DNA of 61,881 nucleotides from Paludibacter sp. (GTDB lineage: Bacteria; Bacteroidota; Bacteroidia; Bacteroidales; Paludibacteraceae). Of this stretch, positions 1 to 61,881 are shown one piece after another. The translations under genes were made by a program, and so were the position numbers. The DNA lies in NCBI GenBank assembly GCA_017882285.1, contig JADGPS010000007.1, forward strand, positions 1 to 61,881, given 5' to 3'. The stretch's first letter is position 1. Each line of letters opens with the position of its first letter. The notes below the pieces were generated by a model. That model searched no databases. It was given only the letters and a program-made list of their open reading frames with translations, and was not told where the DNA came from.

Positions 1-1
1 T

Positions 2-184
2 AACTACAGGGCACGCGTTGAAGAAATTCGTGGAATGGATAAATCGGAAATGACAGTGAGCGAAAAAAAGGAACTGAAAAACGAACTGAAAGACATTAAA
101 GAAACAATGCGCAGAGACGGTGTTTACTTTTATGTAGGTGGAAGTGTGCTTTTAATCATTTTAATTTTGATACTCATACTTTAA
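2..184 (+). CDS. C-terminal end of a small membrane-anchored protein (partial)
   Basis: An open frame enters from the left edge and stops with TAA at 182-184, giving 60 residues. The first 40 or so are highly charged and look like an amphipathic or coiled helix rich in E, K and R. The last 18-20 are a hydrophobic run (LLIILILILIL) at the extreme C terminus, so the protein looks like a tail-anchored or single-span membrane protein. The start lies outside the window. I do not recognise the family and assign no function. Confidence 0.6.
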   Translation, partial: NYRARVEEIRGMDKSEMTVSEKKELKNELKDIKETMRRDGVYFYVGGSVLLIILILILIL

Positions 185-496
185 GCCAATAATTTGAATG
201 GTATTATACAATTTACAATTTTACAATTTACAATTGCATTAAGCTGATTACTGGAGTAGTGTAAATATATTTGTGTAATTTATATAATTAGCCACTTTAG
301 AACGAGTTAATACGTTAATTAATTAAGTCCTTTAGAGAAATAGAGTTCTGGATTTTTCAGAACTCTATTTATAAAACAGATTAAATCCATCACTCTGAAA
401 ACTCAATTAAAAAATACAAGTTGCAACTTTTAAGACGACTAAAAAGCCACTCACGTTAAGAAGTAGTCTAAAAATTTTTCAAAAACTGCATAAACT
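185..496. other. 312-bp intergenic region with a hairpin
   Basis: The stretch between the partial membrane protein and the M1 peptidase has no convincing gene. It holds a short tandem of ACAATTT-like units (about 206-236), a TATATTTG that fits the Bacteroidetes -7 element at 266-273 without a clear -33 partner, and a perfect 13-bp hairpin at 338-370. Confidence 0.6.
338..370 (+). terminator. 13-bp stem hairpin, possible terminator or leader structure
   Basis: AAATAGAGTTCTG (338-350) is an exact reverse complement of 358-370, with a 7-nt T-rich loop. There is no clean T tract after it, so it may be a weak terminator for the upstream gene or a structure in the 5' leader of the peptidase gene, if transcription starts near 280. 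Confidence 0.4.
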
Positions 497-3496
497 GTGA
501 AAGAAGTGAGGGAACATTTCGATATAACTAAATTGAAGCAGTTATTGCTCGTTTGTTTGATGATTATCGGGGTGGTTCCGAAACTTTCTTCTCAGGGATA
601 TTTTCAGCAAAAGGCAAATTATACCATTGATGTTAAGCTGAATGATAAGTGCCATGAACTAAGCGCCTTCGAGAAAGTTCAATATATCAACAATTCTCCA
701 GACACGCTTCAGTTTTTGTATTTTCACCTGTGGCCAAACGCTTATTCAAGTAATAAGACCGATTTGGCAAAGCAGCTATTCAGTATAAAAGGAAAAGAAC
801 GGTTGTTTAATGATCCTGAACTGAGAGGCTTTATTGATTCATTGAACTTTAGGGTAAACGACCTTCAGGTTCAGTGGAATTATGTTTCTGACCAACCGGA
901 TATTTGCAAAATAATATTGAATAAACCGCTTCTCCCAAGCGATACACTCATCATTACTACGCCTTTTCATGTAAAAATTCCCAAAGGAATCACTTCGAGA
1001 TTGGGACATATAGGCGAATCCTATCAAATTTCACAATGGTATCCGAAGCCGGCAGTTTACGACAATAACGGTTGGCATCAGATGCCCTATCTCGACCAGG
1101 GTGAGTTTTATTCGGAATTCGGAAGCTTTGATGTACGCATTACGTTGCCACAAAATTACATTGTAGGTGCCACCGGAAATCTGCAAAATAAACAGGAACT
1201 CGAAGTGCTTGATAAACTGGCTGCAGATACCACGTGGAAAAAAACGGCTAAATACGGACGAGCCAACTTTCCTATTTCCTCCGCTCAAACGAAAACGTTG
1301 AGATATACTATGAATAATATTCATGATTTTGCCTGGTTTGCCGATAAACGGTTTCATGTATTGAAGAGTAAAGTCATTCTTCCGAAATCGGGCAAGGAAG
1401 TAACAACCTGGTTGATGTTTACCAATCAGCAGTCCGGACTTTGGAAAAATGCAATTCCATATATAAATAATGCTATTATTGATTTTTCAGAATGGATCGG
1501 AGATTATCCCTATAGCAGTTTTACGGCTGTTCAAAGTGCTTTGACAGCCGGCGAAGGAATGGAATATCCGGGAATTACGGTGATTGGACTCCCCAAAGAT
1601 GCTTACTCGCTGGACAAAGTGATTGCACACGAAGCATTTCATAACTGGTTTTATGCTGCTCTTGGTTCCAACGAACGCCGATTTCCTTTTATGGATGAAG
1701 GAATTGCTACTTCGTATGAAGTGCGATATCTGACCAAAAGGTATCCCTATAAAAAACTTTGGGAGAATTATTTATCAAATCAGAAACAGGCAAAATTCTT
1801 TCATATAGATAAAATGCCGATAGAACGTATGATGGAACTCGAATGGCTTGTGGCGGCACGTAGCAACCTCGAACAACCGGTAAATCTGACTTCAACAGAC
1901 TATAATGCAATGAATTATAATCTTATGCCCTACAACAAAGCAGCTATCGGTTTCAATTACCTGAGAGCCTATCTTGGCGACTCTTTATTTGATTCGATCA
2001 TTCATAATTATTATCGCCAGTGGAAATTTAAGCATCCACAACCCGATGATCTTCGTAATGTGTTTGAATCGCATACTGATAAAGACTTAAGTTGGTTTTT
2101 CGATGATTTTATTGGAACTACCAAACGGCTCGATTACAAAATTGTGAGTATGGAAAACAGCCGACTTCTTGTGGAAAATAGTGGAGAGTTGACTTCGCCA
2201 TTGATTATAGCAGGAACAAATGGCGATTCAATCTGTTTTAAAAAGTGGATCAATGGTTTTGAAGGACAAAAATGGATTGATATTCCGCAAGGAAATTTTA
2301 CTGAAATAAAAATTGATCCAAAACATGTAATGCCAGAGCTTTACAGGCTTAACAACAATATCCGAACATCCGGAATTTTCCCAAAAGTTGACCCAATCCA
2401 ACCTCAACTTTTACTTAGCATTGAAGATCCCGATAAACGATCTTTGATGTATATTCCGGCTGTCAATTGGAACCATGAAAACGGTTTTATGATGGGTTTG
2501 GCTCTGCATAACGGTTTCGTTATACCCAAACCACTTGAATATTTTGTTATGTCTTTCTATACTTTTAATAATTCAACTTTAGCGGGCTTTGGGAAAATTT
2601 CTTACAACATAACTCCCTATAATAATTTGATTCGTTTGGCAAAAGTTACTCTTGAAGGAACTCAATTCGGTGCTCCGGGCAATCAAAACTATCACAAATT
2701 AATGGCGGGTTTGGATATTAATTTCAGAGCAAACAAAGAAACCAACCCCATCAGACAAAAAATATACGGACGATATATTCTGGCTTCCGATCTTTATCAA
2801 ATTGAAAATCTCGAGAATGCAACCATGAACTCGTATTTGCAGCTTGGTTATAACTTACAAAAAACAAGTTTAGTCAATCCGTACAACTTGTTGGTTTCTT
2901 TTGAATCCGGTACTTCTTTTCAAAAAGCAGCGGTCGATTTTAATTATAAACAGAGCTATACAGGAAGAGATAATGGCCTGGAAATAAGGTTTTTTGCAGG
3001 TGCCGTGCTGAAAAACACTTCATCAAATTCTTTTTATGCACTTGCGCCAAGTGGCAGAAGCGGACGTAATCAATATCTTTATGAAGGCACTTATCCCGAC
3101 CGATTTGGTGTTTTTCCAACATCGTTTTGGTCAAGGCAAATGACCCTTTCAGAAGGTGGTTTAGTATCACCTGTAACCGAAAAACTTGGTTATAGTAAAT
3201 GGCTTATTTCGCTTTCATTATCAAGTAATTTGCCCGGAATAGCCAGTCGGATTGGAATTAAACCATTTGTCAACTTATTATTAAACGATCACGGTTTAGG
3301 AACGAAATATAATTCTCGTTTTTTCGGTGAAGCCGGCTTAAAAGCCGGTCTATGGAATCTTTTTGAGATTTATGTTCCGCTGTTGGTCACCGAGAATATA
3401 CAATCAATGAATGGATCAATTACAGACAGAATACGTATTGTGTTGACTCTGGATTTTTTCAAACAGGGGGAAATGAGTGCAAGGATTGGAATTTAG
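497..3496 (+). CDS. Secreted M1-family zinc metallopeptidase
   Basis: A 999-residue protein with a GTG start and an N-terminal hydrophobic segment (about residues 13-33) that reads as a signal peptide. The gluzincin signature is complete: HEAFH at 378-382 and the third zinc ligand E401 in MDEGIA, 19 residues after H382. The exopeptidase loop is present as GEGMEYPG (352-359). About 430 residues follow the catalytic region, ending in alternating aromatic and polar segments that could be an outer-membrane or beta-rich domain. It probably trims peptides in the periplasm or at the outer membrane. The gene stands alone: the next gene is convergent. The GTG start follows the frame just before the signal peptide; an internal start cannot be excluded. 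Confidence 0.85.
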   Translation: MKEVREHFDITKLKQLLLVCLMIIGVVPKLSSQGYFQQKANYTIDVKLNDKCHELSAFEKVQYINNSPDTLQFLYFHLWPNAYSSNKTDLAKQLFSIKGKERLFNDPELRGFIDSLNFRVNDLQVQWNYVSDQPDICKIILNKPLLPSDTLIITTPFHVKIPKGITSRLGHIGESYQISQWYPKPAVYDNNGWHQMPYLDQGEFYSEFGSFDVRITLPQNYIVGATGNLQNKQELEVLDKLAADTTWKKTAKYGRANFPISSAQTKTLRYTMNNIHDFAWFADKRFHVLKSKVILPKSGKEVTTWLMFTNQQSGLWKNAIPYINNAIIDFSEWIGDYPYSSFTAVQSALTAGEGMEYPGITVIGLPKDAYSLDKVIAHEAFHNWFYAALGSNERRFPFMDEGIATSYEVRYLTKRYPYKKLWENYLSNQKQAKFFHIDKMPIERMMELEWLVAARSNLEQPVNLTSTDYNAMNYNLMPYNKAAIGFNYLRAYLGDSLFDSIIHNYYRQWKFKHPQPDDLRNVFESHTDKDLSWFFDDFIGTTKRLDYKIVSMENSRLLVENSGELTSPLIIAGTNGDSICFKKWINGFEGQKWIDIPQGNFTEIKIDPKHVMPELYRLNNNIRTSGIFPKVDPIQPQLLLSIEDPDKRSLMYIPAVNWNHENGFMMGLALHNGFVIPKPLEYFVMSFYTFNNSTLAGFGKISYNITPYNNLIRLAKVTLEGTQFGAPGNQNYHKLMAGLDINFRANKETNPIRQKIYGRYILASDLYQIENLENATMNSYLQLGYNLQKTSLVNPYNLLVSFESGTSFQKAAVDFNYKQSYTGRDNGLEIRFFAGAVLKNTSSNSFYALAPSGRSGRNQYLYEGTYPDRFGVFPTSFWSRQMTLSEGGLVSPVTEKLGYSKWLISLSLSSNLPGIASRIGIKPFVNLLLNDHGLGTKYNSRFFGEAGLKAGLWNLFEIYVPLLVTENIQSMNGSITDRIRIVLTLDFFKQGEMSARIGI

Positions 3497-3600
3497 AAAA
3501 AGCGAAAATATATTAACCCGATAACTATTTGTTTTGTAGTTTCTTAATTCATTTGATATTTTAATTGTTGTATTTACAAATCATTAAATACTAATAAGTT

Positions 3601-3672
3601 GCTATCAAAGATTTTGATGAGTCTGCGACTTGAACCCAAAACAATGTAAGTTTTCAACTTCCAATGGCACAT
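3601..3672. repeat. Dispersed direct repeat, copy A
   Basis: It begins GCTATCAAAG, and 30 nt later shares GACTTG, then CCCAAAA, AATGTAAG, TTTTCAACTTCCAATGG and ACATT with copy B at 4371-4452. Both copies have the same orientation and bracket the cold-shock gene. The 13-mer AAGTTTTCAACTT inside it also recurs at 3696-3708. Confidence 0.7.
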
Positions 3673-3779
3673 TCCGATTTATCTGGAAAATAAGGAAGTT
3701 TTCAACTTCAAAACTGTTTCAAACTATTCATATTTCCAACATAAGTTACCTTCGCTCAAACTCGCGGTATGCTGAGGAA

Positions 3780-4226
3780 TCACACCTTCTTCACTCGGAC
3801 AGCATTCATACCTTTTAAACCACGTTCGAGCTCAAAAGTGACCAAATCGTTTTCTTTGATTTCATCAATCAAACCATTGACATGTACAAAATATTTTTCT
3901 TGAGTTGCAAGTTCTTTAATGAAACCAAAACCTTTTGAGTCATTGTAAAATTCAACCCTGCCATTTCTTATAGCTGGTGTATCCTCCTCTTCCCTTTTGG
4001 AAACCGCAATTTTTATACTATTTGCATCGATCACCTTTTTCTTTGTTGGATCAGGTGGCGTATTTGTAAGAATTCCATTTTCATCTACATAAGCAAGCAT
4101 GTTCTCGAGACCACCACCTTGTGAGTTTTTCTTACGCTCTTCACTTTTTTGTTGTTTGTCTTTTTGTTTCTTAAAACGTTTTGTCTCTTTATCTTTCTTG
4201 TTAATACTCTCTTGCGATTTCGCCAT
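3780..4226 (-). CDS. Cold-shock-domain protein with basic N-terminal extension
   Basis: A 148-residue protein. The last 65 residues are a cold-shock domain with both RNA-binding motifs visible: KGFGFI (RNP1) and YFVHV (RNP2). The first 40 residues are strongly basic and lysine/glutamine rich, and a linker containing PPDPTKKK joins the two parts. This longer form is common in Bacteroidetes, unlike the 65-70 residue CspA. It likely binds single-stranded RNA and acts as an RNA chaperone. A good promoter lies about 70 nt upstream (4295-4326), implying a 5' leader of about 60 nt. The gene lies between two direct repeats. Confidence 0.9.
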   Translation of the reverse strand: MAKSQESINKKDKETKRFKKQKDKQQKSEERKKNSQGGGLENMLAYVDENGILTNTPPDPTKKKVIDANSIKIAVSKREEEDTPAIRNGRVEFYNDSKGFGFIKELATQEKYFVHVNGLIDEIKENDLVTFELERGLKGMNAVRVKKV

Positions 4227-4294
4227 ATTAGTTTTTAATTAATGTTTGTTTATTTGTTAATTCTTTTTTTCTGATCTCTTGCCTAAACAAGCGG

Positions 4295-4326
4295 CAAAGT
4301 TACCTCATTATTACCAACATACCAAA
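4295..4326 (-). promoter_or_regulatory. Bacteroidetes-type promoter for the cold-shock gene
   Basis: On the minus strand TTTG (4323-4326), a 20-nt spacer and TAACTTTG (4295-4302) match the primary sigma factor consensus of this phylum (TTTG, 19-20 nt, TAnnTTTG). Transcription would start near 4288. Confidence 0.7.
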
Positions 4327-4370
4327 TCGATGTTTGTTTACTTCAAATCTCTATATTCGAGAGGATGGGT

Positions 4371-4452
4371 GCTATCAAAGATATCTCTCAGTTAGCGCAA
4401 GCCTGTGACTTGTGCCCAAAATAATGTAAGTTTTCAACTTCCAATGGAACAT
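4371..4452. repeat. Dispersed direct repeat, copy B
   Basis: Second copy of the element at 3601-3672: GCTATCAAAG at the start, GACTTG and CCCAAAA in the middle, then AATGTAAGTTTTCAACTT (4423-4440) followed by CCAATGG. The rest of 4227-4637 holds the cold-shock promoter and a 14-nt palindrome (GTATGTAAACATAC, 4543-4556), with no gene. Confidence 0.7.
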
Positions 4453-4637
4453 TAGCTTTCGCTGATTCTCAATTCCGGTTTATCGGATTTTTATTTTGCT
4501 AATTCAATAATTTTCTAAATTCTGATTCCGACAATTTAAGTAGTATGTAAACATACGTCGAACTTAAAAGATGCTACGTTCAACCTGAGTATACCGCACA
4601 AAATATAAATAGATGCTGTCCTTATAAATTCTTTTTA

Positions 4638-5702
4638 CTATGAAATAGCAAATAATCCCACTAATCCAATTAAATAAACAATCATAACTAAGAATGAGTC
4701 AATGCCCATCCACAGTAATTGTTTTCGCGGACGGAAGATTAATCCGCAGATATAAATAACGGTAAGAAGTATCCCTAAACCGGTAAGATAGATATCTGTT
4801 TTTTGTGCTAACGGAAGGACAGATTTGCCCGAAAGAACAGTTGCCACCATAAACAACACCGGTAAAAAAGCATTGCCCCCGAAAATATCACTCATAGCCA
4901 TTTGATAATCCTTCAATTTCATTGAAGTTAATCCAGTTGCTACTTCGGGCAAAGCAGTAGCAGCAGCTAAAATTGTAGCACCGAATAATACGCCCGTCAT
5001 TCCTATTTGTTTAGCAATGGCATTGCCACTTACTTCTAACCCCACACCCGCAACTAAAGTAATCAGTGAGCATAAAGCAAAAATAAGAATAACCATTTGA
5101 ATGGTCGTACCTTTTTTTACTGCCAAATCAAACTTCTTTTTTTTGCTGTGTCCTCTCATCTCTTTTTGACTATCAGGAAGAGTCCCTAATTGATGCCATG
5201 GTAAATTGGTTCTTGCTTTCCCTATCATGTAAATACCTGCAAGCCACACCAGCACTATTGCCGCATCAACAGGCGCTACACCCAGGTAAATAACAGAAGG
5301 TCCAAACTGGTTGCCTACAACCACCAATGTCAAAACAATAATAACCATTAATCCTTCCAGCACCAATATAAGCGATGCCGCACGATAAGTAAGCGGATCT
5401 TGTTTGCCCAACCCAAACACATCCAATACAACAAGTACTACCGTTTGCAAGGCAATACCACCGAGAATATTTCCAATGGCAAGTTCCATATTATGCTGTA
5501 ATGCAGCGCTTACAGTAATGGCAATTTCCGGAAGGTTTGTTACAATTGCCAGCAAAATCAAACCTCCTAATGCTTCACCCAAACCAAAGTGTGTGGAAAG
5601 AATGTCAGCAGTTTCAGTTAATTTAATTCCAGCCAACCATATTAGCACAGCACAAAAGCCAAATATAACGAAAAGAATTGTCAATGAAAGTGATTCAATC
5701 AT
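4638..5702 (-). CDS. Sodium/calcium exchanger family (CaCA) membrane antiporter
   Basis: A 354-residue polytopic membrane protein with about ten hydrophobic segments in two halves. Each half carries the alpha repeat of the family: TNLPEIAITVSA...GNILGGIALQ in the first and TALPEVATGLTS...DIFGGNAFLP in the second, with the acidic residues expected in the ion path (E in LPE of both). The halves are joined by a short charged cytoplasmic loop (KEMRGHSKKKKFD). It probably exchanges Ca2+ or another cation against Na+ or H+ across the inner membrane, like YrbG. It stands alone, divergent from the mlaE-like gene. Confidence 0.85.
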   Translation of the reverse strand: MIESLSLTILFVIFGFCAVLIWLAGIKLTETADILSTHFGLGEALGGLILLAIVTNLPEIAITVSAALQHNMELAIGNILGGIALQTVVLVVLDVFGLGKQDPLTYRAASLILVLEGLMVIIVLTLVVVGNQFGPSVIYLGVAPVDAAIVLVWLAGIYMIGKARTNLPWHQLGTLPDSQKEMRGHSKKKKFDLAVKKGTTIQMVILIFALCSLITLVAGVGLEVSGNAIAKQIGMTGVLFGATILAAATALPEVATGLTSMKLKDYQMAMSDIFGGNAFLPVLFMVATVLSGKSVLPLAQKTDIYLTGLGILLTVIYICGLIFRPRKQLLWMGIDSFLVMIVYLIGLVGLFAIS

Positions 5703-6303
5703 AATAAAATAACGGGTTTAAAAATTAATTATTAAACATCGTCTGAACCACGATTTACTCAGATTAAATGATACCTCAGATTTCGGAGTATCTGTATAAT
5801 CTGATTCATCTGCTTAATCAAAGTTCAGATATTTACCCTTGATAAAAAAACACTGTTACAAACTGCTCTTGTTCTCAGCACAACTTATCCCACTTTAGCG
5901 GGAAATCTCCACTTCGCTCAGACTGCGCTAAAGTTAGTCATGCTTTATATACTTTTTAGGAGGTTTAAAGGGTATAATATTTTTTGCAAATATAATTGTT
6001 TTTTTACAAGTTATCAAATGGACCATGTATTTTTTGTTAACATATTTCAGCACAAAACTGATATCAAGCCAGATATATCCGAATTGTTTGTTTGCAATTT
6101 TATCATAAAATTTTTTACAATGTCATGTTTTAAAACACAAGAACACACATGTTTTTGTAAATTTGGAAAAACAAGAAAGCTGTATTGATTTTTATGTGAT
6201 GTGATTATAAATCTCAAATTTTTATGTAAGTTTGCAGCATTGAATTTTAATCGATTTTATTTTTATTCAGACTTTTATCACTAATCTCTTATAATTATCA
6301 AAT
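5703..6303. other. 601-bp divergent intergenic region with two dispersed repeats
   Basis: No credible gene. An imperfect inverted repeat (about 5743-5830) pairs CTGAACCACGATTTACTCAG with a reverse-complement region near 5800-5828; this type of sequence recurs in many Bacteroidetes intergenic regions. A second element at 5881-5940 has arms ACTTTAGCG (5892-5900) and CGCTAAAGT (5926-5934). The last 300 nt are very AT-rich and contain a TAAGTTTG -7 element for the next gene. Confidence 0.6.
6227..6234 (+). promoter_or_regulatory. Possible -7 element before the mlaE-like gene
   Basis: TAAGTTTG matches TAnnTTTG, 69 nt before the ATG, followed by GCAG as often seen in this phylum. No clear TTTG lies 19-20 nt upstream, so the call rests on the -7 element and position. 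Confidence 0.4.
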
Positions 6304-7044
6304 ATGAGTATAATAAGCGATACCGGCAAGTATATATTATTGATGAAGCGGGTTTTTGTATTGCCCGATCGTTGGAAAATGTTTTTTCGTCAGTTTCCTA
6401 AAGAGTTGGAAAAGCTTGGATTACAATCGTTACCCATTGTCATTATTATTTCGGTTTTTATCGGAGCTATTATGACGATTCAAACAAAGTTGAACACTAC
6501 AAATCCATTGCTACCTTCTTACAGTACGGGTTTGGTAACTCGTGATACCTTATTGCTCGAATTTTCTTCTACCATCATGTGTCTCATTCTAGCCGGAAAA
6601 GTCGGGTCAAATATAGCTTCTGAAATAGGCACAATGCGGATAACCGAACAAATTGATGCGCTCGAAATAATGGGAGTTAATTCTGCAAATTATTTGATAT
6701 TACCTAAAATTACTGCTTTTGTAGTGATGATGCCATTTTTGGTTATTTTCAGTATGGCATTGGGTTTAATTGGCGGATATTTTGTAGGCGTTTTTACTAA
6801 TATCATCACTACAGCTGATTATTTAATGGGAATACAGTATGCCTTTATTCCTTATTATGTGTTTTATTCTATTGTCAAATCATTGGCTTTTGCATTTATC
6901 ATTTCTTCGGTAGCGGCATTCTATGGCTATTATTCTTATGGCGGTGCACTCGATGTTGGTAAATCAAGTACGAATGCAGTAGTTAATGGAAGTATTTTGA
7001 TTTTGTTTTTTAACCTCTTGATTACCAATTTAATGTTGAACTAA
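6304..7044 (+). CDS. MlaE/YrbE-type ABC transporter permease
   Basis: A 246-residue inner-membrane permease of the MlaE family. It carries the family signature around SEIGTMRITEQIDALEIMGV (near residues 113-133) and five or six hydrophobic segments. The ATP-binding partner follows 17 nt downstream. In the well-studied system MlaE and MlaF form an inner-membrane complex that moves phospholipids between inner and outer membranes with an MCE-domain protein (MlaD). No MCE gene is in this window: exonuclease III follows instead, so the substrate-binding partner must be elsewhere. Confidence 0.9.
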   Translation: MSIISDTGKYILLMKRVFVLPDRWKMFFRQFPKELEKLGLQSLPIVIIISVFIGAIMTIQTKLNTTNPLLPSYSTGLVTRDTLLLEFSSTIMCLILAGKVGSNIASEIGTMRITEQIDALEIMGVNSANYLILPKITAFVVMMPFLVIFSMALGLIGGYFVGVFTNIITTADYLMGIQYAFIPYYVFYSIVKSLAFAFIISSVAAFYGYYSYGGALDVGKSSTNAVVNGSILILFFNLLITNLMLN

Positions 7045-7061
7045 TTTCATTGTAGGATAAA

Positions 7062-7820
7062 ATGATAGAAGTAAAAAACGTAGATAAATCCTTTGATGGA
7101 AATCAAGTGCTGAAAAATGTTTCGGCTGTTTTCGAAACCGGAAAAACCAACATGATTATTGGCGCAAGCGGTTCAGGGAAAACGGTTTTGATGAAGAGTA
7201 TCATTGGTTTACATCGTATTGATAAAGGACGAATTGAATATGATGGACGTAACCTCCCCGATATGCGCATGAGCGAAATTCGAATTCTCAGACGTGAAGT
7301 GGGTATGCTTTTTCAGGGCTCTGCTCTTTTCGATTCATTGAGTGTGTTGGAAAATGTAATGTATCCGCTCGAAATGTTTTCTCCCAGCACCAAAGAGGAA
7401 ATGATTGAACGAGCTTTTTTCTGTCTGAAACATGTGAATCTTGAAGAAAAGGCTTTTGGTTTAGCTCCATCCGAAATAAGTGGTGGTATGCAAAAACGGG
7501 TTGCCATTGCCCGTGCCATTGCCTTACAGCCGAAATACCTTTTTTGTGATGAACCAAATTCCGGTCTCGATCCTAAAACCTCGTTAATTATTGACCAACT
7601 TATTCATGAAATAACGCATGAGTTTGATATCACTACCATTATTAATTCGCATGATATGAATTCGGTAATGGAAATCGGTGAAAATATTATTTTTATTGAA
7701 AATGGAGAAAAAGAATGGCAAGGGCACAAAAATGATATTTTTCATGTTGATAATCAAGCACTAAATGATTTTGTTTTCGCCTCGAAATTATACAAACAAG
7801 TTAAAAAGGCAAATCAATGA
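7062..7820 (+). CDS. MlaF-type ABC transporter ATP-binding protein
   Basis: A 252-residue ATPase. Visible motifs are Walker A GASGSGKT (34-41), Q-loop near FQGSALF (84-90), the signature SGGMQKR (140-146), Walker B YLFCDEP (159-165) and switch histidine H197. [10 protein letters not shown] after the Q-loop is typical of the MlaF branch. It would power the MlaE-like permease just upstream. The stop overlaps the ATG of the exonuclease gene (ATGA at 7817-7820), so the three genes look like one translationally coupled operon. Confidence 0.9.
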
Positions 7821-8578
7821 AGATAATATCATACAATGTAAACGGAATTCGTGCCGCATTGAGTAAGAATTTTACTGAATGGTTGCAAGCCGAAAATCCT
7901 GATGTCCTTTGTCTGCAAGAAACTAAAGCGCACCCCGATCAGATTGACACTATGATTTTTGCCAAATTGGGTTACACATCATACTTGCATTCTGCAGAGA
8001 AAAAAGGGTACAGCGGTGTTGCCATACTTAGCAAACAAGCTCCTGACAAGGTAATTATCGGCATGCAACATCCCGGATTTGATTCTGAAGGTAGAGTTAT
8101 CCGTGCTGACTTTGGTGATCTTACTGTTGTTTGTGTATATATTCCATCTGGTTCGTCGGGCGACCTTCGTCAGGCGGTTAAAATGGAATTTTTAAAAGAA
8201 TTTGGACTTTTTATTGCAAATTTGAGAAAAACAAGACCAAATCTGGTTGTTTGTGGCGACTATAATATCTGTCATAAACCTATTGATATTAATCATCCTG
8301 AACGTCAAAACGGTGTCTCCGGATTTTTACCCGAAGAACGCGCATGGCTCGACCAATATCAAGCTGCCGGAATGGTAGATTCTTTTCGCGTGTTCGACCA
8401 ACGTGCAGAGCAATATAGCTGGTGGAGCTACCGTGGTGGAGCTCGTTATCGGAATGCAGGATGGCGTATTGATTATCATTGGGTTACTGAGTCACTTCGT
8501 GATCGATTAAAAAATGCTGCAATACTTTCAGATGCAATTCATTCCGATCATTGTCCGGTGTTAGTGGAGCTTAAATGA
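7817..8578 (+). CDS. xth: Exodeoxyribonuclease III
   Basis: A 253-residue enzyme of the exonuclease/endonuclease/phosphatase family, the usual length. Catalytic positions are visible: N7 in SYNVNG, E35 in LQETKA, D148 and N150 in GDYNICH, and D244/H245 near the end in HSDHCPV. It cuts at abasic sites and degrades 3' ends of duplex DNA in base excision repair. Its start overlaps the mlaF-like stop by 4 nt, so its expression is probably tied to the transporter pair although the functions are unrelated. Confidence 0.93.
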
Positions 8579-8715
8579 TAAAATATTTTTTCGTCATTAA
8601 ATGAACGATAACTTTTAAGAATTTAAATAGATTATACTTTCGGCAAAAATTTTGTTTTTAATGATAAAAAACAATAAATCTTGACCATAGAGGGAAAGAT
8701 GACCTAATTTTTTTT

Positions 8716-8723
8716 TAACTTTG
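8716..8723 (+). promoter_or_regulatory. Possible -7 element for the DUF6242 lipoprotein gene
   Basis: TAACTTTG matches TAnnTTTG, 22 nt before the ATG. No -33 element at the right distance. Inferred short leader. Confidence 0.4.
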
Positions 8724-8745
8724 TCAGCTTAAAAACTTTGTCGAT

Positions 8746-10098
8746 ATGCAATTCAAACAGTTTAGGTTATTTTTTTTTCTTTCAATACTTATTTTTTTAA
8801 GTTCTTGTCTCGGAACTAACACTCCAACAACTGTTTCGAGTGATGCTTCTTTTGTCTCGTTGACATTTGCTAATAACGATAGCATTCCCTACTTAAATAC
8901 GGCAAAATTTACGTTGGATACCGATGGTAAAACCATTGTAAACCTCGATTCTTTGCCGTTTAAAACCCGGATTGACAGTGTGTATCCTACATTTAACTTT
9001 ACAAGTTCCGGAGGAGCCAAATTGTATTTTCAACTGGGATACAAATACAAAAAAGATTCGGCAGCAATAAGCGGAAAAGATACTATTGATTTCAGACAGA
9101 CTATCAGAGTCAGAAATTTTGCTTCAGATGCAAAAACGTATAAAGATTATTTTATCAAAGTGAATGTACATAAGGTTGATCCTGAGCTGTATATTTGGAG
9201 TAAAATAACTGATAATTTGAATTCTGTAAATGCAGTAAGCCAAAAAACGGTAATTTTAAATGATAAGTTTTTTTATTATTTAAATGATGGAGCGAATAGT
9301 TATTTATATAACTCAACTGATGGTTATACATGGACTTCTGCTGCAGTAAGTGGTTTAAAACCCAATGCACCGCTTGGTAGTTTGATTCAATTTAACGGGA
9401 AGTTGTATCTGACCCAGGATGGAGACAAAATCTATTCTACTTCTGATGGTTCTAATTGGACAAGTAATAGTTTTACTTCTGCCGATTATACTTTTAAATC
9501 AATCATTTTTGGATTAAATGATAGTTTACTTGCAGTTACACAATCGAAAGTTGACCAGATATATCGTTTTGCAAGTTCTAAGGATGGGTTAACGTGGATA
9601 ATTAGAAAAAACAATATTATACCTGATAATTTTCCAATCAGCGATTTTGCTTCAATAACGTTTTCCACTGTTACCGGAAAAGCTAAAGGATTGATACTGG
9701 GTGGATATTCAGTAACCGGAAGTTTCCTTAAAAATAACTGGAGCACAGAAGATGGCGCATATTGGATAGATTTTAGTACTGAAAACAACACCTTGACTGC
9801 ATTAATTGGAGGTTCGTTGATACGCTATGACAATAAATTATTAGTGTTTGGTCAGGTTGAATATACTTTTACATCCAATAAGACGTATTACAAAGTATCT
9901 AAAGACGAAGGTTTATCATGGGATACTCCCGATACAATCCGTAATGTTATCCCTAAATCGTTTCCTGTTCGGAATTATCAATCGGTGGTTGTTGATAAAA
10001 ATAATCGTATTTTCATTATTGGTGGAAAATCCGGTTCAACAAGTTTATCGGATGTATGGACCGGAAAACTGAATCGAAAAAGTTTTATTCGCCAATAG
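8746..10098 (+). CDS. DUF6242-type lipoprotein with a predicted beta-propeller
   Basis: A 450-residue lipoprotein. The N terminus has a hydrophobic run ending in a lipobox with the lipidated cysteine at C21 (LSSC). Residues about 30-145 (SFVSLTFANNDSIPYL..., TRIDSVYP...) form the typical DUF6242 N-terminal beta domain. The rest has repeated short blades with DGxxW motifs (STDGYTWT, TSDGSNWT, SKDGLTWI, STEDGAYW, SKDEGLSW), as in kelch/sialidase-like propellers. It probably sits on the outer membrane facing outward or in the periplasm; the ligand is unknown. A strong hairpin terminator follows 23 nt after the stop. Confidence 0.75.
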   Translation: MQFKQFRLFFFLSILIFLSSCLGTNTPTTVSSDASFVSLTFANNDSIPYLNTAKFTLDTDGKTIVNLDSLPFKTRIDSVYPTFNFTSSGGAKLYFQLGYKYKKDSAAISGKDTIDFRQTIRVRNFASDAKTYKDYFIKVNVHKVDPELYIWSKITDNLNSVNAVSQKTVILNDKFFYYLNDGANSYLYNSTDGYTWTSAAVSGLKPNAPLGSLIQFNGKLYLTQDGDKIYSTSDGSNWTSNSFTSADYTFKSIIFGLNDSLLAVTQSKVDQIYRFASSKDGLTWIIRKNNIIPDNFPISDFASITFSTVTGKAKGLILGGYSVTGSFLKNNWSTEDGAYWIDFSTENNTLTALIGGSLIRYDNKLLVFGQVEYTFTSNKTYYKVSKDEGLSWDTPDTIRNVIPKSFPVRNYQSVVVDKNNRIFIIGGKSGSTSLSDVWTGKLNRKSFIRQ

Positions 10099-10119
10099 TC
10101 TGATTACATGATCTATAAT

Positions 10120-10152
10120 AAGGCGTTTCTGTTATCAGAAACGCCTTTCTTT
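10120..10152 (+). terminator. Rho-independent terminator after the DUF6242 gene
   Basis: AGGCGTTTCTG (10121-10131) pairs exactly with 10136-10146 across a TTAT loop and is extended by an A-T pair, then TCTTTT follows. Confidence 0.85.
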
Positions 10153-10184
10153 TAGTAGAGTCAATTATCATAAAGATTTTTATA

Positions 10185-10192
10185 TACTTTTG
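10185..10192 (+). promoter_or_regulatory. Possible -7 element before the small gene and receptor
   Basis: TACTTTTG matches TAnnTTTG and lies 23 nt before the ATG at 10216. No -33 element is evident. There is no room between the terminator and this start for a cobalamin riboswitch. Confidence 0.4.
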
Positions 10193-10215
10193 CATCTCCA
10201 AAATTCAATCAGACA

Positions 10216-10551
10216 ATGTTCAAACAAACGCTACAAAAAACTACTTCTCTTCGTTTCCGTCGCTGGAGCCATGCAGGATATGCTGTTTTTTGCAGTTTGG
10301 CTTGCGCTGTAACTATTGGTTGTCTGGCTATTTCGATTGCGGACAAATCGCTTCAAAAGGCGGTTAGAACGTCAACGATTTCACTTTGTGCGAATGAATC
10401 AGAATCGAAATCGCAGGATAAATTCAAAGAACAGGCTGATTTGGAACTTGCAATACAACAATTGCAAGAAGCTGTTTTATTGGAAAAAACTTTCGAAAGT
10501 GCCGCTGCGTGCAGTTTAAACACATATTTTTTTGTTAATTCAAACGGGTGA
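10216..10551 (+). CDS. Small conserved protein preceding the TonB receptor
   Basis: A 111-residue protein with the sequence RFRRWSHAGYAVFCSLACAV near residues 13-32, followed by a hydrophobic stretch and a polar, glutamine/glutamate-rich helix (LELAIQQLQEA). From memory, short Bacteroidetes proteins with an RWSRKxYAVFxSL-like motif are found just before BtuB-like receptors; I cannot verify this here. The stop lies 43 nt before the receptor ATG on the same strand, so the two are probably co-transcribed. Function unknown; a small membrane-associated accessory protein is the simplest reading. Confidence 0.6.
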   Translation: MFKQTLQKTTSLRFRRWSHAGYAVFCSLACAVTIGCLAISIADKSLQKAVRTSTISLCANESESKSQDKFKEQADLELAIQQLQEAVLLEKTFESAAACSLNTYFFVNSNG

Positions 10552-10594
10552 AATGAGTGAATCTCTTTTCAACCGTTTTTTTATTTTATTCAGC

Positions 10595-12514
10595 ATGAAA
10601 AAAATCTTTATTTTTTGTTCTCTCGTTTATTTAATTAGTTTTCAATCGGTTCTCGGTCAGCAAAAAACTGATTCAACATCCATTAATTTATCTGATGTTG
10701 AAGTGAATGCCAATCGCAACAAACTTTATTCCGAAATGGGCAGAGTGTTGACGGTAATTGATAAAGCGGAAATAAAACGAACCGCCGTTCAAAGCATTGA
10801 TCAATTGTTGGATTATGTTTCCGGAATCGATATTCGCCAACGTGGAACAAATAACACACAAGCCGATATTTCGGTGCATGGCGGTTCGTTCGATCAGGTT
10901 TTGGTGCTGCTCAATGGTGTGAACATTACCGATCCGCAAACCGGACATTTCAACTTGGATATTCCGTTGAATTTATCGGATGTGAATCGGATAGAAATTC
11001 TGGAAGGTTCTTCAGCACGCGTTTTGGGCCCGAATGCATTTAGCGGTGCTATCAATATTGTGACCGAAAGTTCAGACAAAAAATCGTTGAATGCTCAATT
11101 GACTGCCGGAAGTTTCAACACTTTTGGTCAATCGATTTCAGGAAGTTTGGGCACTGACAAGTTTCACAGTTTTGCTTCCGTTTCGCACAGCAGCAGTGGT
11201 GGTTACATTCCCAATACCGATTTTGAATTGTCAAGCGCGTTTGTTCAATCGGTTTTGAAAACAAAAAATGCCGGAAAGTTCGATTTGCAATTGGCAGCAC
11301 AACTGAAAGCTTTTGGCGCAAATGCCTTTTATACTTTTGCTTATCCAAATCAATTTGAAAATTCTAAAACTTTTTTGGCGGCATTAAACTGGTCGTTGAC
11401 TAAAGGCAGTTTTTCTTATAATGCGCAAGTTTACTGGCGTCAGCATCACGACAGATTTGAATTGTTTCGGGATAATGTAGGGGCACCTTCGTGGTACAAA
11501 ACGCATAATTATCACCTCACAGACGTAACCGGTGGAAAAGCTTCAGTTTCTTATTTATCAAAAATTGGCAAAACAACACTCGGCGTTGAACTTCGTAATG
11601 AACACATTTTCAGTAATGTATTGGGAACGTCAATAGATTCTTTGCAAGCGCCGTTAGAAAAAAACGGATATTTTACCAAGGAATCCAATCGCTTGCTCGA
11701 AACCGGATTTATCGACCATTCGGTCAACATAAAAAAATGGTATTTTTCGGCTGGAGCTGCGGCAACAAATTCCACAACATTTGGGCTGAATGGCTACGGT
11801 GGTGTTGATGTGGCGTATGTTTTCAACGAAAATTTCCGCGTTTTTGCTGATGCAAATTCGGCGGTGCGTTTGCCAACATTTACCGATTTGTATTATAAAA
11901 GTGCCACGCAATTGGCAAATCCAAATCTGAAACCTGAAAAATCTCAAACTATTGAAATTGGAACTAAGATTCAACAACCTGACTGGAAGTTAGATGCGAC
12001 CGTTTTCAAACGTTTTGGACAAAATGTGATTGACTGGACAAAAGAACCGGATTCGACCAAATGGCAAAGCCGCAATTTGACAAGCGTAAATGCGGTTGGT
12101 GCCGATTTTGCATTTGAATATACCTTTCGTCAATCGTTTTTGAATAAAGTTTCGGTAACTTATTCTTATCTTCAAATGGATAAAGCAGCGGTTGGATTTG
12201 ATTCAAAATATGCCTTGGATTATCTGAAAAATAAAGTGACTTTGTCCGTTCAACATAAAATATGGAATCAGTTTTCTGCTTCGTGGATTGGTTCTTATTC
12301 CGATAGGGCAGGACAATATACCGATTTTAAAACCAGTAAATTAGTTGATTATTCACCTTATTTTTTGTTGAATGGTCGACTGCTTTGGTCACAAAAACGG
12401 TTTGATGTTTTTGCCGATGTGAATAATATCTTCAATACATCTTATGCCGATTTTGGAGGATTAACTCAGCCGGGAATTAGTGCCAATGTAGGATTTCGAT
12501 TAAAATTGAATTAA
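10595..12514 (+). CDS. TonB-dependent outer-membrane receptor, BtuB-like
   Basis: A 639-residue receptor when started at the ATG at 10595. That start gives a clean signal peptide (MKKIFIFCSLVYLISFQSVL, then GQ); an upstream in-frame start at 10532 would add 21 residues before it and overlap the previous gene. A plug domain follows, with VDVxxNR-like entry, SIDQLLDYVSGIDIRQRG, LVLLNGVNITDPQTG and VNRIEILEGSSARVLG. The C-terminal barrel ends in GFRLKLN. The short extracellular loops and length resemble BtuB and other cobamide or metal-chelate receptors rather than SusC. Substrate is not provable: no riboswitch or transport partner lies beside it. Confidence 0.85.
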   Translation: MKKIFIFCSLVYLISFQSVLGQQKTDSTSINLSDVEVNANRNKLYSEMGRVLTVIDKAEIKRTAVQSIDQLLDYVSGIDIRQRGTNNTQADISVHGGSFDQVLVLLNGVNITDPQTGHFNLDIPLNLSDVNRIEILEGSSARVLGPNAFSGAINIVTESSDKKSLNAQLTAGSFNTFGQSISGSLGTDKFHSFASVSHSSSGGYIPNTDFELSSAFVQSVLKTKNAGKFDLQLAAQLKAFGANAFYTFAYPNQFENSKTFLAALNWSLTKGSFSYNAQVYWRQHHDRFELFRDNVGAPSWYKTHNYHLTDVTGGKASVSYLSKIGKTTLGVELRNEHIFSNVLGTSIDSLQAPLEKNGYFTKESNRLLETGFIDHSVNIKKWYFSAGAAATNSTTFGLNGYGGVDVAYVFNENFRVFADANSAVRLPTFTDLYYKSATQLANPNLKPEKSQTIEIGTKIQQPDWKLDATVFKRFGQNVIDWTKEPDSTKWQSRNLTSVNAVGADFAFEYTFRQSFLNKVSVTYSYLQMDKAAVGFDSKYALDYLKNKVTLSVQHKIWNQFSASWIGSYSDRAGQYTDFKTSKLVDYSPYFLLNGRLLWSQKRFDVFADVNNIFNTSYADFGGLTQPGISANVGFRLKLN

Positions 12515-12516
12515 AT

Positions 12517-12545
12517 GAAAACGGCTGTCTTTGACAGCCGTTTTC
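12517..12545. terminator. Bidirectional terminator between the receptor and fumarase
   Basis: A perfect 13-bp stem, 12517-12529 with 12533-12545, around a TTT loop; stem ends are AAAA/TTTT so it can act on both strands. It sits 2 nt after the receptor stop and 15 nt beyond the fumarase stop. Confidence 0.85.
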
Positions 12546-12560
12546 GTAATTTTCAAATTT

Positions 12561-14192
12561 CTAACAAACCATGTTCGGTTTAATTTGCTTGAAAAAGTCA
12601 TTTCCTTTGTCGTCGACCAAAATAAATGCCGGAAAATTCTCAACATCAATTTTCCATATTGCTTCCATTCCGAGCTCAGGATATTCCAAGCATTCCACTT
12701 TTTTGATGTTTTGTTCGGCCAAAATCGCTGCCGGTCCACCGATAGAACCAAGGTAAAAACCACCGTGTTTTTTGCAAGCTTCGGTAACCTGATCACTTCG
12801 GTTTCCTTTGGCAATCATAACCAGACTTCCGCCGTTTTCCTGGAATAAATCCACATACGAATCCATACGACCGGCTGTTGTTGGTCCAAACGAACCGGAA
12901 GCCATTCCTTTCGGTGTTTTTGCCGGACCGGCATAATAAATCGGGTGATCTTTAATATATTGTGGTAATTCTTTGCCTGAATCCAACAATTCTTTCAGTT
13001 TTGCATGTGCAATATCACGTCCAACCACGATGGTTCCACTTAACGAGAGACGCGTAGAAACCGGATATTTCGACAAAGTTGCCAAAATTTCTTTCATCGG
13101 CAAATTCAAATCGATTTTAACGGCATTGCCTTCACCTTGATGGCGGAATTCTTCCGGTATATATTTGCCGGGATTATCCTCCATTCTTTCCAACCAAACG
13201 CCATCTTTATTGATTTTTCCTTTGATATTCCGGTCGGCTGAGCAGGAAACCGCCATACCAACAAAAAGCGAAGCGCCATGACGTGGAAGCCGAACAATAC
13301 GCAAATCGTGTGCAAAATATTTACCACCAAATTGGGCTCCAATTCCAAGATTTTGAGCTGCTTTCAGAATTTTTGCTTCCATTTCTACGTCGCGAAATGC
13401 ATGGCCAAGTTCATTTCCAACAGTCGGAAGTTCGTCGTAGTATTTTGTTGAAACCAGTTTCACCGTTTTCATGCAAGTTTCAGCCGAAGATCCGCCAATA
13501 ACAAATGCAATGTGATAAGGTGGACAAGCTGCAGTGCCCAAAGTTCTCATTTTTTCTGTCAGGAATTTTTCCAGCGAAACCGGATTCAAAATGGCTTTAG
13601 TTTCCTGATACAAATAGGCTTTATTGGCAGAACCACCGCCTTTGGCAATAAAAAGAAACTTATATTCATTGCCATTAACAGCCAAAAGGTCAATTTGAGC
13701 CGGCAAATTCGTTCCGGTATTAACCTCATCGTACATGTTAAGCGGTGCATTTTGTGAGTATCGAAGATTTTCTTCGGTATAAGTCTGGTAAATTCCTTTC
13801 GAAAGTGCTTCTTCGTCGCCACCTCCAGTCCAAACGCCTTGTCCTTTTTTGGCAAAAACAATGGCAGTTCCGGTATCCTGACAGAAAGGCAAAACGCCTT
13901 TAGCTGCAATTTCGGCATTGCGAAGCATGGTCAACGCCACATATTTGTCGTTTTCGCTGGCATTAGGATCGGCAAGAATAGCCGTCACTTGTTTTTGATG
14001 TTCGGGACGAAGCAAAAAAGAGCAATCGCGCATGGCAGTGCGAGCCAACAAAGTAAGTGCTTCCGGTTCCACTTTCACGATTTCTTGTCCATCAAACTCC
14101 GATATCGAAACGTGTTCTTTTGTGAGCAAATAATATTCTGTTTTGTCTTTTCCCAGTGGAAATGGTTCCTGGTACTTAAATTCTTTTGCCAT
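12561..14192 (-). CDS. fumA: Fumarate hydratase, class I (iron-sulfur)
   Basis: A 543-residue single-chain class I fumarase, the FumA/FumB layout of E. coli. It interconverts fumarate and malate in the TCA cycle. The three cysteines that hold the 4Fe-4S cluster are present: C104 (PFCQDTG), C223 (AACPPYH) and C317 (SCSADR). The C-terminal half carries [16 protein letters not shown] and [22 protein letters not shown], the region corresponding to the beta subunit of two-subunit enzymes. It stands alone with a TAATTTTG -7-like element at 14242-14249 about 50 nt upstream. Oxygen-labile clusters of this type fit an anaerobic or microaerophilic life. Confidence 0.95.
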
Positions 14193-14268
14193 TTTTATAT
14201 TTACGATTTAAACATTTACAATTTACGATTGGAATAGGCTGCAAAATTACGGAAATTCCGTTGTAATT

Positions 14269-17184
14269 CTAAAACAACGTCAACTGTCCTGTAATATCGT
14301 CCAAAGCTTTATTTTGGTCAATATTATCTTCGGGCAATGTCGAATTAGTTTCAACTGCTTTTGTTGTTTTTTCTTTTTTGGGTTTTACTGTTTTTTCTTT
14401 TGGTTTTTTTGGTTCTTCCGGTTCAGTTGGAGCTTCGATTTCCACGGAAATTTCTGTTATTTCTATGACTTCATTATCATTACCAATTTCTTCGACTTCG
14501 ATAAGTTCGTTGTTGTTTGCTGATTCTTCAACTTCTGTTTCTTCCGAATTCTCACCATTTTCTCCACCGTCATTTTCATCGGAGTTTTCTTTCATAACCG
14601 GAGCAAAACGAACCGGATCCAATTCGTTGATCGTTTCCACTTCGAAAGTTGTCATGCGTTTTCCTTTGGCTTTGTAACTTTTTATGCTGATAAATTCTTC
14701 GCCATCAATTATTAACGCTTCGCGGAAGGCATCGTTTCCACCAAACACGACTTCGAAGCGTGGATAATCAACATCGGTCATCAACATGAGGCGCGATTCG
14801 GCATTATCGCCAAGGAAATTTAGCGGTTTTTGCGAAGGTTCCAACTGGAAACGCTTTAAATAATAGAATTTTTGTTCGGCATCGTACAGCGCCACCGACC
14901 ACACTTTGTTGGAATCGAACTTTTCAATTACCAAAATATCTTTTTCGTAATGGTTGCTCAGATCGAAATTACTGGTGTAATAATCACCTTTAGCCGAAAT
15001 GATTAAAATCAAATCTTCGCTTTGGAATTCGCCTAAATATTCACCACGATTGTCGTAATTCAATCGCAACACATCTCGGTCGAACCAAACCTGACGACCA
15101 CCAAGCGTAGAACCGCCTTTTTGTTTCAAGGTAATTTTATGAATGTCATTTTTGGTCAGGATATTTCCCATCGATTGCCGTCCTTTGATGGCTATTTGGC
15201 TGAAATCTTTTTCGAAAACCAGCTTATTGAGACGCGGTTTCGGTTTCAATGTAACCCGAATTATTTCGGCTTCAGCATTTGGATTTGTTGTGAAATAAAC
15301 CACTTTTGAACCTGCCGTTCCTTGCGTAATATCGTATTCCTTGTCGCGTGTAATTCCGTTTACAGCAAAGCGTTTGACGTAATACGGACCGGTTTTCCCA
15401 TCGCGATAAACCGTGTTGTAAACGGTTCGTTTGTCGTTCTTTTTAAATACGTCAAGGTGCAAAATATTTTTGCCGACAAACATTTTATCGACCACTTTCA
15501 CCACCTTGTATTTTCCATCTTTGAAGAAAACGATGATGTCGTCAATATCCGAACAATTGCACACAAATTCATCTTTTTTCAACGACGTACCGATAAATCC
15601 TTCTTCGCGATTGACGTACAGTTTCTCGTTGGCTTCCACCACTTTAGCGGCCACAATTGTTTCAAAATTGCGAATTTCTGTGCGACGCGGATAATCTTTA
15701 CCGTATTTTTCCTTTAAAGTTTCGTACCAAAAAATCGTAAAATCAACAATATTCTCAAGGTTATAATCAATTTCTTTGATTTTTTTCTGAATGGCCAATA
15801 ATGTGTCGTTTGCTTTGTCTGTATCGAACTTGGTGATACGCATCATCTTGATTTCAAGGAGTTTCAGAATGTCTTCACGTGTCAGTTCGCGAATAAATTC
15901 CGGTTTGAAAGCTTCCAACCGTTTATCAATGTGGACAATTACCGCATCTTGAGTCGTGCTATCTTCAAATTCTTTATCCTTGTAAATACGGTTTTCGATA
16001 AATATTTTTTCGAGCGATGTGAAGAACAATTGTTCCTTTAATTCCGTTTTTTGAATTTCCAGTTCGGCTTTCAATAAATCCTTGGTGTGGTCGCAGCTAA
16101 TGCGCAACATTTCGCTTATACCGCAAAAACGAGGTTTATTATCGTGAATCACGCAACAGTTAGGCGAAATACTGAGTTCGCAATCGGTAAAAGCAAAAAG
16201 TGCATCAATCGTTTTATCGGACGAGGAACCGGGAATTAAATGCACCAAAATTTCAACGTTAGCTGACGTGTTATCGTCCACTTTTCGGATTTTGATTTTC
16301 CCTTTATCGCTGGCACGAATAATGGATTCAATTAGTTTAGACGTGTTTGAACCAAAGGGAATTTCGGTAATAACCAACGTTTTATTATCTACTTTGCCAA
16401 TTTTGGCGCGGATTTTTACAGCTCCACCACGCTCACCATCGTTATAACGACTTACATCGATAGAACCGCCGGTTTGAAAATCGGGAAAAAGAATAAACTC
16501 ATCGCCACGTAAATGCGCCACACAAGCATCGAGCAATTCATTGAAATTATGAGGTAGAATTTTGGAATTCAAACCTACAGCAATACCTTCAATACCTTGT
16601 GCCAGAAGCAAAGGAAATTTTACCGGCAAAGCAATCGGTTCTTTATTTCGACCGTCGTACGACGATTTCCATTCGGTGGTTTTGGGATTAAAAACAGTTT
16701 CAAGCGCAAATTTCGACAGTCTCGCTTCGATATAACGCGGAGCAGCCGCACCGTCACCGGTAAGTATATTTCCCCAGTTTCCCTGACAATCGATGAGTAA
16801 ATCTTTTTGTCCGAGTTGTACCAACGCATCACCGATTGACGCATCGCCATGTGGGTGAAACTGCATGGTATGACCAACAATATTCGCCACTTTATTATAA
16901 CGTCCATCATCCAACCGTTTCATAGAGTGGAGAATGCGGCGCTGAACAGGTTTCAATCCGTCGTAAATATCGGGTACGGCGCGTTCCAGAATTACATACG
17001 AAGCATAGTCCAAAAACCAGTTTTGGTACATGCCCGAAAGGTGATGTTTCACTGCATCATCGGTAATTTTTGGTACTTTATAAGTTGAATGCGCAGTAGA
17101 TTCAGTCTCAACAACGATTTCCTCGGCTGCGCCTGTCATTTCGTTTTCTTCGTTTTCCGCTTCAATTATTTCGTCTGTACTCAT
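14269..17184 (-). CDS. parC: DNA topoisomerase IV subunit A
   Basis: A 971-residue type IIA topoisomerase A subunit. The catalytic tyrosine is Y151 after R150 in AAAPRYIEAR, and the winged-helix region HPHGDASIGDAL (110-121) is intact. The C-terminal domain (about 500-860) is a GyrA-like pinwheel without a clear GyrA box, as expected for ParC. A tail from about 865 on is very acidic, then Pro/Lys rich, and ends in DITGQLTLF; QLTLF fits the beta-clamp-binding pentapeptide. At the position of E. coli ParC Ser80 there is alanine (A115), with an acidic residue kept four on (D119). The protein decatenates chromosomes with ParE, whose gene is not next to it here. Divergent from glyS. Confidence 0.9.
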   Translation of the reverse strand: MSTDEIIEAENEENEMTGAAEEIVVETESTAHSTYKVPKITDDAVKHHLSGMYQNWFLDYASYVILERAVPDIYDGLKPVQRRILHSMKRLDDGRYNKVANIVGHTMQFHPHGDASIGDALVQLGQKDLLIDCQGNWGNILTGDGAAAPRYIEARLSKFALETVFNPKTTEWKSSYDGRNKEPIALPVKFPLLLAQGIEGIAVGLNSKILPHNFNELLDACVAHLRGDEFILFPDFQTGGSIDVSRYNDGERGGAVKIRAKIGKVDNKTLVITEIPFGSNTSKLIESIIRASDKGKIKIRKVDDNTSANVEILVHLIPGSSSDKTIDALFAFTDCELSISPNCCVIHDNKPRFCGISEMLRISCDHTKDLLKAELEIQKTELKEQLFFTSLEKIFIENRIYKDKEFEDSTTQDAVIVHIDKRLEAFKPEFIRELTREDILKLLEIKMMRITKFDTDKANDTLLAIQKKIKEIDYNLENIVDFTIFWYETLKEKYGKDYPRRTEIRNFETIVAAKVVEANEKLYVNREEGFIGTSLKKDEFVCNCSDIDDIIVFFKDGKYKVVKVVDKMFVGKNILHLDVFKKNDKRTVYNTVYRDGKTGPYYVKRFAVNGITRDKEYDITQGTAGSKVVYFTTNPNAEAEIIRVTLKPKPRLNKLVFEKDFSQIAIKGRQSMGNILTKNDIHKITLKQKGGSTLGGRQVWFDRDVLRLNYDNRGEYLGEFQSEDLILIISAKGDYYTSNFDLSNHYEKDILVIEKFDSNKVWSVALYDAEQKFYYLKRFQLEPSQKPLNFLGDNAESRLMLMTDVDYPRFEVVFGGNDAFREALIIDGEEFISIKSYKAKGKRMTTFEVETINELDPVRFAPVMKENSDENDGGENGENSEETEVEESANNNELIEVEEIGNDNEVIEITEISVEIEAPTEPEEPKKPKEKTVKPKKEKTTKAVETNSTLPEDNIDQNKALDDITGQLTLF

Positions 17185-17292
17185 TGTTTATTTACAAGAT
17201 ATTTGTTACAAGTCACAAGGATAGAGGTAATTCATTCATTAATAAATCAGATATACATGCCTGTACGATTGTATTTTTAATGAATCAACCGA

Positions 17293-17300
17293 CAAAAATA
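17293..17300 (-). promoter_or_regulatory. Possible -7 element for parC
   Basis: On the minus strand TATTTTTG, matching TAnnTTTG, about 110 nt before the parC ATG. No clear -33. It is back-to-back with the glyS element at 17313-17320. Confidence 0.35.
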
Positions 17301-17312
17301 CAAAAAAAATAG

Positions 17313-17320
17313 TAACTTTG
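17313..17320 (+). promoter_or_regulatory. Possible -7 element for glyS
   Basis: TAACTTTG followed by CA, a good match to TAnnTTTG, 73 nt before the ATG. No clear -33. Confidence 0.45.
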
Positions 17321-17392
17321 CACCTCATTTTTCAGGACAATTTCAATTGAAATTTGTCATTTTCTATTTCTCATAACTCGTAACTAAATACT

Positions 17393-18940
17393 ATGGCTTC
17401 ACAAGAAGATGTTTTTAAAAAATTGATTGCACATTGCAAGGAATACGGTTTTGTGTTTCCATCGAGCGAAATTTATGATGGTCTGGCTGCCGTTTACGAC
17501 TACGGTCAAAATGGAGTTGAACTGAAAAACAACATTAAAAAATACTGGTGGGACAGCATGGTGTTGCTCAACGAAAATGTGGTGGGACTTGATGCCGCCA
17601 TTTTTATGCACCCAACTACCTGGAAAGCTTCCGGTCATGTTGATGCGTTCAATGATCCGTTGATTGACAACAAAGACAGCAAAAAGCGCTATCGTGCCGA
17701 TGTATTGATTGAAGATTTATTGGCAAAATATGACGATAAAATAAACAAGGAAGTAGAAAAAGCAGCTAAACGTTTTGGTGAAAGCTTTGATGAAGCCGTA
17801 TTTCGTTCAACCAACGAACGTGTGTTGGAAAATCAGACGAAGCGCAACGAAATTCATGCTCGGTTTGTAAAAGCATTGAACGATTCGGATTTAGTGGAAC
17901 TAAAAGCCATTATTGAAGATTACGAAGTGGTTTGTCCGGTAAGCGGAACGCGCAATTGGACCGATGTGCGTCAATTCAACCTGATGTTCTCAACCGAAAT
18001 AGGTTCAACAGCCGATGGTGCAATGAAAATTTACCTTCGTCCGGAAACGGCTCAAGGAATTTTCGTAAATTTTCTGAATGTTCAGAAAACCGGACGTATG
18101 AAAATCCCGTTTGGTATCGCACAGATTGGTAAAGCTTTCCGTAACGAAATCGTAGCCCGTCAGTTTATTTTCCGAATGCGCGAATTTGAACAAATGGAAA
18201 TGCAATTTTTTGTTCGTCCCGGCGAAGAAATGAAATGGTTTGAGCATTGGAAAGAATTCCGCCTGAAATGGCACAAAGCACTTGGACTCGGCGACCAAAA
18301 ATATCGTTTCCACGACCATGATAAATTGGCACATTACGCCAATGCAGCTACCGATATTGAATTCGAAATGCCTTTTGGGTTCAAGGAAGTGGAAGGAATT
18401 CACTCACGAACTGATTTCGATTTGAGCAGTCACGAAAAATTCTCGGGCAAAAATATCAAATATTTCGATCCGGAACTGAATCAATCTTACACACCGTATG
18501 TTATCGAAACTTCGATTGGTGTGGATCGAACATTCCTTTCTATCATGGCTGCTTCGTACAACGAAGAAACGCTTGAAGGTGGTGATACCCGCGTTGTTTT
18601 GAATATTCCTCCAGTTTTGGCACCAATAAAAGCAGCCATTTTACCGTTGGTAAAAAAAGACGGTTTGCCCGAAAAGGCTCGCGAGATTATGAACGAATTG
18701 AAATTTGATTTCAAATGTGCTTATGACGAAAAAGATTCTATCGGAAAACGTTATCGTCGTCAGGATGCCATCGGAACACCGTTTTGTATAACGGTAGATC
18801 ATGATTCGATGCAAGATAACTGCGTAACCATTCGTTACCGCGACACCATGTTGCAGGAACGTGTTGCCATTGCCGATTTACACAAGATTATTGGTGACTT
18901 GGTGAATATGAAGAACTTGTTTAAGAAAATTGTAGGATAA
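17393..18940 (+). CDS. glyS: Glycyl-tRNA synthetase (dimeric, class II)
   Basis: A 515-residue alpha2-type GlyRS, the single-chain form shared with archaea and eukaryotes rather than the alpha2beta2 form of E. coli. Class II motif 2 is seen as FRNEIVARQFIFRMREFEQMEMQ (near 250-272, R in FRNE) and motif 3 near GVDRTFLSIMAA (GVDR). The N terminus (EDVFKKLIAHCKEYGFVFPS) and GLAAVYDYGQNG are typical. The anticodon-binding domain lies in the last 100 residues (VLAPIKAAILPLV...). It charges tRNA-Gly in the cytoplasm. Strong terminator 22 nt after the stop. Confidence 0.96.
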   Translation: MASQEDVFKKLIAHCKEYGFVFPSSEIYDGLAAVYDYGQNGVELKNNIKKYWWDSMVLLNENVVGLDAAIFMHPTTWKASGHVDAFNDPLIDNKDSKKRYRADVLIEDLLAKYDDKINKEVEKAAKRFGESFDEAVFRSTNERVLENQTKRNEIHARFVKALNDSDLVELKAIIEDYEVVCPVSGTRNWTDVRQFNLMFSTEIGSTADGAMKIYLRPETAQGIFVNFLNVQKTGRMKIPFGIAQIGKAFRNEIVARQFIFRMREFEQMEMQFFVRPGEEMKWFEHWKEFRLKWHKALGLGDQKYRFHDHDKLAHYANAATDIEFEMPFGFKEVEGIHSRTDFDLSSHEKFSGKNIKYFDPELNQSYTPYVIETSIGVDRTFLSIMAASYNEETLEGGDTRVVLNIPPVLAPIKAAILPLVKKDGLPEKAREIMNELKFDFKCAYDEKDSIGKRYRRQDAIGTPFCITVDHDSMQDNCVTIRYRDTMLQERVAIADLHKIIGDLVNMKNLFKKIVG

Positions 18941-18962
18941 TTCGTTATTGAAAATTATAATC

Positions 18963-19005
18963 AAAACAGAAGGAATGACTTTAAATCATTCCTTCTGTTT
19001 TTTTT
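18963..19005 (+). terminator. Rho-independent terminator after glyS
   Basis: A 16-bp perfect stem (18963-18978 with 18986-19001) around a 7-nt loop, followed by more T. Stem begins AAAACAGAAGG, so it may also serve the convergent punA gene. Confidence 0.9.
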
Positions 19006-19070
19006 GTACCTTCGCTTTATAATAAGTCAATCATTTGAATGTTACTAAAGCTGTAAATTATATCTTTCAC

Positions 19071-19877
19071 TTATCGTATCAGTTCTTTCATAATCAAGGT
19101 CATAAGCGGTTGCACCGAATTGCCGATTTCCTGTACTTCTTCGTGACTTACTTCCACAATTTTACCGGGAACACCCAAATCGGTGACTATCGAAATTCCG
19201 AAACAACGGATTCCGGCGTGGTTTGCTACGATTACTTCAGGAACGGTACTCATTCCAACGGCATCTGCACCTATGGCACGAAAATAACGATATTCAGCCG
19301 GCGTTTCAAAGGTAGGTCCTGTAGTGCCAACATATACACCTTCCACCACTTTGATGTTGTGTTTAGCGGCAATTAGTTTAGCTTTTTCAATCAATTCTTT
19401 CGAGTATGCTTCGCTCATATCAGGAAAGCGAGTGCCCAGTTCGTTGAAGTTTTTTCCACGCAACGGATGTTCAGGAAAAAGGTTGATATGGTCGGTAATA
19501 ATCATTAAATCACCTATTTCGAAATCGGGATTTACACCACCCGATGCGTTTGAAACGAGTAAAGTTTCAATTCCCAATGCTTTCATTACCCGAACCGGAA
19601 AAGTTACGGCTTTCATATCGTAACCTTCGTAATAATGGAACCGTCCCTGCATGGCCAGTACATCCACATCGCCCAATTTGCCGATAATAAGCTTTCCGCT
19701 GTGACCTTCTACCGTCGATACAGGAAAATTGGGAATTATTTCGTAAGGAATTTCAGTTTTCTCGGTAATTTGAGTAACCAGATTGCCTAATCCTGTGCCC
19801 AGAATAATGCCTGTTTTAGGATTTGAATAAATTTTGGAGCGAATGTAATCAGCGGTTTCTTGAATTTTCAACAACAT
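19071..19877 (-). CDS. punA: Purine nucleoside phosphorylase (class II, trimeric type)
   Basis: A 268-residue enzyme that splits purine nucleosides with phosphate to free base and ribose-1-phosphate in salvage. Phosphate-binding and active-site motifs are visible: GTGLG near 27-31, VEGHSGK, GRFHYYEGY, and VSNASGGVNPDF. FPEHPLRG and GTTGPTFETPAEYR are characteristic of the trimeric family that prefers guanosine and inosine. The start codon lies inside the 3' end of lpxK (29-nt overlap, 19849-19877), so the two are probably translationally coupled from the lpxK promoter. Confidence 0.93.
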   Translation of the reverse strand: MLLKIQETADYIRSKIYSNPKTGIILGTGLGNLVTQITEKTEIPYEIIPNFPVSTVEGHSGKLIIGKLGDVDVLAMQGRFHYYEGYDMKAVTFPVRVMKALGIETLLVSNASGGVNPDFEIGDLMIITDHINLFPEHPLRGKNFNELGTRFPDMSEAYSKELIEKAKLIAAKHNIKVVEGVYVGTTGPTFETPAEYRYFRAIGADAVGMSTVPEVIVANHAGIRCFGISIVTDLGVPGKIVEVSHEEVQEIGNSVQPLMTLIMKELIR

Positions 19878-20952
19878 AGTTTTTGATTTTTTGAATGAAT
19901 AATGTTTCTTTATTTTGTAATATTTTTATCCGAATAGGAATAGCAAAAGTTATGGATTTTAACACTTCTGGGAAGTTGGAATCCGACACCATGCGAGCAG
20001 CGTCTTTTTCAGTTACCAATATGATCTTTTCTGTCGAATTCAGCAATTCGAACTGAAAATTAATTGAACTGTAATCTTTCGTTTGAAAGGCATGATGATC
20101 ATCGAAAAACAAGGTATCAACCGATTTTGTGTAATTTTTCAGATGTTCCACAATTGGCTCCGGACGAACAATCCCAGCTACCAACAAAACACCGGCATGC
20201 GTTTCTTTAATTTGTTTGTAAGTCCAGGGTTCAGGTTCGGAATCAGGAAAAACTGGAATAAGTTCATTGTAAATAAAGGTCGAAAAAAACAATAATTGAT
20301 TGTTTTCAGGTTTCAACTCTATTTCAATTAATCGCATATCAATCGGATTCAAATTTGCCGGACATTTAGTAACCACAACAATATTAGCGCGTTTACTTCC
20401 GCTTTTCCACTCCCGCAATTGCCCAGCCGGAAGCATCAAATCGCGACTGTAGATATTATCATAATCAGTTAATAAAATTGATAAACCGGCTTGAATATAA
20501 CGATGTTGAAACGCATCATCGAGCACAACTAATTGTAAATCAGGAACAAGTCCCTGTAGTTTTCTAACCCCATGAACACGTTTCTCGTCCACAGCAACAG
20601 TTACATTCGGGAATTTTTTATAAATCTGATAGGATTCGTCGCCAATAGTTTGATTATTAGAGTTTCCGTTAGCAAATTCAAATCCTTTGGTGTTGCGTTT
20701 ATAACCCCGACTGAGCACAGCCGTTTTCCATTCGTTTTGTAAAGCCGTAAGAATAAACTCAGTATGAGGAGTTTTACCGGTACCGCCGACAGCCAGATTT
20801 CCAACTGAAATAATTGGAATTTTAAAAGATGTAATCGGTATTAATCCATTGTCGAATAACCAATTACGAAAGGCAGTCACTAATCCGTAAAGAAGTGAGA
20901 AAGGATAAAGGGCAATATTTTTGACTTGCTTTTTCAACTCAATATCTGGCAA
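19849..20952 (-). CDS. lpxK: Tetraacyldisaccharide 4'-kinase
   Basis: A 367-residue membrane-associated kinase that phosphorylates the lipid A precursor at the 4' position, facing the cytoplasm. A P-loop GNLAVGGTGKT ends at residue 61, preceded by the N-terminal hydrophobic helix (ALYPFSLLYGLVTAF) that anchors it. DDAFQHR, the LpxK signature, is present in LVVLDDAFQHRY. Its start is supported by a promoter only about 20 nt upstream. Its 3' end overlaps punA. Confidence 0.93.
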   Translation of the reverse strand: MPDIELKKQVKNIALYPFSLLYGLVTAFRNWLFDNGLIPITSFKIPIISVGNLAVGGTGKTPHTEFILTALQNEWKTAVLSRGYKRNTKGFEFANGNSNNQTIGDESYQIYKKFPNVTVAVDEKRVHGVRKLQGLVPDLQLVVLDDAFQHRYIQAGLSILLTDYDNIYSRDLMLPAGQLREWKSGSKRANIVVVTKCPANLNPIDMRLIEIELKPENNQLLFFSTFIYNELIPVFPDSEPEPWTYKQIKETHAGVLLVAGIVRPEPIVEHLKNYTKSVDTLFFDDHHAFQTKDYSSINFQFELLNSTEKIILVTEKDAARMVSDSNFPEVLKSITFAIPIRIKILQNKETLFIQKIKNYVVENSRNR

Positions 20953-20972
20953 CCTTAAAATAAGGCGGATGG

Positions 20973-21002
20973 CAAAGATACAATTTTTCTTAATTAAAAC
21001 AA
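20973..21002 (-). promoter_or_regulatory. Bacteroidetes-type promoter for lpxK-punA
   Basis: On the minus strand TTG (21000-21002), 19-nt spacer, TATCTTTG (20973-20980). Predicted transcription start near 20966 leaves a leader of about 15 nt before the lpxK ATG. Confidence 0.65.
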
Positions 21003-21046
21003 CGCCCCTTCAATATTTTGTTTTGAAAACTAGCCGCCCGAGTTAC

Positions 21047-21268
21047 TTAGGGTACCGGATCGTAACCACTGCCTCCCCAGGGATGACAACTGCCGATTCG
21101 TTTTATAGAAAGCCAGCCGCCCTTTAAAATACCATGTTTTTTTACTGCTTCAATGGTGTATTCCGAGCAGGTCGGGGTGTACCGGCATCGAGCCGGGATA
21201 AGAGGTGAAATGCTGTAACGGTAAAAATATACCGGAAGCAAAACTATAAATTGAAGGATTTTTTTCAT
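21047..21268 (-). CDS. yidD: Membrane protein insertion efficiency factor YidD
   Basis: A 73-residue protein from the ATG at 21268; an upstream in-frame start would add MFVLFFIV, which is less typical. The YidD core is complete: [31 protein letters not shown], and the ending [16 protein letters not shown]. It is thought to assist insertion of membrane proteins by YidC. It follows rnpA (31-nt gap), the usual neighbour. Confidence 0.95.
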
Positions 21269-21299
21269 GACAATAAAAAATAAAACAAACACAGAACTT

Positions 21300-21683
21300 T
21301 CAAACCTTTTCAGTCAACTTAAGTAAAGTCAATTTCATTTTCTTTTCCAAAGTGGCAAAATCCATTTCTTCGTCCGAAACGTAATTAAAAGCAATGTGAA
21401 TCTGCAATTCTTTTTCGTTTAGTTTCTCAGTAAGATCTTGTTTGTTAAGTCGATATGCTTCACGCATCAAACGTTTCAATCGGTTGCGTTTTACGGCACG
21501 TTTAAAGCGCTTTTTGGGAACACTTACCAGTATACTTGCAGCTTCAGAATCACTTTTTGATTCAATAAGATATACCACGCGCAGCGGATAAGCAATAAAA
21601 GCATCACCTTGAGTAAAAAGCCTATTGATACGTTTTTCGCCGCACAAATGTTCCGATTTTGAAAATGAATTCGGTTGGTTCAT
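21300..21683 (-). CDS. rnpA: Ribonuclease P protein component
   Basis: A 127-residue basic protein that binds the catalytic RNA of RNase P for 5' processing of tRNA precursors. The family motif [13 protein letters not shown] is present in the middle, with the N-terminal [19 protein letters not shown] that starts the fold. Between hemD and yidD on the same strand; in this phylum rnpA is often away from rpmH-dnaA, as here. Confidence 0.94.
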
Positions 21684-21763
21684 TGATATTTAAAATAAAC
21701 TATCCCAAAAGTACGGAAATTCTTCGATACTTCTGGGATAGCCAACTAATTTTTTGAATCGAC

Positions 21764-22522
21764 TTATTTTCGAATCTTTTTATTGTATTCTTTCAGGAAG
21801 TTTTCCAACGCCATGGTCATGGATGAAACACCCGGAAGCGGAGCTTCTATATCCAATCTCAATCCGGCATCCCGAACAGCCTGAATCGTTGTTGCACCAA
21901 AACAACCGATTTGAGTATCTCCCTGCACAAAATCCGGAAAATTCTTTAACAGAGAAGCAATTCCTACTGGACTGAAAAATAATAACATATCATAATTAAA
22001 CACTTCGTCCGGTCCAAAATCGTTACTTACTGTTTTGTACATTATTGCTTTGACAAATTCGATTTTCGATTTTTCAAGCGTCGACATTGTTTCCTCATTC
22101 TGTACATCCGAAGTAATTAACAAATATTTTTCATCTGCATGTTTATTCATTATGGTTACCAAGTCAACCATTTTTCCTGTGGCAGCAAAAAATACTTTTC
22201 GTTTACGATAATGAATATACCGTTGTAAATACAACGCGACTGACTCTGAAACACAAAAATACTTCATAGTTTCGGGAATAATCACTCGCAATTCATCACA
22301 CAGTCTGAAAAAATGATCAATTCCATGACGTGCGTTAAAAATGACAGCCGAATAATCCAGAATTGATACGCGTTGTGTTCTGAACTCCTTAGCAAATATC
22401 GGCTCAACTTTTATAAATGGCCTAAATTCAATTTTGACATTATACTTTTCACTAATATCAAAATAAGGCGATTTCTCGGTTGTTGGTTGTGGTTGCGATA
22501 CAAGTATCTTTTTGATTTTCAC
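21764..22522 (-). CDS. hemD: Uroporphyrinogen-III synthase
   Basis: A 252-residue HemD family protein that cyclises hydroxymethylbilane with ring D inversion in tetrapyrrole synthesis. The family is poorly conserved; here the pattern is AVIFNARHGIDHFF (substrate region), YCVSESVALYL, LLFFSPVGIASLL and CFGATTIQAVRDAGL near the end. It sits between DUF4271 and rnpA, an arrangement I recall as usual in Bacteroidetes. No other haem gene is adjacent. Confidence 0.85.
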   Translation of the reverse strand: MKIKKILVSQPQPTTEKSPYFDISEKYNVKIEFRPFIKVEPIFAKEFRTQRVSILDYSAVIFNARHGIDHFFRLCDELRVIIPETMKYFCVSESVALYLQRYIHYRKRKVFFAATGKMVDLVTIMNKHADEKYLLITSDVQNEETMSTLEKSKIEFVKAIMYKTVSNDFGPDEVFNYDMLLFFSPVGIASLLKNFPDFVQGDTQIGCFGATTIQAVRDAGLRLDIEAPLPGVSSMTMALENFLKEYNKKIRK

Positions 22523-22549
22523 AGCAATAAAGTTTTAATATTAAACACC

Positions 22550-23356
22550 CTATACTAACAATTGATACACCTTATACAAAACAATCAAGGGTAAAAATTC
22601 AAGGGTGCAAAGATATAACAATATATAAAAAGATGCTAATATTTTTCGGTAAAATATTTGAAATAGTTTAATTATTATAAGAATACATGCTGTAAGACTT
22701 ATAATCAGACTAACAACTTCAATTAATCGGGTATAATTATCGGGAATATAAATTTGCAAGAAAATGAGTGGGAATAATACTACACCCAAAAATGAAACCA
22801 CATTAAAGTAGCCATCTTTAGCCATTTTTAAACTTGCAGGAGTAAGGAATACATATCCAATCAAGTCAAAAATAAACAATTTAAGTCCAAAAAATAAGGC
22901 GGTTACCAGCAGAAAAAGACCGTATTCTTTGATTGAAAAAGGATTATTTGATTGATTCATTAGAAGATAAGCATAGAAACTTAACACACCGATTGCAAAA
23001 ATGACTATAAAAAACTGGAATCTTGAATCATTCACGGTCGCTTTACTGAAAATGCTTGACCGTTCTTTTACCTGAAAAAATGTTTTAAAGGTATCGGAAA
23101 TTAAATCCGAAGATCGTGAAATTGAATAAACCAACAAGAAAAACAAAACCAATAAAATGATAAAAACCCAATCTTCTGTTTGAGGGAGTGAAGGATGTGG
23201 AATGCCAATGAATCCTCGTGGAATCTGAACAATTGATTTCAGCGAATCGACGAGCCTTAAAGAATCAGCAGCCGCCAATGAATCTACTTTTACAAGTGAA
23301 TCAGGCAGGATTTTTGTGCTGTCGGTTAGGAATTGTATGGTGTCAGGCTGAATCAT
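22550..23356 (-). CDS. DUF4271 integral membrane protein
   Basis: A 268-residue protein with about seven hydrophobic segments after an unusual N-terminal polar part (repeated DSL/DSLAAADSLRLVDSL between residues 15 and 40). The membrane part matches DUF4271, a Bacteroidetes family found next to hemD. Function not known. It starts 9 nt after the LOG gene stop and ends 27 nt before hemD, so these three form an operon with rnpA-yidD. Confidence 0.8.
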   Translation of the reverse strand: MIQPDTIQFLTDSTKILPDSLVKVDSLAAADSLRLVDSLKSIVQIPRGFIGIPHPSLPQTEDWVFIILLVLFFLLVYSISRSSDLISDTFKTFFQVKERSSIFSKATVNDSRFQFFIVIFAIGVLSFYAYLLMNQSNNPFSIKEYGLFLLVTALFFGLKLFIFDLIGYVFLTPASLKMAKDGYFNVVSFLGVVLFPLIFLQIYIPDNYTRLIEVVSLIISLTACILIIIKLFQIFYRKILASFYILLYLCTLEFLPLIVLYKVYQLLV

Positions 23357-23365
23357 GATCTGATT

Positions 23366-23944
23366 TTAAAGTGCTGCAAAACTGCGTGCATTTTCGTCCC
23401 AACTTACCGAATCTTGAATGGCTTTAAGAACTTCCTCAGGAGTTTCAACTACTTTCCACATTTGTCGATGTTCTTCACGCATAAAATGTTCGTCAACCGC
23501 CCTGTTCAACATGGTAATCAATGCATCGAAATAACCTTCCAGATTCACAATAACAATCGGTTTTGTGAAAATTCCCAAACGTTTCCATGTTATTACTTCC
23601 AATAATTCCTCCAATGTCCCGCATCCACCCGGTAATGCAACCACTGCATCAGCCATCATTACCATTTTTTCTTTCCGTTCGTGCATGGTTTCTACTAAAA
23701 TCAATTTGGTTAAACTGGTGTGGTTCCATTCTACTTCACACATAAATCGTGGAATAATTCCAGTGATATTTCCTCCTGCTGCTATTGTGCTGTCGGCAAG
23801 TTGTCCCATAAGTCCCATTGAACCACCTCCATATACAATTGAAATATTTTCTTCAGCCAATATTTGAGCTAACCGGACTGTGGCTTTAAAATAAGCGGGC
23901 TTTACTTGAGAACTGGAAGCGCAATACACACAAATGGTTTTCAT
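23366..23944 (-). CDS. LOG-family protein (TIGR00730, nucleoside-5'-monophosphate phosphoribohydrolase)
   Basis: A 192-residue Rossmann-like protein. It has YGGGSMGLMG (38-47) and the signature PGGCGTLEE (105-113) with R90/K91 nearby, as in LOG enzymes that cleave the base from cytokinin or purine nucleotide monophosphates; the family was once labelled lysine decarboxylase. First gene of the run to yidD. A TATTTTTG -7-like sequence lies upstream at 23990-23997 on the minus strand. Confidence 0.88.
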   Translation of the reverse strand: MKTICVYCASSSQVKPAYFKATVRLAQILAEENISIVYGGGSMGLMGQLADSTIAAGGNITGIIPRFMCEVEWNHTSLTKLILVETMHERKEKMVMMADAVVALPGGCGTLEELLEVITWKRLGIFTKPIVIVNLEGYFDALITMLNRAVDEHFMREEHRQMWKVVETPEEVLKAIQDSVSWDENARSFAAL

Positions 23945-24011
23945 TCTATATTTTGGGAAAGTTTATTAAGCTTTTTCGGAAATTGTATGCAAAAATACTG
24001 TTTTCTTTCCG

Positions 24012-24019
24012 TATTTTTG
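24012..24019 (+). promoter_or_regulatory. Possible -7 element for the epimerase gene
   Basis: TATTTTTG fits TAnnTTTG, 25 nt before the ATG at 24045. It faces away from the LOG gene element at 23990-23997; both lack a clear -33. Confidence 0.35.
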
Positions 24020-24044
24020 AACTTGAAATTAAAAATCGGGAAAA

Positions 24045-25046
24045 ATGATACTGGTTACGGGAGCTACAGGTTTAGTGGGTGGCAATTTATTGTGGCATTT
24101 ATTGCAGGAAAATGAGAGAGTGTCGGCTATTCGACGTCCAACCAGTAATCTTGAATTTTTAAGAACCATTTTTAGTTTTTACACAGCAAATCCAGATGAA
24201 TATCTTGCCCGAATTGATTGGAAAATTGCCGATGTGCTTGATGAAAAATCCATACAGGAAGCAATGCATGGAACCACAATTGTTTATCATTGTGCAGCCG
24301 TAGTTTCTTTAGGAAATAATGCCGATATCTTATTGGATACCAATGTGATTGGAACAAAAAATATTGTAAGTGCTGCGATGGATAACGGTATTCGGAAGTT
24401 GTGTTTTGTCAGCTCAATAGCTGCTTGTGGAAACGCTGAACACGGAAAAATGAGTGATGAAAATTCCGTTTGGAAAGATAGTCCGAACCGTTCTCTGTAT
24501 TCGCGAAGTAAATACTATTCGGAGCAGGAAGTGTGGAAAGGAATTGAAGCAGGTTTGAATGCAGTAATTGTTAATCCGGGAGTTATTTTGGGAGTTTCAG
24601 GAAATAACAGCGGAAGTTCGCAACTTTTTTCGCGGGTTCGCAAAGGATTGATGTTTTTTACCGATGGAGGAAGTGGATATGTAGATGTTCAGGATGTGGT
24701 AAAAGCGATGATTCAATTGATTAAAAGCGACTTATCAGGAGAACGTTTTGTTTTAGTAGGAGAAAATTGCTCCAATAAAGATATGTTGAGTTGGATGGCT
24801 GATGGTTTTGGTAAACGCCGACCTTTAATTAGTATCGGAAAACGATTGCTTTGGTTGGTCGGAATTTTATCAGAAAATCTTGGAAAGATATTCCAATTTT
24901 CTCCCATAATCGACAGAAGAACAGCATTTTCGATAACGAATCGTGAATACTATTCAAGTAGTAAGATCGAAAAAGATCTCGGTTTTAGATTTAAGCCAAT
25001 CGAGAAATGCATTAAAGAAGTGTGTGAATTTCAATTAATGAGTTGA
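24045..25046 (+). CDS. NAD(P)-dependent epimerase/dehydratase family protein
   Basis: A 333-residue extended short-chain dehydrogenase. The nucleotide-binding GATGLVGG is at 6-13 and the catalytic YSRSK at 152-156, with SSIAACG supplying the serine. It resembles the dihydroflavonol reductase/3-beta-hydroxysteroid dehydrogenase-like branch rather than GalE. Substrate cannot be named from sequence. Convergent with the next gene; only 16 nt separate the stops. Confidence 0.85.
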   Translation: MILVTGATGLVGGNLLWHLLQENERVSAIRRPTSNLEFLRTIFSFYTANPDEYLARIDWKIADVLDEKSIQEAMHGTTIVYHCAAVVSLGNNADILLDTNVIGTKNIVSAAMDNGIRKLCFVSSIAACGNAEHGKMSDENSVWKDSPNRSLYSRSKYYSEQEVWKGIEAGLNAVIVNPGVILGVSGNNSGSSQLFSRVRKGLMFFTDGGSGYVDVQDVVKAMIQLIKSDLSGERFVLVGENCSNKDMLSWMADGFGKRRPLISIGKRLLWLVGILSENLGKIFQFSPIIDRRTAFSITNREYYSSSKIEKDLGFRFKPIEKCIKEVCEFQLMS

Positions 25047-25062
25047 TTTTTAATTTTGGAAT

Positions 25063-25827
25063 TTAAAACTGAAATCCAAATTTTAACCCAAAATTAATCA
25101 TCGAGTTTTGGCCTATGTAAGAAAAAGTTCCCAATTCATTTGTCTCAGTAATTTTTGCGGTAATTGAAGTAATGCCGGAATAAATACCTGCAAATAAAGC
25201 GGTTTTATAACTTAGTTTGCGAGTAATTCCTATTGAGACCTTCACGAATGTGCCACCGCTATAATCAGAATTCAGACCAAATGCATATCCGGCGTCAATC
25301 CCGATAAATGGCGCTGTTCTATTTTTTGTTAAAGTGCTTTGGAGACGAAGAAATAAAGGCAGAAAACTTATCGGATCAGCATTTTGAGATAGAACGGTCA
25401 TATTATAACCAATGCCAAGCCCCATAAAAATATCTTTTCCCAAAACCCGTTTATTTCCGAAAATCATTGATAATTCAGTGGTTGGACACAAACTAAAAGA
25501 ATTTTTAGCATTTGAAATGCCGGCAGAAAGTTCAATATTCCCACAAAAATTGTTTTCAGTTGAAATGTTTTGGTTCAGATTTTTTATATTTTCAACAGAG
25601 GTCTGATTATCAGGACGTTTTTCAATTTTATTCACTTCAGAAAGTTGAAATTGATATCGAGTACCATTCAAAGTCTTTATCATTACCATTTCGGCAGTTC
25701 TCACTACTATTTCTCCAAAATAAACTTCACCCGATTTTAGTGTGATTTTATCTTGAATTGTAGAATCTTGTCCCAAAAGTTGGATAGAAAAAAACAGAAT
25801 GAGAACAAGAAAGCTAAGATGTTTCAT
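25063..25827 (-). CDS. Predicted outer-membrane beta-barrel protein
   Basis: A 254-residue protein with a signal peptide (MKHLSFLVLILFFSIQLLGQ). Residues 25-70 resemble a small beta domain (ITLKSGEVYFGEIVVRTAEMVMIKT) often seen before porin-like barrels in Bacteroidetes; the rest alternates glycine/aromatic beta strands and ends in GLKFGFQF, with terminal F as expected for a barrel. No specific family recognised. It lies 17 nt after argD and is probably co-transcribed with it. Confidence 0.65.
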   Translation of the reverse strand: MKHLSFLVLILFFSIQLLGQDSTIQDKITLKSGEVYFGEIVVRTAEMVMIKTLNGTRYQFQLSEVNKIEKRPDNQTSVENIKNLNQNISTENNFCGNIELSAGISNAKNSFSLCPTTELSMIFGNKRVLGKDIFMGLGIGYNMTVLSQNADPISFLPLFLRLQSTLTKNRTAPFIGIDAGYAFGLNSDYSGGTFVKVSIGITRKLSYKTALFAGIYSGITSITAKITETNELGTFSYIGQNSMINFGLKFGFQF

Positions 25828-25844
25828 ATTTAAAATCTAAGGAT

Positions 25845-26984
25845 TCAATCCGTTAATGATAATTGTATAATTTCTCTAAAGCTAATTAGAAATTCGTTCG
25901 CATCGGATTTTGACAAACACAAAGGAGGAAGTAATCGAATGGTATTTATTTCGCTGGCTCCGGTAAATATCTTCTTTTCGAAAAGCAAACGATTTCTAAA
26001 ATCTTTAACTGGCTGATCGAATTCCACACCAATCATCAAACCCAACCCTCTGACTTCTTTGATTTGAGGAATTTTATTCAATTCAGTCATAAGATATTGA
26101 CCAATTTGTTCGGCATTTTCCATTAAATGTTCGGCTTTTATTATATCGAGAACTGCAATAGCAGCCGTACATGCCAAGTGATTTCCTCCGAAAGTAGTGC
26201 CAAGCAGACCATAAGATGCTTTAAAAATGGGGCTGATAAGTACACCACCAATAGGGAAACCATTCCCCATTCCTTTGGCTACAGTGATTAAATCGGGACG
26301 AATGTCAGCATATTGGTGAGCAAAGAATTTTCCGGTGCGTCCGTAACCCGATTGAACTTCATCTAAAATCAGTATCGTTCCGGTAGCTTTACATTCAGCA
26401 CTCAACTCTTTCAGAAAATCAATTTCAGGAACTCGAATTCCACCAACACCTTGAATCCCTTCAATTATAACAGCACAAACATCTTTGTGTTTCAATGATT
26501 TACGAACTGAATTTATATCATTCAACGCAGGAAATTCAACTTCAAAACCTTCATTTATCGGTGCTACAATTTTCGGATTGTCAGTTACACGAACTGCAGC
26601 CGATGTGCGTCCGTGAAAACTTTTGTTAAAGGCAATCACTTTACGACGACCGGTATGAAACGATGCTAATTTGAGAGCATTTTCGTTTGCTTCGGCTCCC
26701 GAATTCACTAAAAACAATGAATAATCTTCGTATGCTGAAATTTTGCCCAACTTTTCTGCCAACTCAACCTGAAATTTATTTACAACGGAATTGGAGTAGA
26801 ACACAAGATTTTCAAGTTGTTGTGTCAGTTTTTGTATATAGTAAGGATGTGAATGTCCAATTGAAATTACTGCATGTCCGCCATACAGATCAAGGTATTC
26901 AATGCCATGATTATCATAAATTCTACAACCAATTCCTTTTGAAATTTCAATATCAAAAAGCGGGTAAACGTTAAACAAATCCAT
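25845..26984 (-). CDS. argD: Acetylornithine/succinylornithine aminotransferase family
   Basis: A 379-residue class III PLP aminotransferase. The PLP lysine is K237 in VAKGMGNGFP, D208 lies in LDEVQSGYGRTG, and SGAEANENALK binds the cofactor phosphate. In Bacteroidetes the arginine pathway uses N-succinyl rather than N-acetyl intermediates, so it may act on succinylornithine; a LysJ-like or other role is not excluded. No other arg gene is adjacent. A well-formed promoter lies 80-110 nt upstream. Confidence 0.85.
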   Translation of the reverse strand: MDLFNVYPLFDIEISKGIGCRIYDNHGIEYLDLYGGHAVISIGHSHPYYIQKLTQQLENLVFYSNSVVNKFQVELAEKLGKISAYEDYSLFLVNSGAEANENALKLASFHTGRRKVIAFNKSFHGRTSAAVRVTDNPKIVAPINEGFEVEFPALNDINSVRKSLKHKDVCAVIIEGIQGVGGIRVPEIDFLKELSAECKATGTILILDEVQSGYGRTGKFFAHQYADIRPDLITVAKGMGNGFPIGGVLISPIFKASYGLLGTTFGGNHLACTAAIAVLDIIKAEHLMENAEQIGQYLMTELNKIPQIKEVRGLGLMIGVEFDQPVKDFRNRLLFEKKIFTGASEINTIRLLPPLCLSKSDANEFLISFREIIQLSLTD

Positions 26985-27065
26985 AAATTAACTGTTTTAG
27001 TGAATTTTTTATTTTCAAAGAGTAAGAAACATTCAATCTATTTTTACTTTTTCGAAAGTAGGATG

Positions 27066-27097
27066 CAAATGTAATTCAAAATTTAGAGACACTCAAA
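27066..27097 (-). promoter_or_regulatory. Bacteroidetes-type promoter for argD
   Basis: On the minus strand TTTG (27094-27097), 20-nt spacer, TACATTTG (27066-27073): full match to the consensus. Transcription would begin near 27059, giving a 75-nt leader. Confidence 0.7.
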
Positions 27098-27171
27098 TAA
27101 ATGCATTTAAAAAAAATAATGTAATTTTACACCGAAATAACCCCAAAACGCCTTTTAATACTTTCTGCCAC

Positions 27172-28842
27172 ATGGAGAATCAAGCTACGATATATTGTAA
27201 AAACACAAAATCCTATCATACTTATCCTTTAGGAACTTCCCTGATTGAAATATTTCAGGATTTGAAAATTGAGTTGAAATATCCAGTCATGGCCGCACGG
27301 GTAAATTATAAAGTAGAAGATTTAAATTTCATGATTTATAAACCCAAAGATATCGAGTTTATAGATTTAAGTACATCTTCGGGTATGCGGGTTTATGTTA
27401 GAACGTTGAGTATGGTGTTGGCGAAAGCGATTTCTGAACTTTTCCCGCAAGCCATACTTCGAATCGAACACCCCATTTCTAAAGGATATTATTGTCAACT
27501 TGATAACCTTGGACAACCAATAAATGAGGAAATTATAATCCAAATCAAGGAGCGTGTAAATTTGATAATTTCGCAAGGTAAAAGCATAATCTGTGAAGAA
27601 AAGCAAACCAAAGAAGTTAAGGAATTATTTGTAAATCAGGCAAAACAAAAAGATAAAACCGCTTTATTCGAAACGCTTGGAAATCCTTATTTTCGTTTCT
27701 TTCGAATCGATGATTTTATTGATTATTACAATGGAGTTTTATTACCATCGACCGATTATCTTTATTTGTTTGATTTAATTGAATATTACGATGGACTTTT
27801 GCTTCAGGTACCAAGTCGGGATAATCCGGTTGAGATTGAAGAAATGGTTTTATCCCCTAAAATATTCGATATTTTCAAAGAATATGTAGGTTGGAACAAG
27901 ATCATGAATATGAATAATGTAGGTGATTTCAACGTGGCCTGTCTTAATAATCAATCATTTAACCTGATTAAAGTATCAGAAGCGTTACACGAAAAGAAAG
28001 TAGCATCAATTGCCGACATGATCTCACAACGTGCCGAAAATGCCCGTTTTGTATTAGTTTCCGGACCGTCATCTTCAGGTAAAACGACTTTTAGTAAACG
28101 TCTTTCTATTCAATTAATTGTAAGTGGACTGAGACCCGTGGTGCTGTCACTTGATAATTACTTTGTAAATCGCGAAGATACACCGTTAGATGAAAACGGT
28201 GAGTGGGATTTCGAACACTTACATGCTCTTGATTTGCCTTTGTTTAATCAGCATCTGAAGCAATTACTTAGTGGAGAAGAAATTGAAATTCCATTTTTTA
28301 ATTTTGAAGATGGAAGACGTTATTATAAAGGAGAAAAACTGAAATTGCATGAAGACAGTATATTGATAATGGAAGGAATTCATGCATTAAATCCGGAATT
28401 GATTCCGGATATTCCAACTGAAACAACTTTTAAAATTTATGTTTCGGCACTGACCACCATTTCAATCGATAATCACAACTGGATACCGACAACAGATACT
28501 CGACTATTAAGAAGAATTATTCGTGACTATAGGTTCCGGAATTATTCAGCCAGAGAAACAATAGGCCGGTGGACAAGTGTACGCCGAGGTGAAGAAAAGT
28601 GGATATTTCCTTATCAAGAAGAGGCGGATGTGATGTTTAATTCAGCACTTTTATTTGAATTGGCAGTATTAAAAAGACATGCTGAACCCATATTGGCTGA
28701 GGTGCCGAAGTATTGTGATGAATATACTGAAGCACACCGCCTTATAAAGTTTTTAAACTATTTTGTGCCAATTCATGATCGCGAAATTCCACCGACGTCA
28801 TTGTTAAGAGAATTCCTTGGAGGAAGCAGTTTCAGATATTAA
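27172..28842 (+). CDS. Nucleoside (uridine) kinase with N-terminal TGS-like domain
   Basis: A 556-residue protein. Residues 1-70 look like a ubiquitin-like TGS domain (YPLGTSLIEIF), then a region like the second additional domain of threonyl-tRNA synthetase (about 85-160), and from about 290 a uridine kinase/phosphoribulokinase domain with P-loop SGPSSSGKTT (297-306), SLDNYFVNRED and HEDSILIMEGIHALNP. This TGS-plus-kinase layout is a known family in anaerobic bacteria. It probably phosphorylates uridine or a related nucleoside; what the TGS part senses is unknown. Monocistronic or followed by the next gene. Confidence 0.85.
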   Translation: MENQATIYCKNTKSYHTYPLGTSLIEIFQDLKIELKYPVMAARVNYKVEDLNFMIYKPKDIEFIDLSTSSGMRVYVRTLSMVLAKAISELFPQAILRIEHPISKGYYCQLDNLGQPINEEIIIQIKERVNLIISQGKSIICEEKQTKEVKELFVNQAKQKDKTALFETLGNPYFRFFRIDDFIDYYNGVLLPSTDYLYLFDLIEYYDGLLLQVPSRDNPVEIEEMVLSPKIFDIFKEYVGWNKIMNMNNVGDFNVACLNNQSFNLIKVSEALHEKKVASIADMISQRAENARFVLVSGPSSSGKTTFSKRLSIQLIVSGLRPVVLSLDNYFVNREDTPLDENGEWDFEHLHALDLPLFNQHLKQLLSGEEIEIPFFNFEDGRRYYKGEKLKLHEDSILIMEGIHALNPELIPDIPTETTFKIYVSALTTISIDNHNWIPTTDTRLLRRIIRDYRFRNYSARETIGRWTSVRRGEEKWIFPYQEEADVMFNSALLFELAVLKRHAEPILAEVPKYCDEYTEAHRLIKFLNYFVPIHDREIPPTSLLREFLGGSSFRY

Positions 28843-28950
28843 AAAATAATGGTCAAATTTTTAATTAATTGTGGAATAATTCATCATAACTTTGCCTACA
28901 ATTTATTTTTGTCTAAAATAAACCATAACATATTATTTAGTCATAAAGGG

Positions 28951-29829
28951 ATGAGAAAAATATTATTGATTACATTCCTTATTTTGTTTTTTGTTAATGG
29001 GATAGGAGCCCAACTACAAAACAAATCGAATGCAAAAGATATTATAAGTACCGTTCTGGGAATTGGACCTGATGGATTACATAGACCGGCTTTTCCCGGT
29101 CAGTCTTTAATTACGTTTTCCGGCATTGGTCCCGCTTACCTTTTTGGAGATCTTGGAGTTTTGAATAATGCTTTTACAGGTCTTATTGACTATAGAGCAT
29201 TTGATACCAGCGCTTTGTATTCGGTTGGTTTGCTGCATATATTTCCCAATAATGTGGGTATTAAAGCCGCTGCATTTTTTGGAACTTTTAAGGGAACTGA
29301 TGATGGTACAAAATACGAATTAACAAGAGGATACTCTTTTCAATCAACTCTATTTGAATTTGCGGTTCAAGGCGAATATATCTTGCTGGGTGGGCCTTTT
29401 TCTAAACGTTCAACCCCTCATACTTTTTATGTTTTTGCCGGAGCGGGTTTAATGTATAGTGATGCTACTCTAAAGCGTTTTGGTCTGACCATAAATAGTT
29501 TAATGATTAGTGATGCTACTATAACGCGTTTTGGTCTGACCATAAATAATATTAATGTGCCTCGGCGTGGCGATACAGTACAACCCAAAACCCTTGCTCC
29601 TGTTTTCCCCTTAGGATTTGGTTATCAATTCCGGTTTACAAGTAAATTTTCGTTAGGTGCTGAGTATGGTTATCATTATATACTCTCTGATTTTGTAGAT
29701 GGAATATCCACTCCAGAAGGAAAGTATAAAGATGTTTTAGCAGCTTTAACATTTACATTTACGTATAAATTTGCCGAATCCGGACCGTCGTCGTCTTTGA
29801 AAAATCGTTGTAATTGTGTCTGGCAATAA
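28951..29829 (+). CDS. Predicted secreted or outer-membrane barrel protein with internal 17-residue duplication
   Basis: A 292-residue protein when started at the ATG at 28951, which gives a clear signal peptide (MRKILLITFLILFFVNGIGAQ); the in-frame ATG at 28849 adds 34 residues before it and is unlikely. Beta-rich with GF/YxF patterns (YRFTSKFSLGAEYGYHY), consistent with an outer-membrane barrel such as the OmpA-barrel class. A 51-bp in-frame tandem duplication is visible at 29458-29508 and 29509-29559: SDATLKRFGLTIN then SDATITRFGLTIN. Ends in a serine-rich tail with two cysteines. No function assigned. Confidence 0.65.
   Translation: MRKILLITFLILFFVNGIGAQLQNKSNAKDIISTVLGIGPDGLHRPAFPGQSLITFSGIGPAYLFGDLGVLNNAFTGLIDYRAFDTSALYSVGLLHIFPNNVGIKAAAFFGTFKGTDDGTKYELTRGYSFQSTLFEFAVQGEYILLGGPFSKRSTPHTFYVFAGAGLMYSDATLKRFGLTINSLMISDATITRFGLTINNINVPRRGDTVQPKTLAPVFPLGFGYQFRFTSKFSLGAEYGYHYILSDFVDGISTPEGKYKDVLAALTFTFTYKFAESGPSSSLKNRCNCVWQ
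29458..29559 (+). repeat. 51-bp in-frame tandem duplication
   Basis: Two 51-nt units; the first 39 nt of each differ at only two positions, the last 12 diverge. Encodes a 17-residue duplication in the barrel-like protein, probably an extracellular loop. Confidence 0.8.
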
Positions 29830-29839
29830 TACCATCTGT

Positions 29840-29873
29840 AATTATAAAACAGCCCAAAGGTTGTTTTATAATT
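29840..29873 (+). terminator. Probable terminator after the barrel gene
   Basis: 15-nt arms (29840-29854 and 29859-29873) pair with one G-T wobble around CAAA. AT-rich and with no separate T tract, so moderate confidence. The rest of 29830-30092 has a 15-nt palindrome (29936-29950) and the rplQ terminator. Confidence 0.5.
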
Positions 29874-29935
29874 GTACTGTGGTTAATGCCGTTGCTTCAA
29901 ACAAATAGTATCAATGAGACGAACTTGCCTGCGGC

Positions 29936-29950
29936 AGGCAGGGTCGAAAT
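29936..29950. repeat. Short REP-like palindrome
   Basis: TGCCTGCGGCAGGCA: 7-bp arms about one central base, more GC-rich than its surroundings. Looks like a dispersed intergenic palindrome. Confidence 0.5.
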
Positions 29951-30022
29951 TGGACTATATTGTTTGTGCAAACGGTATAAATTGATTTTTGATCAAACAG
30001 TCGAGCCTTAAACACATAGATG

Positions 30023-30066
30023 ATTCAAAAAGAGGAACAAGCCTAAGCTTGTTCCTCTTTTTGAAT
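30023..30066 (-). terminator. Terminator of the ribosomal operon after rplQ
   Basis: A perfect 20-bp stem (30023-30042 with 30047-30066) around CTAA; arms carry A5 and T5 runs so it can end transcripts from both sides. It lies 27 nt beyond the rplQ stop, closing the long minus-strand cluster. Confidence 0.9.
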
Positions 30067-30092
30067 GAAAAAGTATTTTGTGTTTTCCCGGA

Positions 30093-30611
30093 TTACTCTG
30101 CAGCAGGTGTTTCTTCAATAGCATCCACTGGAGTTACCGGTGCTTCAACAGGAGCTGCGGCTGCAACAGGAGCAGTTGTTTCAGCTTTTTTAGAAGCGCC
30201 AGCCCGACGGGTGCGGACAGCTTTTTTGGCAGCTTTTTCTTTCAACATGTTTTCGTTGTAATCCACTAACTCGATAATACACATTTCGGCATTATCACCC
30301 TGACGGAAACCTGTACGTAAAATACGGGTGTAACCACCGGGACGATTAGCAATTTTCAACGACACATTCTGAAACAGTTCAGTAACCATTTCTTTGTTTT
30401 GCAGGTGACTGAATACCGTACGGCGTGAGTGAGTTGTATCTTCTTTCGATTTTGTCAACAACGGTTCCACATAAACTTGCAAGGCTTTAGCTTTTGCCAG
30501 AGTTGTAGCGATTCTCTTATGTTGAATAAGTGAAGAAGCCATATTTGACAACAGTGCCTTTCTGTGAGCCGTTGTACGGCCTAAGTGGTTAAATTTTTTA
30601 TTATGTCTCAT
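30093..30611 (-). CDS. rplQ: 50S ribosomal protein L17
   Basis: 172 residues. The first 120 are a normal L17 ([31 protein letters not shown]). The remaining 50 are an extension rich in Ala, Pro and Lys ([27 protein letters not shown]) not present in E. coli L17. Last gene of the cluster, 5 nt after rpoA. Confidence 0.96.
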
Positions 30612-30616
30612 CTCTT

Positions 30617-31612
30617 TTAGTCTTTATCTAATTTATATTTGGCAATATCCATTCCGAAGGACAGATTTAAGCTTTCTAATTTTTCTTCTAATTCAGTAAG
30701 CGATTTTTTACCAAAATTACGGAACTTCAATAAATCGTGTTTGTGATATCCTGCCAATTGACCCAATGTTTCTACATCGGCAGCTTTCAAACAATTCAGA
30801 GCGCGAACAGAAAGTTCGAGATCAGTCAGTTTTGTTTTCAGCAACTGACGCATGTGCAGGATTTCTTCATCAAACTCATCACTACCTTCACCTTCGGTCA
30901 CTTCCAGCGAAATTTTTTCGTCAGAGAACAACATAAAATGGTGAATCAGAATTTTAGCAGCTTCTTTCAATGCTTCTTTCGGGTGAATAGAACCATCAGT
31001 GCTTATTTCCATCACTAATTTTTCGTAATCGGTAACCTGTTCCACACGGTAGTTTTCAATTGAATACTTCACGTTGCGAATTGGAGTAAAGATAGCATCA
31101 ATCGGAATAACACCAATTTCGGAGTTCAAAACTTTGTTTTCTTCAGAAGGTACATATCCGCGTCCTTTATTTACCGTAATATCAATTTGGAAATTGGCAG
31201 ACGGATCTAGTTCACAAATAACCAGTTTTGGGTTCAACACTTCAAAACCTGTAAAATATTTGCCTATGTCGCCAGCTTTAAATGAACTTGAGCCGCCACC
31301 TACGTTGATAGTTACTTTTTCGTTTTCAATATCTTCAACAATCTGTTTGAAACGTACCTGTTTCAGATTCAGAATAATGTTAGTAACGTCGTCAATCACT
31401 CCCGGAATAGTAGAATATTCATGATCTATTCCTTCAATCTTAATGGAAGTAATAGCGAACCCTTCCAGTGAAGACAAGAGGATACGGCGTAAAGCATTAC
31501 CTATTGTAATACCGTAACCGGGTTCCAACGGACGAAATTCAAATTTTCCTTGAAATGCGTCAGCTTCCAACATGATTACCTTTTCAGGTTTTTGAAATGC
31601 TAATATAGCCAT
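30617..31612 (-). CDS. rpoA: RNA polymerase alpha subunit
   Basis: 331 residues, usual length. N-terminal dimerisation domain ([17 protein letters not shown] is diagnostic) and C-terminal domain from about 250 ([36 protein letters not shown]), which contacts activators and upstream DNA. Between rpsD and rplQ as in most bacteria. Confidence 0.97.
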
Positions 31613-31623
31613 GGTTTCACTTA

Positions 31624-32229
31624 TTATTTAGAGTATAACTCAACGATTAATTGTTCTTTGATATTTTCAGGAATATCTTCGCGTTCAGGAATATGTAGAT
31701 ATGTTCCGGACATTGAAGTGGCATTCCATTCAATCCAGGGGTATTTGCTGTGGTTAAATCCATTCAACGAAACTGCAATTACTTCCATTGATTTGTCTTT
31801 TTCACGTACAGCAATAACTTGTCCGGCGCGAACATGATAAGAAGCAATGTTTACCACTCTACCATCAACGGTAATGTGTTTGTGGCTTACCAATTGGCGA
31901 GCACCTGACCGTGTAGGAGCTAATCCCAATCGAAACACGATGTTATCCAACCTTGATTCCAGCAATTGTAATAATACTTCACCGGTAACACCTTTTGTGC
32001 TATGAGCTTTTTCATATAAGTTACGGAATTGTTTTTCCAAAACACCGTAAGTATATTTAGCTTTTTGTTTTTCGCGTAACTGAATACCGTATTCCGATGT
32101 TTTTTTACGACGTCCCTGACCATGTTGTCCGGGAGGATAATTCTTTTTAGCCAACACTTTGTCTGGTCCGAAAATAGCTTCACCAAACTTGCGTGCTATT
32201 CTTGACTTTGGTCCAATATATCTTGCCAT
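31624..32229 (-). CDS. rpsD: 30S ribosomal protein S4
   Basis: 201 residues; [17 protein letters not shown] and the S4 RNA-binding region ([34 protein letters not shown]). A primary 16S binder and, in E. coli, the repressor of this operon. A 142-bp gap (32230-32371) precedes it, the largest in the alpha section, and could hold a regulatory leader; I see no clear promoter there. Confidence 0.97.
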
Positions 32230-32371
32230 TTTTTATTGTTTTATTTTAAATTATTATACGTTCCACATGCACAAATCGGTCGAAACTAACACAGCCGCGA
32301 TTGCAGAGAGGTTTATTGCAATCAATTTCGTATTTTCACCAATTAGACTGCCGGAGAAACCCGGTTACAGA

Positions 32372-32761
32372 TTATACTCTACGACGTTTTGGAGGACGAC
32401 AACCATTGTGTGGAAGTGGTGTTACGTCAACTATTTCGGTTACTTCGATGCCAGCACCGTGTATTGTCCGAATAGCTGATTCACGACCGTTACCCGGTCC
32501 TTTCACATAGGCTTTTACTTTCTTCAAACCTAAATCTAATGCAACTTTTGAGCAATCCTGTGCAGCCATTTGCGCTGCATAAGGAGTGTTTTTCTTTGAG
32601 CCACGGAATCCCATCTTACCTGCCGAAGACCAGGAAATAACCTGTCCATCGCCGTTTGTAAGTGTAACAATAATGTTGTTGAAAGAAGAGTGTACGTGTA
32701 ATTGCCCTACACTGTCAACTTTAACGATTCTTTTCTTGGCTGCAACTGTTTTTTTTGCCAT
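32372..32761 (-). CDS. rpsK: 30S ribosomal protein S11
   Basis: 129 residues, ending [11 protein letters not shown] as expected; [17 protein letters not shown] is diagnostic. Platform protein of the 30S subunit. Between rpsM and rpsD. Confidence 0.97.
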
Positions 32762-32810
32762 ATTATTCTAATATTATTTAGCTTTTCTAAAATTCGCTAA
32801 CAGTTAAACC

Positions 32811-33191
32811 TTATTTAGTTGCTTTTTTCTTGTTCGCAACTGTTTTCTTTTTACCTTTACGAGTACGAGCATTATTTTTCGTACTTTGACCTCTCAATGG
32901 CAGACCTATACGATGACGTACTCCGCGGTAGCAACCTATATCCATCAATCGCTTGATGTTCGTTTGCACTTCCGAGCGAAGATCACCTTCTACTTTGAAT
33001 CCACCACCTATGATTTCGCGGATTTTAGCTGCTTGGTCGTCAGTCCAATCTTTCACCTTGATGTCGATATCAACACCGGCAGATTCTAAAATCTTTTTTG
33101 CACTACTGCGACCTATTCCGTAGATATAAGTCAATCCAACTTCCCCTCTTTTGTTTTGGGGTAAATCTACTCCAACAATTCTTATAGCCAT
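32811..33191 (-). CDS. rpsM: 30S ribosomal protein S13
   Basis: 126 residues; [31 protein letters not shown] and the tail [25 protein letters not shown]. Contacts the P-site tRNA and the 50S subunit. Follows rpmJ. Confidence 0.97.
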
Positions 33192-33219
33192 AAACTATTC
33201 TTTTTCTAAAATAAATGAA

Positions 33220-33336
33220 TTAACCTTGACGTTGTTTAAACTTAGGATTTTTTTTGTTGATAACATACAAGCGACCTTTTCTACGTACAATTTTGCAATC
33301 GTCCGTACGCTTTTTTACAGATGCTCTTACTTTCAT
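33220..33336 (-). CDS. rpmJ: 50S ribosomal protein L36 (zinc-free form)
   Basis: A 38-residue gene: [19 protein letters not shown] then [19 protein letters not shown]. Of the zinc ligands of the classical form (two Cys, Cys, His) only C14 remains; the first is replaced by T/D and the third by N, so this is the C-minus type that does not need zinc. Between infA and rpsM. Confidence 0.95.
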
Positions 33337-33351
33337 ATTCTATGAATTATA

Positions 33352-33468
33352 TGCCCCCCAGCCCCCTAAAGGGGGAGTATGGAAGAGTGATTTATAAATT
33401 TTATTTAATATCCAAAATACTATTATCAATTCCCTGCACAAATTCCCCCTTTAGGGGGTTAGGGGGCA
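33352..33468. repeat. Palindromic CCCCCTAAAGGGGG element between infA and rpmJ
   Basis: Two inverted arms: TGCCCCCCAGCCCCCTAAAG... (33352-33376) and ...CTTTAGGGGGTTAGGGGGCA ending at 33468. Each arm contains its own palindrome (CCCCCTAAAGGGGG or CCCCCTTTAGGGGG). The right end is 3 nt from the infA stop codon. About 117 bp; same family as 38410-38517 and 44908-45004. Confidence 0.85.
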
Positions 33469-33471
33469 GGT

Positions 33472-33690
33472 TTATTTATACCTGAACGAGATTCTTCCTT
33501 TTGACAAATCATAAGGCGACATTTCGACTTTTACTTTATCGCCGGGTAAAATTTTAATATAATGCATACGCATTTTACCTGAGATATGAGCCGTAATAAC
33601 ATGACCGTTCTCCAATTCTACACGAAACATGGCATTCGATAATGCTTCAATTATCTTTCCATCTTGTTCAATTGCATTTTGTTTGGCCAT
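33472..33690 (-). CDS. infA: Translation initiation factor IF-1
   Basis: 72 residues, one S1/OB domain: [59 protein letters not shown]. Binds the 30S A site. Its ATG lies inside the 3' end of map (23-nt overlap), suggesting coupling. A palindromic element starts 3 nt after its stop. Confidence 0.97.
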
Positions 33691-34477
33691 ATTGTATTGC
33701 TTTGTTACCTAAAACTTGTTCTATATATTCAAAACTTGATAAAATATCAGCTTTGCCACGTCGAATGGCTATCGAATGTTCAAAGTGAGCTGACGGTTTC
33801 CGATCCAATGTCCGGGTTGTCCATCCATCTTTTTCAAAGACTAAATGTCTGACCCCTAAGTTAATCATGGGTTCAATAGCAATCGTCATTCCCGATTTGA
33901 GCATTACACCATTTCCTTTTCGTCCATAATTCGGAACTTCAGGGGCTTCGTGCAAATTGCGACCAACACCGTGTCCGATCATTTCACGTACTACAGAATA
34001 TCCACGCTCTTCACAGTAACTTTGAATGGCATTACCAATATCTCCTAACCTCCGACCTTCCTGAGCCTGCTCTATACCTTTGTATAAAGATTCTTTGGTT
34101 GTACGCAATAAATCTACAATTTCAGGTTTAACATCACCTACACAAAAAGTGTAAGCTGAGTCGCCATGAAAACCATTAATATACACGCCACAATCTACAG
34201 AAACAATATCACCATCTTCCAAAACAACTTTGTCGGATGGAATTCCATGTACAACTTGTTCGTTTACCGACGTACAGATAGATCTCGGGTATCCGCTATA
34301 ACCCAGAAAACCGGGTATGGCTCCATGATCCCTGATAAATTCATCTGCAATTCTATCTAATTTATCCGTACTTACGCCCGGTTGAATCAGTTTTGCAAGT
34401 TCAGCTAACGTTTTAGCAACTATTTGATTACTGATACGAAGCAGTTCAATTTCTTCGTCAGATTTCAAAAATATCAT
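33668..34477 (-). CDS. map: Methionine aminopeptidase, type I
   Basis: 269 residues; removes the initiator methionine from new proteins. The metal-binding pattern is present: [33 protein letters not shown] and [10 protein letters not shown]. Between secY (14-nt gap) and infA, the standard place in this phylum; adk, found here in many other bacteria, is absent. Confidence 0.96.
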
Positions 34478-34491
34478 TCGACCATTGTTTA

Positions 34492-35835
34492 TTAATAGGC
34501 TGAAGCTCCACCGGAACGTCCTTTAATACGTCCCGATTTCAGTAAGCCATCGTAATGACGCATCAATAAGTGACTTTCAATTTGTTGCAGGGTGTCAAGA
34601 ATAACACCTACTAAAATCAACAACGAAGTTCCACCGAAAAATTGCGCAAAAGCTTGATTAATACCCATGATTTTTGCAAATGCAGGCATAATTGCTATTA
34701 TTGCTAAGAAAATGGAACCAGGTAATGTAATGCGTGACATAATTAAATCTAAATATTCAGCCGTACGTTTTCCCGGTTTAATACCAGGTATAAAGCCGTT
34801 ATTTCGTTTCATTTCTTCAGCCATTTGAGTCGGATTGATAGTGATAGCCGTATAAAAATAAGTAAACACTATAATCATAAGTCCAAAAACGAAGTTATAC
34901 CAAAATCCATTGTTATCCATAAATGCTCCCACAAATCCTCTCATCGAATCGGATTTTGAAAATCCTACTAATGTAATTGGAATAAACATAATTGCCTGAG
35001 CAAAAATGATCGGCATTACACCTGCAGCATTAATTTTCAAAGGAATATATTGACGAACTCCACCGTATTGTTTGTTACCAACAACTCGTTTTGCATATTG
35101 TACCGGAATCTTACGGGTTCCCTGAACTAACATAATAGAAGCTGCAATAACAACTAACAAGAAGAGTAATTCAAAAAGGAACATCACCAAACCACCACCT
35201 GCATCGCCTAAACGTGAAGCAAATTCTTTGATTAATGCACCGGGGAAGCGAGCAATGATACCAACCAAAATAATGAATGATATACCGTTACCGATTCCTT
35301 TATCTGTGATTCGTTCACCCAACCACATTACAAACATACTTCCACCGCATAAAATCAGTGTAGAAGAAACGGTAAACCAGAATCCACCTGGAAGTGCCGA
35401 ACCGGCCTGATTCAACTGAACACTTAAATTCACCAGATAAGAAGGTCCTTGTAACAACAAGATACCAACTGTAAGGTAACGAGTGAATTGGTTCATTTTG
35501 CGACGACCACTTTCACCTTCTCTTTGCATTTTTTGGAAATAAGGAACCGCAATTGTCAACAACTGAATTACAATTGAAGCGGAAATATACGGCATGATAC
35601 CCAAAGCAAAAACCGATGCGTTGTGAAAAGCACCACCAGAAAACATATCCAACAAAGCTAACAGACCACCTTGAGTTTGGCTCTTTAACGCCGTCAATGC
35701 AGCCGGATCTATACCCGGAAGAACGATAAAAGAACCGAAACGATAAATCAGTACAAACAAAAGTGTTGTAAGTAACCGCGTACGAAGATCTTCAATCTTC
35801 CAGATATTTTTAATTGTTTCTAAGAGTTTCTTCAT
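34492..35835 (-). CDS. secY: Protein translocase subunit SecY
   Basis: 447 residues with ten membrane segments. MKKLLETIKNIWKIEDLRTRLLTTLLFVLIYRFGSFI start and the plug/lateral-gate signatures LLALLDMFSGGAFHNASVFALGIMPYISASI are clear; QRKIPVQYAKR-like RKIPVQYAKR forms the cytoplasmic loop. Channel of the general secretion pathway in the inner membrane. 5 nt after rplO. Confidence 0.97.
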   Translation of the reverse strand: MKKLLETIKNIWKIEDLRTRLLTTLLFVLIYRFGSFIVLPGIDPAALTALKSQTQGGLLALLDMFSGGAFHNASVFALGIMPYISASIVIQLLTIAVPYFQKMQREGESGRRKMNQFTRYLTVGILLLQGPSYLVNLSVQLNQAGSALPGGFWFTVSSTLILCGGSMFVMWLGERITDKGIGNGISFIILVGIIARFPGALIKEFASRLGDAGGGLVMFLFELLFLLVVIAASIMLVQGTRKIPVQYAKRVVGNKQYGGVRQYIPLKINAAGVMPIIFAQAIMFIPITLVGFSKSDSMRGFVGAFMDNNGFWYNFVFGLMIIVFTYFYTAITINPTQMAEEMKRNNGFIPGIKPGKRTAEYLDLIMSRITLPGSIFLAIIAIMPAFAKIMGINQAFAQFFGGTSLLILVGVILDTLQQIESHLLMRHYDGLLKSGRIKGRSGGASAY

Positions 35836-35840
35836 GGCGA

Positions 35841-36287
35841 TTATAGTTTAACTACTGTTCCTCCTGCGGCAACGATAGCTTCTTCTGCCGATTTAGAAAA
35901 TCCGTTCGCTTCAACATCGATTTTTACAGTCAAAACACCTTTGCCTAAAATTTTAGCCAACGCTGTTTTTGAAAGAAAACCTGCTTCTCTCAATTCAACT
36001 AAACCAATTTTAGTCAGCTTTTTTGTTTCTGCTAGAATTTGCAAGGTATCAAGGTTGATAGCTTTATATTCAACACGATTCACGTTTTTGAAACCAAATT
36101 TTGGTAAACGACGTTGAATAGGCATTTGACCGCCTTCAAAACCGATTTTTTTCGAGTATCCGGAACGTGATTTCTGTCCTTTGTGCCCTTTTGTAGAGGT
36201 GCCGCCTAATCCTGAACCGGTACCACGACCAATTCGTTTTCTGGTTTGAGTAGAACCTGCTGCAGGGGTTAAATTACTTAAATTCAT
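35841..36287 (-). CDS. rplO: 50S ribosomal protein L15
   Basis: 148 residues; MNLSNLTPAAGSTQTRKRIGRGTGSGLGG and GHKGQKSRSGYSKKIGFEGGQMPIQRRLPK identify it. Between rpmD and secY. Confidence 0.97.
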   Translation of the reverse strand: MNLSNLTPAAGSTQTRKRIGRGTGSGLGGTSTKGHKGQKSRSGYSKKIGFEGGQMPIQRRLPKFGFKNVNRVEYKAINLDTLQILAETKKLTKIGLVELREAGFLSKTALAKILGKGVLTVKIDVEANGFSKSAEEAIVAAGGTVVKL

Positions 36288-36318
36288 ATCTTATTATTTA
36301 AAGAGTCTAAGAATAATA

Positions 36319-36495
36319 TTATTTGATTATTTCAACCAAGTGTTTCACTTTATTTACCATACCCAAAATTTGAGGGGTAGCTTCGTGTTCAACTACGGCT
36401 TGCATTTTTTTTAAACCCAATGCTTCCAAAGTCAGTTTTTGAGTTTTTGGAGATTTGATTTTACTGCGAACTTGTTTAATTTTTATTGTTGCCAT
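36319..36495 (-). CDS. rpmD: 50S ribosomal protein L30
   Basis: A 58-residue gene: MATIKIKQVRSKIKSPKTQ at the start, ALGLKKM in the middle, and GMVNKVKHLVEI near the end. Usual length and place between rpsE (11-nt gap) and rplO. Confidence 0.95.
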   Translation of the reverse strand: MATIKIKQVRSKIKSPKTQKLTLEALGLKKMQAVVEHEATPQILGMVNKVKHLVEIIK

Positions 36496-36506
36496 AATTT
36501 TTCGAT

Positions 36507-37025
36507 TTATCCGTTAAATACTGTATCAAGCGAAACGCCCCTGTTTTGAGCCACCATGTGTGCATCACGCAACTCGCTTAATGCTACGATAGTAGCTTTC
36601 ACTAAGTTGTGAGGATTCGACGAACCTTTTGACTTTGCTAAAACGTCTGTAATTCCAACACTTTCGAGTACTGCACGCATAGCACCCCCGGCTTTAACTC
36701 CGGTACCGTGTGAAGCAGGGCTGAGAAATACTTGTGCACCACCAAATTTTGCAATTTGTTCGTGAGGAATTGTTCCATTTAATACAGGCACTTTAATCAG
36801 GTTTTTCTTTGCAGCTTCAGTTCCTTTAGCAATAGCTGCGGTAACTTCACCGGCTTTACCAAGTCCCCAACCTACAATCCCATCTTCATTTCCAACTACA
36901 ACGATTGCCGAAAAACTGAAAGTACGTCCACCTTTTGTAACTTTAGTTACACGATTAACGGCTACCAATCTGTCTTTCAATTCCAAATCGTTGGTCGATT
37001 TAACTTTATTCATATTTGTTGCCAT
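36507..37025 (-). CDS. rpsE: 30S ribosomal protein S5
   Basis: 172 residues; [40 protein letters not shown] and [15 protein letters not shown]. Helps decoding fidelity. Between rplR and rpmD. Confidence 0.97.
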
Positions 37026-37031
37026 ACTTGA

Positions 37032-37376
37032 TTAAAATTTAAGACCAGCTTCGCGAGCAGCGTCAGCTAATTGTTTAACTCTACCATGGTACAAGTAACC
37101 GTTACGGTCGAATACCACTTCTGTAATTCCGGCTTCTTGAGCAACCTTAGCTATTAATGCGCCTACTTTAGCAGCTTGTTCAATTTTTGTTGCTTTTTCT
37201 TTTAAACCAAGTGATGAAGCTGAAGCTAATGTTACACCGTTTACGTCATCAATTAGTTGAGCATAAATCTGGGTATTACTTCTGAACACTGTCATACGTG
37301 GTTTTTGAGCAGTTCCGCTCACTTTGTGGCGGATATGTGCTTTTATTCTTGTTCTTCTATCTAAATTTGTTGTCAT
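37032..37376 (-). CDS. rplR: 50S ribosomal protein L18
   Basis: 114 residues; [28 protein letters not shown] and [26 protein letters not shown]. Binds 5S rRNA with L5. Confidence 0.97.
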
Positions 37377-37397
37377 AATTTCACAAGTTTACGTAAA

Positions 37398-37949
37398 TTA
37401 TTTACCGGCAGATTTACCTGCTTTGCGGCGAAGTACTTCACCCGCGAATTTAACACCTTTCCCTTTGTATGGTTCCGGTTTACGGAATGAACGGATCTTT
37501 GCACAAACCTGACCAATCAGTTGTTTGTCGTAGCTTTCCAAAATCACGACCGGATTTTGATTACGTTCACTTTTTGTTTCAATTTTCACTTCGGCAGGTA
37601 AACTCAAAAAGATATTGTGAGTATAACCTAAAGCGAATTCTAATACCTGACCCTGATTTGACACACGATAACCGACACCAACCAATTCCAGCGTCTTTTT
37701 GTAACCTTCCGAAACACCCGTTACCATATTGCTGATTAATGAACGATACAAGCCGTGGAATGCACGGTTTTGTTTTTCATCATCATGACGTGAAACGGTA
37801 CAAACACCTGCTTCAACTGTTACGGTGATATTTGGATTAATTTCTTGAATCAACACTCCTTTTGGACCTTTTACGGTAACCAAAGTGTCTTGCACAGTGA
37901 TAGTTACACCTGCAGGTAAGCTAATGGGTAATTTTCCTATTCTTGACAT
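37398..37949 (-). CDS. rplF: 50S ribosomal protein L6
   Basis: 183 residues, two homologous domains; MSRIGKLPISLPAGV, YKKTLELVGVGYRV and the end EPYKGKGVKF with RRKAGKSAGK. Near the sarcin-ricin loop. Between rpsH and rplR. Confidence 0.97.
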   Translation of the reverse strand: MSRIGKLPISLPAGVTITVQDTLVTVKGPKGVLIQEINPNITVTVEAGVCTVSRHDDEKQNRAFHGLYRSLISNMVTGVSEGYKKTLELVGVGYRVSNQGQVLEFALGYTHNIFLSLPAEVKIETKSERNQNPVVILESYDKQLIGQVCAKIRSFRKPEPYKGKGVKFAGEVLRRKAGKSAGK

Positions 37950-37964
37950 GCTTCTTTCCTCCTA

Positions 37965-38360
37965 TTAATAAATGTAACAAATAACTTCACCACCAATTTT
38001 TAAATCGGCTGCTTCTTTGTTGGTCATAACACCTTTAGAAGTGGTAAGAATAGCAATACCCAATCCGTTCAATACACGTGGCATATCAGTATGTCCAACG
38101 TACTTACGTAAACCGGGAGTAGAAACCCGGATCATTTTTTTAATCGAGTTAACCTTGTTAACTGGATCGTACTTTAAGGCAATTTTAATAATGCCTTGTG
38201 GACCCTCTTCTACAAATTTGTAGTTTAAGATATAGCCTTTTTCATGCAATATCCGGGTAATTTCTTTTTTCAAATTCGAAGCGGGAACTTCCACCACTCG
38301 GTGATTTGCCTTAATGGCGTTCCGCAATCTCGTAAGATAATCTGCTATTGGGTCTGTCAT
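37965..38360 (-). CDS. rpsH: 30S ribosomal protein S8
   Basis: 131 residues; MTDPIADYLTRLRNAIKANH and the ending GLGIAILTTSKGVMTNKEA. In E. coli the autogenous regulator of the spc operon. 49 nt after the palindromic element that separates it from rpsN. Confidence 0.97.
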   Translation of the reverse strand: MTDPIADYLTRLRNAIKANHRVVEVPASNLKKEITRILHEKGYILNYKFVEEGPQGIIKIALKYDPVNKVNSIKKMIRVSTPGLRKYVGHTDMPRVLNGLGIAILTTSKGVMTNKEAADLKIGGEVICYIY

Positions 38361-38409
38361 ATTTATTGTTTTTAAATTGATCCCGACTATCGGGACAATA
38401 TTTAACTTT

Positions 38410-38517
38410 TGCCCCCTAACCCCCTAAAGGGGGAACATTGGAAGCGTTTTACTGAATTTATTTCTTTTTAGTTGAGAATTGTGCCCTAAAACTCCCCCTT
38501 TAGGGGGTCGGGGGGCA
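38410..38517. repeat. Palindromic CCCCCTAAAGGGGG element between rpsN and rpsH
   Basis: Left arm TGCCCCCTAACCCCCTAAAG... (38410-38436) and right arm ending GGTCGGGGGGCA at 38517. After the left arm comes GGAAGCG, as in the copy at 44908. The right end is 2 nt from the rpsN stop codon. Confidence 0.85.
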
Positions 38518-38519
38518 AT

Positions 38520-38789
38520 TTACCAGCTTGCTTTCTTGATTCCCGGGATTAAACCGTTGGATGCCATTTCGCGGAATTGAATACGTGAAATTCCAAACTG
38601 ACGCATGTATCCTTTTGGACGACCGGTGATTTTGCAACGATTGTGCAAACGTACAGGCGAAGCGTTCTTTGGAATCGATTGAAGACCTTCGTAATTGCCT
38701 TCAGCGAGAAATTTTGCACGTTTTGCAGCGAATTTAGCAACCAGTTTGACTCTTTTCACCTCGCGGGCTTTCATTGATTCTTTTGCCAT
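38520..38789 (-). CDS. rpsN: 30S ribosomal protein S14 (zinc-free form)
   Basis: 89 residues, the longer form; [31 protein letters not shown]. It lacks the CxxC pairs of the short zinc form. A palindromic element follows 2 nt after its stop. Confidence 0.97.
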
Positions 38790-38801
38790 TGTATGTCTAA
38801 A

Positions 38802-39347
38802 TTAGTTTTTTTTGAATGGTAATCCAAATTCTTTCAACAATGCATAACCTTCTTCATCGGTGGTTGCAGTTGTTACCATTGTAATGTTCATACCCAACAT
38901 ACGGGTAATTCCATCAATGTTGATTTCCGGAAAAATGATTTGCTCGGTAATACCAAGTGTATAATTTCCACGTCCATCCAGTTTGTTTTCGATTCCTCTG
39001 AAGTCACGTACACGAGGTAAAGCAACACGGATAAGGCGTTCCAAAAATTCGTACATACGATCTCCACGTAACGTTACCCGAACACCGATAGGCATTTTCT
39101 TACGTAACTTGAAGTTCGAAATATCTTTCTTAGAAATGGTAGCAACGGCTTTTTGACCGGTAATAGTAGTCATTTCGTTGATAGCAACTTCGATAATTTT
39201 TTTATCGGCAACGGCTATACCCAATCCCTGGTTCAGAACAATTTTTTCGAGTTTTGGTGCTTGCATAACAGAGCTGTAACCAAACTCTTTCATTAAGATC
39301 GGAACGATACGTTCTCTGTAATCTTCTTTAAAATTTGCTGTGTTCAT
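38802..39347 (-). CDS. rplE: 50S ribosomal protein L5
   Basis: 181 residues; [26 protein letters not shown] and [25 protein letters not shown]. Binds 5S rRNA. 2 nt after rplX. Confidence 0.97.
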
Positions 39348-39349
39348 TC

Positions 39350-39661
39350 TTAAATCTCTCCTCCTGATTTTTTAGAAATACGAACTAATTTTCCTTCTGC
39401 ATTCAATTTGCGACCAACACGAACGGGTTTACCGCCTACTGCAGGGTTCAAATTGGAGATATGGATAGCTGCTTCTTTCTTGATTATACCACCTTGAGGG
39501 CTTTTTGCGTTAGGTTTGGTGCTCTTTGACACCAAATTTACACCTTCTACAATAGCGCGTTGTTCTTTCACAAGAACTTCCAACACGCGACCGGTTTTGC
39601 CTTTGTCAACTCCGGTATTTACGTAAACGGTATCACCTTTTTTTATGTGTAATTTACTCAT
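39350..39661 (-). CDS. rplX: 50S ribosomal protein L24
   Basis: 103 residues from the ATG at 39661; a GTG one codon earlier is also possible. [25 protein letters not shown] is the KOW motif region. Early assembly protein. Confidence 0.96.
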
Positions 39662-39682
39662 CACTGTTTATTTTTTCGAAGA

Positions 39683-40048
39683 TTAAAGCACTTCTGGTGC
39701 AAGTGATATGATTTTCATATTTGTATTACGCAATTCACGTGCTACAGGGCCGAAGATACGGCTCCCACGGATTTCACCGGCATTGTTTAACAATACGCAG
39801 GCATTATCATCAAAACGAATATAAGATCCATCGGGACGACGAACTTCCTTTTTCGTACGAACGATAACGGCTTTTGAAACAATACCTTTTTTGATGTCGC
39901 TTGAAGGTATTACACTTTTCACGGCAACAACAATGATATCGCCCAATGTAGCGTAACGTTTGCTGGTTCCTCCTAATACGCGGATACAGAGGCAGGTTTT
40001 AGCTCCACTGTTATCGGCTACTATGAGTCTTGATTCTTGTTGTATCAT
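39683..40048 (-). CDS. rplN: 50S ribosomal protein L14
   Basis: 121 residues; [19 protein letters not shown] and [13 protein letters not shown]. Contributes to intersubunit bridges. 2 nt after rpsQ. Confidence 0.97.
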
Positions 40049-40050
40049 AA

Positions 40051-40308
40051 TTACTTAACTCTTTCGATAATTTCGGTTAATCTCCATCTTTTTAATTTAC
40101 TCAGCGGGCGGGTTTCCATAATGCGTACAGTGTCGCCAATGTTACATTCGTTTTTCTCGTCATGAGCATGATATTTCTTCGTTTTATTTACGAATTTTCC
40201 GTAAATAGGGTGTTTTTCTTTCCATTTTACAGCAATAGTAATGGTTTTGTCCATCTTGTTGCTAAAAACGACACCTGTTCTTTCTTTTCTTAAATTTCTT
40301 GTTTCCAT
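40051..40308 (-). CDS. rpsQ: 30S ribosomal protein S17
   Basis: 85 residues from the ATG at 40308; longer in-frame extension upstream runs into rpmC and is not plausible. [21 protein letters not shown] and [20 protein letters not shown] are diagnostic. Confidence 0.96.
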
Positions 40309-40321
40309 CAGGGTCTTAATT

Positions 40322-40516
40322 TTATTTATTAATTTCTCGCTGACGTAACTCAGTAGCAAAACGGGCAATAGTTCTACGAACCCCTTTGATTTGCAATGGA
40401 TTATCAAGTGGAGAAATGGCATGATTCAATTTTAAACGAACCAAGTGCTCTTTTTCAGCATCCATGCGTTCTTGAATCTCTTTGTTGTTTAATTCTTTTA
40501 TTTCTCTTGTTTTCAT
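40322..40516 (-). CDS. rpmC: 50S ribosomal protein L29
   Basis: 64 residues; helical hairpin with [21 protein letters not shown] and [19 protein letters not shown]. At the exit of the peptide tunnel. 5 nt after rplP. Confidence 0.96.
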
Positions 40517-40521
40517 TTTCC

Positions 40522-40956
40522 TTATACAATTACAGAAGTTGAATCATAATCTCGTCTTACTACAAATTTGGTAGTTACGGGTAATTTTTGAGCTGCCAAA
40601 CGTAATGCTTCTTTTGCTATTTCGAAGGATACACCTTCTACTTCAAACAACATCCGTCCAGGTGTTACAGGAGCCACAAAACCTTCCGGAGCACCTTTAC
40701 CCTTACCCATACGTACCTCTGCAGGCTTCTTTGTGATAGGTTTGTCTGGAAACACTCGAATCCAGATTTGTCCTTGTCTTTGCATATAGCGGGTTACAGC
40801 AATACGGGCGGCTTCAATTTGACGACCAGTTAACCATTTAGATTCTAACGATTTTATTCCAAAAGAACCGAACGCCAACTGATTACCTCTTTGGGCATTT
40901 CCTTTCATGCGCCCCTTCTGCTGTCTCCTGAACTTTGTTTTTTTAGGTTGTAACAT
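40522..40956 (-). CDS. rplP: 50S ribosomal protein L16
   Basis: 144 residues; [36 protein letters not shown] and [13 protein letters not shown]. Near the A-site elbow. Confidence 0.97.
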
Positions 40957-40990
40957 AATATTTTCCTTAAATCAAATTCATTTATAACAG

Positions 40991-41752
40991 TTAATTTTTT
41001 CTCTTTTTAAAACCACCTTTTCCACCACGGTCGTTACGATCCTTGCGATCGCCACGGTCATTGTAGCTGCGGTCACCACCACGGGATGATTCTTTGGAAG
41101 CTGTGAAGTTTGGAGCTAAGTCTTTTTTACCGTAGATTTCGCCACGGCAAATCCATACTTTGATGCCGATCAACCCTACTTTAGTCAATGCTTCAGCGTG
41201 GGCATAATCGATATCAGCCCTGAAGGTATGCAAAGGAGTTCTTCCTTCTTTATACATTTCCGAACGTGCCATCTCAGCACCATTCAGACGACCGGAACAC
41301 ATAATTTTGATTCCTTCTGCTCCCATACGCATGGTAGAGGCAATAGCCATCTTGGTTGCGCGACGGTAAGCTATCTTTCCTTCAACCTGACGTGCCACGT
41401 TGTTTGCAACGATAACAGCATCCAGTTCAGGGCGTTTTACTTCGAAGATATTGATTTGTACTTCTTTGTCAGTAATTTTTTTCAATTCTTCTTTTAATTT
41501 ATCTACTTCTTGTCCACCTTTTCCGATAATGATACCGGGGCGGGCAGTACAAACAGTGATAGTAACAAGTTTCAACGTACGTTCGATAACAATACGTGAA
41601 ATGCTTGCTTTTGCTAGACGGGCATTGAGATATTTTCTGATTTTGTGGTCTTCAAGAATAGTTTCACCATAATTGTTTCCACCATACCAGTTTGAATCCC
41701 ATCCACGTATGATTCCTAAACGGTTACTTATTGGATTAATTTTTTGTCCCAT
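40991..41752 (-). CDS. rpsC: 30S ribosomal protein S3 with Arg/Gly/Asp-rich tail
   Basis: 253 residues from the ATG at 41752 ([20 protein letters not shown]); an in-frame extension upstream overlaps rplV and is rejected. KH domain with [15 protein letters not shown]. The last 35 residues form a low-complexity tail of [19 protein letters not shown] type, which E. coli S3 lacks; it may contact mRNA at the entry channel. Confidence 0.96.
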
Positions 41753-41759
41753 CGAGCAA

Positions 41760-42170
41760 TTAAATTTGGTTATCGTTAGTATTCTTTGTATCAACAAACA
41801 ATGTAACGTGGTTTGAACGTTTGCGAACGCGGTATCCACGGCCTTGAGGAGCTGTGCGTAACCGTTTCAGCATAGTAGCTGAATCAACAGCAATTCCACT
41901 TACATATAAGTTTGCATTATCGGCTTTTTGCTCTGTTTTGGCTTCCCAGTTGGCAATAGCTGATTTCAGCAGTTTTTCTAATCTTCCCGAAGCTTCTTTG
42001 GAAGAAAACTTCAATACACTCAAAGCTTTGTTCACTTCCATGCCACGAATCATGTCTGCCACAAGGCGCATTTTGCGAGGTGAGGTAGGAACTCCGTTGA
42101 GCTTGGCAAAGTAAAGAGTCTTGTTAGCTTCTTTTTTTGCGTCGGCTGATATTTTTTTTCTTGCACCCAT
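41760..42170 (-). CDS. rplV: 50S ribosomal protein L22
   Basis: 136 residues; [26 protein letters not shown] and the beta-hairpin end [23 protein letters not shown], which lines the exit tunnel. Confidence 0.97.
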
Positions 42171-42214
42171 TTTTTTGAAATGTTTATTTTTTTCTGATTT
42201 TAAATTTCAATGGA

Positions 42215-42481
42215 TTATTTTTTCTTACCACCGTGACCGCGGAAGTTACGAGTAGGTGAAAATTCGCCTAACTTGTGTCCTACCATATTTTCGGTTACAT
42301 ATACAGGGATAAACTTATTACCATTGTGAACTGCAATTGTGTGACCTACAAAATCAGGTGATATCATTGAAGCACGAGCCCATGTTTTGATAACGGTTTT
42401 TTTACCGCTTTCATTCATGGCTAAAACTTTAGTCTCGAGTTTCAAGTTGATGAATGGTCCTTTTTTTAATGAACGGCTCAT
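42215..42481 (-). CDS. rpsS: 30S ribosomal protein S19
   Basis: 88 residues; [16 protein letters not shown] and [20 protein letters not shown]. Head of the 30S subunit with S13. Confidence 0.97.
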
Positions 42482-42503
42482 ATTATTTACTTAATTTTTT
42501 CGA

Positions 42504-43328
42504 TTATTTTTTCTTTCTTTCAATAATATATTGACTTGATTGTTTCTTTGGAGCACGTGTTTTGTACCCTTTAGCTAACAAGCCCTTACGAGAACGTGGG
42601 TGTCCTCCAGAAGCGCGGCCTTCACCACCACCCATGGGGTGATCAACCGGGTTCATAGCAACACCACGAACACGTGGACGACGTCCAAGCCAGCGTGAGC
42701 GACCTGCTTTTCCTGATCTTTCCAATGCGTGATCAGAGTTTCCTACACTACCAATAGTTGCCTTACAAGTACCCAAAATCTTACGTACTTCACCCGAAGG
42801 TAATTTGACAATAGCATACTTATCCTCACGTGAAGTGAGTTGAGCAAAAGTTCCTGCCGAGCGCACCATAGCGGCACCTTGACCCGGGCGTAATTCAATA
42901 CTGTGAATTATAGTACCCAGTGGAATGTTTTGCAACGGTAATGCATTACCAACTTCGGGAGCAGCTTCTGCTCCGGAAACAACGATCTGACCAACTTGCA
43001 ATCCGTTTGGTGCAAGAATATATGTTTTTTCCCCATCAGCGTAATAAAGTAATGCGATACGAGCCGAACGATTCGGATCATATTCGATTTCTTTAACTGT
43101 TGCAGGAACACCGTCTTTGTTGCGTTTAAAGTCAATTACTCTATATTTCTTCTTGTGTCCGCCACCTAAGTAGCGCATGGTCATTTTACCATCATGGTTA
43201 CGACCTCCGGATTTTGATTCGCCTACAACAAGAGATTTCTCTGGTGCACTCGCAGTAATTGTGTCGAATGTACCAATAATCTTGTGTCTTTGCCCCGGTG
43301 TTGTGGGTCTTAGTTTACGTACAGCCAT
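42504..43328 (-). CDS. rplB: 50S ribosomal protein L2
   Basis: 274 residues; [37 protein letters not shown] and [22 protein letters not shown], containing the conserved His of the peptidyl-transferase region. Confidence 0.97.
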
Positions 43329-43336
43329 TTTTCTGT

Positions 43337-43627
43337 TTAAATATTGCTATAAAAATCAATTTTTTCTCCTTCTTTCACTGTAACGATAGCTTTTTTGTAA
43401 GCTGACGCACTTCCTTTAATTACACCACCTTTGGTAAAGCGGCTTTTTTTCTTAGGTGCTACGACCAATGTATTTACTTCATTTACAGTAACATCATACA
43501 TAGCTTCAACAGCTTGTTTGATCTCTATCTTGTTAGCGTCTTTTTGAACTCTAAAGCCATAGCGGTTCAGTTTGTCGCCCAGGTGAGTCATCTTTTCTGT
43601 AACGATTGGTTTTATGATAATTCCCAT
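43337..43627 (-). CDS. rplW: 50S ribosomal protein L23
   Basis: 96 residues; [22 protein letters not shown] and [16 protein letters not shown]. Docking site for trigger factor and SRP at the tunnel exit. Confidence 0.96.
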
Positions 43628-43638
43628 ATTCTGTCTCC

Positions 43639-44268
43639 TTATGCTTTAAAAATTTGTTCAATTGCTGTAACTGCATCTTCAGTTAACACAAGTGTTTTAG
43701 CATTAAGAACTGTATAAGTGCTTAATTCCGAAACCGTTACGACTTTTGAAGAGGTCAAATTACGAGCCGACAAATATACGTTTTTATTTGCATTTGCTAA
43801 AACAATTAACGGTTTTTTATCAGCTACTTGTAAACTTTTTGTCATTGCAACGAAATCTCTCGTTTTTGCTCCTTCAAATTCGATTTTATCAACAACAGTA
43901 ATCAAGTTGCTTAAAGCTTTATACGATAAAGCCGATCTGCGTGCCAATTGTTTTACTTTTTTATTCAGTTTGAAGCTGTAATCGCGTGGTGTAGGACCGA
44001 ACATACGACCACCACCGACACGAATACCAGACTTAATATCGCCCGGACGAGCGCCGCCGCCGCCTTTTTGCTTACCTAATTTACGTGTACTACCTGACAA
44101 CTGGCTACGGCCTTTCGACGAGTGTGTTCCCTGACGTTGGTTTGCCAAATATTGTTTCACATCTAAATAAATAGCATGGTCATTTGGCTCAATACCGAAG
44201 ATAGTATCGTTAAGCGATACTTTTCTTCCTGTGTCTTCTCCTTTAATATTTACTATATTCAGTTCCAT
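43639..44268 (-). CDS. rplD: 50S ribosomal protein L4
   Basis: 209 residues; [33 protein letters not shown] is the tunnel loop. In E. coli it autoregulates the S10 operon. 2 nt after rplC. Confidence 0.97.
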
Positions 44269-44270
44269 GG

Positions 44271-44888
44271 TTATTTATTGATGATTACGATTGAACCTTT
44301 AGCACCCGGCACAGAACCTTTGATTAAAATCAAATTGTGTTCCGGAATAACTTTTAAAATCTGGAGGTTTTGCATAGTAACTTTATCGCCACCCATGCGG
44401 CCACCCATACGCATACCTTTAAATACGCGCGAAGGATACGATGAAGCTCCTAACGAACCCGGTGCACGAAGACGGTCGCTCTGACCGTGGGTAGTCTCTC
44501 CTACTCCAGCAAATCCATGGCGTTTTACAACACCCTGGAATCCTTTACCTTTTGAAGTCCCAACTACGTCGACGAACGTGTCTGCTTCAAACATTTCGCA
44601 GGTGATAGCATCACCTAATTTGAATTCTGTTTCGAATCCTTTGAACTCAACCAAGTGTCTTTGTGGTGCTACTCCGGCTGCTTTGAAAATTCCGGCTTCA
44701 GCTTTGTTGGTATGTTTTTCAGTTTTAACCTGAAATCCTACCTGAACAGCTTCGTAACCGTCGGTTTCTACAGTTTTGATTTGAGTAACAACACAAGGAC
44801 CTGCTTCGATAACAGTGCATGGTACGTTTTTACCATCGGCACTGAAAACGGATGTCATTCCGATTTTTTTTCCTAATAATCCTGGCAT
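44271..44888 (-). CDS. rplC: 50S ribosomal protein L3
   Basis: 205 residues; [44 protein letters not shown] with the Gln that is methylated in E. coli L3. Follows the palindromic element after rpsJ. Confidence 0.97.
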
Positions 44889-44907
44889 TTCAATTGTTGT
44901 TTATATT

Positions 44908-45004
44908 TGCCCCCTCACCCCCTAAAGGGGGATTTCGGAAGCGTTGTTAATAATTATTTGTTTCTGTCCCCTCACTTCTTCCCCCTTTAGGGGGTTAGGG
45001 GGCA
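44908..45004. repeat. Palindromic CCCCCTAAAGGGGG element between rpsJ and rplC
   Basis: Left arm TGCCCCCTCACCCCCTAAAG... from 44908 and right arm ...GGGGGTTAGGGGGCA ending at 45004; GGAAGCG follows the left arm as at 38410. The right end is 3 nt from the rpsJ stop codon. Confidence 0.85.
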
Positions 45005-45007
45005 GGT

Positions 45008-45313
45008 TTATACTTTAATTTCTACTTCTACTCCACTTGGCAATTCAAGTTTCATCAAAGCATCAACAGTTTTGCTGGTTGAGCTGTAAATGTCAATCAG
45101 GCGTTTGTATGAACAAAGTTCAAATTGCTCGCGAGATTTTTTGTTTACGAAAGTAGCACGGTTCACAGTGAAAATACGTTTGTGAGTTGGTAATGGAATT
45201 GGTCCACTTACTATTGCTCCTGTAGCTTTTACTGTTTTTACAATCTTTTCAGCTGATTTATCTACCAGGTTGTGATCGTAAGATTTTAATTTAATTCTGA
45301 TTTTTTGACTCAT
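45008..45313 (-). CDS. rpsJ: 30S ribosomal protein S10
   Basis: 101 residues; [21 protein letters not shown] and [16 protein letters not shown]. Also NusE in antitermination. In many bacteria it is split from fusA by tuf; tuf is absent here. Confidence 0.97.
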
Positions 45314-45435
45314 TGTCGTTTTTTATATTAATTATTTTGTTTTGTTTGAAATTGATTCCGGTTAAGAGTCATTCGCTAACCACCAATCAATTTTCAATTA
45401 TTATTTTGAACTGTCAACTTTGAACTATCAACTTT

Positions 45436-47553
45436 TTATAGTAATTCTACTTTCCCCTTAACTTCAGCTACAACCACTTTGGCGATTGCATTGGTTACTT
45501 CGGCATAATGATCAAATTCCATCGAAGATGTCGCACGACCCGAGCTGATTGTACGTAAAGCGGTTACATAACCGAATGTTTCGGACAATGGAACTTTTGC
45601 TTTTACAATACGTGCACCGGTACGGCTCGATTCCATTCCTTCTACCTGACCTCGACGTTTGTTTAAGTCGCCGATTACATCACCCATGTTTTCTTCCGGT
45701 GTTACCACTTCTATTTTCATGATAGGTTCCAACAGAACAGGTTTTGCTTTGGCACAAGCGTTTTTATAAGCTATTTGAGCACAAATTTCGAATGATAATT
45801 GATCCGAATCCACAGCGTGATATGAACCGTCAAGAACTGTTACTTTCAAAGAATTCAAAGGAAAACCTGCTAATACACCATTTTTCATGGCGATATTGAA
45901 GCCTTTTTGAATAGAAGGAATAAATTCTTTTGGAATGTTACCACCTTTTACCGAATCTACAAATTGTAATGTACCTTCAAAATCTTTGTCAGCAGGTTCA
46001 ACGCGTACAATCATATCGGCAAACTTACCACGACCACCCGATTGTTTCTTGTAAACTTCGCGTATTTGCACTGCTTGAGTAATCGCTTCTTTATACGAAA
46101 CTTGCGGACGACCTTGGTTACATTCCACTTTAAACTCGCGTTTCAAGCGGTCAATAATAATTTCGAGGTGAAGTTCACCCATTCCACTAATGATGGTTTG
46201 TCCCGATTGTTCTTCTGTGTGTACCGTAAATGTTGGATCTTCTTCAGCCAGTTTAGCCAATCCGATTCCTAATTTATCTAAGTCTTTTTGCGTTTTTGGT
46301 TCAATGGAGATACCTATAACGGGTTTTGGGAAGTCCATCGATTCCAATACTATTGGATGCGCTTCGTCGCACAAAGTATCACCGGTACGAATATCTTTAA
46401 ACCCAACGCCCGCACCAATATCACCTGCCGAAATCAATTCGACGGCATTTTGTTTGTTAGAGTGCATTTGGAAGATACGCGAAATACGTTCTTTCTTTTC
46501 TGAACGGGTATTATAAACATACGAACCTGCTTCAAGCTTCCCTGAGTAAACCCGGAAGAAACACAAACGTCCAACATAAGGATCGGTTGCAATCTTGAAA
46601 GCTAATGCACACAACGGTTCTTTAGCATCCGGATGACGTACCACTTGTTTATCTTCGAAGCGAGGATCGAAACCAATCGTTTCCGGAGTATCCAACGGAC
46701 TTGGAAGGTAAGCACAAACGGCATCAAGCATAGTTTGCACTCCTTTATTTTTGAAAGCTGAACCACAAATCATTGGATTGATTTCCATCGAAAGGGTTGC
46801 TTTGCGTATCGCAGCTTTGATTTCATCAACCGTAATGGTAGAAGGATCATCAAAATATTTTTGCATCAAAACATCATCATATTCAACAACAATTTCGAGC
46901 ATTTTATCTCTCCATTCTTGCGCTTCGGCTAATAAATCAGCCGGAATTTCTTCCACATCGTATTGTGCTCCCATGGTTTCATCGTGCCACAGAATTGCTT
47001 TCATTTCCACTAAATCAATAACGCCTTTGAATTTTTCTTCAGCACCGATAGGAATTTGAATCGGACAAGGTTTTGCACCCAGTACAACTCTTACCTGACG
47101 AACCACTTCATAGAAATCAGCTCCGGAACGGTCCATTTTATTTACAAATCCAATACGGGGAACATTATATTTGTCGGCCTGATGCCAAACTGTTTCCGAT
47201 TGTGGCTCAACGCCGCCAACGGCACAGAAAGTAGCCACAGCTCCATCCAAAATGCGCAACGAACGTTCCACTTCAACCGTGAAGTCAACGTGTCCCGGGG
47301 TGTCAATCAGGTTGATTTTATATTTTTCACCCAAATACTCCCACGAGGTTGTAGTAGCAGCAGATGTAATAGTAATACCGCGTTCTTGTTCTTGTTCCAT
47401 CCAGTCCATAGTAGCAGCACCATCATGTACTTCACCGATTTTGTGTGTCAAACCGGTGTAGAACAGAATACGCTCGGAAGTTGTTGTCTTTCCGGCGTCG
47501 ATATGCGCCATGATACCGATGTTTCTATTATAACTTAAATCTCCTTTAGCCAT
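45436..47553 (-). CDS. fusA: Elongation factor G
   Basis: 705 residues, five-domain translocase. GTPase motifs: AHIDAGKT (16-23), DTPGH (84-88), NKMD (138-141). Domain IV has [15 protein letters not shown] and the end [29 protein letters not shown]. Between rpsG and rpsJ. Confidence 0.97.
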
Positions 47554-47597
47554 TTGTTAACTATAATTTTCTTTTTTATCTTGCTTACTTGATTCAA

Positions 47598-48074
47598 TTA
47601 AAATCTAAAGTGAGCAAATGCGCGGTTGGCTTCAGCCATACGATGCATATCTTCTTTACGTTTGAAAGCACCACCCTGATTATTGAAGGCATCAACGATT
47701 TCGGCAGCCAATTTATCGGCCATCGAGCGTCCTCCGCGTTTGCGAGAGTATAATATAAGATTTTTCATTGAAATTGATTCCTTGCGATCAGCTCGGATTT
47801 CTGTAGGAACTTGGAATGTAGCACCACCCACGCGACGAGATTTAACTTCTACCAGCGGAGTAATATTTTCGAGGGCTTTTTTCCAAATTTCAAGCGGGGA
47901 TTTTTCTTCGTTCGGAAGCTTGTTTTTCACAGTCTCCAGCGATGAATAAAAAATGTCGAAGGCGGTAGATTTCTTGCCATCATACATCAAGTGGTTCACA
48001 AATTTTGTGACCATTGACTCATTGAAAACCGGATCAGGTAATACGACCCTCTTTTTTGGTTTCGATTTTCTCAT
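47598..48074 (-). CDS. rpsG: 30S ribosomal protein S7
   Basis: 158 residues; [20 protein letters not shown] and [26 protein letters not shown]-like [19 protein letters not shown]. Head assembly protein at the E site. Confidence 0.97.
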
Positions 48075-48230
48075 TTTTACTTAAAATTTCCGTTTTTGTT
48101 TTTTTGGTTGCTTTTAGTCTTACTTCAATAACTCCTCCGAGTCATTTACTCAACCTTTCATCTGCTACCTTAAAACGCAAACAAGTGTTTAAACTTGATT
48201 TTGTTAGTTTTTTTTGAAAGGATTTTCCTT

Positions 48231-48257
48231 AAGTCCCCTTTAGGGGATTTAGGGGCT
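48231..48257. repeat. Single-arm variant of the palindromic element after rpsL
   Basis: AAGTCCCCTTTAGGGGATTTAGGGGCT, a four-G variant of one arm of the elements at 33352, 38410 and 44908, placed 2 nt from the rpsL stop codon. Confidence 0.6.
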
Positions 48258-48259
48258 AC

Positions 48260-48682
48260 TTATTTCTTTTTTGCTCCTTTAGCGGGTGCACCTTTAGCGG
48301 TTGCAGCTCCTGCTTTTGGACGTTTTGCTCCATATTTCGAGCGACGTTGCGTGCGGCCGGTAACGCCGGCTGTATCGAGTGTTCCACGAACCACATGATA
48401 ACGTACTCCCGGAAGGTCTTTTACACGTCCACCACGAACCATTACGATAGAGTGTTCCTGTAAGTTATGTCCTTCGCCCGGTATGTATGCATTCACTTCT
48501 TTTTGGTTAGTTAAACGCACACGAGCTACTTTACGCATAGCCGAGTTCGGTTTTTTTGGAGTGGTAGTGTACACACGAACACAAACACCGCGACGTTGTG
48601 GACATGAATCCAGCGCCGGCGACTTGCTTTTGTCAATGAGTTCTGCTCTTCCTTTTCTAACTAATTGCTGAATTGTAGGCAT
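48260..48682 (-). CDS. rpsL: 30S ribosomal protein S12
   Basis: 140 residues; [32 protein letters not shown] and [17 protein letters not shown], with the lysines (KK of TTPKKP, K of GRVKDLPG) whose changes give streptomycin resistance elsewhere; here wild-type. The tail is Ala/Gly/Lys rich. First gene of the cluster, with a promoter 70-100 nt upstream. Confidence 0.97.
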
Positions 48683-49012
48683 TTTACTTTGTTTTTTATA
48701 ACTTTAACTGCTTTATTTTTATCCTGTTGGATTTTCTCCAAAATGGGTTGCAAAGATAGATATAATATTTTAATTGGCAATACACCTAATGAAAATATTT
48801 TTATTTCTGTTGTAAAACATAGTTTGGACGCGGGTTTTAGACTGCACAAAGTCGTTTTCCACTCATTGGTTTTTTGCTTCTTTCACTCGCGATAGGTATT
48901 CACCGCGTTCGTGATATTTGTTGCAATATATTCTTGCATATTGGTTCTAAAAGTTCCCCACAAGTCTTTAAACCTGCCGGGAATCTTTCAGAATTGCAAA
49001 ATAAACCAACTG
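48683..49012. other. 330-bp region upstream of rpsL
   Basis: Holds the rpsL promoter and, near 48950-48991, a segment similar to 54973-55014 (CACAAGTCTTTAAACCTGCC against TACAAGTCTTTCAACCTGCC). No gene seen. Confidence 0.6.
48751..48780 (-). promoter_or_regulatory. Bacteroidetes-type promoter for the ribosomal cluster
   Basis: On the minus strand TTG (48778-48780), 19-nt spacer, TATCTTTG (48751-48758). Start would be near 48744, giving a leader of about 60 nt before the rpsL ATG. Confidence 0.7.
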
Positions 49013-49645
49013 TCAGGTAAGTGGAACGAATACCGAGTTCGATGCTTTTTTCCCATCTGCCGAAGTTACAAAAGCATACACAAACTCAATGTTTTCCTTT
49101 GCCACGGAGGGAACGGTCAGAACAAGCTGACATTCCGGTTCTGTACCACGAGGTTGTTTGGCAAAATACAACGCTCCGTTTCCGGTTCTGCAAAGCACAG
49201 TGATCTGGTCATCGGATGCTGCATTCATTCCATAACCAAAGCACGATTCACAATCAAGCGAAATTCCATCAGCAGTAACAGTTGCCGAAAGGACATTTAC
49301 ACCCGGCAAACTTCCCTTGGAAATCTGCAACAGGCTGTAATCAATTACCGGCACTTCTCCCGAGCTATCAATGGCATTGGGCAGATTCAACGACATAAAA
49401 TAATTGTACGGAGACTGTTTTTCGGGACGCACCGGAAATCCGATATTAATAAACCCGCCTATCGACTGGTACACGTCCGAAATAAGTTTAAAACCGGCCC
49501 GTTGGGCTTTTTGTAAATCGGAGTTCATGTTTTTACGAATGAACGCCTTGGAACTAACCACATTCTGTCCTTTGTGAACATACGTGTTTACATTAGCAAA
49601 CGATTTCCTCATTTGACCCATGATGGGATTTTGAACAATACTCAT
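49013..49645 (-). CDS. DUF6266 family protein
   Basis: 210 residues from the ATG at 49645, where the family start MSIVQNPIMGQMRKSFANVN lies; an in-frame start 22 codons upstream is not typical. The pattern NVNTYVHKGQNVVSSKAF, QRAGFKLISDVYQSIGGFIN and FPVRPEKQSPYNYFMSLN matches this Bacteroidetes family. The second half looks like a beta-sandwich. Function unknown; no signal peptide is obvious. Upstream lies a 90-bp repeat shared with 51880-51969. Confidence 0.75.
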   Translation of the reverse strand: MSIVQNPIMGQMRKSFANVNTYVHKGQNVVSSKAFIRKNMNSDLQKAQRAGFKLISDVYQSIGGFINIGFPVRPEKQSPYNYFMSLNLPNAIDSSGEVPVIDYSLLQISKGSLPGVNVLSATVTADGISLDCESCFGYGMNAASDDQITVLCRTGNGALYFAKQPRGTEPECQLVLTVPSVAKENIEFVYAFVTSADGKKASNSVFVPLT

Positions 49646-49750
49646 AATATATTGGGCCTTCCTCATACCCGGATAGCAACATCGCTTCCTTCGTTGATTC
49701 AGACGATGCAAAACTACGGCATCTCCAAAATTTGCTTGTACAACTTGTAA

Positions 49751-49840
49751 TACAACTTGTATAAGAAAGTTTGTAATTCATTGATTTAGTGAAAGATAAA
49801 AACGGGTGATTTCGGGGTGAATTTGGAGAAAGATTGTATG
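49751..49840. repeat. 90-bp direct repeat, left copy
   Basis: TACAACTTGTATAAGAAAGT... to ...TATG; about 85-88% identical by eye to 51880-51969, with CTCCAAA before both. Together they flank the DUF488 cassette. Confidence 0.8.
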
Positions 49841-49924
49841 AATTAGATTTTATGATGAAGGGTTAATTCATAAATAAAGGCTTCACTGAATCAATGAAGT
49901 TTAAAATTAATAGTATGTTCTATC

Positions 49925-50740
49925 TCAAAAAAGTTCTAATTGCGAAATATGTTTCGGATGGAAAGTGCCAATAATCAAGAAAGGGTTTTTCCCTCTAAAA
50001 TGGTGGACTTGGGTTGTTCCCATAAAGAAATATAAATCCTTTGTTTGAGCGAAATTATCAAGATACTTCTTGCGGACATCTTCGCAGGCTTTTTGTTCAT
50101 TGCCTTTCCAACGATGCAAACTATTCCAGTAAAGTTGTCCAGTCTCCCAGTCTTCTATCATCGTTTTGCTTTGTTTCCCTTCTTCATCTTGATAAATAAA
50201 GCTGAATTTATAGGGTAACTTTTTCATTACCTCAAACTGCTTTTCATCTGCACTCTGAAATAAATTAAATTGTTTGAACTGAGCCAGTTTATCTCTTGTC
50301 CATGCTCTGTCTACTTCCTCCCATATAAAATCTATTACTTTGGTGGGTTTAAATACAGCAAGTGAGGTACAAATGGTTTTATTTTTTGCTTCTGCAATTA
50401 ATTCCGCCATATTTGTATAAACCTTATTCAAAACATATTTACGACGTTCCAACCAGGCATCACCATCGGGGTCAATTTTACCGAGTACCCGAATGGGCTG
50501 ATCGTGCGAAACTGGCCTGTAGCTTTCGGGGCGTGAATCTGACGTATTTTTCACCAAATCAAGTTCAATCCATTCATATTTGGCGTACTGTTCATGGTAT
50601 GCTTTTTTACGAAATTGAATAGGATATATGCGCACCCAACTACCATCCTCCCTGAAACCGGCTGTACAAACAAGTTCTTCGTACTTTTTGGAAATAGCCG
50701 GATAAGTTTTCACGGTAATGAGAACTTTGGTTAGTGCCAT
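49925..50740 (-). CDS. Uncharacterised partner of the DUF488 fusion, C-terminal QLELF
   Basis: 271 residues with no signal peptide or membrane span. N-terminal part has LITVKTYPAISKKYEELVCTAG, FREDGSWVRIYPIQFRKK and YEWIELDLVKNTSDSRPES; a conserved-looking middle has WEEVDRAWTRDKLAQFKQFNLF, and the C-terminal part has FFMGTTQVHHFRGKNPFLIIG. The last five residues QLELF match the beta sliding-clamp-binding pentapeptide (QLxLF). I do not recognise a named family. The start lies 1 nt after the stop of the DUF488 gene, so it is translated as a pair with it. A DNA-associated or RNA-associated role is inferred only from the tail and context. Confidence 0.7.
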   Translation of the reverse strand: MALTKVLITVKTYPAISKKYEELVCTAGFREDGSWVRIYPIQFRKKAYHEQYAKYEWIELDLVKNTSDSRPESYRPVSHDQPIRVLGKIDPDGDAWLERRKYVLNKVYTNMAELIAEAKNKTICTSLAVFKPTKVIDFIWEEVDRAWTRDKLAQFKQFNLFQSADEKQFEVMKKLPYKFSFIYQDEEGKQSKTMIEDWETGQLYWNSLHRWKGNEQKACEDVRKKYLDNFAQTKDLYFFMGTTQVHHFRGKNPFLIIGTFHPKHISQLELF

Positions 50741-50741
50741 A

Positions 50742-51626
50742 TCAGATATGTTTTAGTTCATACTTAAAGCCGGGGAGGTTTACAATAGCATCAGCCAAAT
50801 GTTTGCGGTGGCATTGGCATATATTGGCTTCGAAACAAGTCAAAGCTATTCGTTTTTTATCTTTCAACAGTTTCAATAATTTTTCCTGACTAACCAACAC
50901 AGGTGGTAACACTTCCTTGCGGTAGAGAGTAAACAATCTGTCATAATCTGCCTGAGAGTTTAATTCCTGTCGTTTGTCTGACTCTATCCCCAATTCCGGT
51001 AGATGTATATAGCTGATACCGACTCCTTCGCAAGCATTTTGAAGTTGCGATTTGCTAAAACCGAATTTCATGCTGAGCGAGTTTTTGCGCACGTCGCACA
51101 GCACTTTTACATCGTTGCGAATAAGCTTATTCAGATATTCTTCCAGACTGATGCCTTCGTATCCAATAGTAAATAAAATCGTTTTGTTGTTTACTGGTTT
51201 GCTGTCAGTAACGCGACGATATTCATCGGCGCTTAAGCGCTCTTTAGCTATAATGCTGTTCAGTGCGTAATACGGAAATTGGATATAGGTAAGCTTTATT
51301 AATTCATCAGTACTCAGTTTACCATAAAGGTTTTTTGCATACAAAATAGCCTTGCGATCCCGTTCTTTCAATTTGGGCATATAACTGACAGTATCTGTTT
51401 TTACCCATGTTTTACCTTCTTCTATTACCTGATTGTACTTGGTCATAGTATGTAAATCGGCGTTAGCCTGAAACGAATAACAACCATACTTGTATGGCAC
51501 AAAATAAAAATCGGCTTTCTCCTGCTGCTTGCTTACAAGCATAAGCAACTTCTGCAAACTTATTTTATCCAGTTTGTTTTCAAAGGTTTCCAACAACGCT
51601 AATAATATTTTTCGACGGTAATACAT
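50742..51626 (-). CDS. SocA/Panacea-like domain fused to DUF488
   Basis: 294 residues. Residues 1-140 resemble an antitoxin SocA/DUF4065-like fold (RRKILLALLETF, ISLQKLLMLVSK, FYFVPYKYGCYSF), a weak match by eye. Residues 150-290 are a clear DUF488: TIGYEG (153-158), CDVR (177-180), FGFSKSQLQNACEGVGISYIHLPELG and C264-E266 with CQCHR (270-274). The function of DUF488 is not established; conserved Cys, Asp and His suggest catalysis or metal binding. TACTTTTG, a -7 match, lies just 5 nt upstream (51631-51638), which would make the mRNA nearly leaderless. First gene of a two-gene unit between direct repeats. Confidence 0.7.
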   Translation of the reverse strand: MYYRRKILLALLETFENKLDKISLQKLLMLVSKQQEKADFYFVPYKYGCYSFQANADLHTMTKYNQVIEEGKTWVKTDTVSYMPKLKERDRKAILYAKNLYGKLSTDELIKLTYIQFPYYALNSIIAKERLSADEYRRVTDSKPVNNKTILFTIGYEGISLEEYLNKLIRNDVKVLCDVRKNSLSMKFGFSKSQLQNACEGVGISYIHLPELGIESDKRQELNSQADYDRLFTLYRKEVLPPVLVSQEKLLKLLKDKKRIALTCFEANICQCHRKHLADAIVNLPGFKYELKHI

Positions 51627-52050
51627 GGGGCAAAAGTACGAAAAAAATCAATTAAACTGGTTTATTACTTAATCTTTTCCCATTTTCTCTTCCAAGAACT
51701 AAACCTCTTTCTTCTGAAAAAATAAAATTATTCTACTTTCCTAAAGTTGCATTTAACACTTGGATTCAAGAAATAATAAAGCTATTCTCTGATAATTCTA
51801 CTTACTTGGATTATATTCAAAAGCTCAACTTTATCATTAATACTTTCTATTATAGAATTTAGGTGAAATGTACTCCAAATACAACTTGTATAAGAAAGTT
51901 TTTAATTCGCTGATTTATTGAAAGATAAAAAAGGGTGATTTTGAGGTGAAAAGTGAGAAAGGATGTATGTTGTCGTGATTATTTCAGGTCTCCGATGTAA
52001 GTCATGCCCCAACTATTCATAGATGCAGCCATCCGATGAATAAAATGCAG
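51627..52050. other. 424-bp gap before the DUF488 cassette
   Basis: Contains the possible -7 element at 51631-51638, AT-rich sequence with no gene, and the right copy of the 90-bp repeat. The segment 51650-51875 has no similarity by eye to the other repeat's surroundings. Confidence 0.6.
51880..51969. repeat. 90-bp direct repeat, right copy
   Basis: Same orientation and length as 49751-49840. Differences are scattered substitutions; similarity stops on both sides except for CTCCAAA just before. Confidence 0.8.
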
Positions 52051-52575
52051 TTATTCTTCATCATCATCATCAAAAAAATCATTCATCCAATCCGGATTAA
52101 AATCGCCGTCCGATTCATCCGGCTCATCAAACGGACTAACTCCTGGTGGATTAAACAACCCCCAACGATCTGCAATATAGTTCGTCTTATCGAAACCCGT
52201 CACCCAGTCAATAAATAACAGACGGTATTCTTCAATCCTATCGCGCACCATTTGATAATAGTCGGTGTGCTCAAAACCAAAGTCCCGAAGCGAGTGGATA
52301 TGCAATTTCAGACTCATAGCCGATTTTCGGATAATGGCGACATTCTCCATGCGGATATCGTACAAATCACCTCCTTCGGCAGCTGCTATTTTAGCCGTAA
52401 GCATATACACATCTTCCAGCATCAATTTTTTTGTCCAACCGAGATGCTCATTTTCATCGTCAATCAGATCGGCAATGGTACGCACCAAATCCAGTATCTC
52501 ACGCCCTTTGAGGTAAAGCGGCATTTTCTCCAACTTATCGTGGGTGTTTTCGTAGTCGTTGTATTCGGGGAACAT
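52051..52575 (-). CDS. Conserved hypothetical with acidic C terminus
   Basis: 174 residues, cytosolic and mostly helical; MFPEYNDYENTHDKLEKMPL, KGREILDLVRTIADLI, YDIRMENVAIIRKSA and RDRIEEYRLLFIDWVTGFD. RWGLFNPPGVSPFD and a run of aspartates close it. I recognise it as a Bacteroidetes conserved protein without a known role. It follows the DUF6155 gene by 5 nt. A truncated copy of its first 19 codons is at 53215-53274. Confidence 0.75.
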   Translation of the reverse strand: MFPEYNDYENTHDKLEKMPLYLKGREILDLVRTIADLIDDENEHLGWTKKLMLEDVYMLTAKIAAAEGGDLYDIRMENVAIIRKSAMSLKLHIHSLRDFGFEHTDYYQMVRDRIEEYRLLFIDWVTGFDKTNYIADRWGLFNPPGVSPFDEPDESDGDFNPDWMNDFFDDDDEE

Positions 52576-52580
52576 AAGAA

Positions 52581-53102
52581 TTAATCGTTGTAGTATTGAT
52601 AATAAATGTCGGAAATATCATCTGCAAATCCATACCCGCAAACCGAAGCCCATTTCAAACAATCCACACAACGAAGCTTAAATGCATCTAATAAATTATT
52701 TTTGTCCATATATTGCAATGCGGCTTTAAAGTTATTGTAAGCGCTGTTGTAATATTGTTCCGACATATCGCCATAATTGTAAGTAAACTGACAGGCCATT
52801 TCGGGCAAAGTAAGCATTAAGTCGGCTAATAATTCGGATGCAGGTTTTAATGCACGAAAATCGGCTATAGCTTTTTTAGCAACCGAAAAGCGTGTCTTTG
52901 GATCGAAATATTTTCCTTTTGGATAAAACTCATTGACAATAACGGTTCTATATTTCTCAAACATTTCTTTTTCGTTCGGATTTAGAAAAAATTCAAGATA
53001 TTCCTTTACAGGCTTCATATTATCGTACATTTCAAGTACGGTTTCAATCATTTGCTCTTTAGTGAGCGATTGAAGGTGTTTTTTTAAGGCTGATTTGGAC
53101 AT
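52581..53102 (-). CDS. DUF6155 family protein
   Basis: 173 residues; SKSALKKHLQSLTKEQMIETVLEMYD, VKEYLEFFLNPNEKEMFEKYR, RFSVAKKAIADFRAL and YGFADDISDIYYQYY fit DUF6155. Helical, cytosolic, function unknown. First gene of a pair with the 174-residue protein. Confidence 0.8.
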   Translation of the reverse strand: MSKSALKKHLQSLTKEQMIETVLEMYDNMKPVKEYLEFFLNPNEKEMFEKYRTVIVNEFYPKGKYFDPKTRFSVAKKAIADFRALKPASELLADLMLTLPEMACQFTYNYGDMSEQYYNSAYNNFKAALQYMDKNNLLDAFKLRCVDCLKWASVCGYGFADDISDIYYQYYND

Positions 53103-53183
53103 ACTATATTGGTTTGATTTTTATACTTATATATTTGCATTGATAAAAATGAACGAACATTTTTTACGTATTTCAATAATGCG

Positions 53184-53214
53184 GACCTAACAGGTTTCCA
53201 AAACCTGTTAGGTC
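53184..53214. repeat. Perfect palindrome ending the truncated gene copy
   Basis: GACCTAACAGGTTT (53184-53197) and its exact reverse complement (53201-53214) with CCA between. A sequence of this type is a familiar dispersed palindrome in Bacteroidetes genomes. It touches the stop codon of the truncated copy at 53215. Confidence 0.8.
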
Positions 53215-53274
53215 TTATGTTATTTTCTCCAACTTATCCTGAGTGTTGTCGTAGTCGTTGTATTCGGGGAACAT
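53215..53274 (-). pseudogene. Truncated 5' copy of the 174-residue gene
   Basis: ATG at 53274 gives MFPEYNDYDNTQDKLEKIT then TAA. Positions 1-17 match the intact protein at 52575 except D for E at 9 and Q for H at 12. The copy ends exactly at the palindrome. Confidence 0.85.
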
Positions 53275-53287
53275 ATTTAGTCGTTCC

Positions 53288-53548
53288 TTATAAAGTCATT
53301 TTCAAGCAGCAAAGCATACTACATTCTCTGGGAAAAGTATTTGTAAAATGAAATAAAAAACCTTTTTCTTTAGCTTTTCCATCTTTTTCTTCATATTCCA
53401 AGCAGTTGCAGCTTCCAGACTTTCGATGGAAGTGATAAACTATTGTATTTGTCCAACGCAATGACCCGACTTCGTCTATTGCTGGAAATTCACTCAGAAG
53501 GTATTTTTGTTCAATAACGAAACAGTGATTAATTCCGCATATAGTTCT
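53288..53548 (-). pseudogene. 86-codon open frame without a start, remnant gene
   Basis: In frame directly after the endonuclease stop runs an 86-codon stretch ending with TAA at 53288, cysteine-rich: IVYHFHRKSGSCNCLEYEE, GFLFHFTNTFPREC. There is no ATG, GTG or TTG in the first codons and it follows a T9SS tail, so it is not part of the nuclease. It ends 13 nt before the truncated gene copy. Looks like the 3' part of a lost gene; family not recognised. Confidence 0.45.
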
Positions 53549-54619
53549 TTACAAAATGATTAACCGGCTCACCAATCGTTCCGAAGCCGTTTCAACAACA
53601 CATGAATAAATACCGCTCTTTAAGTTAGAAACGTCAATGGAATGTTCTGCCGTCTCACTCGATGAAACCAAGTATCCGGTCATCGAATAGATACTATAAT
53701 GAAATGTACCTACGTTTTCATCAAAATTTAATTGGACATGATCTTTTGCCGGATTGGGGTAAATCGAAAGTTTTCGGGTGACAGGACGTTCAATACCTGT
53801 TGCAGTTGCAAAACTAAAGGTACTGTCTTTCATATTTCCCCATATATATTCAACTAACTGCGGATAATCAATAAACGGATTCCGGTTATGCTGAAGTGTA
53901 TAAACCGTTTCATTCCGTTCCAGTTCTTTTTCACTCACAGGGTCCATCCTATTCCATTTCAGCAACAATGGAATCGCCCAGGGCTGAAACGATGGATATA
54001 CACCACCTGTTATCTCATATTGTCCGGTGTTGTCACTTCGCCAGGTAGTATAATCCTGATAGCATGTTGCCATATAAAAATACGTCCGGGCAAAATCGCC
54101 TTTGTATTCATCAGCCGGCTCAAATCCACTACCGCTATACCCCACTGTGATCGATGTACCGCTTTTACTCACGCCGTTATTTCCTGCGGGAGTGGTTGCA
54201 CCCACTTCGCTCAACGGGTTATTACCTTTCGATCGGTTTATTGAATTATTCGAAGGATAAAGGTTCATTAAATCGCCATAAGCATATTCATTATCAACGG
54301 TTGGGCCGCCCCACCACGAGTTGGGCACACAATGTTCCTTGTCAATTGAACTATGATCACTAAAAAAGACAATATTGTTCGAATACATATCCCATATCTC
54401 TGTTGAATTGGATGGCAAGAAATCGGTCTTTGGAAAATAAATCCACAAATTATCATATTTCAAACTGACATGGGTTTTTATGGCAAGGAATGCAGCCGTT
54501 TTAAGTTCGGCTGTTTTCTTTCCTTCCAGATTTGCATAATAACCGGTTGGGATTGCCCCAAATATCGATAGGTTGAGTAAAAGAAAAAGGGCTAAAGAAA
54601 AGCATGTTTTCATATTCAT
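53549..54619 (-). CDS. Secreted endonuclease I with type IX secretion sorting domain
   Basis: 356 residues from the Met that gives MNMKTCFSLALFLLLNLSIFG as a signal peptide; another start 11 codons upstream is possible. The His-Me finger endonuclease I core has KEHCVPNSWWGG (His-Pro-Ser pattern), GDLMNLYPSNNSINRSKGNNP. The last 75 residues (KLSIYPNPAKDHVQL, FHYSIYSMTGYLV, LKSGIYSCVVE) are a type A C-terminal sorting domain of the Por/T9SS pathway, so the enzyme is probably exported across the outer membrane and degrades extracellular DNA or RNA. Confidence 0.85.
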   Translation of the reverse strand: MNMKTCFSLALFLLLNLSIFGAIPTGYYANLEGKKTAELKTAAFLAIKTHVSLKYDNLWIYFPKTDFLPSNSTEIWDMYSNNIVFFSDHSSIDKEHCVPNSWWGGPTVDNEYAYGDLMNLYPSNNSINRSKGNNPLSEVGATTPAGNNGVSKSGTSITVGYSGSGFEPADEYKGDFARTYFYMATCYQDYTTWRSDNTGQYEITGGVYPSFQPWAIPLLLKWNRMDPVSEKELERNETVYTLQHNRNPFIDYPQLVEYIWGNMKDSTFSFATATGIERPVTRKLSIYPNPAKDHVQLNFDENVGTFHYSIYSMTGYLVSSSETAEHSIDVSNLKSGIYSCVVETASERLVSRLIIL

Positions 54620-55095
54620 ACTATATTCATTTTTTGGTAAGGATGTATTCATTTTTTGTCAGTTTATTTCCCGTTTGTCAGGAGTAAGTTATTAAAAGTA
54701 TTGCTACTCCTACAGTTTCCGGTGGGGTTGTACAGTAGTTTTTCTTTCGGTTTCACTTCGCTTAACCACAAAAAAAATACAGGTAGAATAGATCCACCTA
54801 TATCGTTTGTTCCGTATATTGCTTGCGCGGCGAGTTCTTTTAGCGGTGCAAATGTACTAATTAATTCTTGATTCCGTCATTTTTTTATTTCAACACTTCT
54901 TATTTAACTTACTGACCGGTTTTATTTTGATTGATTGTTCAATTGCGGTTAATCACTGTTCTTGTTTCTTAAAGAAGCTCCCTACAAGTCTTTCAACCTG
55001 CCAACGTTTTTCAGCAGGCCCAGATAAAAAGGGAAAACGATTGAAAGGTTCTATTTTTTTAAAAAATTACATTAGTTGGTGGTTTTTTTAAAAAT

Positions 55096-55128
55096 GAAAG
55101 CGTGTCGATATCACTACGCCACGCTTTC
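55096..55128. terminator. Hairpin, terminator for the GH28 gene or leader of a lost gene
   Basis: GAAAGCGTG (55096-55104) pairs with CACGCTTTC (55120-55128) over a 15-nt loop. On the minus strand ATTTTTAAAAAAACC follows, so it may end the GH28 transcript 82 nt after its stop; on the plus strand it precedes an ATG 32 nt on. Confidence 0.5.
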
Positions 55129-55159
55129 GCCCAATAACAAACCTTTAATCTAAACTACG

Positions 55160-55183
55160 ATGAAAAAAAACCAATTTTTATAA
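55160..55183 (+). pseudogene. Possible 5' relic of a SusC-like gene
   Basis: ATG AAA AAA AAC CAA TTT TTA TAA, preceded by CCTTTAATCTAAACTACG. From memory this leader and a MKKN start are typical for TonB-dependent SusC-type genes in this order. The frame stops after seven codons and the GH28 gene begins on the other strand. Confidence 0.3.
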
Positions 55184-55209
55184 TTGTTTTCTGTCGAACT
55201 TACCGGTGA

Positions 55210-56853
55210 TTATTTTATGTCAATAATTTTTTGTTTATCAATAGATTCCGGAAGTTGTATGTTCTTCGATTTTCCAATAATTTTCACTACTTCCGGAAGC
55301 GAATCGGGATAAATAAACTCTTTTAAATCAAAGTTTTTGACATTTTTAAGGGTGAGTGCAGGTCCCGATTGAGGAACAATATGTATGTTTTTAAATTTAA
55401 TTCCATCCGATTCACAAATTACTGCACCAAACTGAGAAGTTATTACTGCATTTTCTACATTAATATTTGAAATATTCATTTCGGGTAATCCATTGAAAAA
55501 CATGGCTCTGCGCGCATTGCGTGAAACGATATTCTTGACAAAGATATTTCGAAACGAAGGAGTTTCAGCAGTTACCGGAGGATTTTGAGTCTGAGTGGGA
55601 GTTTCATCGCCGTCTTCCAACGATTCTGAAGCCGATTTTCCACCATAATATAAATCGAACAGAAATGAATCGGTCACTATATCGAACATGTAAATGTCAC
55701 TGATATAGATATTTTCAACGAGTCCGCCTCGACCACGGTTGCTTTTAAAACGAAGTCCGACATCCGTTCCCAGAAACTGGCAATTACGTACGGATATATT
55801 CCGAACACCACCTGACATCTCACTTCCTACCACAAATCCACCATGGGCTTGAAAAACTTTGCAATTGTCAACAATCATGTTTTCCGTTGGTCGGGCACGA
55901 CGCCGACCTTCTTCGTCTTTGCCTGATTTGATACAAATGGCATCGTCACCCACATCGAAACTGCTGTTTAAAATCAATACATTTTTGCACGATTCCACAT
56001 CAATTCCATCACCATTTTGTGCATACGCCGGATTCCGAACCGTTATATTATCCACTATCAGGTTAGTACACAGTAAGGGATGAATATTCCAACTGGGAGA
56101 ATTTTCGAACAAAACACCTTGCAATATCACGTTTTTACATTCAATCAGATTTATCATTGCCGGACGAAGGAAATCTTTGATTTCTATCCATTCAGCGTCT
56201 GTAAGTTTTTGGTTTGGAACATTCATATCGCTCATTGATTGACCCTTCAACGAACCTTTTGAAGGAAACCAAAAACCCGGATCCTTTAGCACACCACCCG
56301 ATTTTACTACTTTCTTCCATTGGGTATCGGTTACTTTCGACTTTTTCAGGGGTCGCCAGGCAGCGCCTGAACCGTTGATGGACCCTTCGCCTGTGATGGC
56401 TACATTGACTGCATTTCTGGCTGAAATGGGCGATTGACAACGACGCGTTTCCAATCCTTCAAAAATAGTATTTACCAACGGATACAAATTGAAATCCGGA
56501 GAAAACAAAATAAGTGCACCCTTTTCCAAATGCAGGTTGATATTCGATTTCAACTCGATGGGTCCGGTGAACCAAACTCCTGCCGGAACAACGAGTTTAC
56601 CTCCGCCTTTAATCGATAATGCATCGATTGCATTCCGAAACGCTTCGGTGTTAAGCGTATATCCATCGCCTTTTCCACCGAATTCAGCAACCGAAACCGT
56701 ATTGTTTTTAAATACGGGAGCTTCCACTTTCGGCATCGGGAACGGGAGATTTTGATAGAGATAATCATACGTGTTTTTTGCCTCCACGTAGCTCGAAACA
56801 GAAAATAAAACCAGAATACCTGCGAAATTTCGTAAGTTTTTATATAAACTCAT
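55210..56853 (-). CDS. Glycoside hydrolase family 28, polygalacturonase
   Basis: 547 residues with a signal peptide (SYVEA, cut near residue 25). A parallel beta-helix with GH28 sites: NGDGID (280-285), GDDA (302-305, catalytic aspartates), AHGG (336-339) and RFKS (368-371). It hydrolyses alpha-1,4-galacturonosyl bonds in pectin. An insertion near 160-235 (KSKVTDTQWKKVVKSGG..., SLKGQSMSDM) resembles other Bacteroidetes members. Last gene of the SusC-SusD run; in this order such enzymes are usually periplasmic. Confidence 0.9.
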   Translation of the reverse strand: MSLYKNLRNFAGILVLFSVSSYVEAKNTYDYLYQNLPFPMPKVEAPVFKNNTVSVAEFGGKGDGYTLNTEAFRNAIDALSIKGGGKLVVPAGVWFTGPIELKSNINLHLEKGALILFSPDFNLYPLVNTIFEGLETRRCQSPISARNAVNVAITGEGSINGSGAAWRPLKKSKVTDTQWKKVVKSGGVLKDPGFWFPSKGSLKGQSMSDMNVPNQKLTDAEWIEIKDFLRPAMINLIECKNVILQGVLFENSPSWNIHPLLCTNLIVDNITVRNPAYAQNGDGIDVESCKNVLILNSSFDVGDDAICIKSGKDEEGRRRARPTENMIVDNCKVFQAHGGFVVGSEMSGGVRNISVRNCQFLGTDVGLRFKSNRGRGGLVENIYISDIYMFDIVTDSFLFDLYYGGKSASESLEDGDETPTQTQNPPVTAETPSFRNIFVKNIVSRNARRAMFFNGLPEMNISNINVENAVITSQFGAVICESDGIKFKNIHIVPQSGPALTLKNVKNFDLKEFIYPDSLPEVVKIIGKSKNIQLPESIDKQKIIDIK

Positions 56854-56959
56854 TGTTTGATGAATTGATTTGTTTGAAAATAAGGAATAAGCTTACACAA
56901 CACGTTAGGATAGTATCGGGATATTTGCCAATAGTTCAGACAAATATCCCGAGTTTTAA

Positions 56960-58597
56960 TTAATACCACCTCAAATCACCTGCCGTTCCTTTTCCAGGAA
57001 AAGCGGCATCTTTCAGTGTAAAATCACCTGATACAGGATTATTCCACAAAGAAGTTGATGCTCCTGAATACGGAGTCATTTTAGATTTTATAGAAGTGCT
57101 TGTTACAGGAGCTGGAATAGGATCATCCACATAATCGGAAGTATAATACGTGCCGGTAATGTTAACGATTGTACCCGTAAGGTATCTCATTCCGTTGGCA
57201 CCAATGGCAGCTCCTGAACTACCCAAAATGCAGTTCTTAATGTTAATCCCATTGGTGAAGGTTGTACCATTTGCATCGATTAAATACCTGGCTGAACTTG
57301 GATCTTGCATACTCTGGTTTATCGTACAATTGGTAATATTCAGGTTTCCCATTATAGCCACAACCGGAGCGGCAGCTGTACGTAAAACCAACGATCCTTT
57401 AAAGTTGTACACCGTGCAATTGTTGAAATAAATATTTTTAAAGTAGTCAGCTGAGTTACTGTTTACAATAGCATAAGTGCTCGAGAAACCGATTTCATTT
57501 ATTACACAACTATTAAAGCTTAACGTGTCAATTGACTGACCTTTTGAAGCTTGCAGACGCATAGGTGTATTCCCAAAATTATGCAAATTACAATTTTTAA
57601 ACGATAATGATTTTACTGTTGTCATTAAATTGTTATTGAACAAATATCCAATCTTAATGGCTGCTGTGTTGTTATCACAATAACCGGTAAAATCAATATT
57701 TTCAAATTTAACGTAGTTCATTGTCGATTGATCCACAAAACCTAACATACTTGATGTTGCAGTTGGTGTAGCACCGGACATACAAACAATCGGACGATTA
57801 GTTGCTGATAATCCCCTTACTTTTACGTCTTTACTAAAGCGATATGTACTTCCACCCATAGGGAAATTCACACCCGGGGCCAAAACAATTACCTGACCTG
57901 CTGTCGCATTTGTAATGTTAGTAGGAAGGTCGGCACCTGAATCAAGATAGTAGTCACCTTCAACAAGAGCTGACGTTTTGCCTCGTAAAATGTCTTTGTT
58001 ATAAATCTGAATTGTATAGTTTGAATTTGGAAGAGAAGCAATTACTTTTTCACCTGCTGCCGCTTCATCGCTTGTGATACTCACTGTTGAAGTGGTATTA
58101 TCGCTTGCTGTTATAACCAAGTGAGTTACATTTGCTTTTGGCAACCATTTAATATCGAGTGAATTCATTGCTGCCATAAACGGAACATTTATACCAAAAA
58201 TATTCTCTGATTGAGTTTTAAATGACAGCGTAGAATTGAAACCGGAATTTTTGATTTTGGTTGTGTCAATGGCATTTGCACGTATTTTGGCATAATATGT
58301 TGTAGCACCGGCAAATTCCTTCACATAAGATAGTTGTGTGAGGGTAGTATCAACCACAGGTTTGCTATAATCCAAACTATCTAAACTTACTTGCAACGTA
58401 TAAGAAGTTGCATTATTCACAGCTACCCAACTTAGTGTAACCTGGGTCTTATTCACTGTAGCTGCAAAACTTATCGGACGGAATAAACGACTTGTATTCA
58501 GTTCGGTTACCTGATTAAAAATGTCATTACAGCCGGTTGTAAAAAACATGACTGAAATACACACTATAAAGGCGATTTTTTTTATTAATCTTTTCAT
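56960..58597 (-). CDS. Lipoprotein with fibronectin-like, DUF4957 and DUF5123 domains
   Basis: 545 residues. Lipobox with C23 (FFTTGC). Residues 35-135 and 135-220 look like fibronectin type III domains (TVNKTQVTLSWVAVNNATSYTLQVS). From about 230 a beta-helix with IVLAPGVNFPMGG, YVKFENIDFTGY and FKNCNLHNFGNTP matches the DUF4957/DUF5123 proteins found with pectin-degrading loci. Probably a surface glycan-binding or lyase-like protein. 25 nt after SusD. Confidence 0.8.
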   Translation of the reverse strand: MKRLIKKIAFIVCISVMFFTTGCNDIFNQVTELNTSRLFRPISFAATVNKTQVTLSWVAVNNATSYTLQVSLDSLDYSKPVVDTTLTQLSYVKEFAGATTYYAKIRANAIDTTKIKNSGFNSTLSFKTQSENIFGINVPFMAAMNSLDIKWLPKANVTHLVITASDNTTSTVSITSDEAAAGEKVIASLPNSNYTIQIYNKDILRGKTSALVEGDYYLDSGADLPTNITNATAGQVIVLAPGVNFPMGGSTYRFSKDVKVRGLSATNRPIVCMSGATPTATSSMLGFVDQSTMNYVKFENIDFTGYCDNNTAAIKIGYLFNNNLMTTVKSLSFKNCNLHNFGNTPMRLQASKGQSIDTLSFNSCVINEIGFSSTYAIVNSNSADYFKNIYFNNCTVYNFKGSLVLRTAAAPVVAIMGNLNITNCTINQSMQDPSSARYLIDANGTTFTNGINIKNCILGSSGAAIGANGMRYLTGTIVNITGTYYTSDYVDDPIPAPVTSTSIKSKMTPYSGASTSLWNNPVSGDFTLKDAAFPGKGTAGDLRWY

Positions 58598-58622
58598 ATT
58601 CTTTTTCTTTTATTTTTCAAAA

Positions 58623-60407
58623 TTAATAACCATAATCATTCGTTAGCGTACCGTTGCTCGAATCAAGAAATACTTGCCAAATAGGCCAGAACTGACGGGA
58701 ATTCGGATCTAATTGATAGAGTGAGCTTATTTTATCATCAGTCAGGTTATTCAACCCATCACTTATAAACCAACCTTTATTCGTTGGGTAATTCAGAGCT
58801 GCACCTTCGGCATCGGTATTTCCATGTTCCAAACCATAAATTACAAGCGATTCACCATCTACTGCGGTTTTATAATAGATTTTGTCAGGCAGATCGGCAT
58901 ACGAACCTGTTCTGTAAGCAAGAGCCGTCATTTTTGTTCTAGCTTCGCTAAGTTTAGTATCAAGCAAATTCCAACGGATCAAATCAGCTTTGCGTAACAT
59001 TTCTCCACAAAACTCTAACGCCCGTTCATCGACAATAGCATTAAAAAAGGTTTCTTTACCTGCAGTAGCTGATGCCATAAACGCATCTACTTTTGTTGAA
59101 TTAGTCGGGAATGCGCGGCTACGAATCGCTTTCAAATAGGGTGCTGCAGCCGATGGAGATTCCAACTCATTAATTGCTTCAGCAGCCATAAGATATACAT
59201 CAGCTAAACGCATACATTGCCAATTAATTCCATCGTCATTTGTTGAAGTTACAACTCGTCTCATCCATTCATAACGAAGTTTCCCAAAACACCATGAACT
59301 TATTTTACGGGGTACCTGAATGCCATTAGTCCATTCGTAAGGTACACAGGTAATATCGCGACGAACATCTTCTTTATCATAATCGTAAAACAAATTTGGA
59401 AGAGGCCCGTTAGTTCCACCTTGAGCTTGTTGTGTATATTTATCGGTAGTTGTGTGTTTTACACCAAACGTATAAAGAACCCTACCACGACCATCGGAAA
59501 ACGGAATTTCGAAAAGCGATTCAAGTCCGGCAGTCACTTTATCCTGACATAAATTTCTAAAGTTCTGTTCAAAAGTCCCTAATTGACAGGTATTACTATT
59601 TATAATATCCAGACATTCCTGTTTTACAATCGGATATAATTTTTCAACTGTCAAGTCCGGATCTGTACTCCGACGAACAGTCCCATCCGGACGTTGTGAG
59701 AAACCGGAGGCAGCCAAACAAATTCGGGCACGAAGTCCTTTAACGAATGCTTTATTAACCCTTTCGGTGCTACTGGTAACTGTACTTCCATTTGGCCATG
59801 GAACCAAACTTTCAGCTTCTGCCAAATCGGCAATAATTTGTTTGTAAATTACGTCTCTGTCCGACTTTGCTACATAGAGAGTAGAAGTCGTCAGCGGTTC
59901 AAAACGTGCCGGCACATCGCCCCAGGCTTTTATCAGATCATTATAGATTAGTGCTCTGAGTGTAAGAGTTTCCCCTAACAATTGAGCAAGTCTTTCATTG
60001 GTTTGAACATTTCCATACAAGCGTAAGCCCCGAATACAAAGGTTGGCACGTTCGATACCTTCGTACATTTTTGCCCATGCATTGTCAGCAGTATTCATAT
60101 TTGAATCACTTACCTTTGGATTGTAACCGGTTAACGAAGCCTTATCATCGGTTGTTTTTTCAGAAGTGTTATACCATTCAATATCAGTATTCAATCCATA
60201 ATATGGAATAAAACGTCCACGATAGGAGTTTGTTTCAGAAAACGATTGATGGATGGCCATTACTGCCTCTTCAGCTAAAACCGGAGTAGAGAAAATAAAG
60301 GATTCGTCCATTGACGATTGCGTAGGTGCATTCAATACGTCAGCACAAGAGCTTAGGAAAGCAACCAACGACAAGATTATAAATGATTTTAATATTATTC
60401 TTTTCAT
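58623..60407 (-). CDS. SusD/RagB-family starch-binding-like lipoprotein
   Basis: 594 residues. Signal peptide and lipobox C21 (LSSC). SusD fold hallmarks are visible: TYWAWKxxYEGIERANLCIRG-like NAWAKMYEGIERANLCIRG, GETLTLRALIYNDLIKAWGDVP, and RALEFCGEMLRKADLIRWN near 500. It caps the SusC porin and binds glycan at the surface. 19 nt after the susC stop. Confidence 0.93.
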   Translation of the reverse strand: MKRIILKSFIILSLVAFLSSCADVLNAPTQSSMDESFIFSTPVLAEEAVMAIHQSFSETNSYRGRFIPYYGLNTDIEWYNTSEKTTDDKASLTGYNPKVSDSNMNTADNAWAKMYEGIERANLCIRGLRLYGNVQTNERLAQLLGETLTLRALIYNDLIKAWGDVPARFEPLTTSTLYVAKSDRDVIYKQIIADLAEAESLVPWPNGSTVTSSTERVNKAFVKGLRARICLAASGFSQRPDGTVRRSTDPDLTVEKLYPIVKQECLDIINSNTCQLGTFEQNFRNLCQDKVTAGLESLFEIPFSDGRGRVLYTFGVKHTTTDKYTQQAQGGTNGPLPNLFYDYDKEDVRRDITCVPYEWTNGIQVPRKISSWCFGKLRYEWMRRVVTSTNDDGINWQCMRLADVYLMAAEAINELESPSAAAPYLKAIRSRAFPTNSTKVDAFMASATAGKETFFNAIVDERALEFCGEMLRKADLIRWNLLDTKLSEARTKMTALAYRTGSYADLPDKIYYKTAVDGESLVIYGLEHGNTDAEGAALNYPTNKGWFISDGLNNLTDDKISSLYQLDPNSRQFWPIWQVFLDSSNGTLTNDYGY

Positions 60408-60426
60408 TTTATTAATGTTTACAAGA

Positions 60427-61881
60427 TTAAAAACTCAAATTAAGACCTACAACGATTTGACGACTCTTAGGATAGGCAGAATAGTCAACTCCCGGAGTTA
60501 ATGTGGTTTGACGACGAGTTGAAACTTCAGGGTCAAAACCTGTATAGTTTGTCAAACAAAATACGTTATAACCGCTTACATATAACCGCAAATTTTGAAT
60601 TTTTAAGGCACTCAACATTTTATGAGGCAATGTATATCCTACCGAAAGCGTATTTAGACGTAAAAATGAACCATCTTCAACTGCCCAGTCTGAAAAAACA
60701 AATTTCTTTGTATAAGGCGACCACAAGGTAGTATTTACATTCATAGCAGCCAATTGAGCAGGATCGTTATTAATAGTTCCTGTTCCATCTGTGTTTAAGT
60801 TTGTCCACCGTGAGCCATCGGCCATCATCGAAATCATATTTCGATATTGGTATTTACTGGTAGATGTATATTCAATCTTGTTCGCATTATAAATATTATT
60901 GCCATAACTCCAATCAAAATTCGCAGATAAATCGAATCCATAAAGTCTTCCATTCATTGTGAAACCACCAGTATGAATCGGATTAGCATCACCAATAACT
61001 TTTCGGTCCAGATTATCTTCGGTAACCAGATTATCACCGCTTAAATCTTTTAGTTTCATAGAACCCGGTCGAAGTGTACCAATAACAGGCGAACAGTCTG
61101 TAACTCCATCTTTCAGAATCCATTTTTTGGTAGTTGCATTGTATCCGCTAAAATCAGAAACTTCGTAACGACCGTCAGAAAGATAGCCATACATTTGACC
61201 TACCGATCCACCTTTTGCAACCCAATAGTCAACACCTATTTCAGTAGAAGCCCAACCACTAGCCTGACCATAATCATTCATAATACCTAATGAGTTGATT
61301 CTGTTTTTATTAAAGCTGATATTTGCACTAAAATTCAAGCCGAAGTTTTTCTTATTCAGTGCCACCCAATTAATAGTTGCCTCTATACCTCGGTTTTCTG
61401 TTTCACCCATATTCCGGTATTGCGTATCGTATCCGGAGCCGGGAACCGGGAAATTAATCAACAAATCAGTTGTTGTATTCAGATATGCTTCCAATGAACC
61501 ATTTAATTTACTATTAAACAATGTAAAGTCCAACCCAATATTACGGGTAGTAGTTGTTTCCCATTTCAAATCAGGGTTAGCCATCGTTTTTGATGCACGC
61601 CAAATAGAACTAAATCCATTAATATAGGTTGTAATACTAGATTGATATGATTGTACCATTTGTCCGGAAGGTATATTATTGTTACCGGCAGTACCAAAAC
61701 TAAAACGCAGTTTCAAATCGTCTAACCAGTTATGAGTCATTTCCATAAACGGTTCGGAAGAAATACGCCATGCTATTGCTGCCGAAGGAAAATATCCCCA
61801 TTTGTTCGCTTCCGAGAATTTACTTGAACCATCAGCTCGGAAAGTAGCACTCAACAAATAGCGACTTTTATAATCATAATT
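60427..61881 (-). CDS. SusC/RagA-family TonB-linked outer-membrane protein (C-terminal part)
   Basis: The reading frame runs off the right edge; about 484 C-terminal residues are present (starting NYDYKSRYLLSATFRADGSSKF). The barrel ends in YPKSRQIVVGLNLSF. RISSEPFMEMTHNWLDDLKLRFSFGTAGNNNIP is typical of SusC. It transports glycan fragments with the SusD partner downstream. The plug and signal peptide are outside the window. Confidence 0.93.
   Translation of the reverse strand, partial: NYDYKSRYLLSATFRADGSSKFSEANKWGYFPSAAIAWRISSEPFMEMTHNWLDDLKLRFSFGTAGNNNIPSGQMVQSYQSSITTYINGFSSIWRASKTMANPDLKWETTTTRNIGLDFTLFNSKLNGSLEAYLNTTTDLLINFPVPGSGYDTQYRNMGETENRGIEATINWVALNKKNFGLNFSANISFNKNRINSLGIMNDYGQASGWASTEIGVDYWVAKGGSVGQMYGYLSDGRYEVSDFSGYNATTKKWILKDGVTDCSPVIGTLRPGSMKLKDLSGDNLVTEDNLDRKVIGDANPIHTGGFTMNGRLYGFDLSANFDWSYGNNIYNANKIEYTSTSKYQYRNMISMMADGSRWTNLNTDGTGTINNDPAQLAAMNVNTTLWSPYTKKFVFSDWAVEDGSFLRLNTLSVGYTLPHKMLSALKIQNLRLYVSGYNVFCLTNYTGFDPEVSTRRQTTLTPGVDYSAYPKSRQIVVGLNLSF

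Follow-up and report, generated by a model that had tools for sequence, protein, structure and literature searches.

The RapZ-C-DUF488-DUF4326 clade of the rhodanese-phosphatase superfamily reportedly comprises predicted DNA-end-processing enzymes of conflict systems, as Burroughs, Nicastro and Aravind are said to have described in 2025. In archaea, a ParB-CTPase fold is found fused to a DUF488-HTH protein, for which CTP binding has been reported (PMC12704722). The PDC systems are candidates found by guilt-by-embedding, and validation is pending for most of them; PDC-M19 is not named in the available part of that work (PMC12988326). A literature search of articles without their supplements found neither a publication naming PDC-M19 nor a published mechanism for it. 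The gene pair described here is, judged by its protein sequences, a member of this already catalogued, computed candidate defence system. By computation, we describe its family membership, the linkage of its two genes, the exchange of domains in its architecture, an OB-fold prediction, conserved motifs and some restriction-modification neighbours. New with respect to the PDC-M19 catalogue are the interpretation of B as an OB-fold protein, its clamp-like motifs, and the architectures with ParB, with HTH or with a stand-alone DUF488.

Organization of the locus

The window, which is the whole stretch of 61,881 nucleotides of Paludibacter sp. contig JADGPS010000007.1 that was analysed, contains genes A and B as neighbours on the same strand, between two direct repeats (Table 1). 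The 1-nt gap between them and the presence of a DUF488 domain in A agree with the original prediction. Protein A matches the PADLOC PDC-M19A model over its full length (residues 1-294 of 294, E 1.2e-125), and protein B matches PDC-M19B, also over its full length (residues 1-271, E 2.8e-124). The flanks of the pair in the window show rpsL, a DUF6266 gene, an ORF of 174 aa without Pfam match, a DUF6155 gene and a gene encoding an endonuclease-I protein.

Table 1. Position of the features of the A-B locus in the window.
Feature	Position	Strand	Description
Flanking DUF6266 gene	49013..49711	-	PF19781 E 4.2e-16; probably outside the module
Direct repeat copy 1	49749..49840	+	92 nt; overlaps the promoter-like region upstream of the DUF6266 gene
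Gene B (PDC-M19B)	49925..50740	-	271 aa; predicted OB-fold protein; PDC-M19B match, AlphaFold2 and Foldseek
C-terminal clamp-motif-like peptide QLELF of B (residues 267-271)	49928..49942	-	Q..[LIM]F kept in 96/131
Internal clamp-motif-like peptide QFNLF of B (residues 157-161)	50258..50272	-	Q..[LIM]F kept in 110/131
Gene A (PDC-M19A)	50742..51626	-	294 aa; DarG-like N-terminal domain fused to DUF488
DUF488 domain of A (residues 161-280)	50787..51146	-	PF04343 E 2.6e-24
Putative active site of DUF488, invariant C264-x-E266 and C272-H273-R274	50805..50837	-	66-sequence alignment
DarG-like domain of A (residues 3-94)	51345..51620	-	matches DarG model positions 163-262
Direct repeat copy 2	51878..51969	+	92 nt; about 250 nt upstream of the gene A start

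Direct repeats and variability of the site

The repeats bracket the pair in the same orientation, as originally proposed, and they are the longest direct-repeat family between positions 48500 and 53500; their length is 92 nt, not 90, and the two copies are 86% identical. A query with copy 2 against its own genome recovers these same two copies (E 4.6e-58 and 1.2e-24), along with five short, partial hits 16-29 nt long, so the repeat is well above chance and is not dispersed. A segment of 37 nt at 49740-49776, which runs into copy 1, recurs at E <= 0.001 in five of the 60 genomes searched, which are the own genome and those of 59 relatives. In G009 and G014 it lies upstream of DUF6266 genes; it also occurs at sites where no DUF6266 gene was recognised. 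Since these 37 nt recur upstream of DUF6266 elsewhere, copy 1 is most simply explained as the sequence preceding the DUF6266 gene, of which copy 2 would be an old partial duplicate. It is very improbable that the repeats are the ends, or the target duplications, of a small transposable unit carrying the pair. They do bracket it, and the own genome showed no full copy besides these two, but no recombinase is encoded between them, where A and B are the only sizeable ORFs, and copy 1 overlaps the DUF6266 upstream region, the left part of which recurs elsewhere without the pair. Also against such a unit, G009 shows the order A-B-DUF6266, in which DUF6266 is preceded by an element of 75% similarity, and a similarity search of its contig found no second copy.

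A match to rpsL is present in 55 of the 60 genomes, and the region upstream of it was compared in 20 relatives, three of these pieces being shorter than 3.4 kb. None of the 20 matches the pair, DUF6266, the 174-aa ORF or DUF6155, and in one the endonuclease-I protein is partly matched, at its sorting-domain end. The window's neighbour genes being absent from these regions, the site is variable. The right-hand neighbour gene was found in 10 of the 60 genomes, including the own one. The suggestion that the pair is a mobile module is in keeping with its horizontal spread and patchy occurrence, described below; it gains no support from the repeats as borders, copy 1 overlapping a promoter-like region of the DUF6266 gene.

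Domain architecture of protein A

The DUF488 match of A (PF04343) reaches 86.6 bits against a curated cut-off of 22.2, and the CxE...CHR residues are invariant in all 66 aligned sequences. The AlphaFold2 model of A shows a pLDDT of 97.0 and a pTM of 0.93. The N-terminal region had been assigned to a SocA/DUF4065-like domain, an assignment that we rejected: SocA/Panacea (PF13274) gives no Pfam match up to E 1, and hhalign against seven Panacea-family proteins gives a probability of 18% over 41 columns. This region resembles part of DarG instead, with a PADLOC match at E 5.3e-5 (residues 3-92) and an NCBIfam match at E 6.2e-4 (residues 12-94). A sequence-profile search of A against solved structures gave three weak matches up to E 1, including DarG at 0.22, and a Pfam search found no ParB match in the window's A. 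Membership in DarTG, which comprises a DarG macrodomain and a DarT partner, was also rejected, as the NCBIfam DarG match scores 19.1 bits, far under the model cut-off of 250, and B matches no DarT model among the PADLOC profiles.

Predicted structure and conserved motifs of protein B

No family of Pfam or NCBIfam matches protein B at E 1 or below, and a sequence-profile search against solved structures gave no match up to E 10. Its AlphaFold2 model, obtained from 62 sequences, has a pLDDT of 93.4 and a pTM of 0.90. In the Foldseek search of this model against the PDB, the top matches are Teb1 AB (E 6.5e-5) and CST, together with a murine DNA-binding protein, p202 HIN domains and RPA; SSB, POT1 and RecO appear lower, at E 0.05-0.1, and ribosomal small-subunit chains are likewise found lower down. 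The TM-scores, by B's own length, do not exceed 0.32 among the matches listed, so the likeness concerns the OB domain and does not extend to the domain arrangement. From the model, B is predicted to consist of OB folds, with its best likeness to tandem-OB DNA-binding proteins, and it may bind single-stranded DNA.

The beta-clamp consensus is QL[SD]LF, and B contains two peptides which resemble it (Table 1). The clamp-like tail noticed originally holds as a conserved motif, and a second one is located inside B; both places are filled in 84 of the 131 aligned sequences, which are the window's B and 130 others. Any Q..[LIM]F is present in 121 of 130 B sequences, against 8.9% of composition shuffles, and two or more are present in 82 of 130, against 0.4% of shuffles. 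The commonest internal form is QLNLF (27), and the cyanobacterial B proteins of Calothrix and Fischerella show QLDLF and QLSLF, respectively. The pLDDT of the B model drops at both motifs: the mean is 77 for residues 151-160, 73 for residues 161-170 and 81 for residues 261-270, and residue 271 has a value of 62. By conservation and lower pLDDT, B thus shows what is looked for in beta-clamp-binding proteins, namely a conserved peptide of the Q..LF type in a region that is exposed or flexible. The string QLNLF also appears in the available part of a paper on UmuC and the clamp (PMC3716654). The bare Q..[LIM]F expression also matches 65 of 82 A proteins, probably through a conserved helix, LQKLLF, and the pattern alone is weak because of these matches. 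In archaea, the B of Natronococcus ends in a PIP-box-like QPGLDSF, two Sulfolobales B show degenerate PIP-like peptides (NVKLDDFI and NVSFDKFI) and the B of Haloquadratum keeps a bacterial-like QAKLF. Since these four sequences disagree, they do not show the clear-cut replacement by a PCNA motif that would be expected. The Q..LF peptides suggest that B may bind the clamp (DnaN).

Distribution and gene order of the pair

In the 60 genomes, some match to A was found in 15 and to B in 11. Full-length A is present in nine of the 59 other relatives, so the pair is patchy, and six of these nine (G003, G007, G009, G024, G027 and G055) have an intact adjacent B. In G042, an ORF of 423 aa, transposase-like by eye, separates A from B, whose match starts at residue 10, without the first nine residues; in G034, B is broken and A is open; and in G026, A is present and B was not found. 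DUF488 without B also occurs in these genomes. The window's B is 78% identical to that of a Bacteroidales MAG and 76% to that of a Sporocytophaga MAG; within its own genus, the long matches are 42-64% identical to it, and a relic of 62 residues in G013 reaches 76%. Being closer to these MAGs than to its own genus, B appears to have spread horizontally. Patchiness and horizontal spread argue against a host pair for DNA repair or nucleic-acid maintenance without a role in defence, a reading which we hold to be quite unlikely, although the OB-fold prediction and clamp-like motifs of B, and the occurrence of DUF488 without B, would fit it.

A scan of genome contigs confirmed at least 533 relatives of B, and the best 80 loci were analysed. 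Nearly all of these 80 have Bacteroidota names and two are named Bacillota or Bacilli; two of them (L184 and L196) look, by their length, like the G042 and G003 contigs. The two genes do co-occur, as would be expected of PDC-M19: in 79 of the 80 kept loci, B is preceded on its own strand by A, complete or partial; in the 80th, B starts 24 nt from the contig start. The gap between A and B ranges from -4 to +9 nt in 75 of the 79 loci, and the other gaps are -28, 49, 353 and 1805 nt. The reverse of an open A without an intact B is also seen: in L178, B is intact and A contains one stop, and in L201, A is split into two pieces.

In viral contigs, a DUF488 is found within 300 nt of B in 63 of 71 loci, several of which share a contig. 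These 63 loci contain a fused, co-directional upstream DUF488 in 30 cases, a stand-alone, co-directional upstream one in 10 and a convergent one in 23. The other eight count as lacking DUF488, and three of them (L243, L260 and L295, in one contig) have A by tblastn. One B-DUF488 stretch from a viral contig gave no DNA match in E. coli genomes. The plasmids of Burkholderia, Rhizobium and Pseudomonas show B and a convergent DUF488, as does a Streptomyces plasmid, in which the N-terminus of the DUF488 protein looks by eye like an XRE-type HTH. Two cyanobacterial plasmids show a short DUF488 after B. Two archaeal plasmids, one from Saccharolobus shibatae and one from Haloquadratum walsbyi, encode next to B a protein annotated as ParB-family whose C-terminal part is a DUF488. 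In Sulfolobus pSOG2 and the Natronococcus plasmid, the 8-9 kb surrounding B showed no DUF488. The recurrent unit is B with DUF488 in bacteria, phages and some archaea, and the other domain changes (DarG-like, HTH, none or ParB).

These gene orders bear on whether the pair is a toxin-antitoxin-like abortive module, in which A, through its DarG-like domain, would hold B or some other target in check, or would itself be held in check by B. The partial DarG similarity of A, the tight operon and the place of the pair among PADLOC's defence candidates are in its favour. We consider it unlikely all the same: B resembles an OB-fold binding protein and shows no catalytic family in Pfam or NCBIfam, and the convergent order of the 23 viral loci is unusual for toxin-antitoxin pairs. 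In addition, A remains open without an intact adjoining B in G034, G042 and G026, and by itself is therefore not obviously a lethal toxin.

Neighbouring genes

No known defence gene was found among the genes flanking the pair in the window itself. For the 80 genome loci, up to two ORFs on each side of the pair were taken, giving 238 proteins of 120-1300 aa in two batches of 119. At E <= 1e-10, these batches match 199 and 173 PADLOC families; the counts are redundant and are not counts of proteins. Among the 25 matches listed for each batch, type I, IIG and II restriction-modification models lead. As controls, 20 arbitrary 8-kb windows of relatives (119/121 ORFs) match 10 PADLOC families at the same threshold, including mad, RtcR-like, GlgB, AriA, NsnB and HEC-01A, and none of the 10 is named restriction-modification. 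With phmmer and six restriction-modification proteins from these very loci as queries, a restriction-modification ORF was found in 11 of 80 genome loci, five of 74 viral loci and none of 40 control loci; the genome loci amount to 983 kb and the control to 377 kb. In L160, the gene order is methyltransferase, specificity subunit, PDC-S19, A and B, and in G024, of the same genus, an ORF of 1113 aa, HsdR-like by eye, lies directly after B. Restriction-modification genes are thus located near the pair in a minority of the loci (11/80) and in none of the controls, and are not among the flanks in the window.

Carriage on mobile elements would fit another function, in which the pair serves the fitness of the element by protecting the ends or forks of plasmid or phage DNA, or by excluding rival elements. 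The plasmids of Rhizobium, Burkholderia and Pseudomonas which carry the pair are conjugative, and it is also present on archaeal plasmids. In Gordonia phages, an annotated immunity repressor is followed by B, with an integrase nearby, and L305, a viral contig matching these phages, shows a convergent DUF488 after B. On a Pseudochrobactrum plasmid, the pair is near a LexA-family regulator and RecT. However, the copies in bacterial genome contigs also adjoin restriction-modification genes, and defence genes too are typically carried on mobile elements. A role limited to the fitness of the element is, in our opinion, rather unlikely.

Proposed function of PDC-M19

Because of the fold of B, its motifs and the linkage of B with DUF488, we tentatively propose a defence function for this PDC-M19 member, which is possible but falls somewhat short of probable: B would bind single-stranded DNA and the clamp and bring the DUF488 enzyme, blocking the replication of foreign DNA. 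As a small replication-protein-A-like OB-fold protein, B would bind single-stranded DNA at replication forks or recombination intermediates and would dock on the host beta sliding clamp via its two short peptides. There, forming a complex with A, it would bring or license the DUF488 protein at the forks, and A would act as an enzyme through its conserved CxE...CHR site, modifying or processing DNA ends or a nucleotide. This action would block the replication of phage or other foreign DNA, with an anti-phage effect. The DarG-like domain of A, which in other lineages is replaced by HTH or ParB or is absent, would tune the targeting or keep the enzyme silent. Wider still, and in our judgement doubtful, is that the pair represents an undescribed immune principle extending over bacteria, phages and archaea, in which a clamp-riding RPA-like sensor would deliver DUF488 to single-stranded DNA at the forks of invading replicons, with DarG-like, HTH and ParB CTPase domains being exchangeable.

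PDC-M19 is a widespread candidate, and the predicted OB fold, the clamp-like peptides and the exchange of domains give directly testable questions: the binding of B to single-stranded DNA and to DnaN, and the action of DUF488 on DNA or nucleotides. The second of these concerns the chemistry of a domain present in bacteria as well as in archaea.

Comparison with known systems

Protein A shares with the RapZ-C-DUF488-DUF4326 clade a DUF488 with the conserved CxE...CHR site. The N-terminus of A gives the pair a likeness to DarTG, from which it differs in that a limited stretch of DarG (Table 1) is matched and DUF488 is present instead. The archaeal system with a ParB-CTPase fold resembles the two archaeal plasmids in which a ParB-annotated protein with a C-terminal DUF488 adjoins B; it differs in that the available part of its description mentions no B-like neighbour (PMC12704722), and the window's A is without a ParB match. 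Teb1/RPA, CST and SSB, which are tandem OB-fold single-stranded-DNA-binding proteins, show the best Foldseek likeness to the model of B. The TM-scores by B length are low, and B differs from these proteins in adding the clamp-like peptides and a DUF488 partner.

Sequence features near the A-B pair and in the same genome

The window shows a promoter-like element rich in TACAAGTTGTA, which is also present in several genomes (loci L047, L113 and L044); it lies upstream of DUF6266 genes and, in one case, before an ORF resembling HsdR by eye. A direct repeat of 54 nt (94% identity) forms part of the start of the 174-aa ORF, and its second copy is upstream of the DUF6155 gene. In addition to A, the DarG-like::DUF488 protein, the same genome contains two tandem DUF488 stretches, the first with one in-frame TGA, and B, the predicted OB-fold protein, has no match at them.

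Coordinates of the features in the window, elsewhere in its genome and in plasmids and viruses
Feature	Location	Coordinates
Promoter-like element	Window	49700-49776
174-aa ORF	Window	52051-52575
54-nt repeat	Window	52523-52576, 53222-53275
Tandem DUF488 (L024, L029)	C24, same assembly	22103-23127
B locus	L245, Gordonia phage Eviarto	5021-9089
B locus	L347, archaeal plasmid	2939-5355
B locus	L349, archaeal plasmid	3980-6170
B-like locus	L355, viral contig	3959-5715
B-like locus	L356, viral contig	4001-5831

B in plasmids and viruses

The archaeal plasmids show B paired with a ParB::DUF488 fusion, and Sulfolobales have an additional small gene after B, PD-(D/E)XK-like by eye. Two viral contigs encode very distant B-like proteins (L355, E 3e-10; L356, E 4e-7), each followed by a gene that is ParB-like by eye. 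In Gordonia phage Eviarto, B comes after the gene annotated as immunity repressor, and roughly 1.2 kb separate B from the gene annotated as integrase. This position suggests a connection with lysogeny or superinfection.
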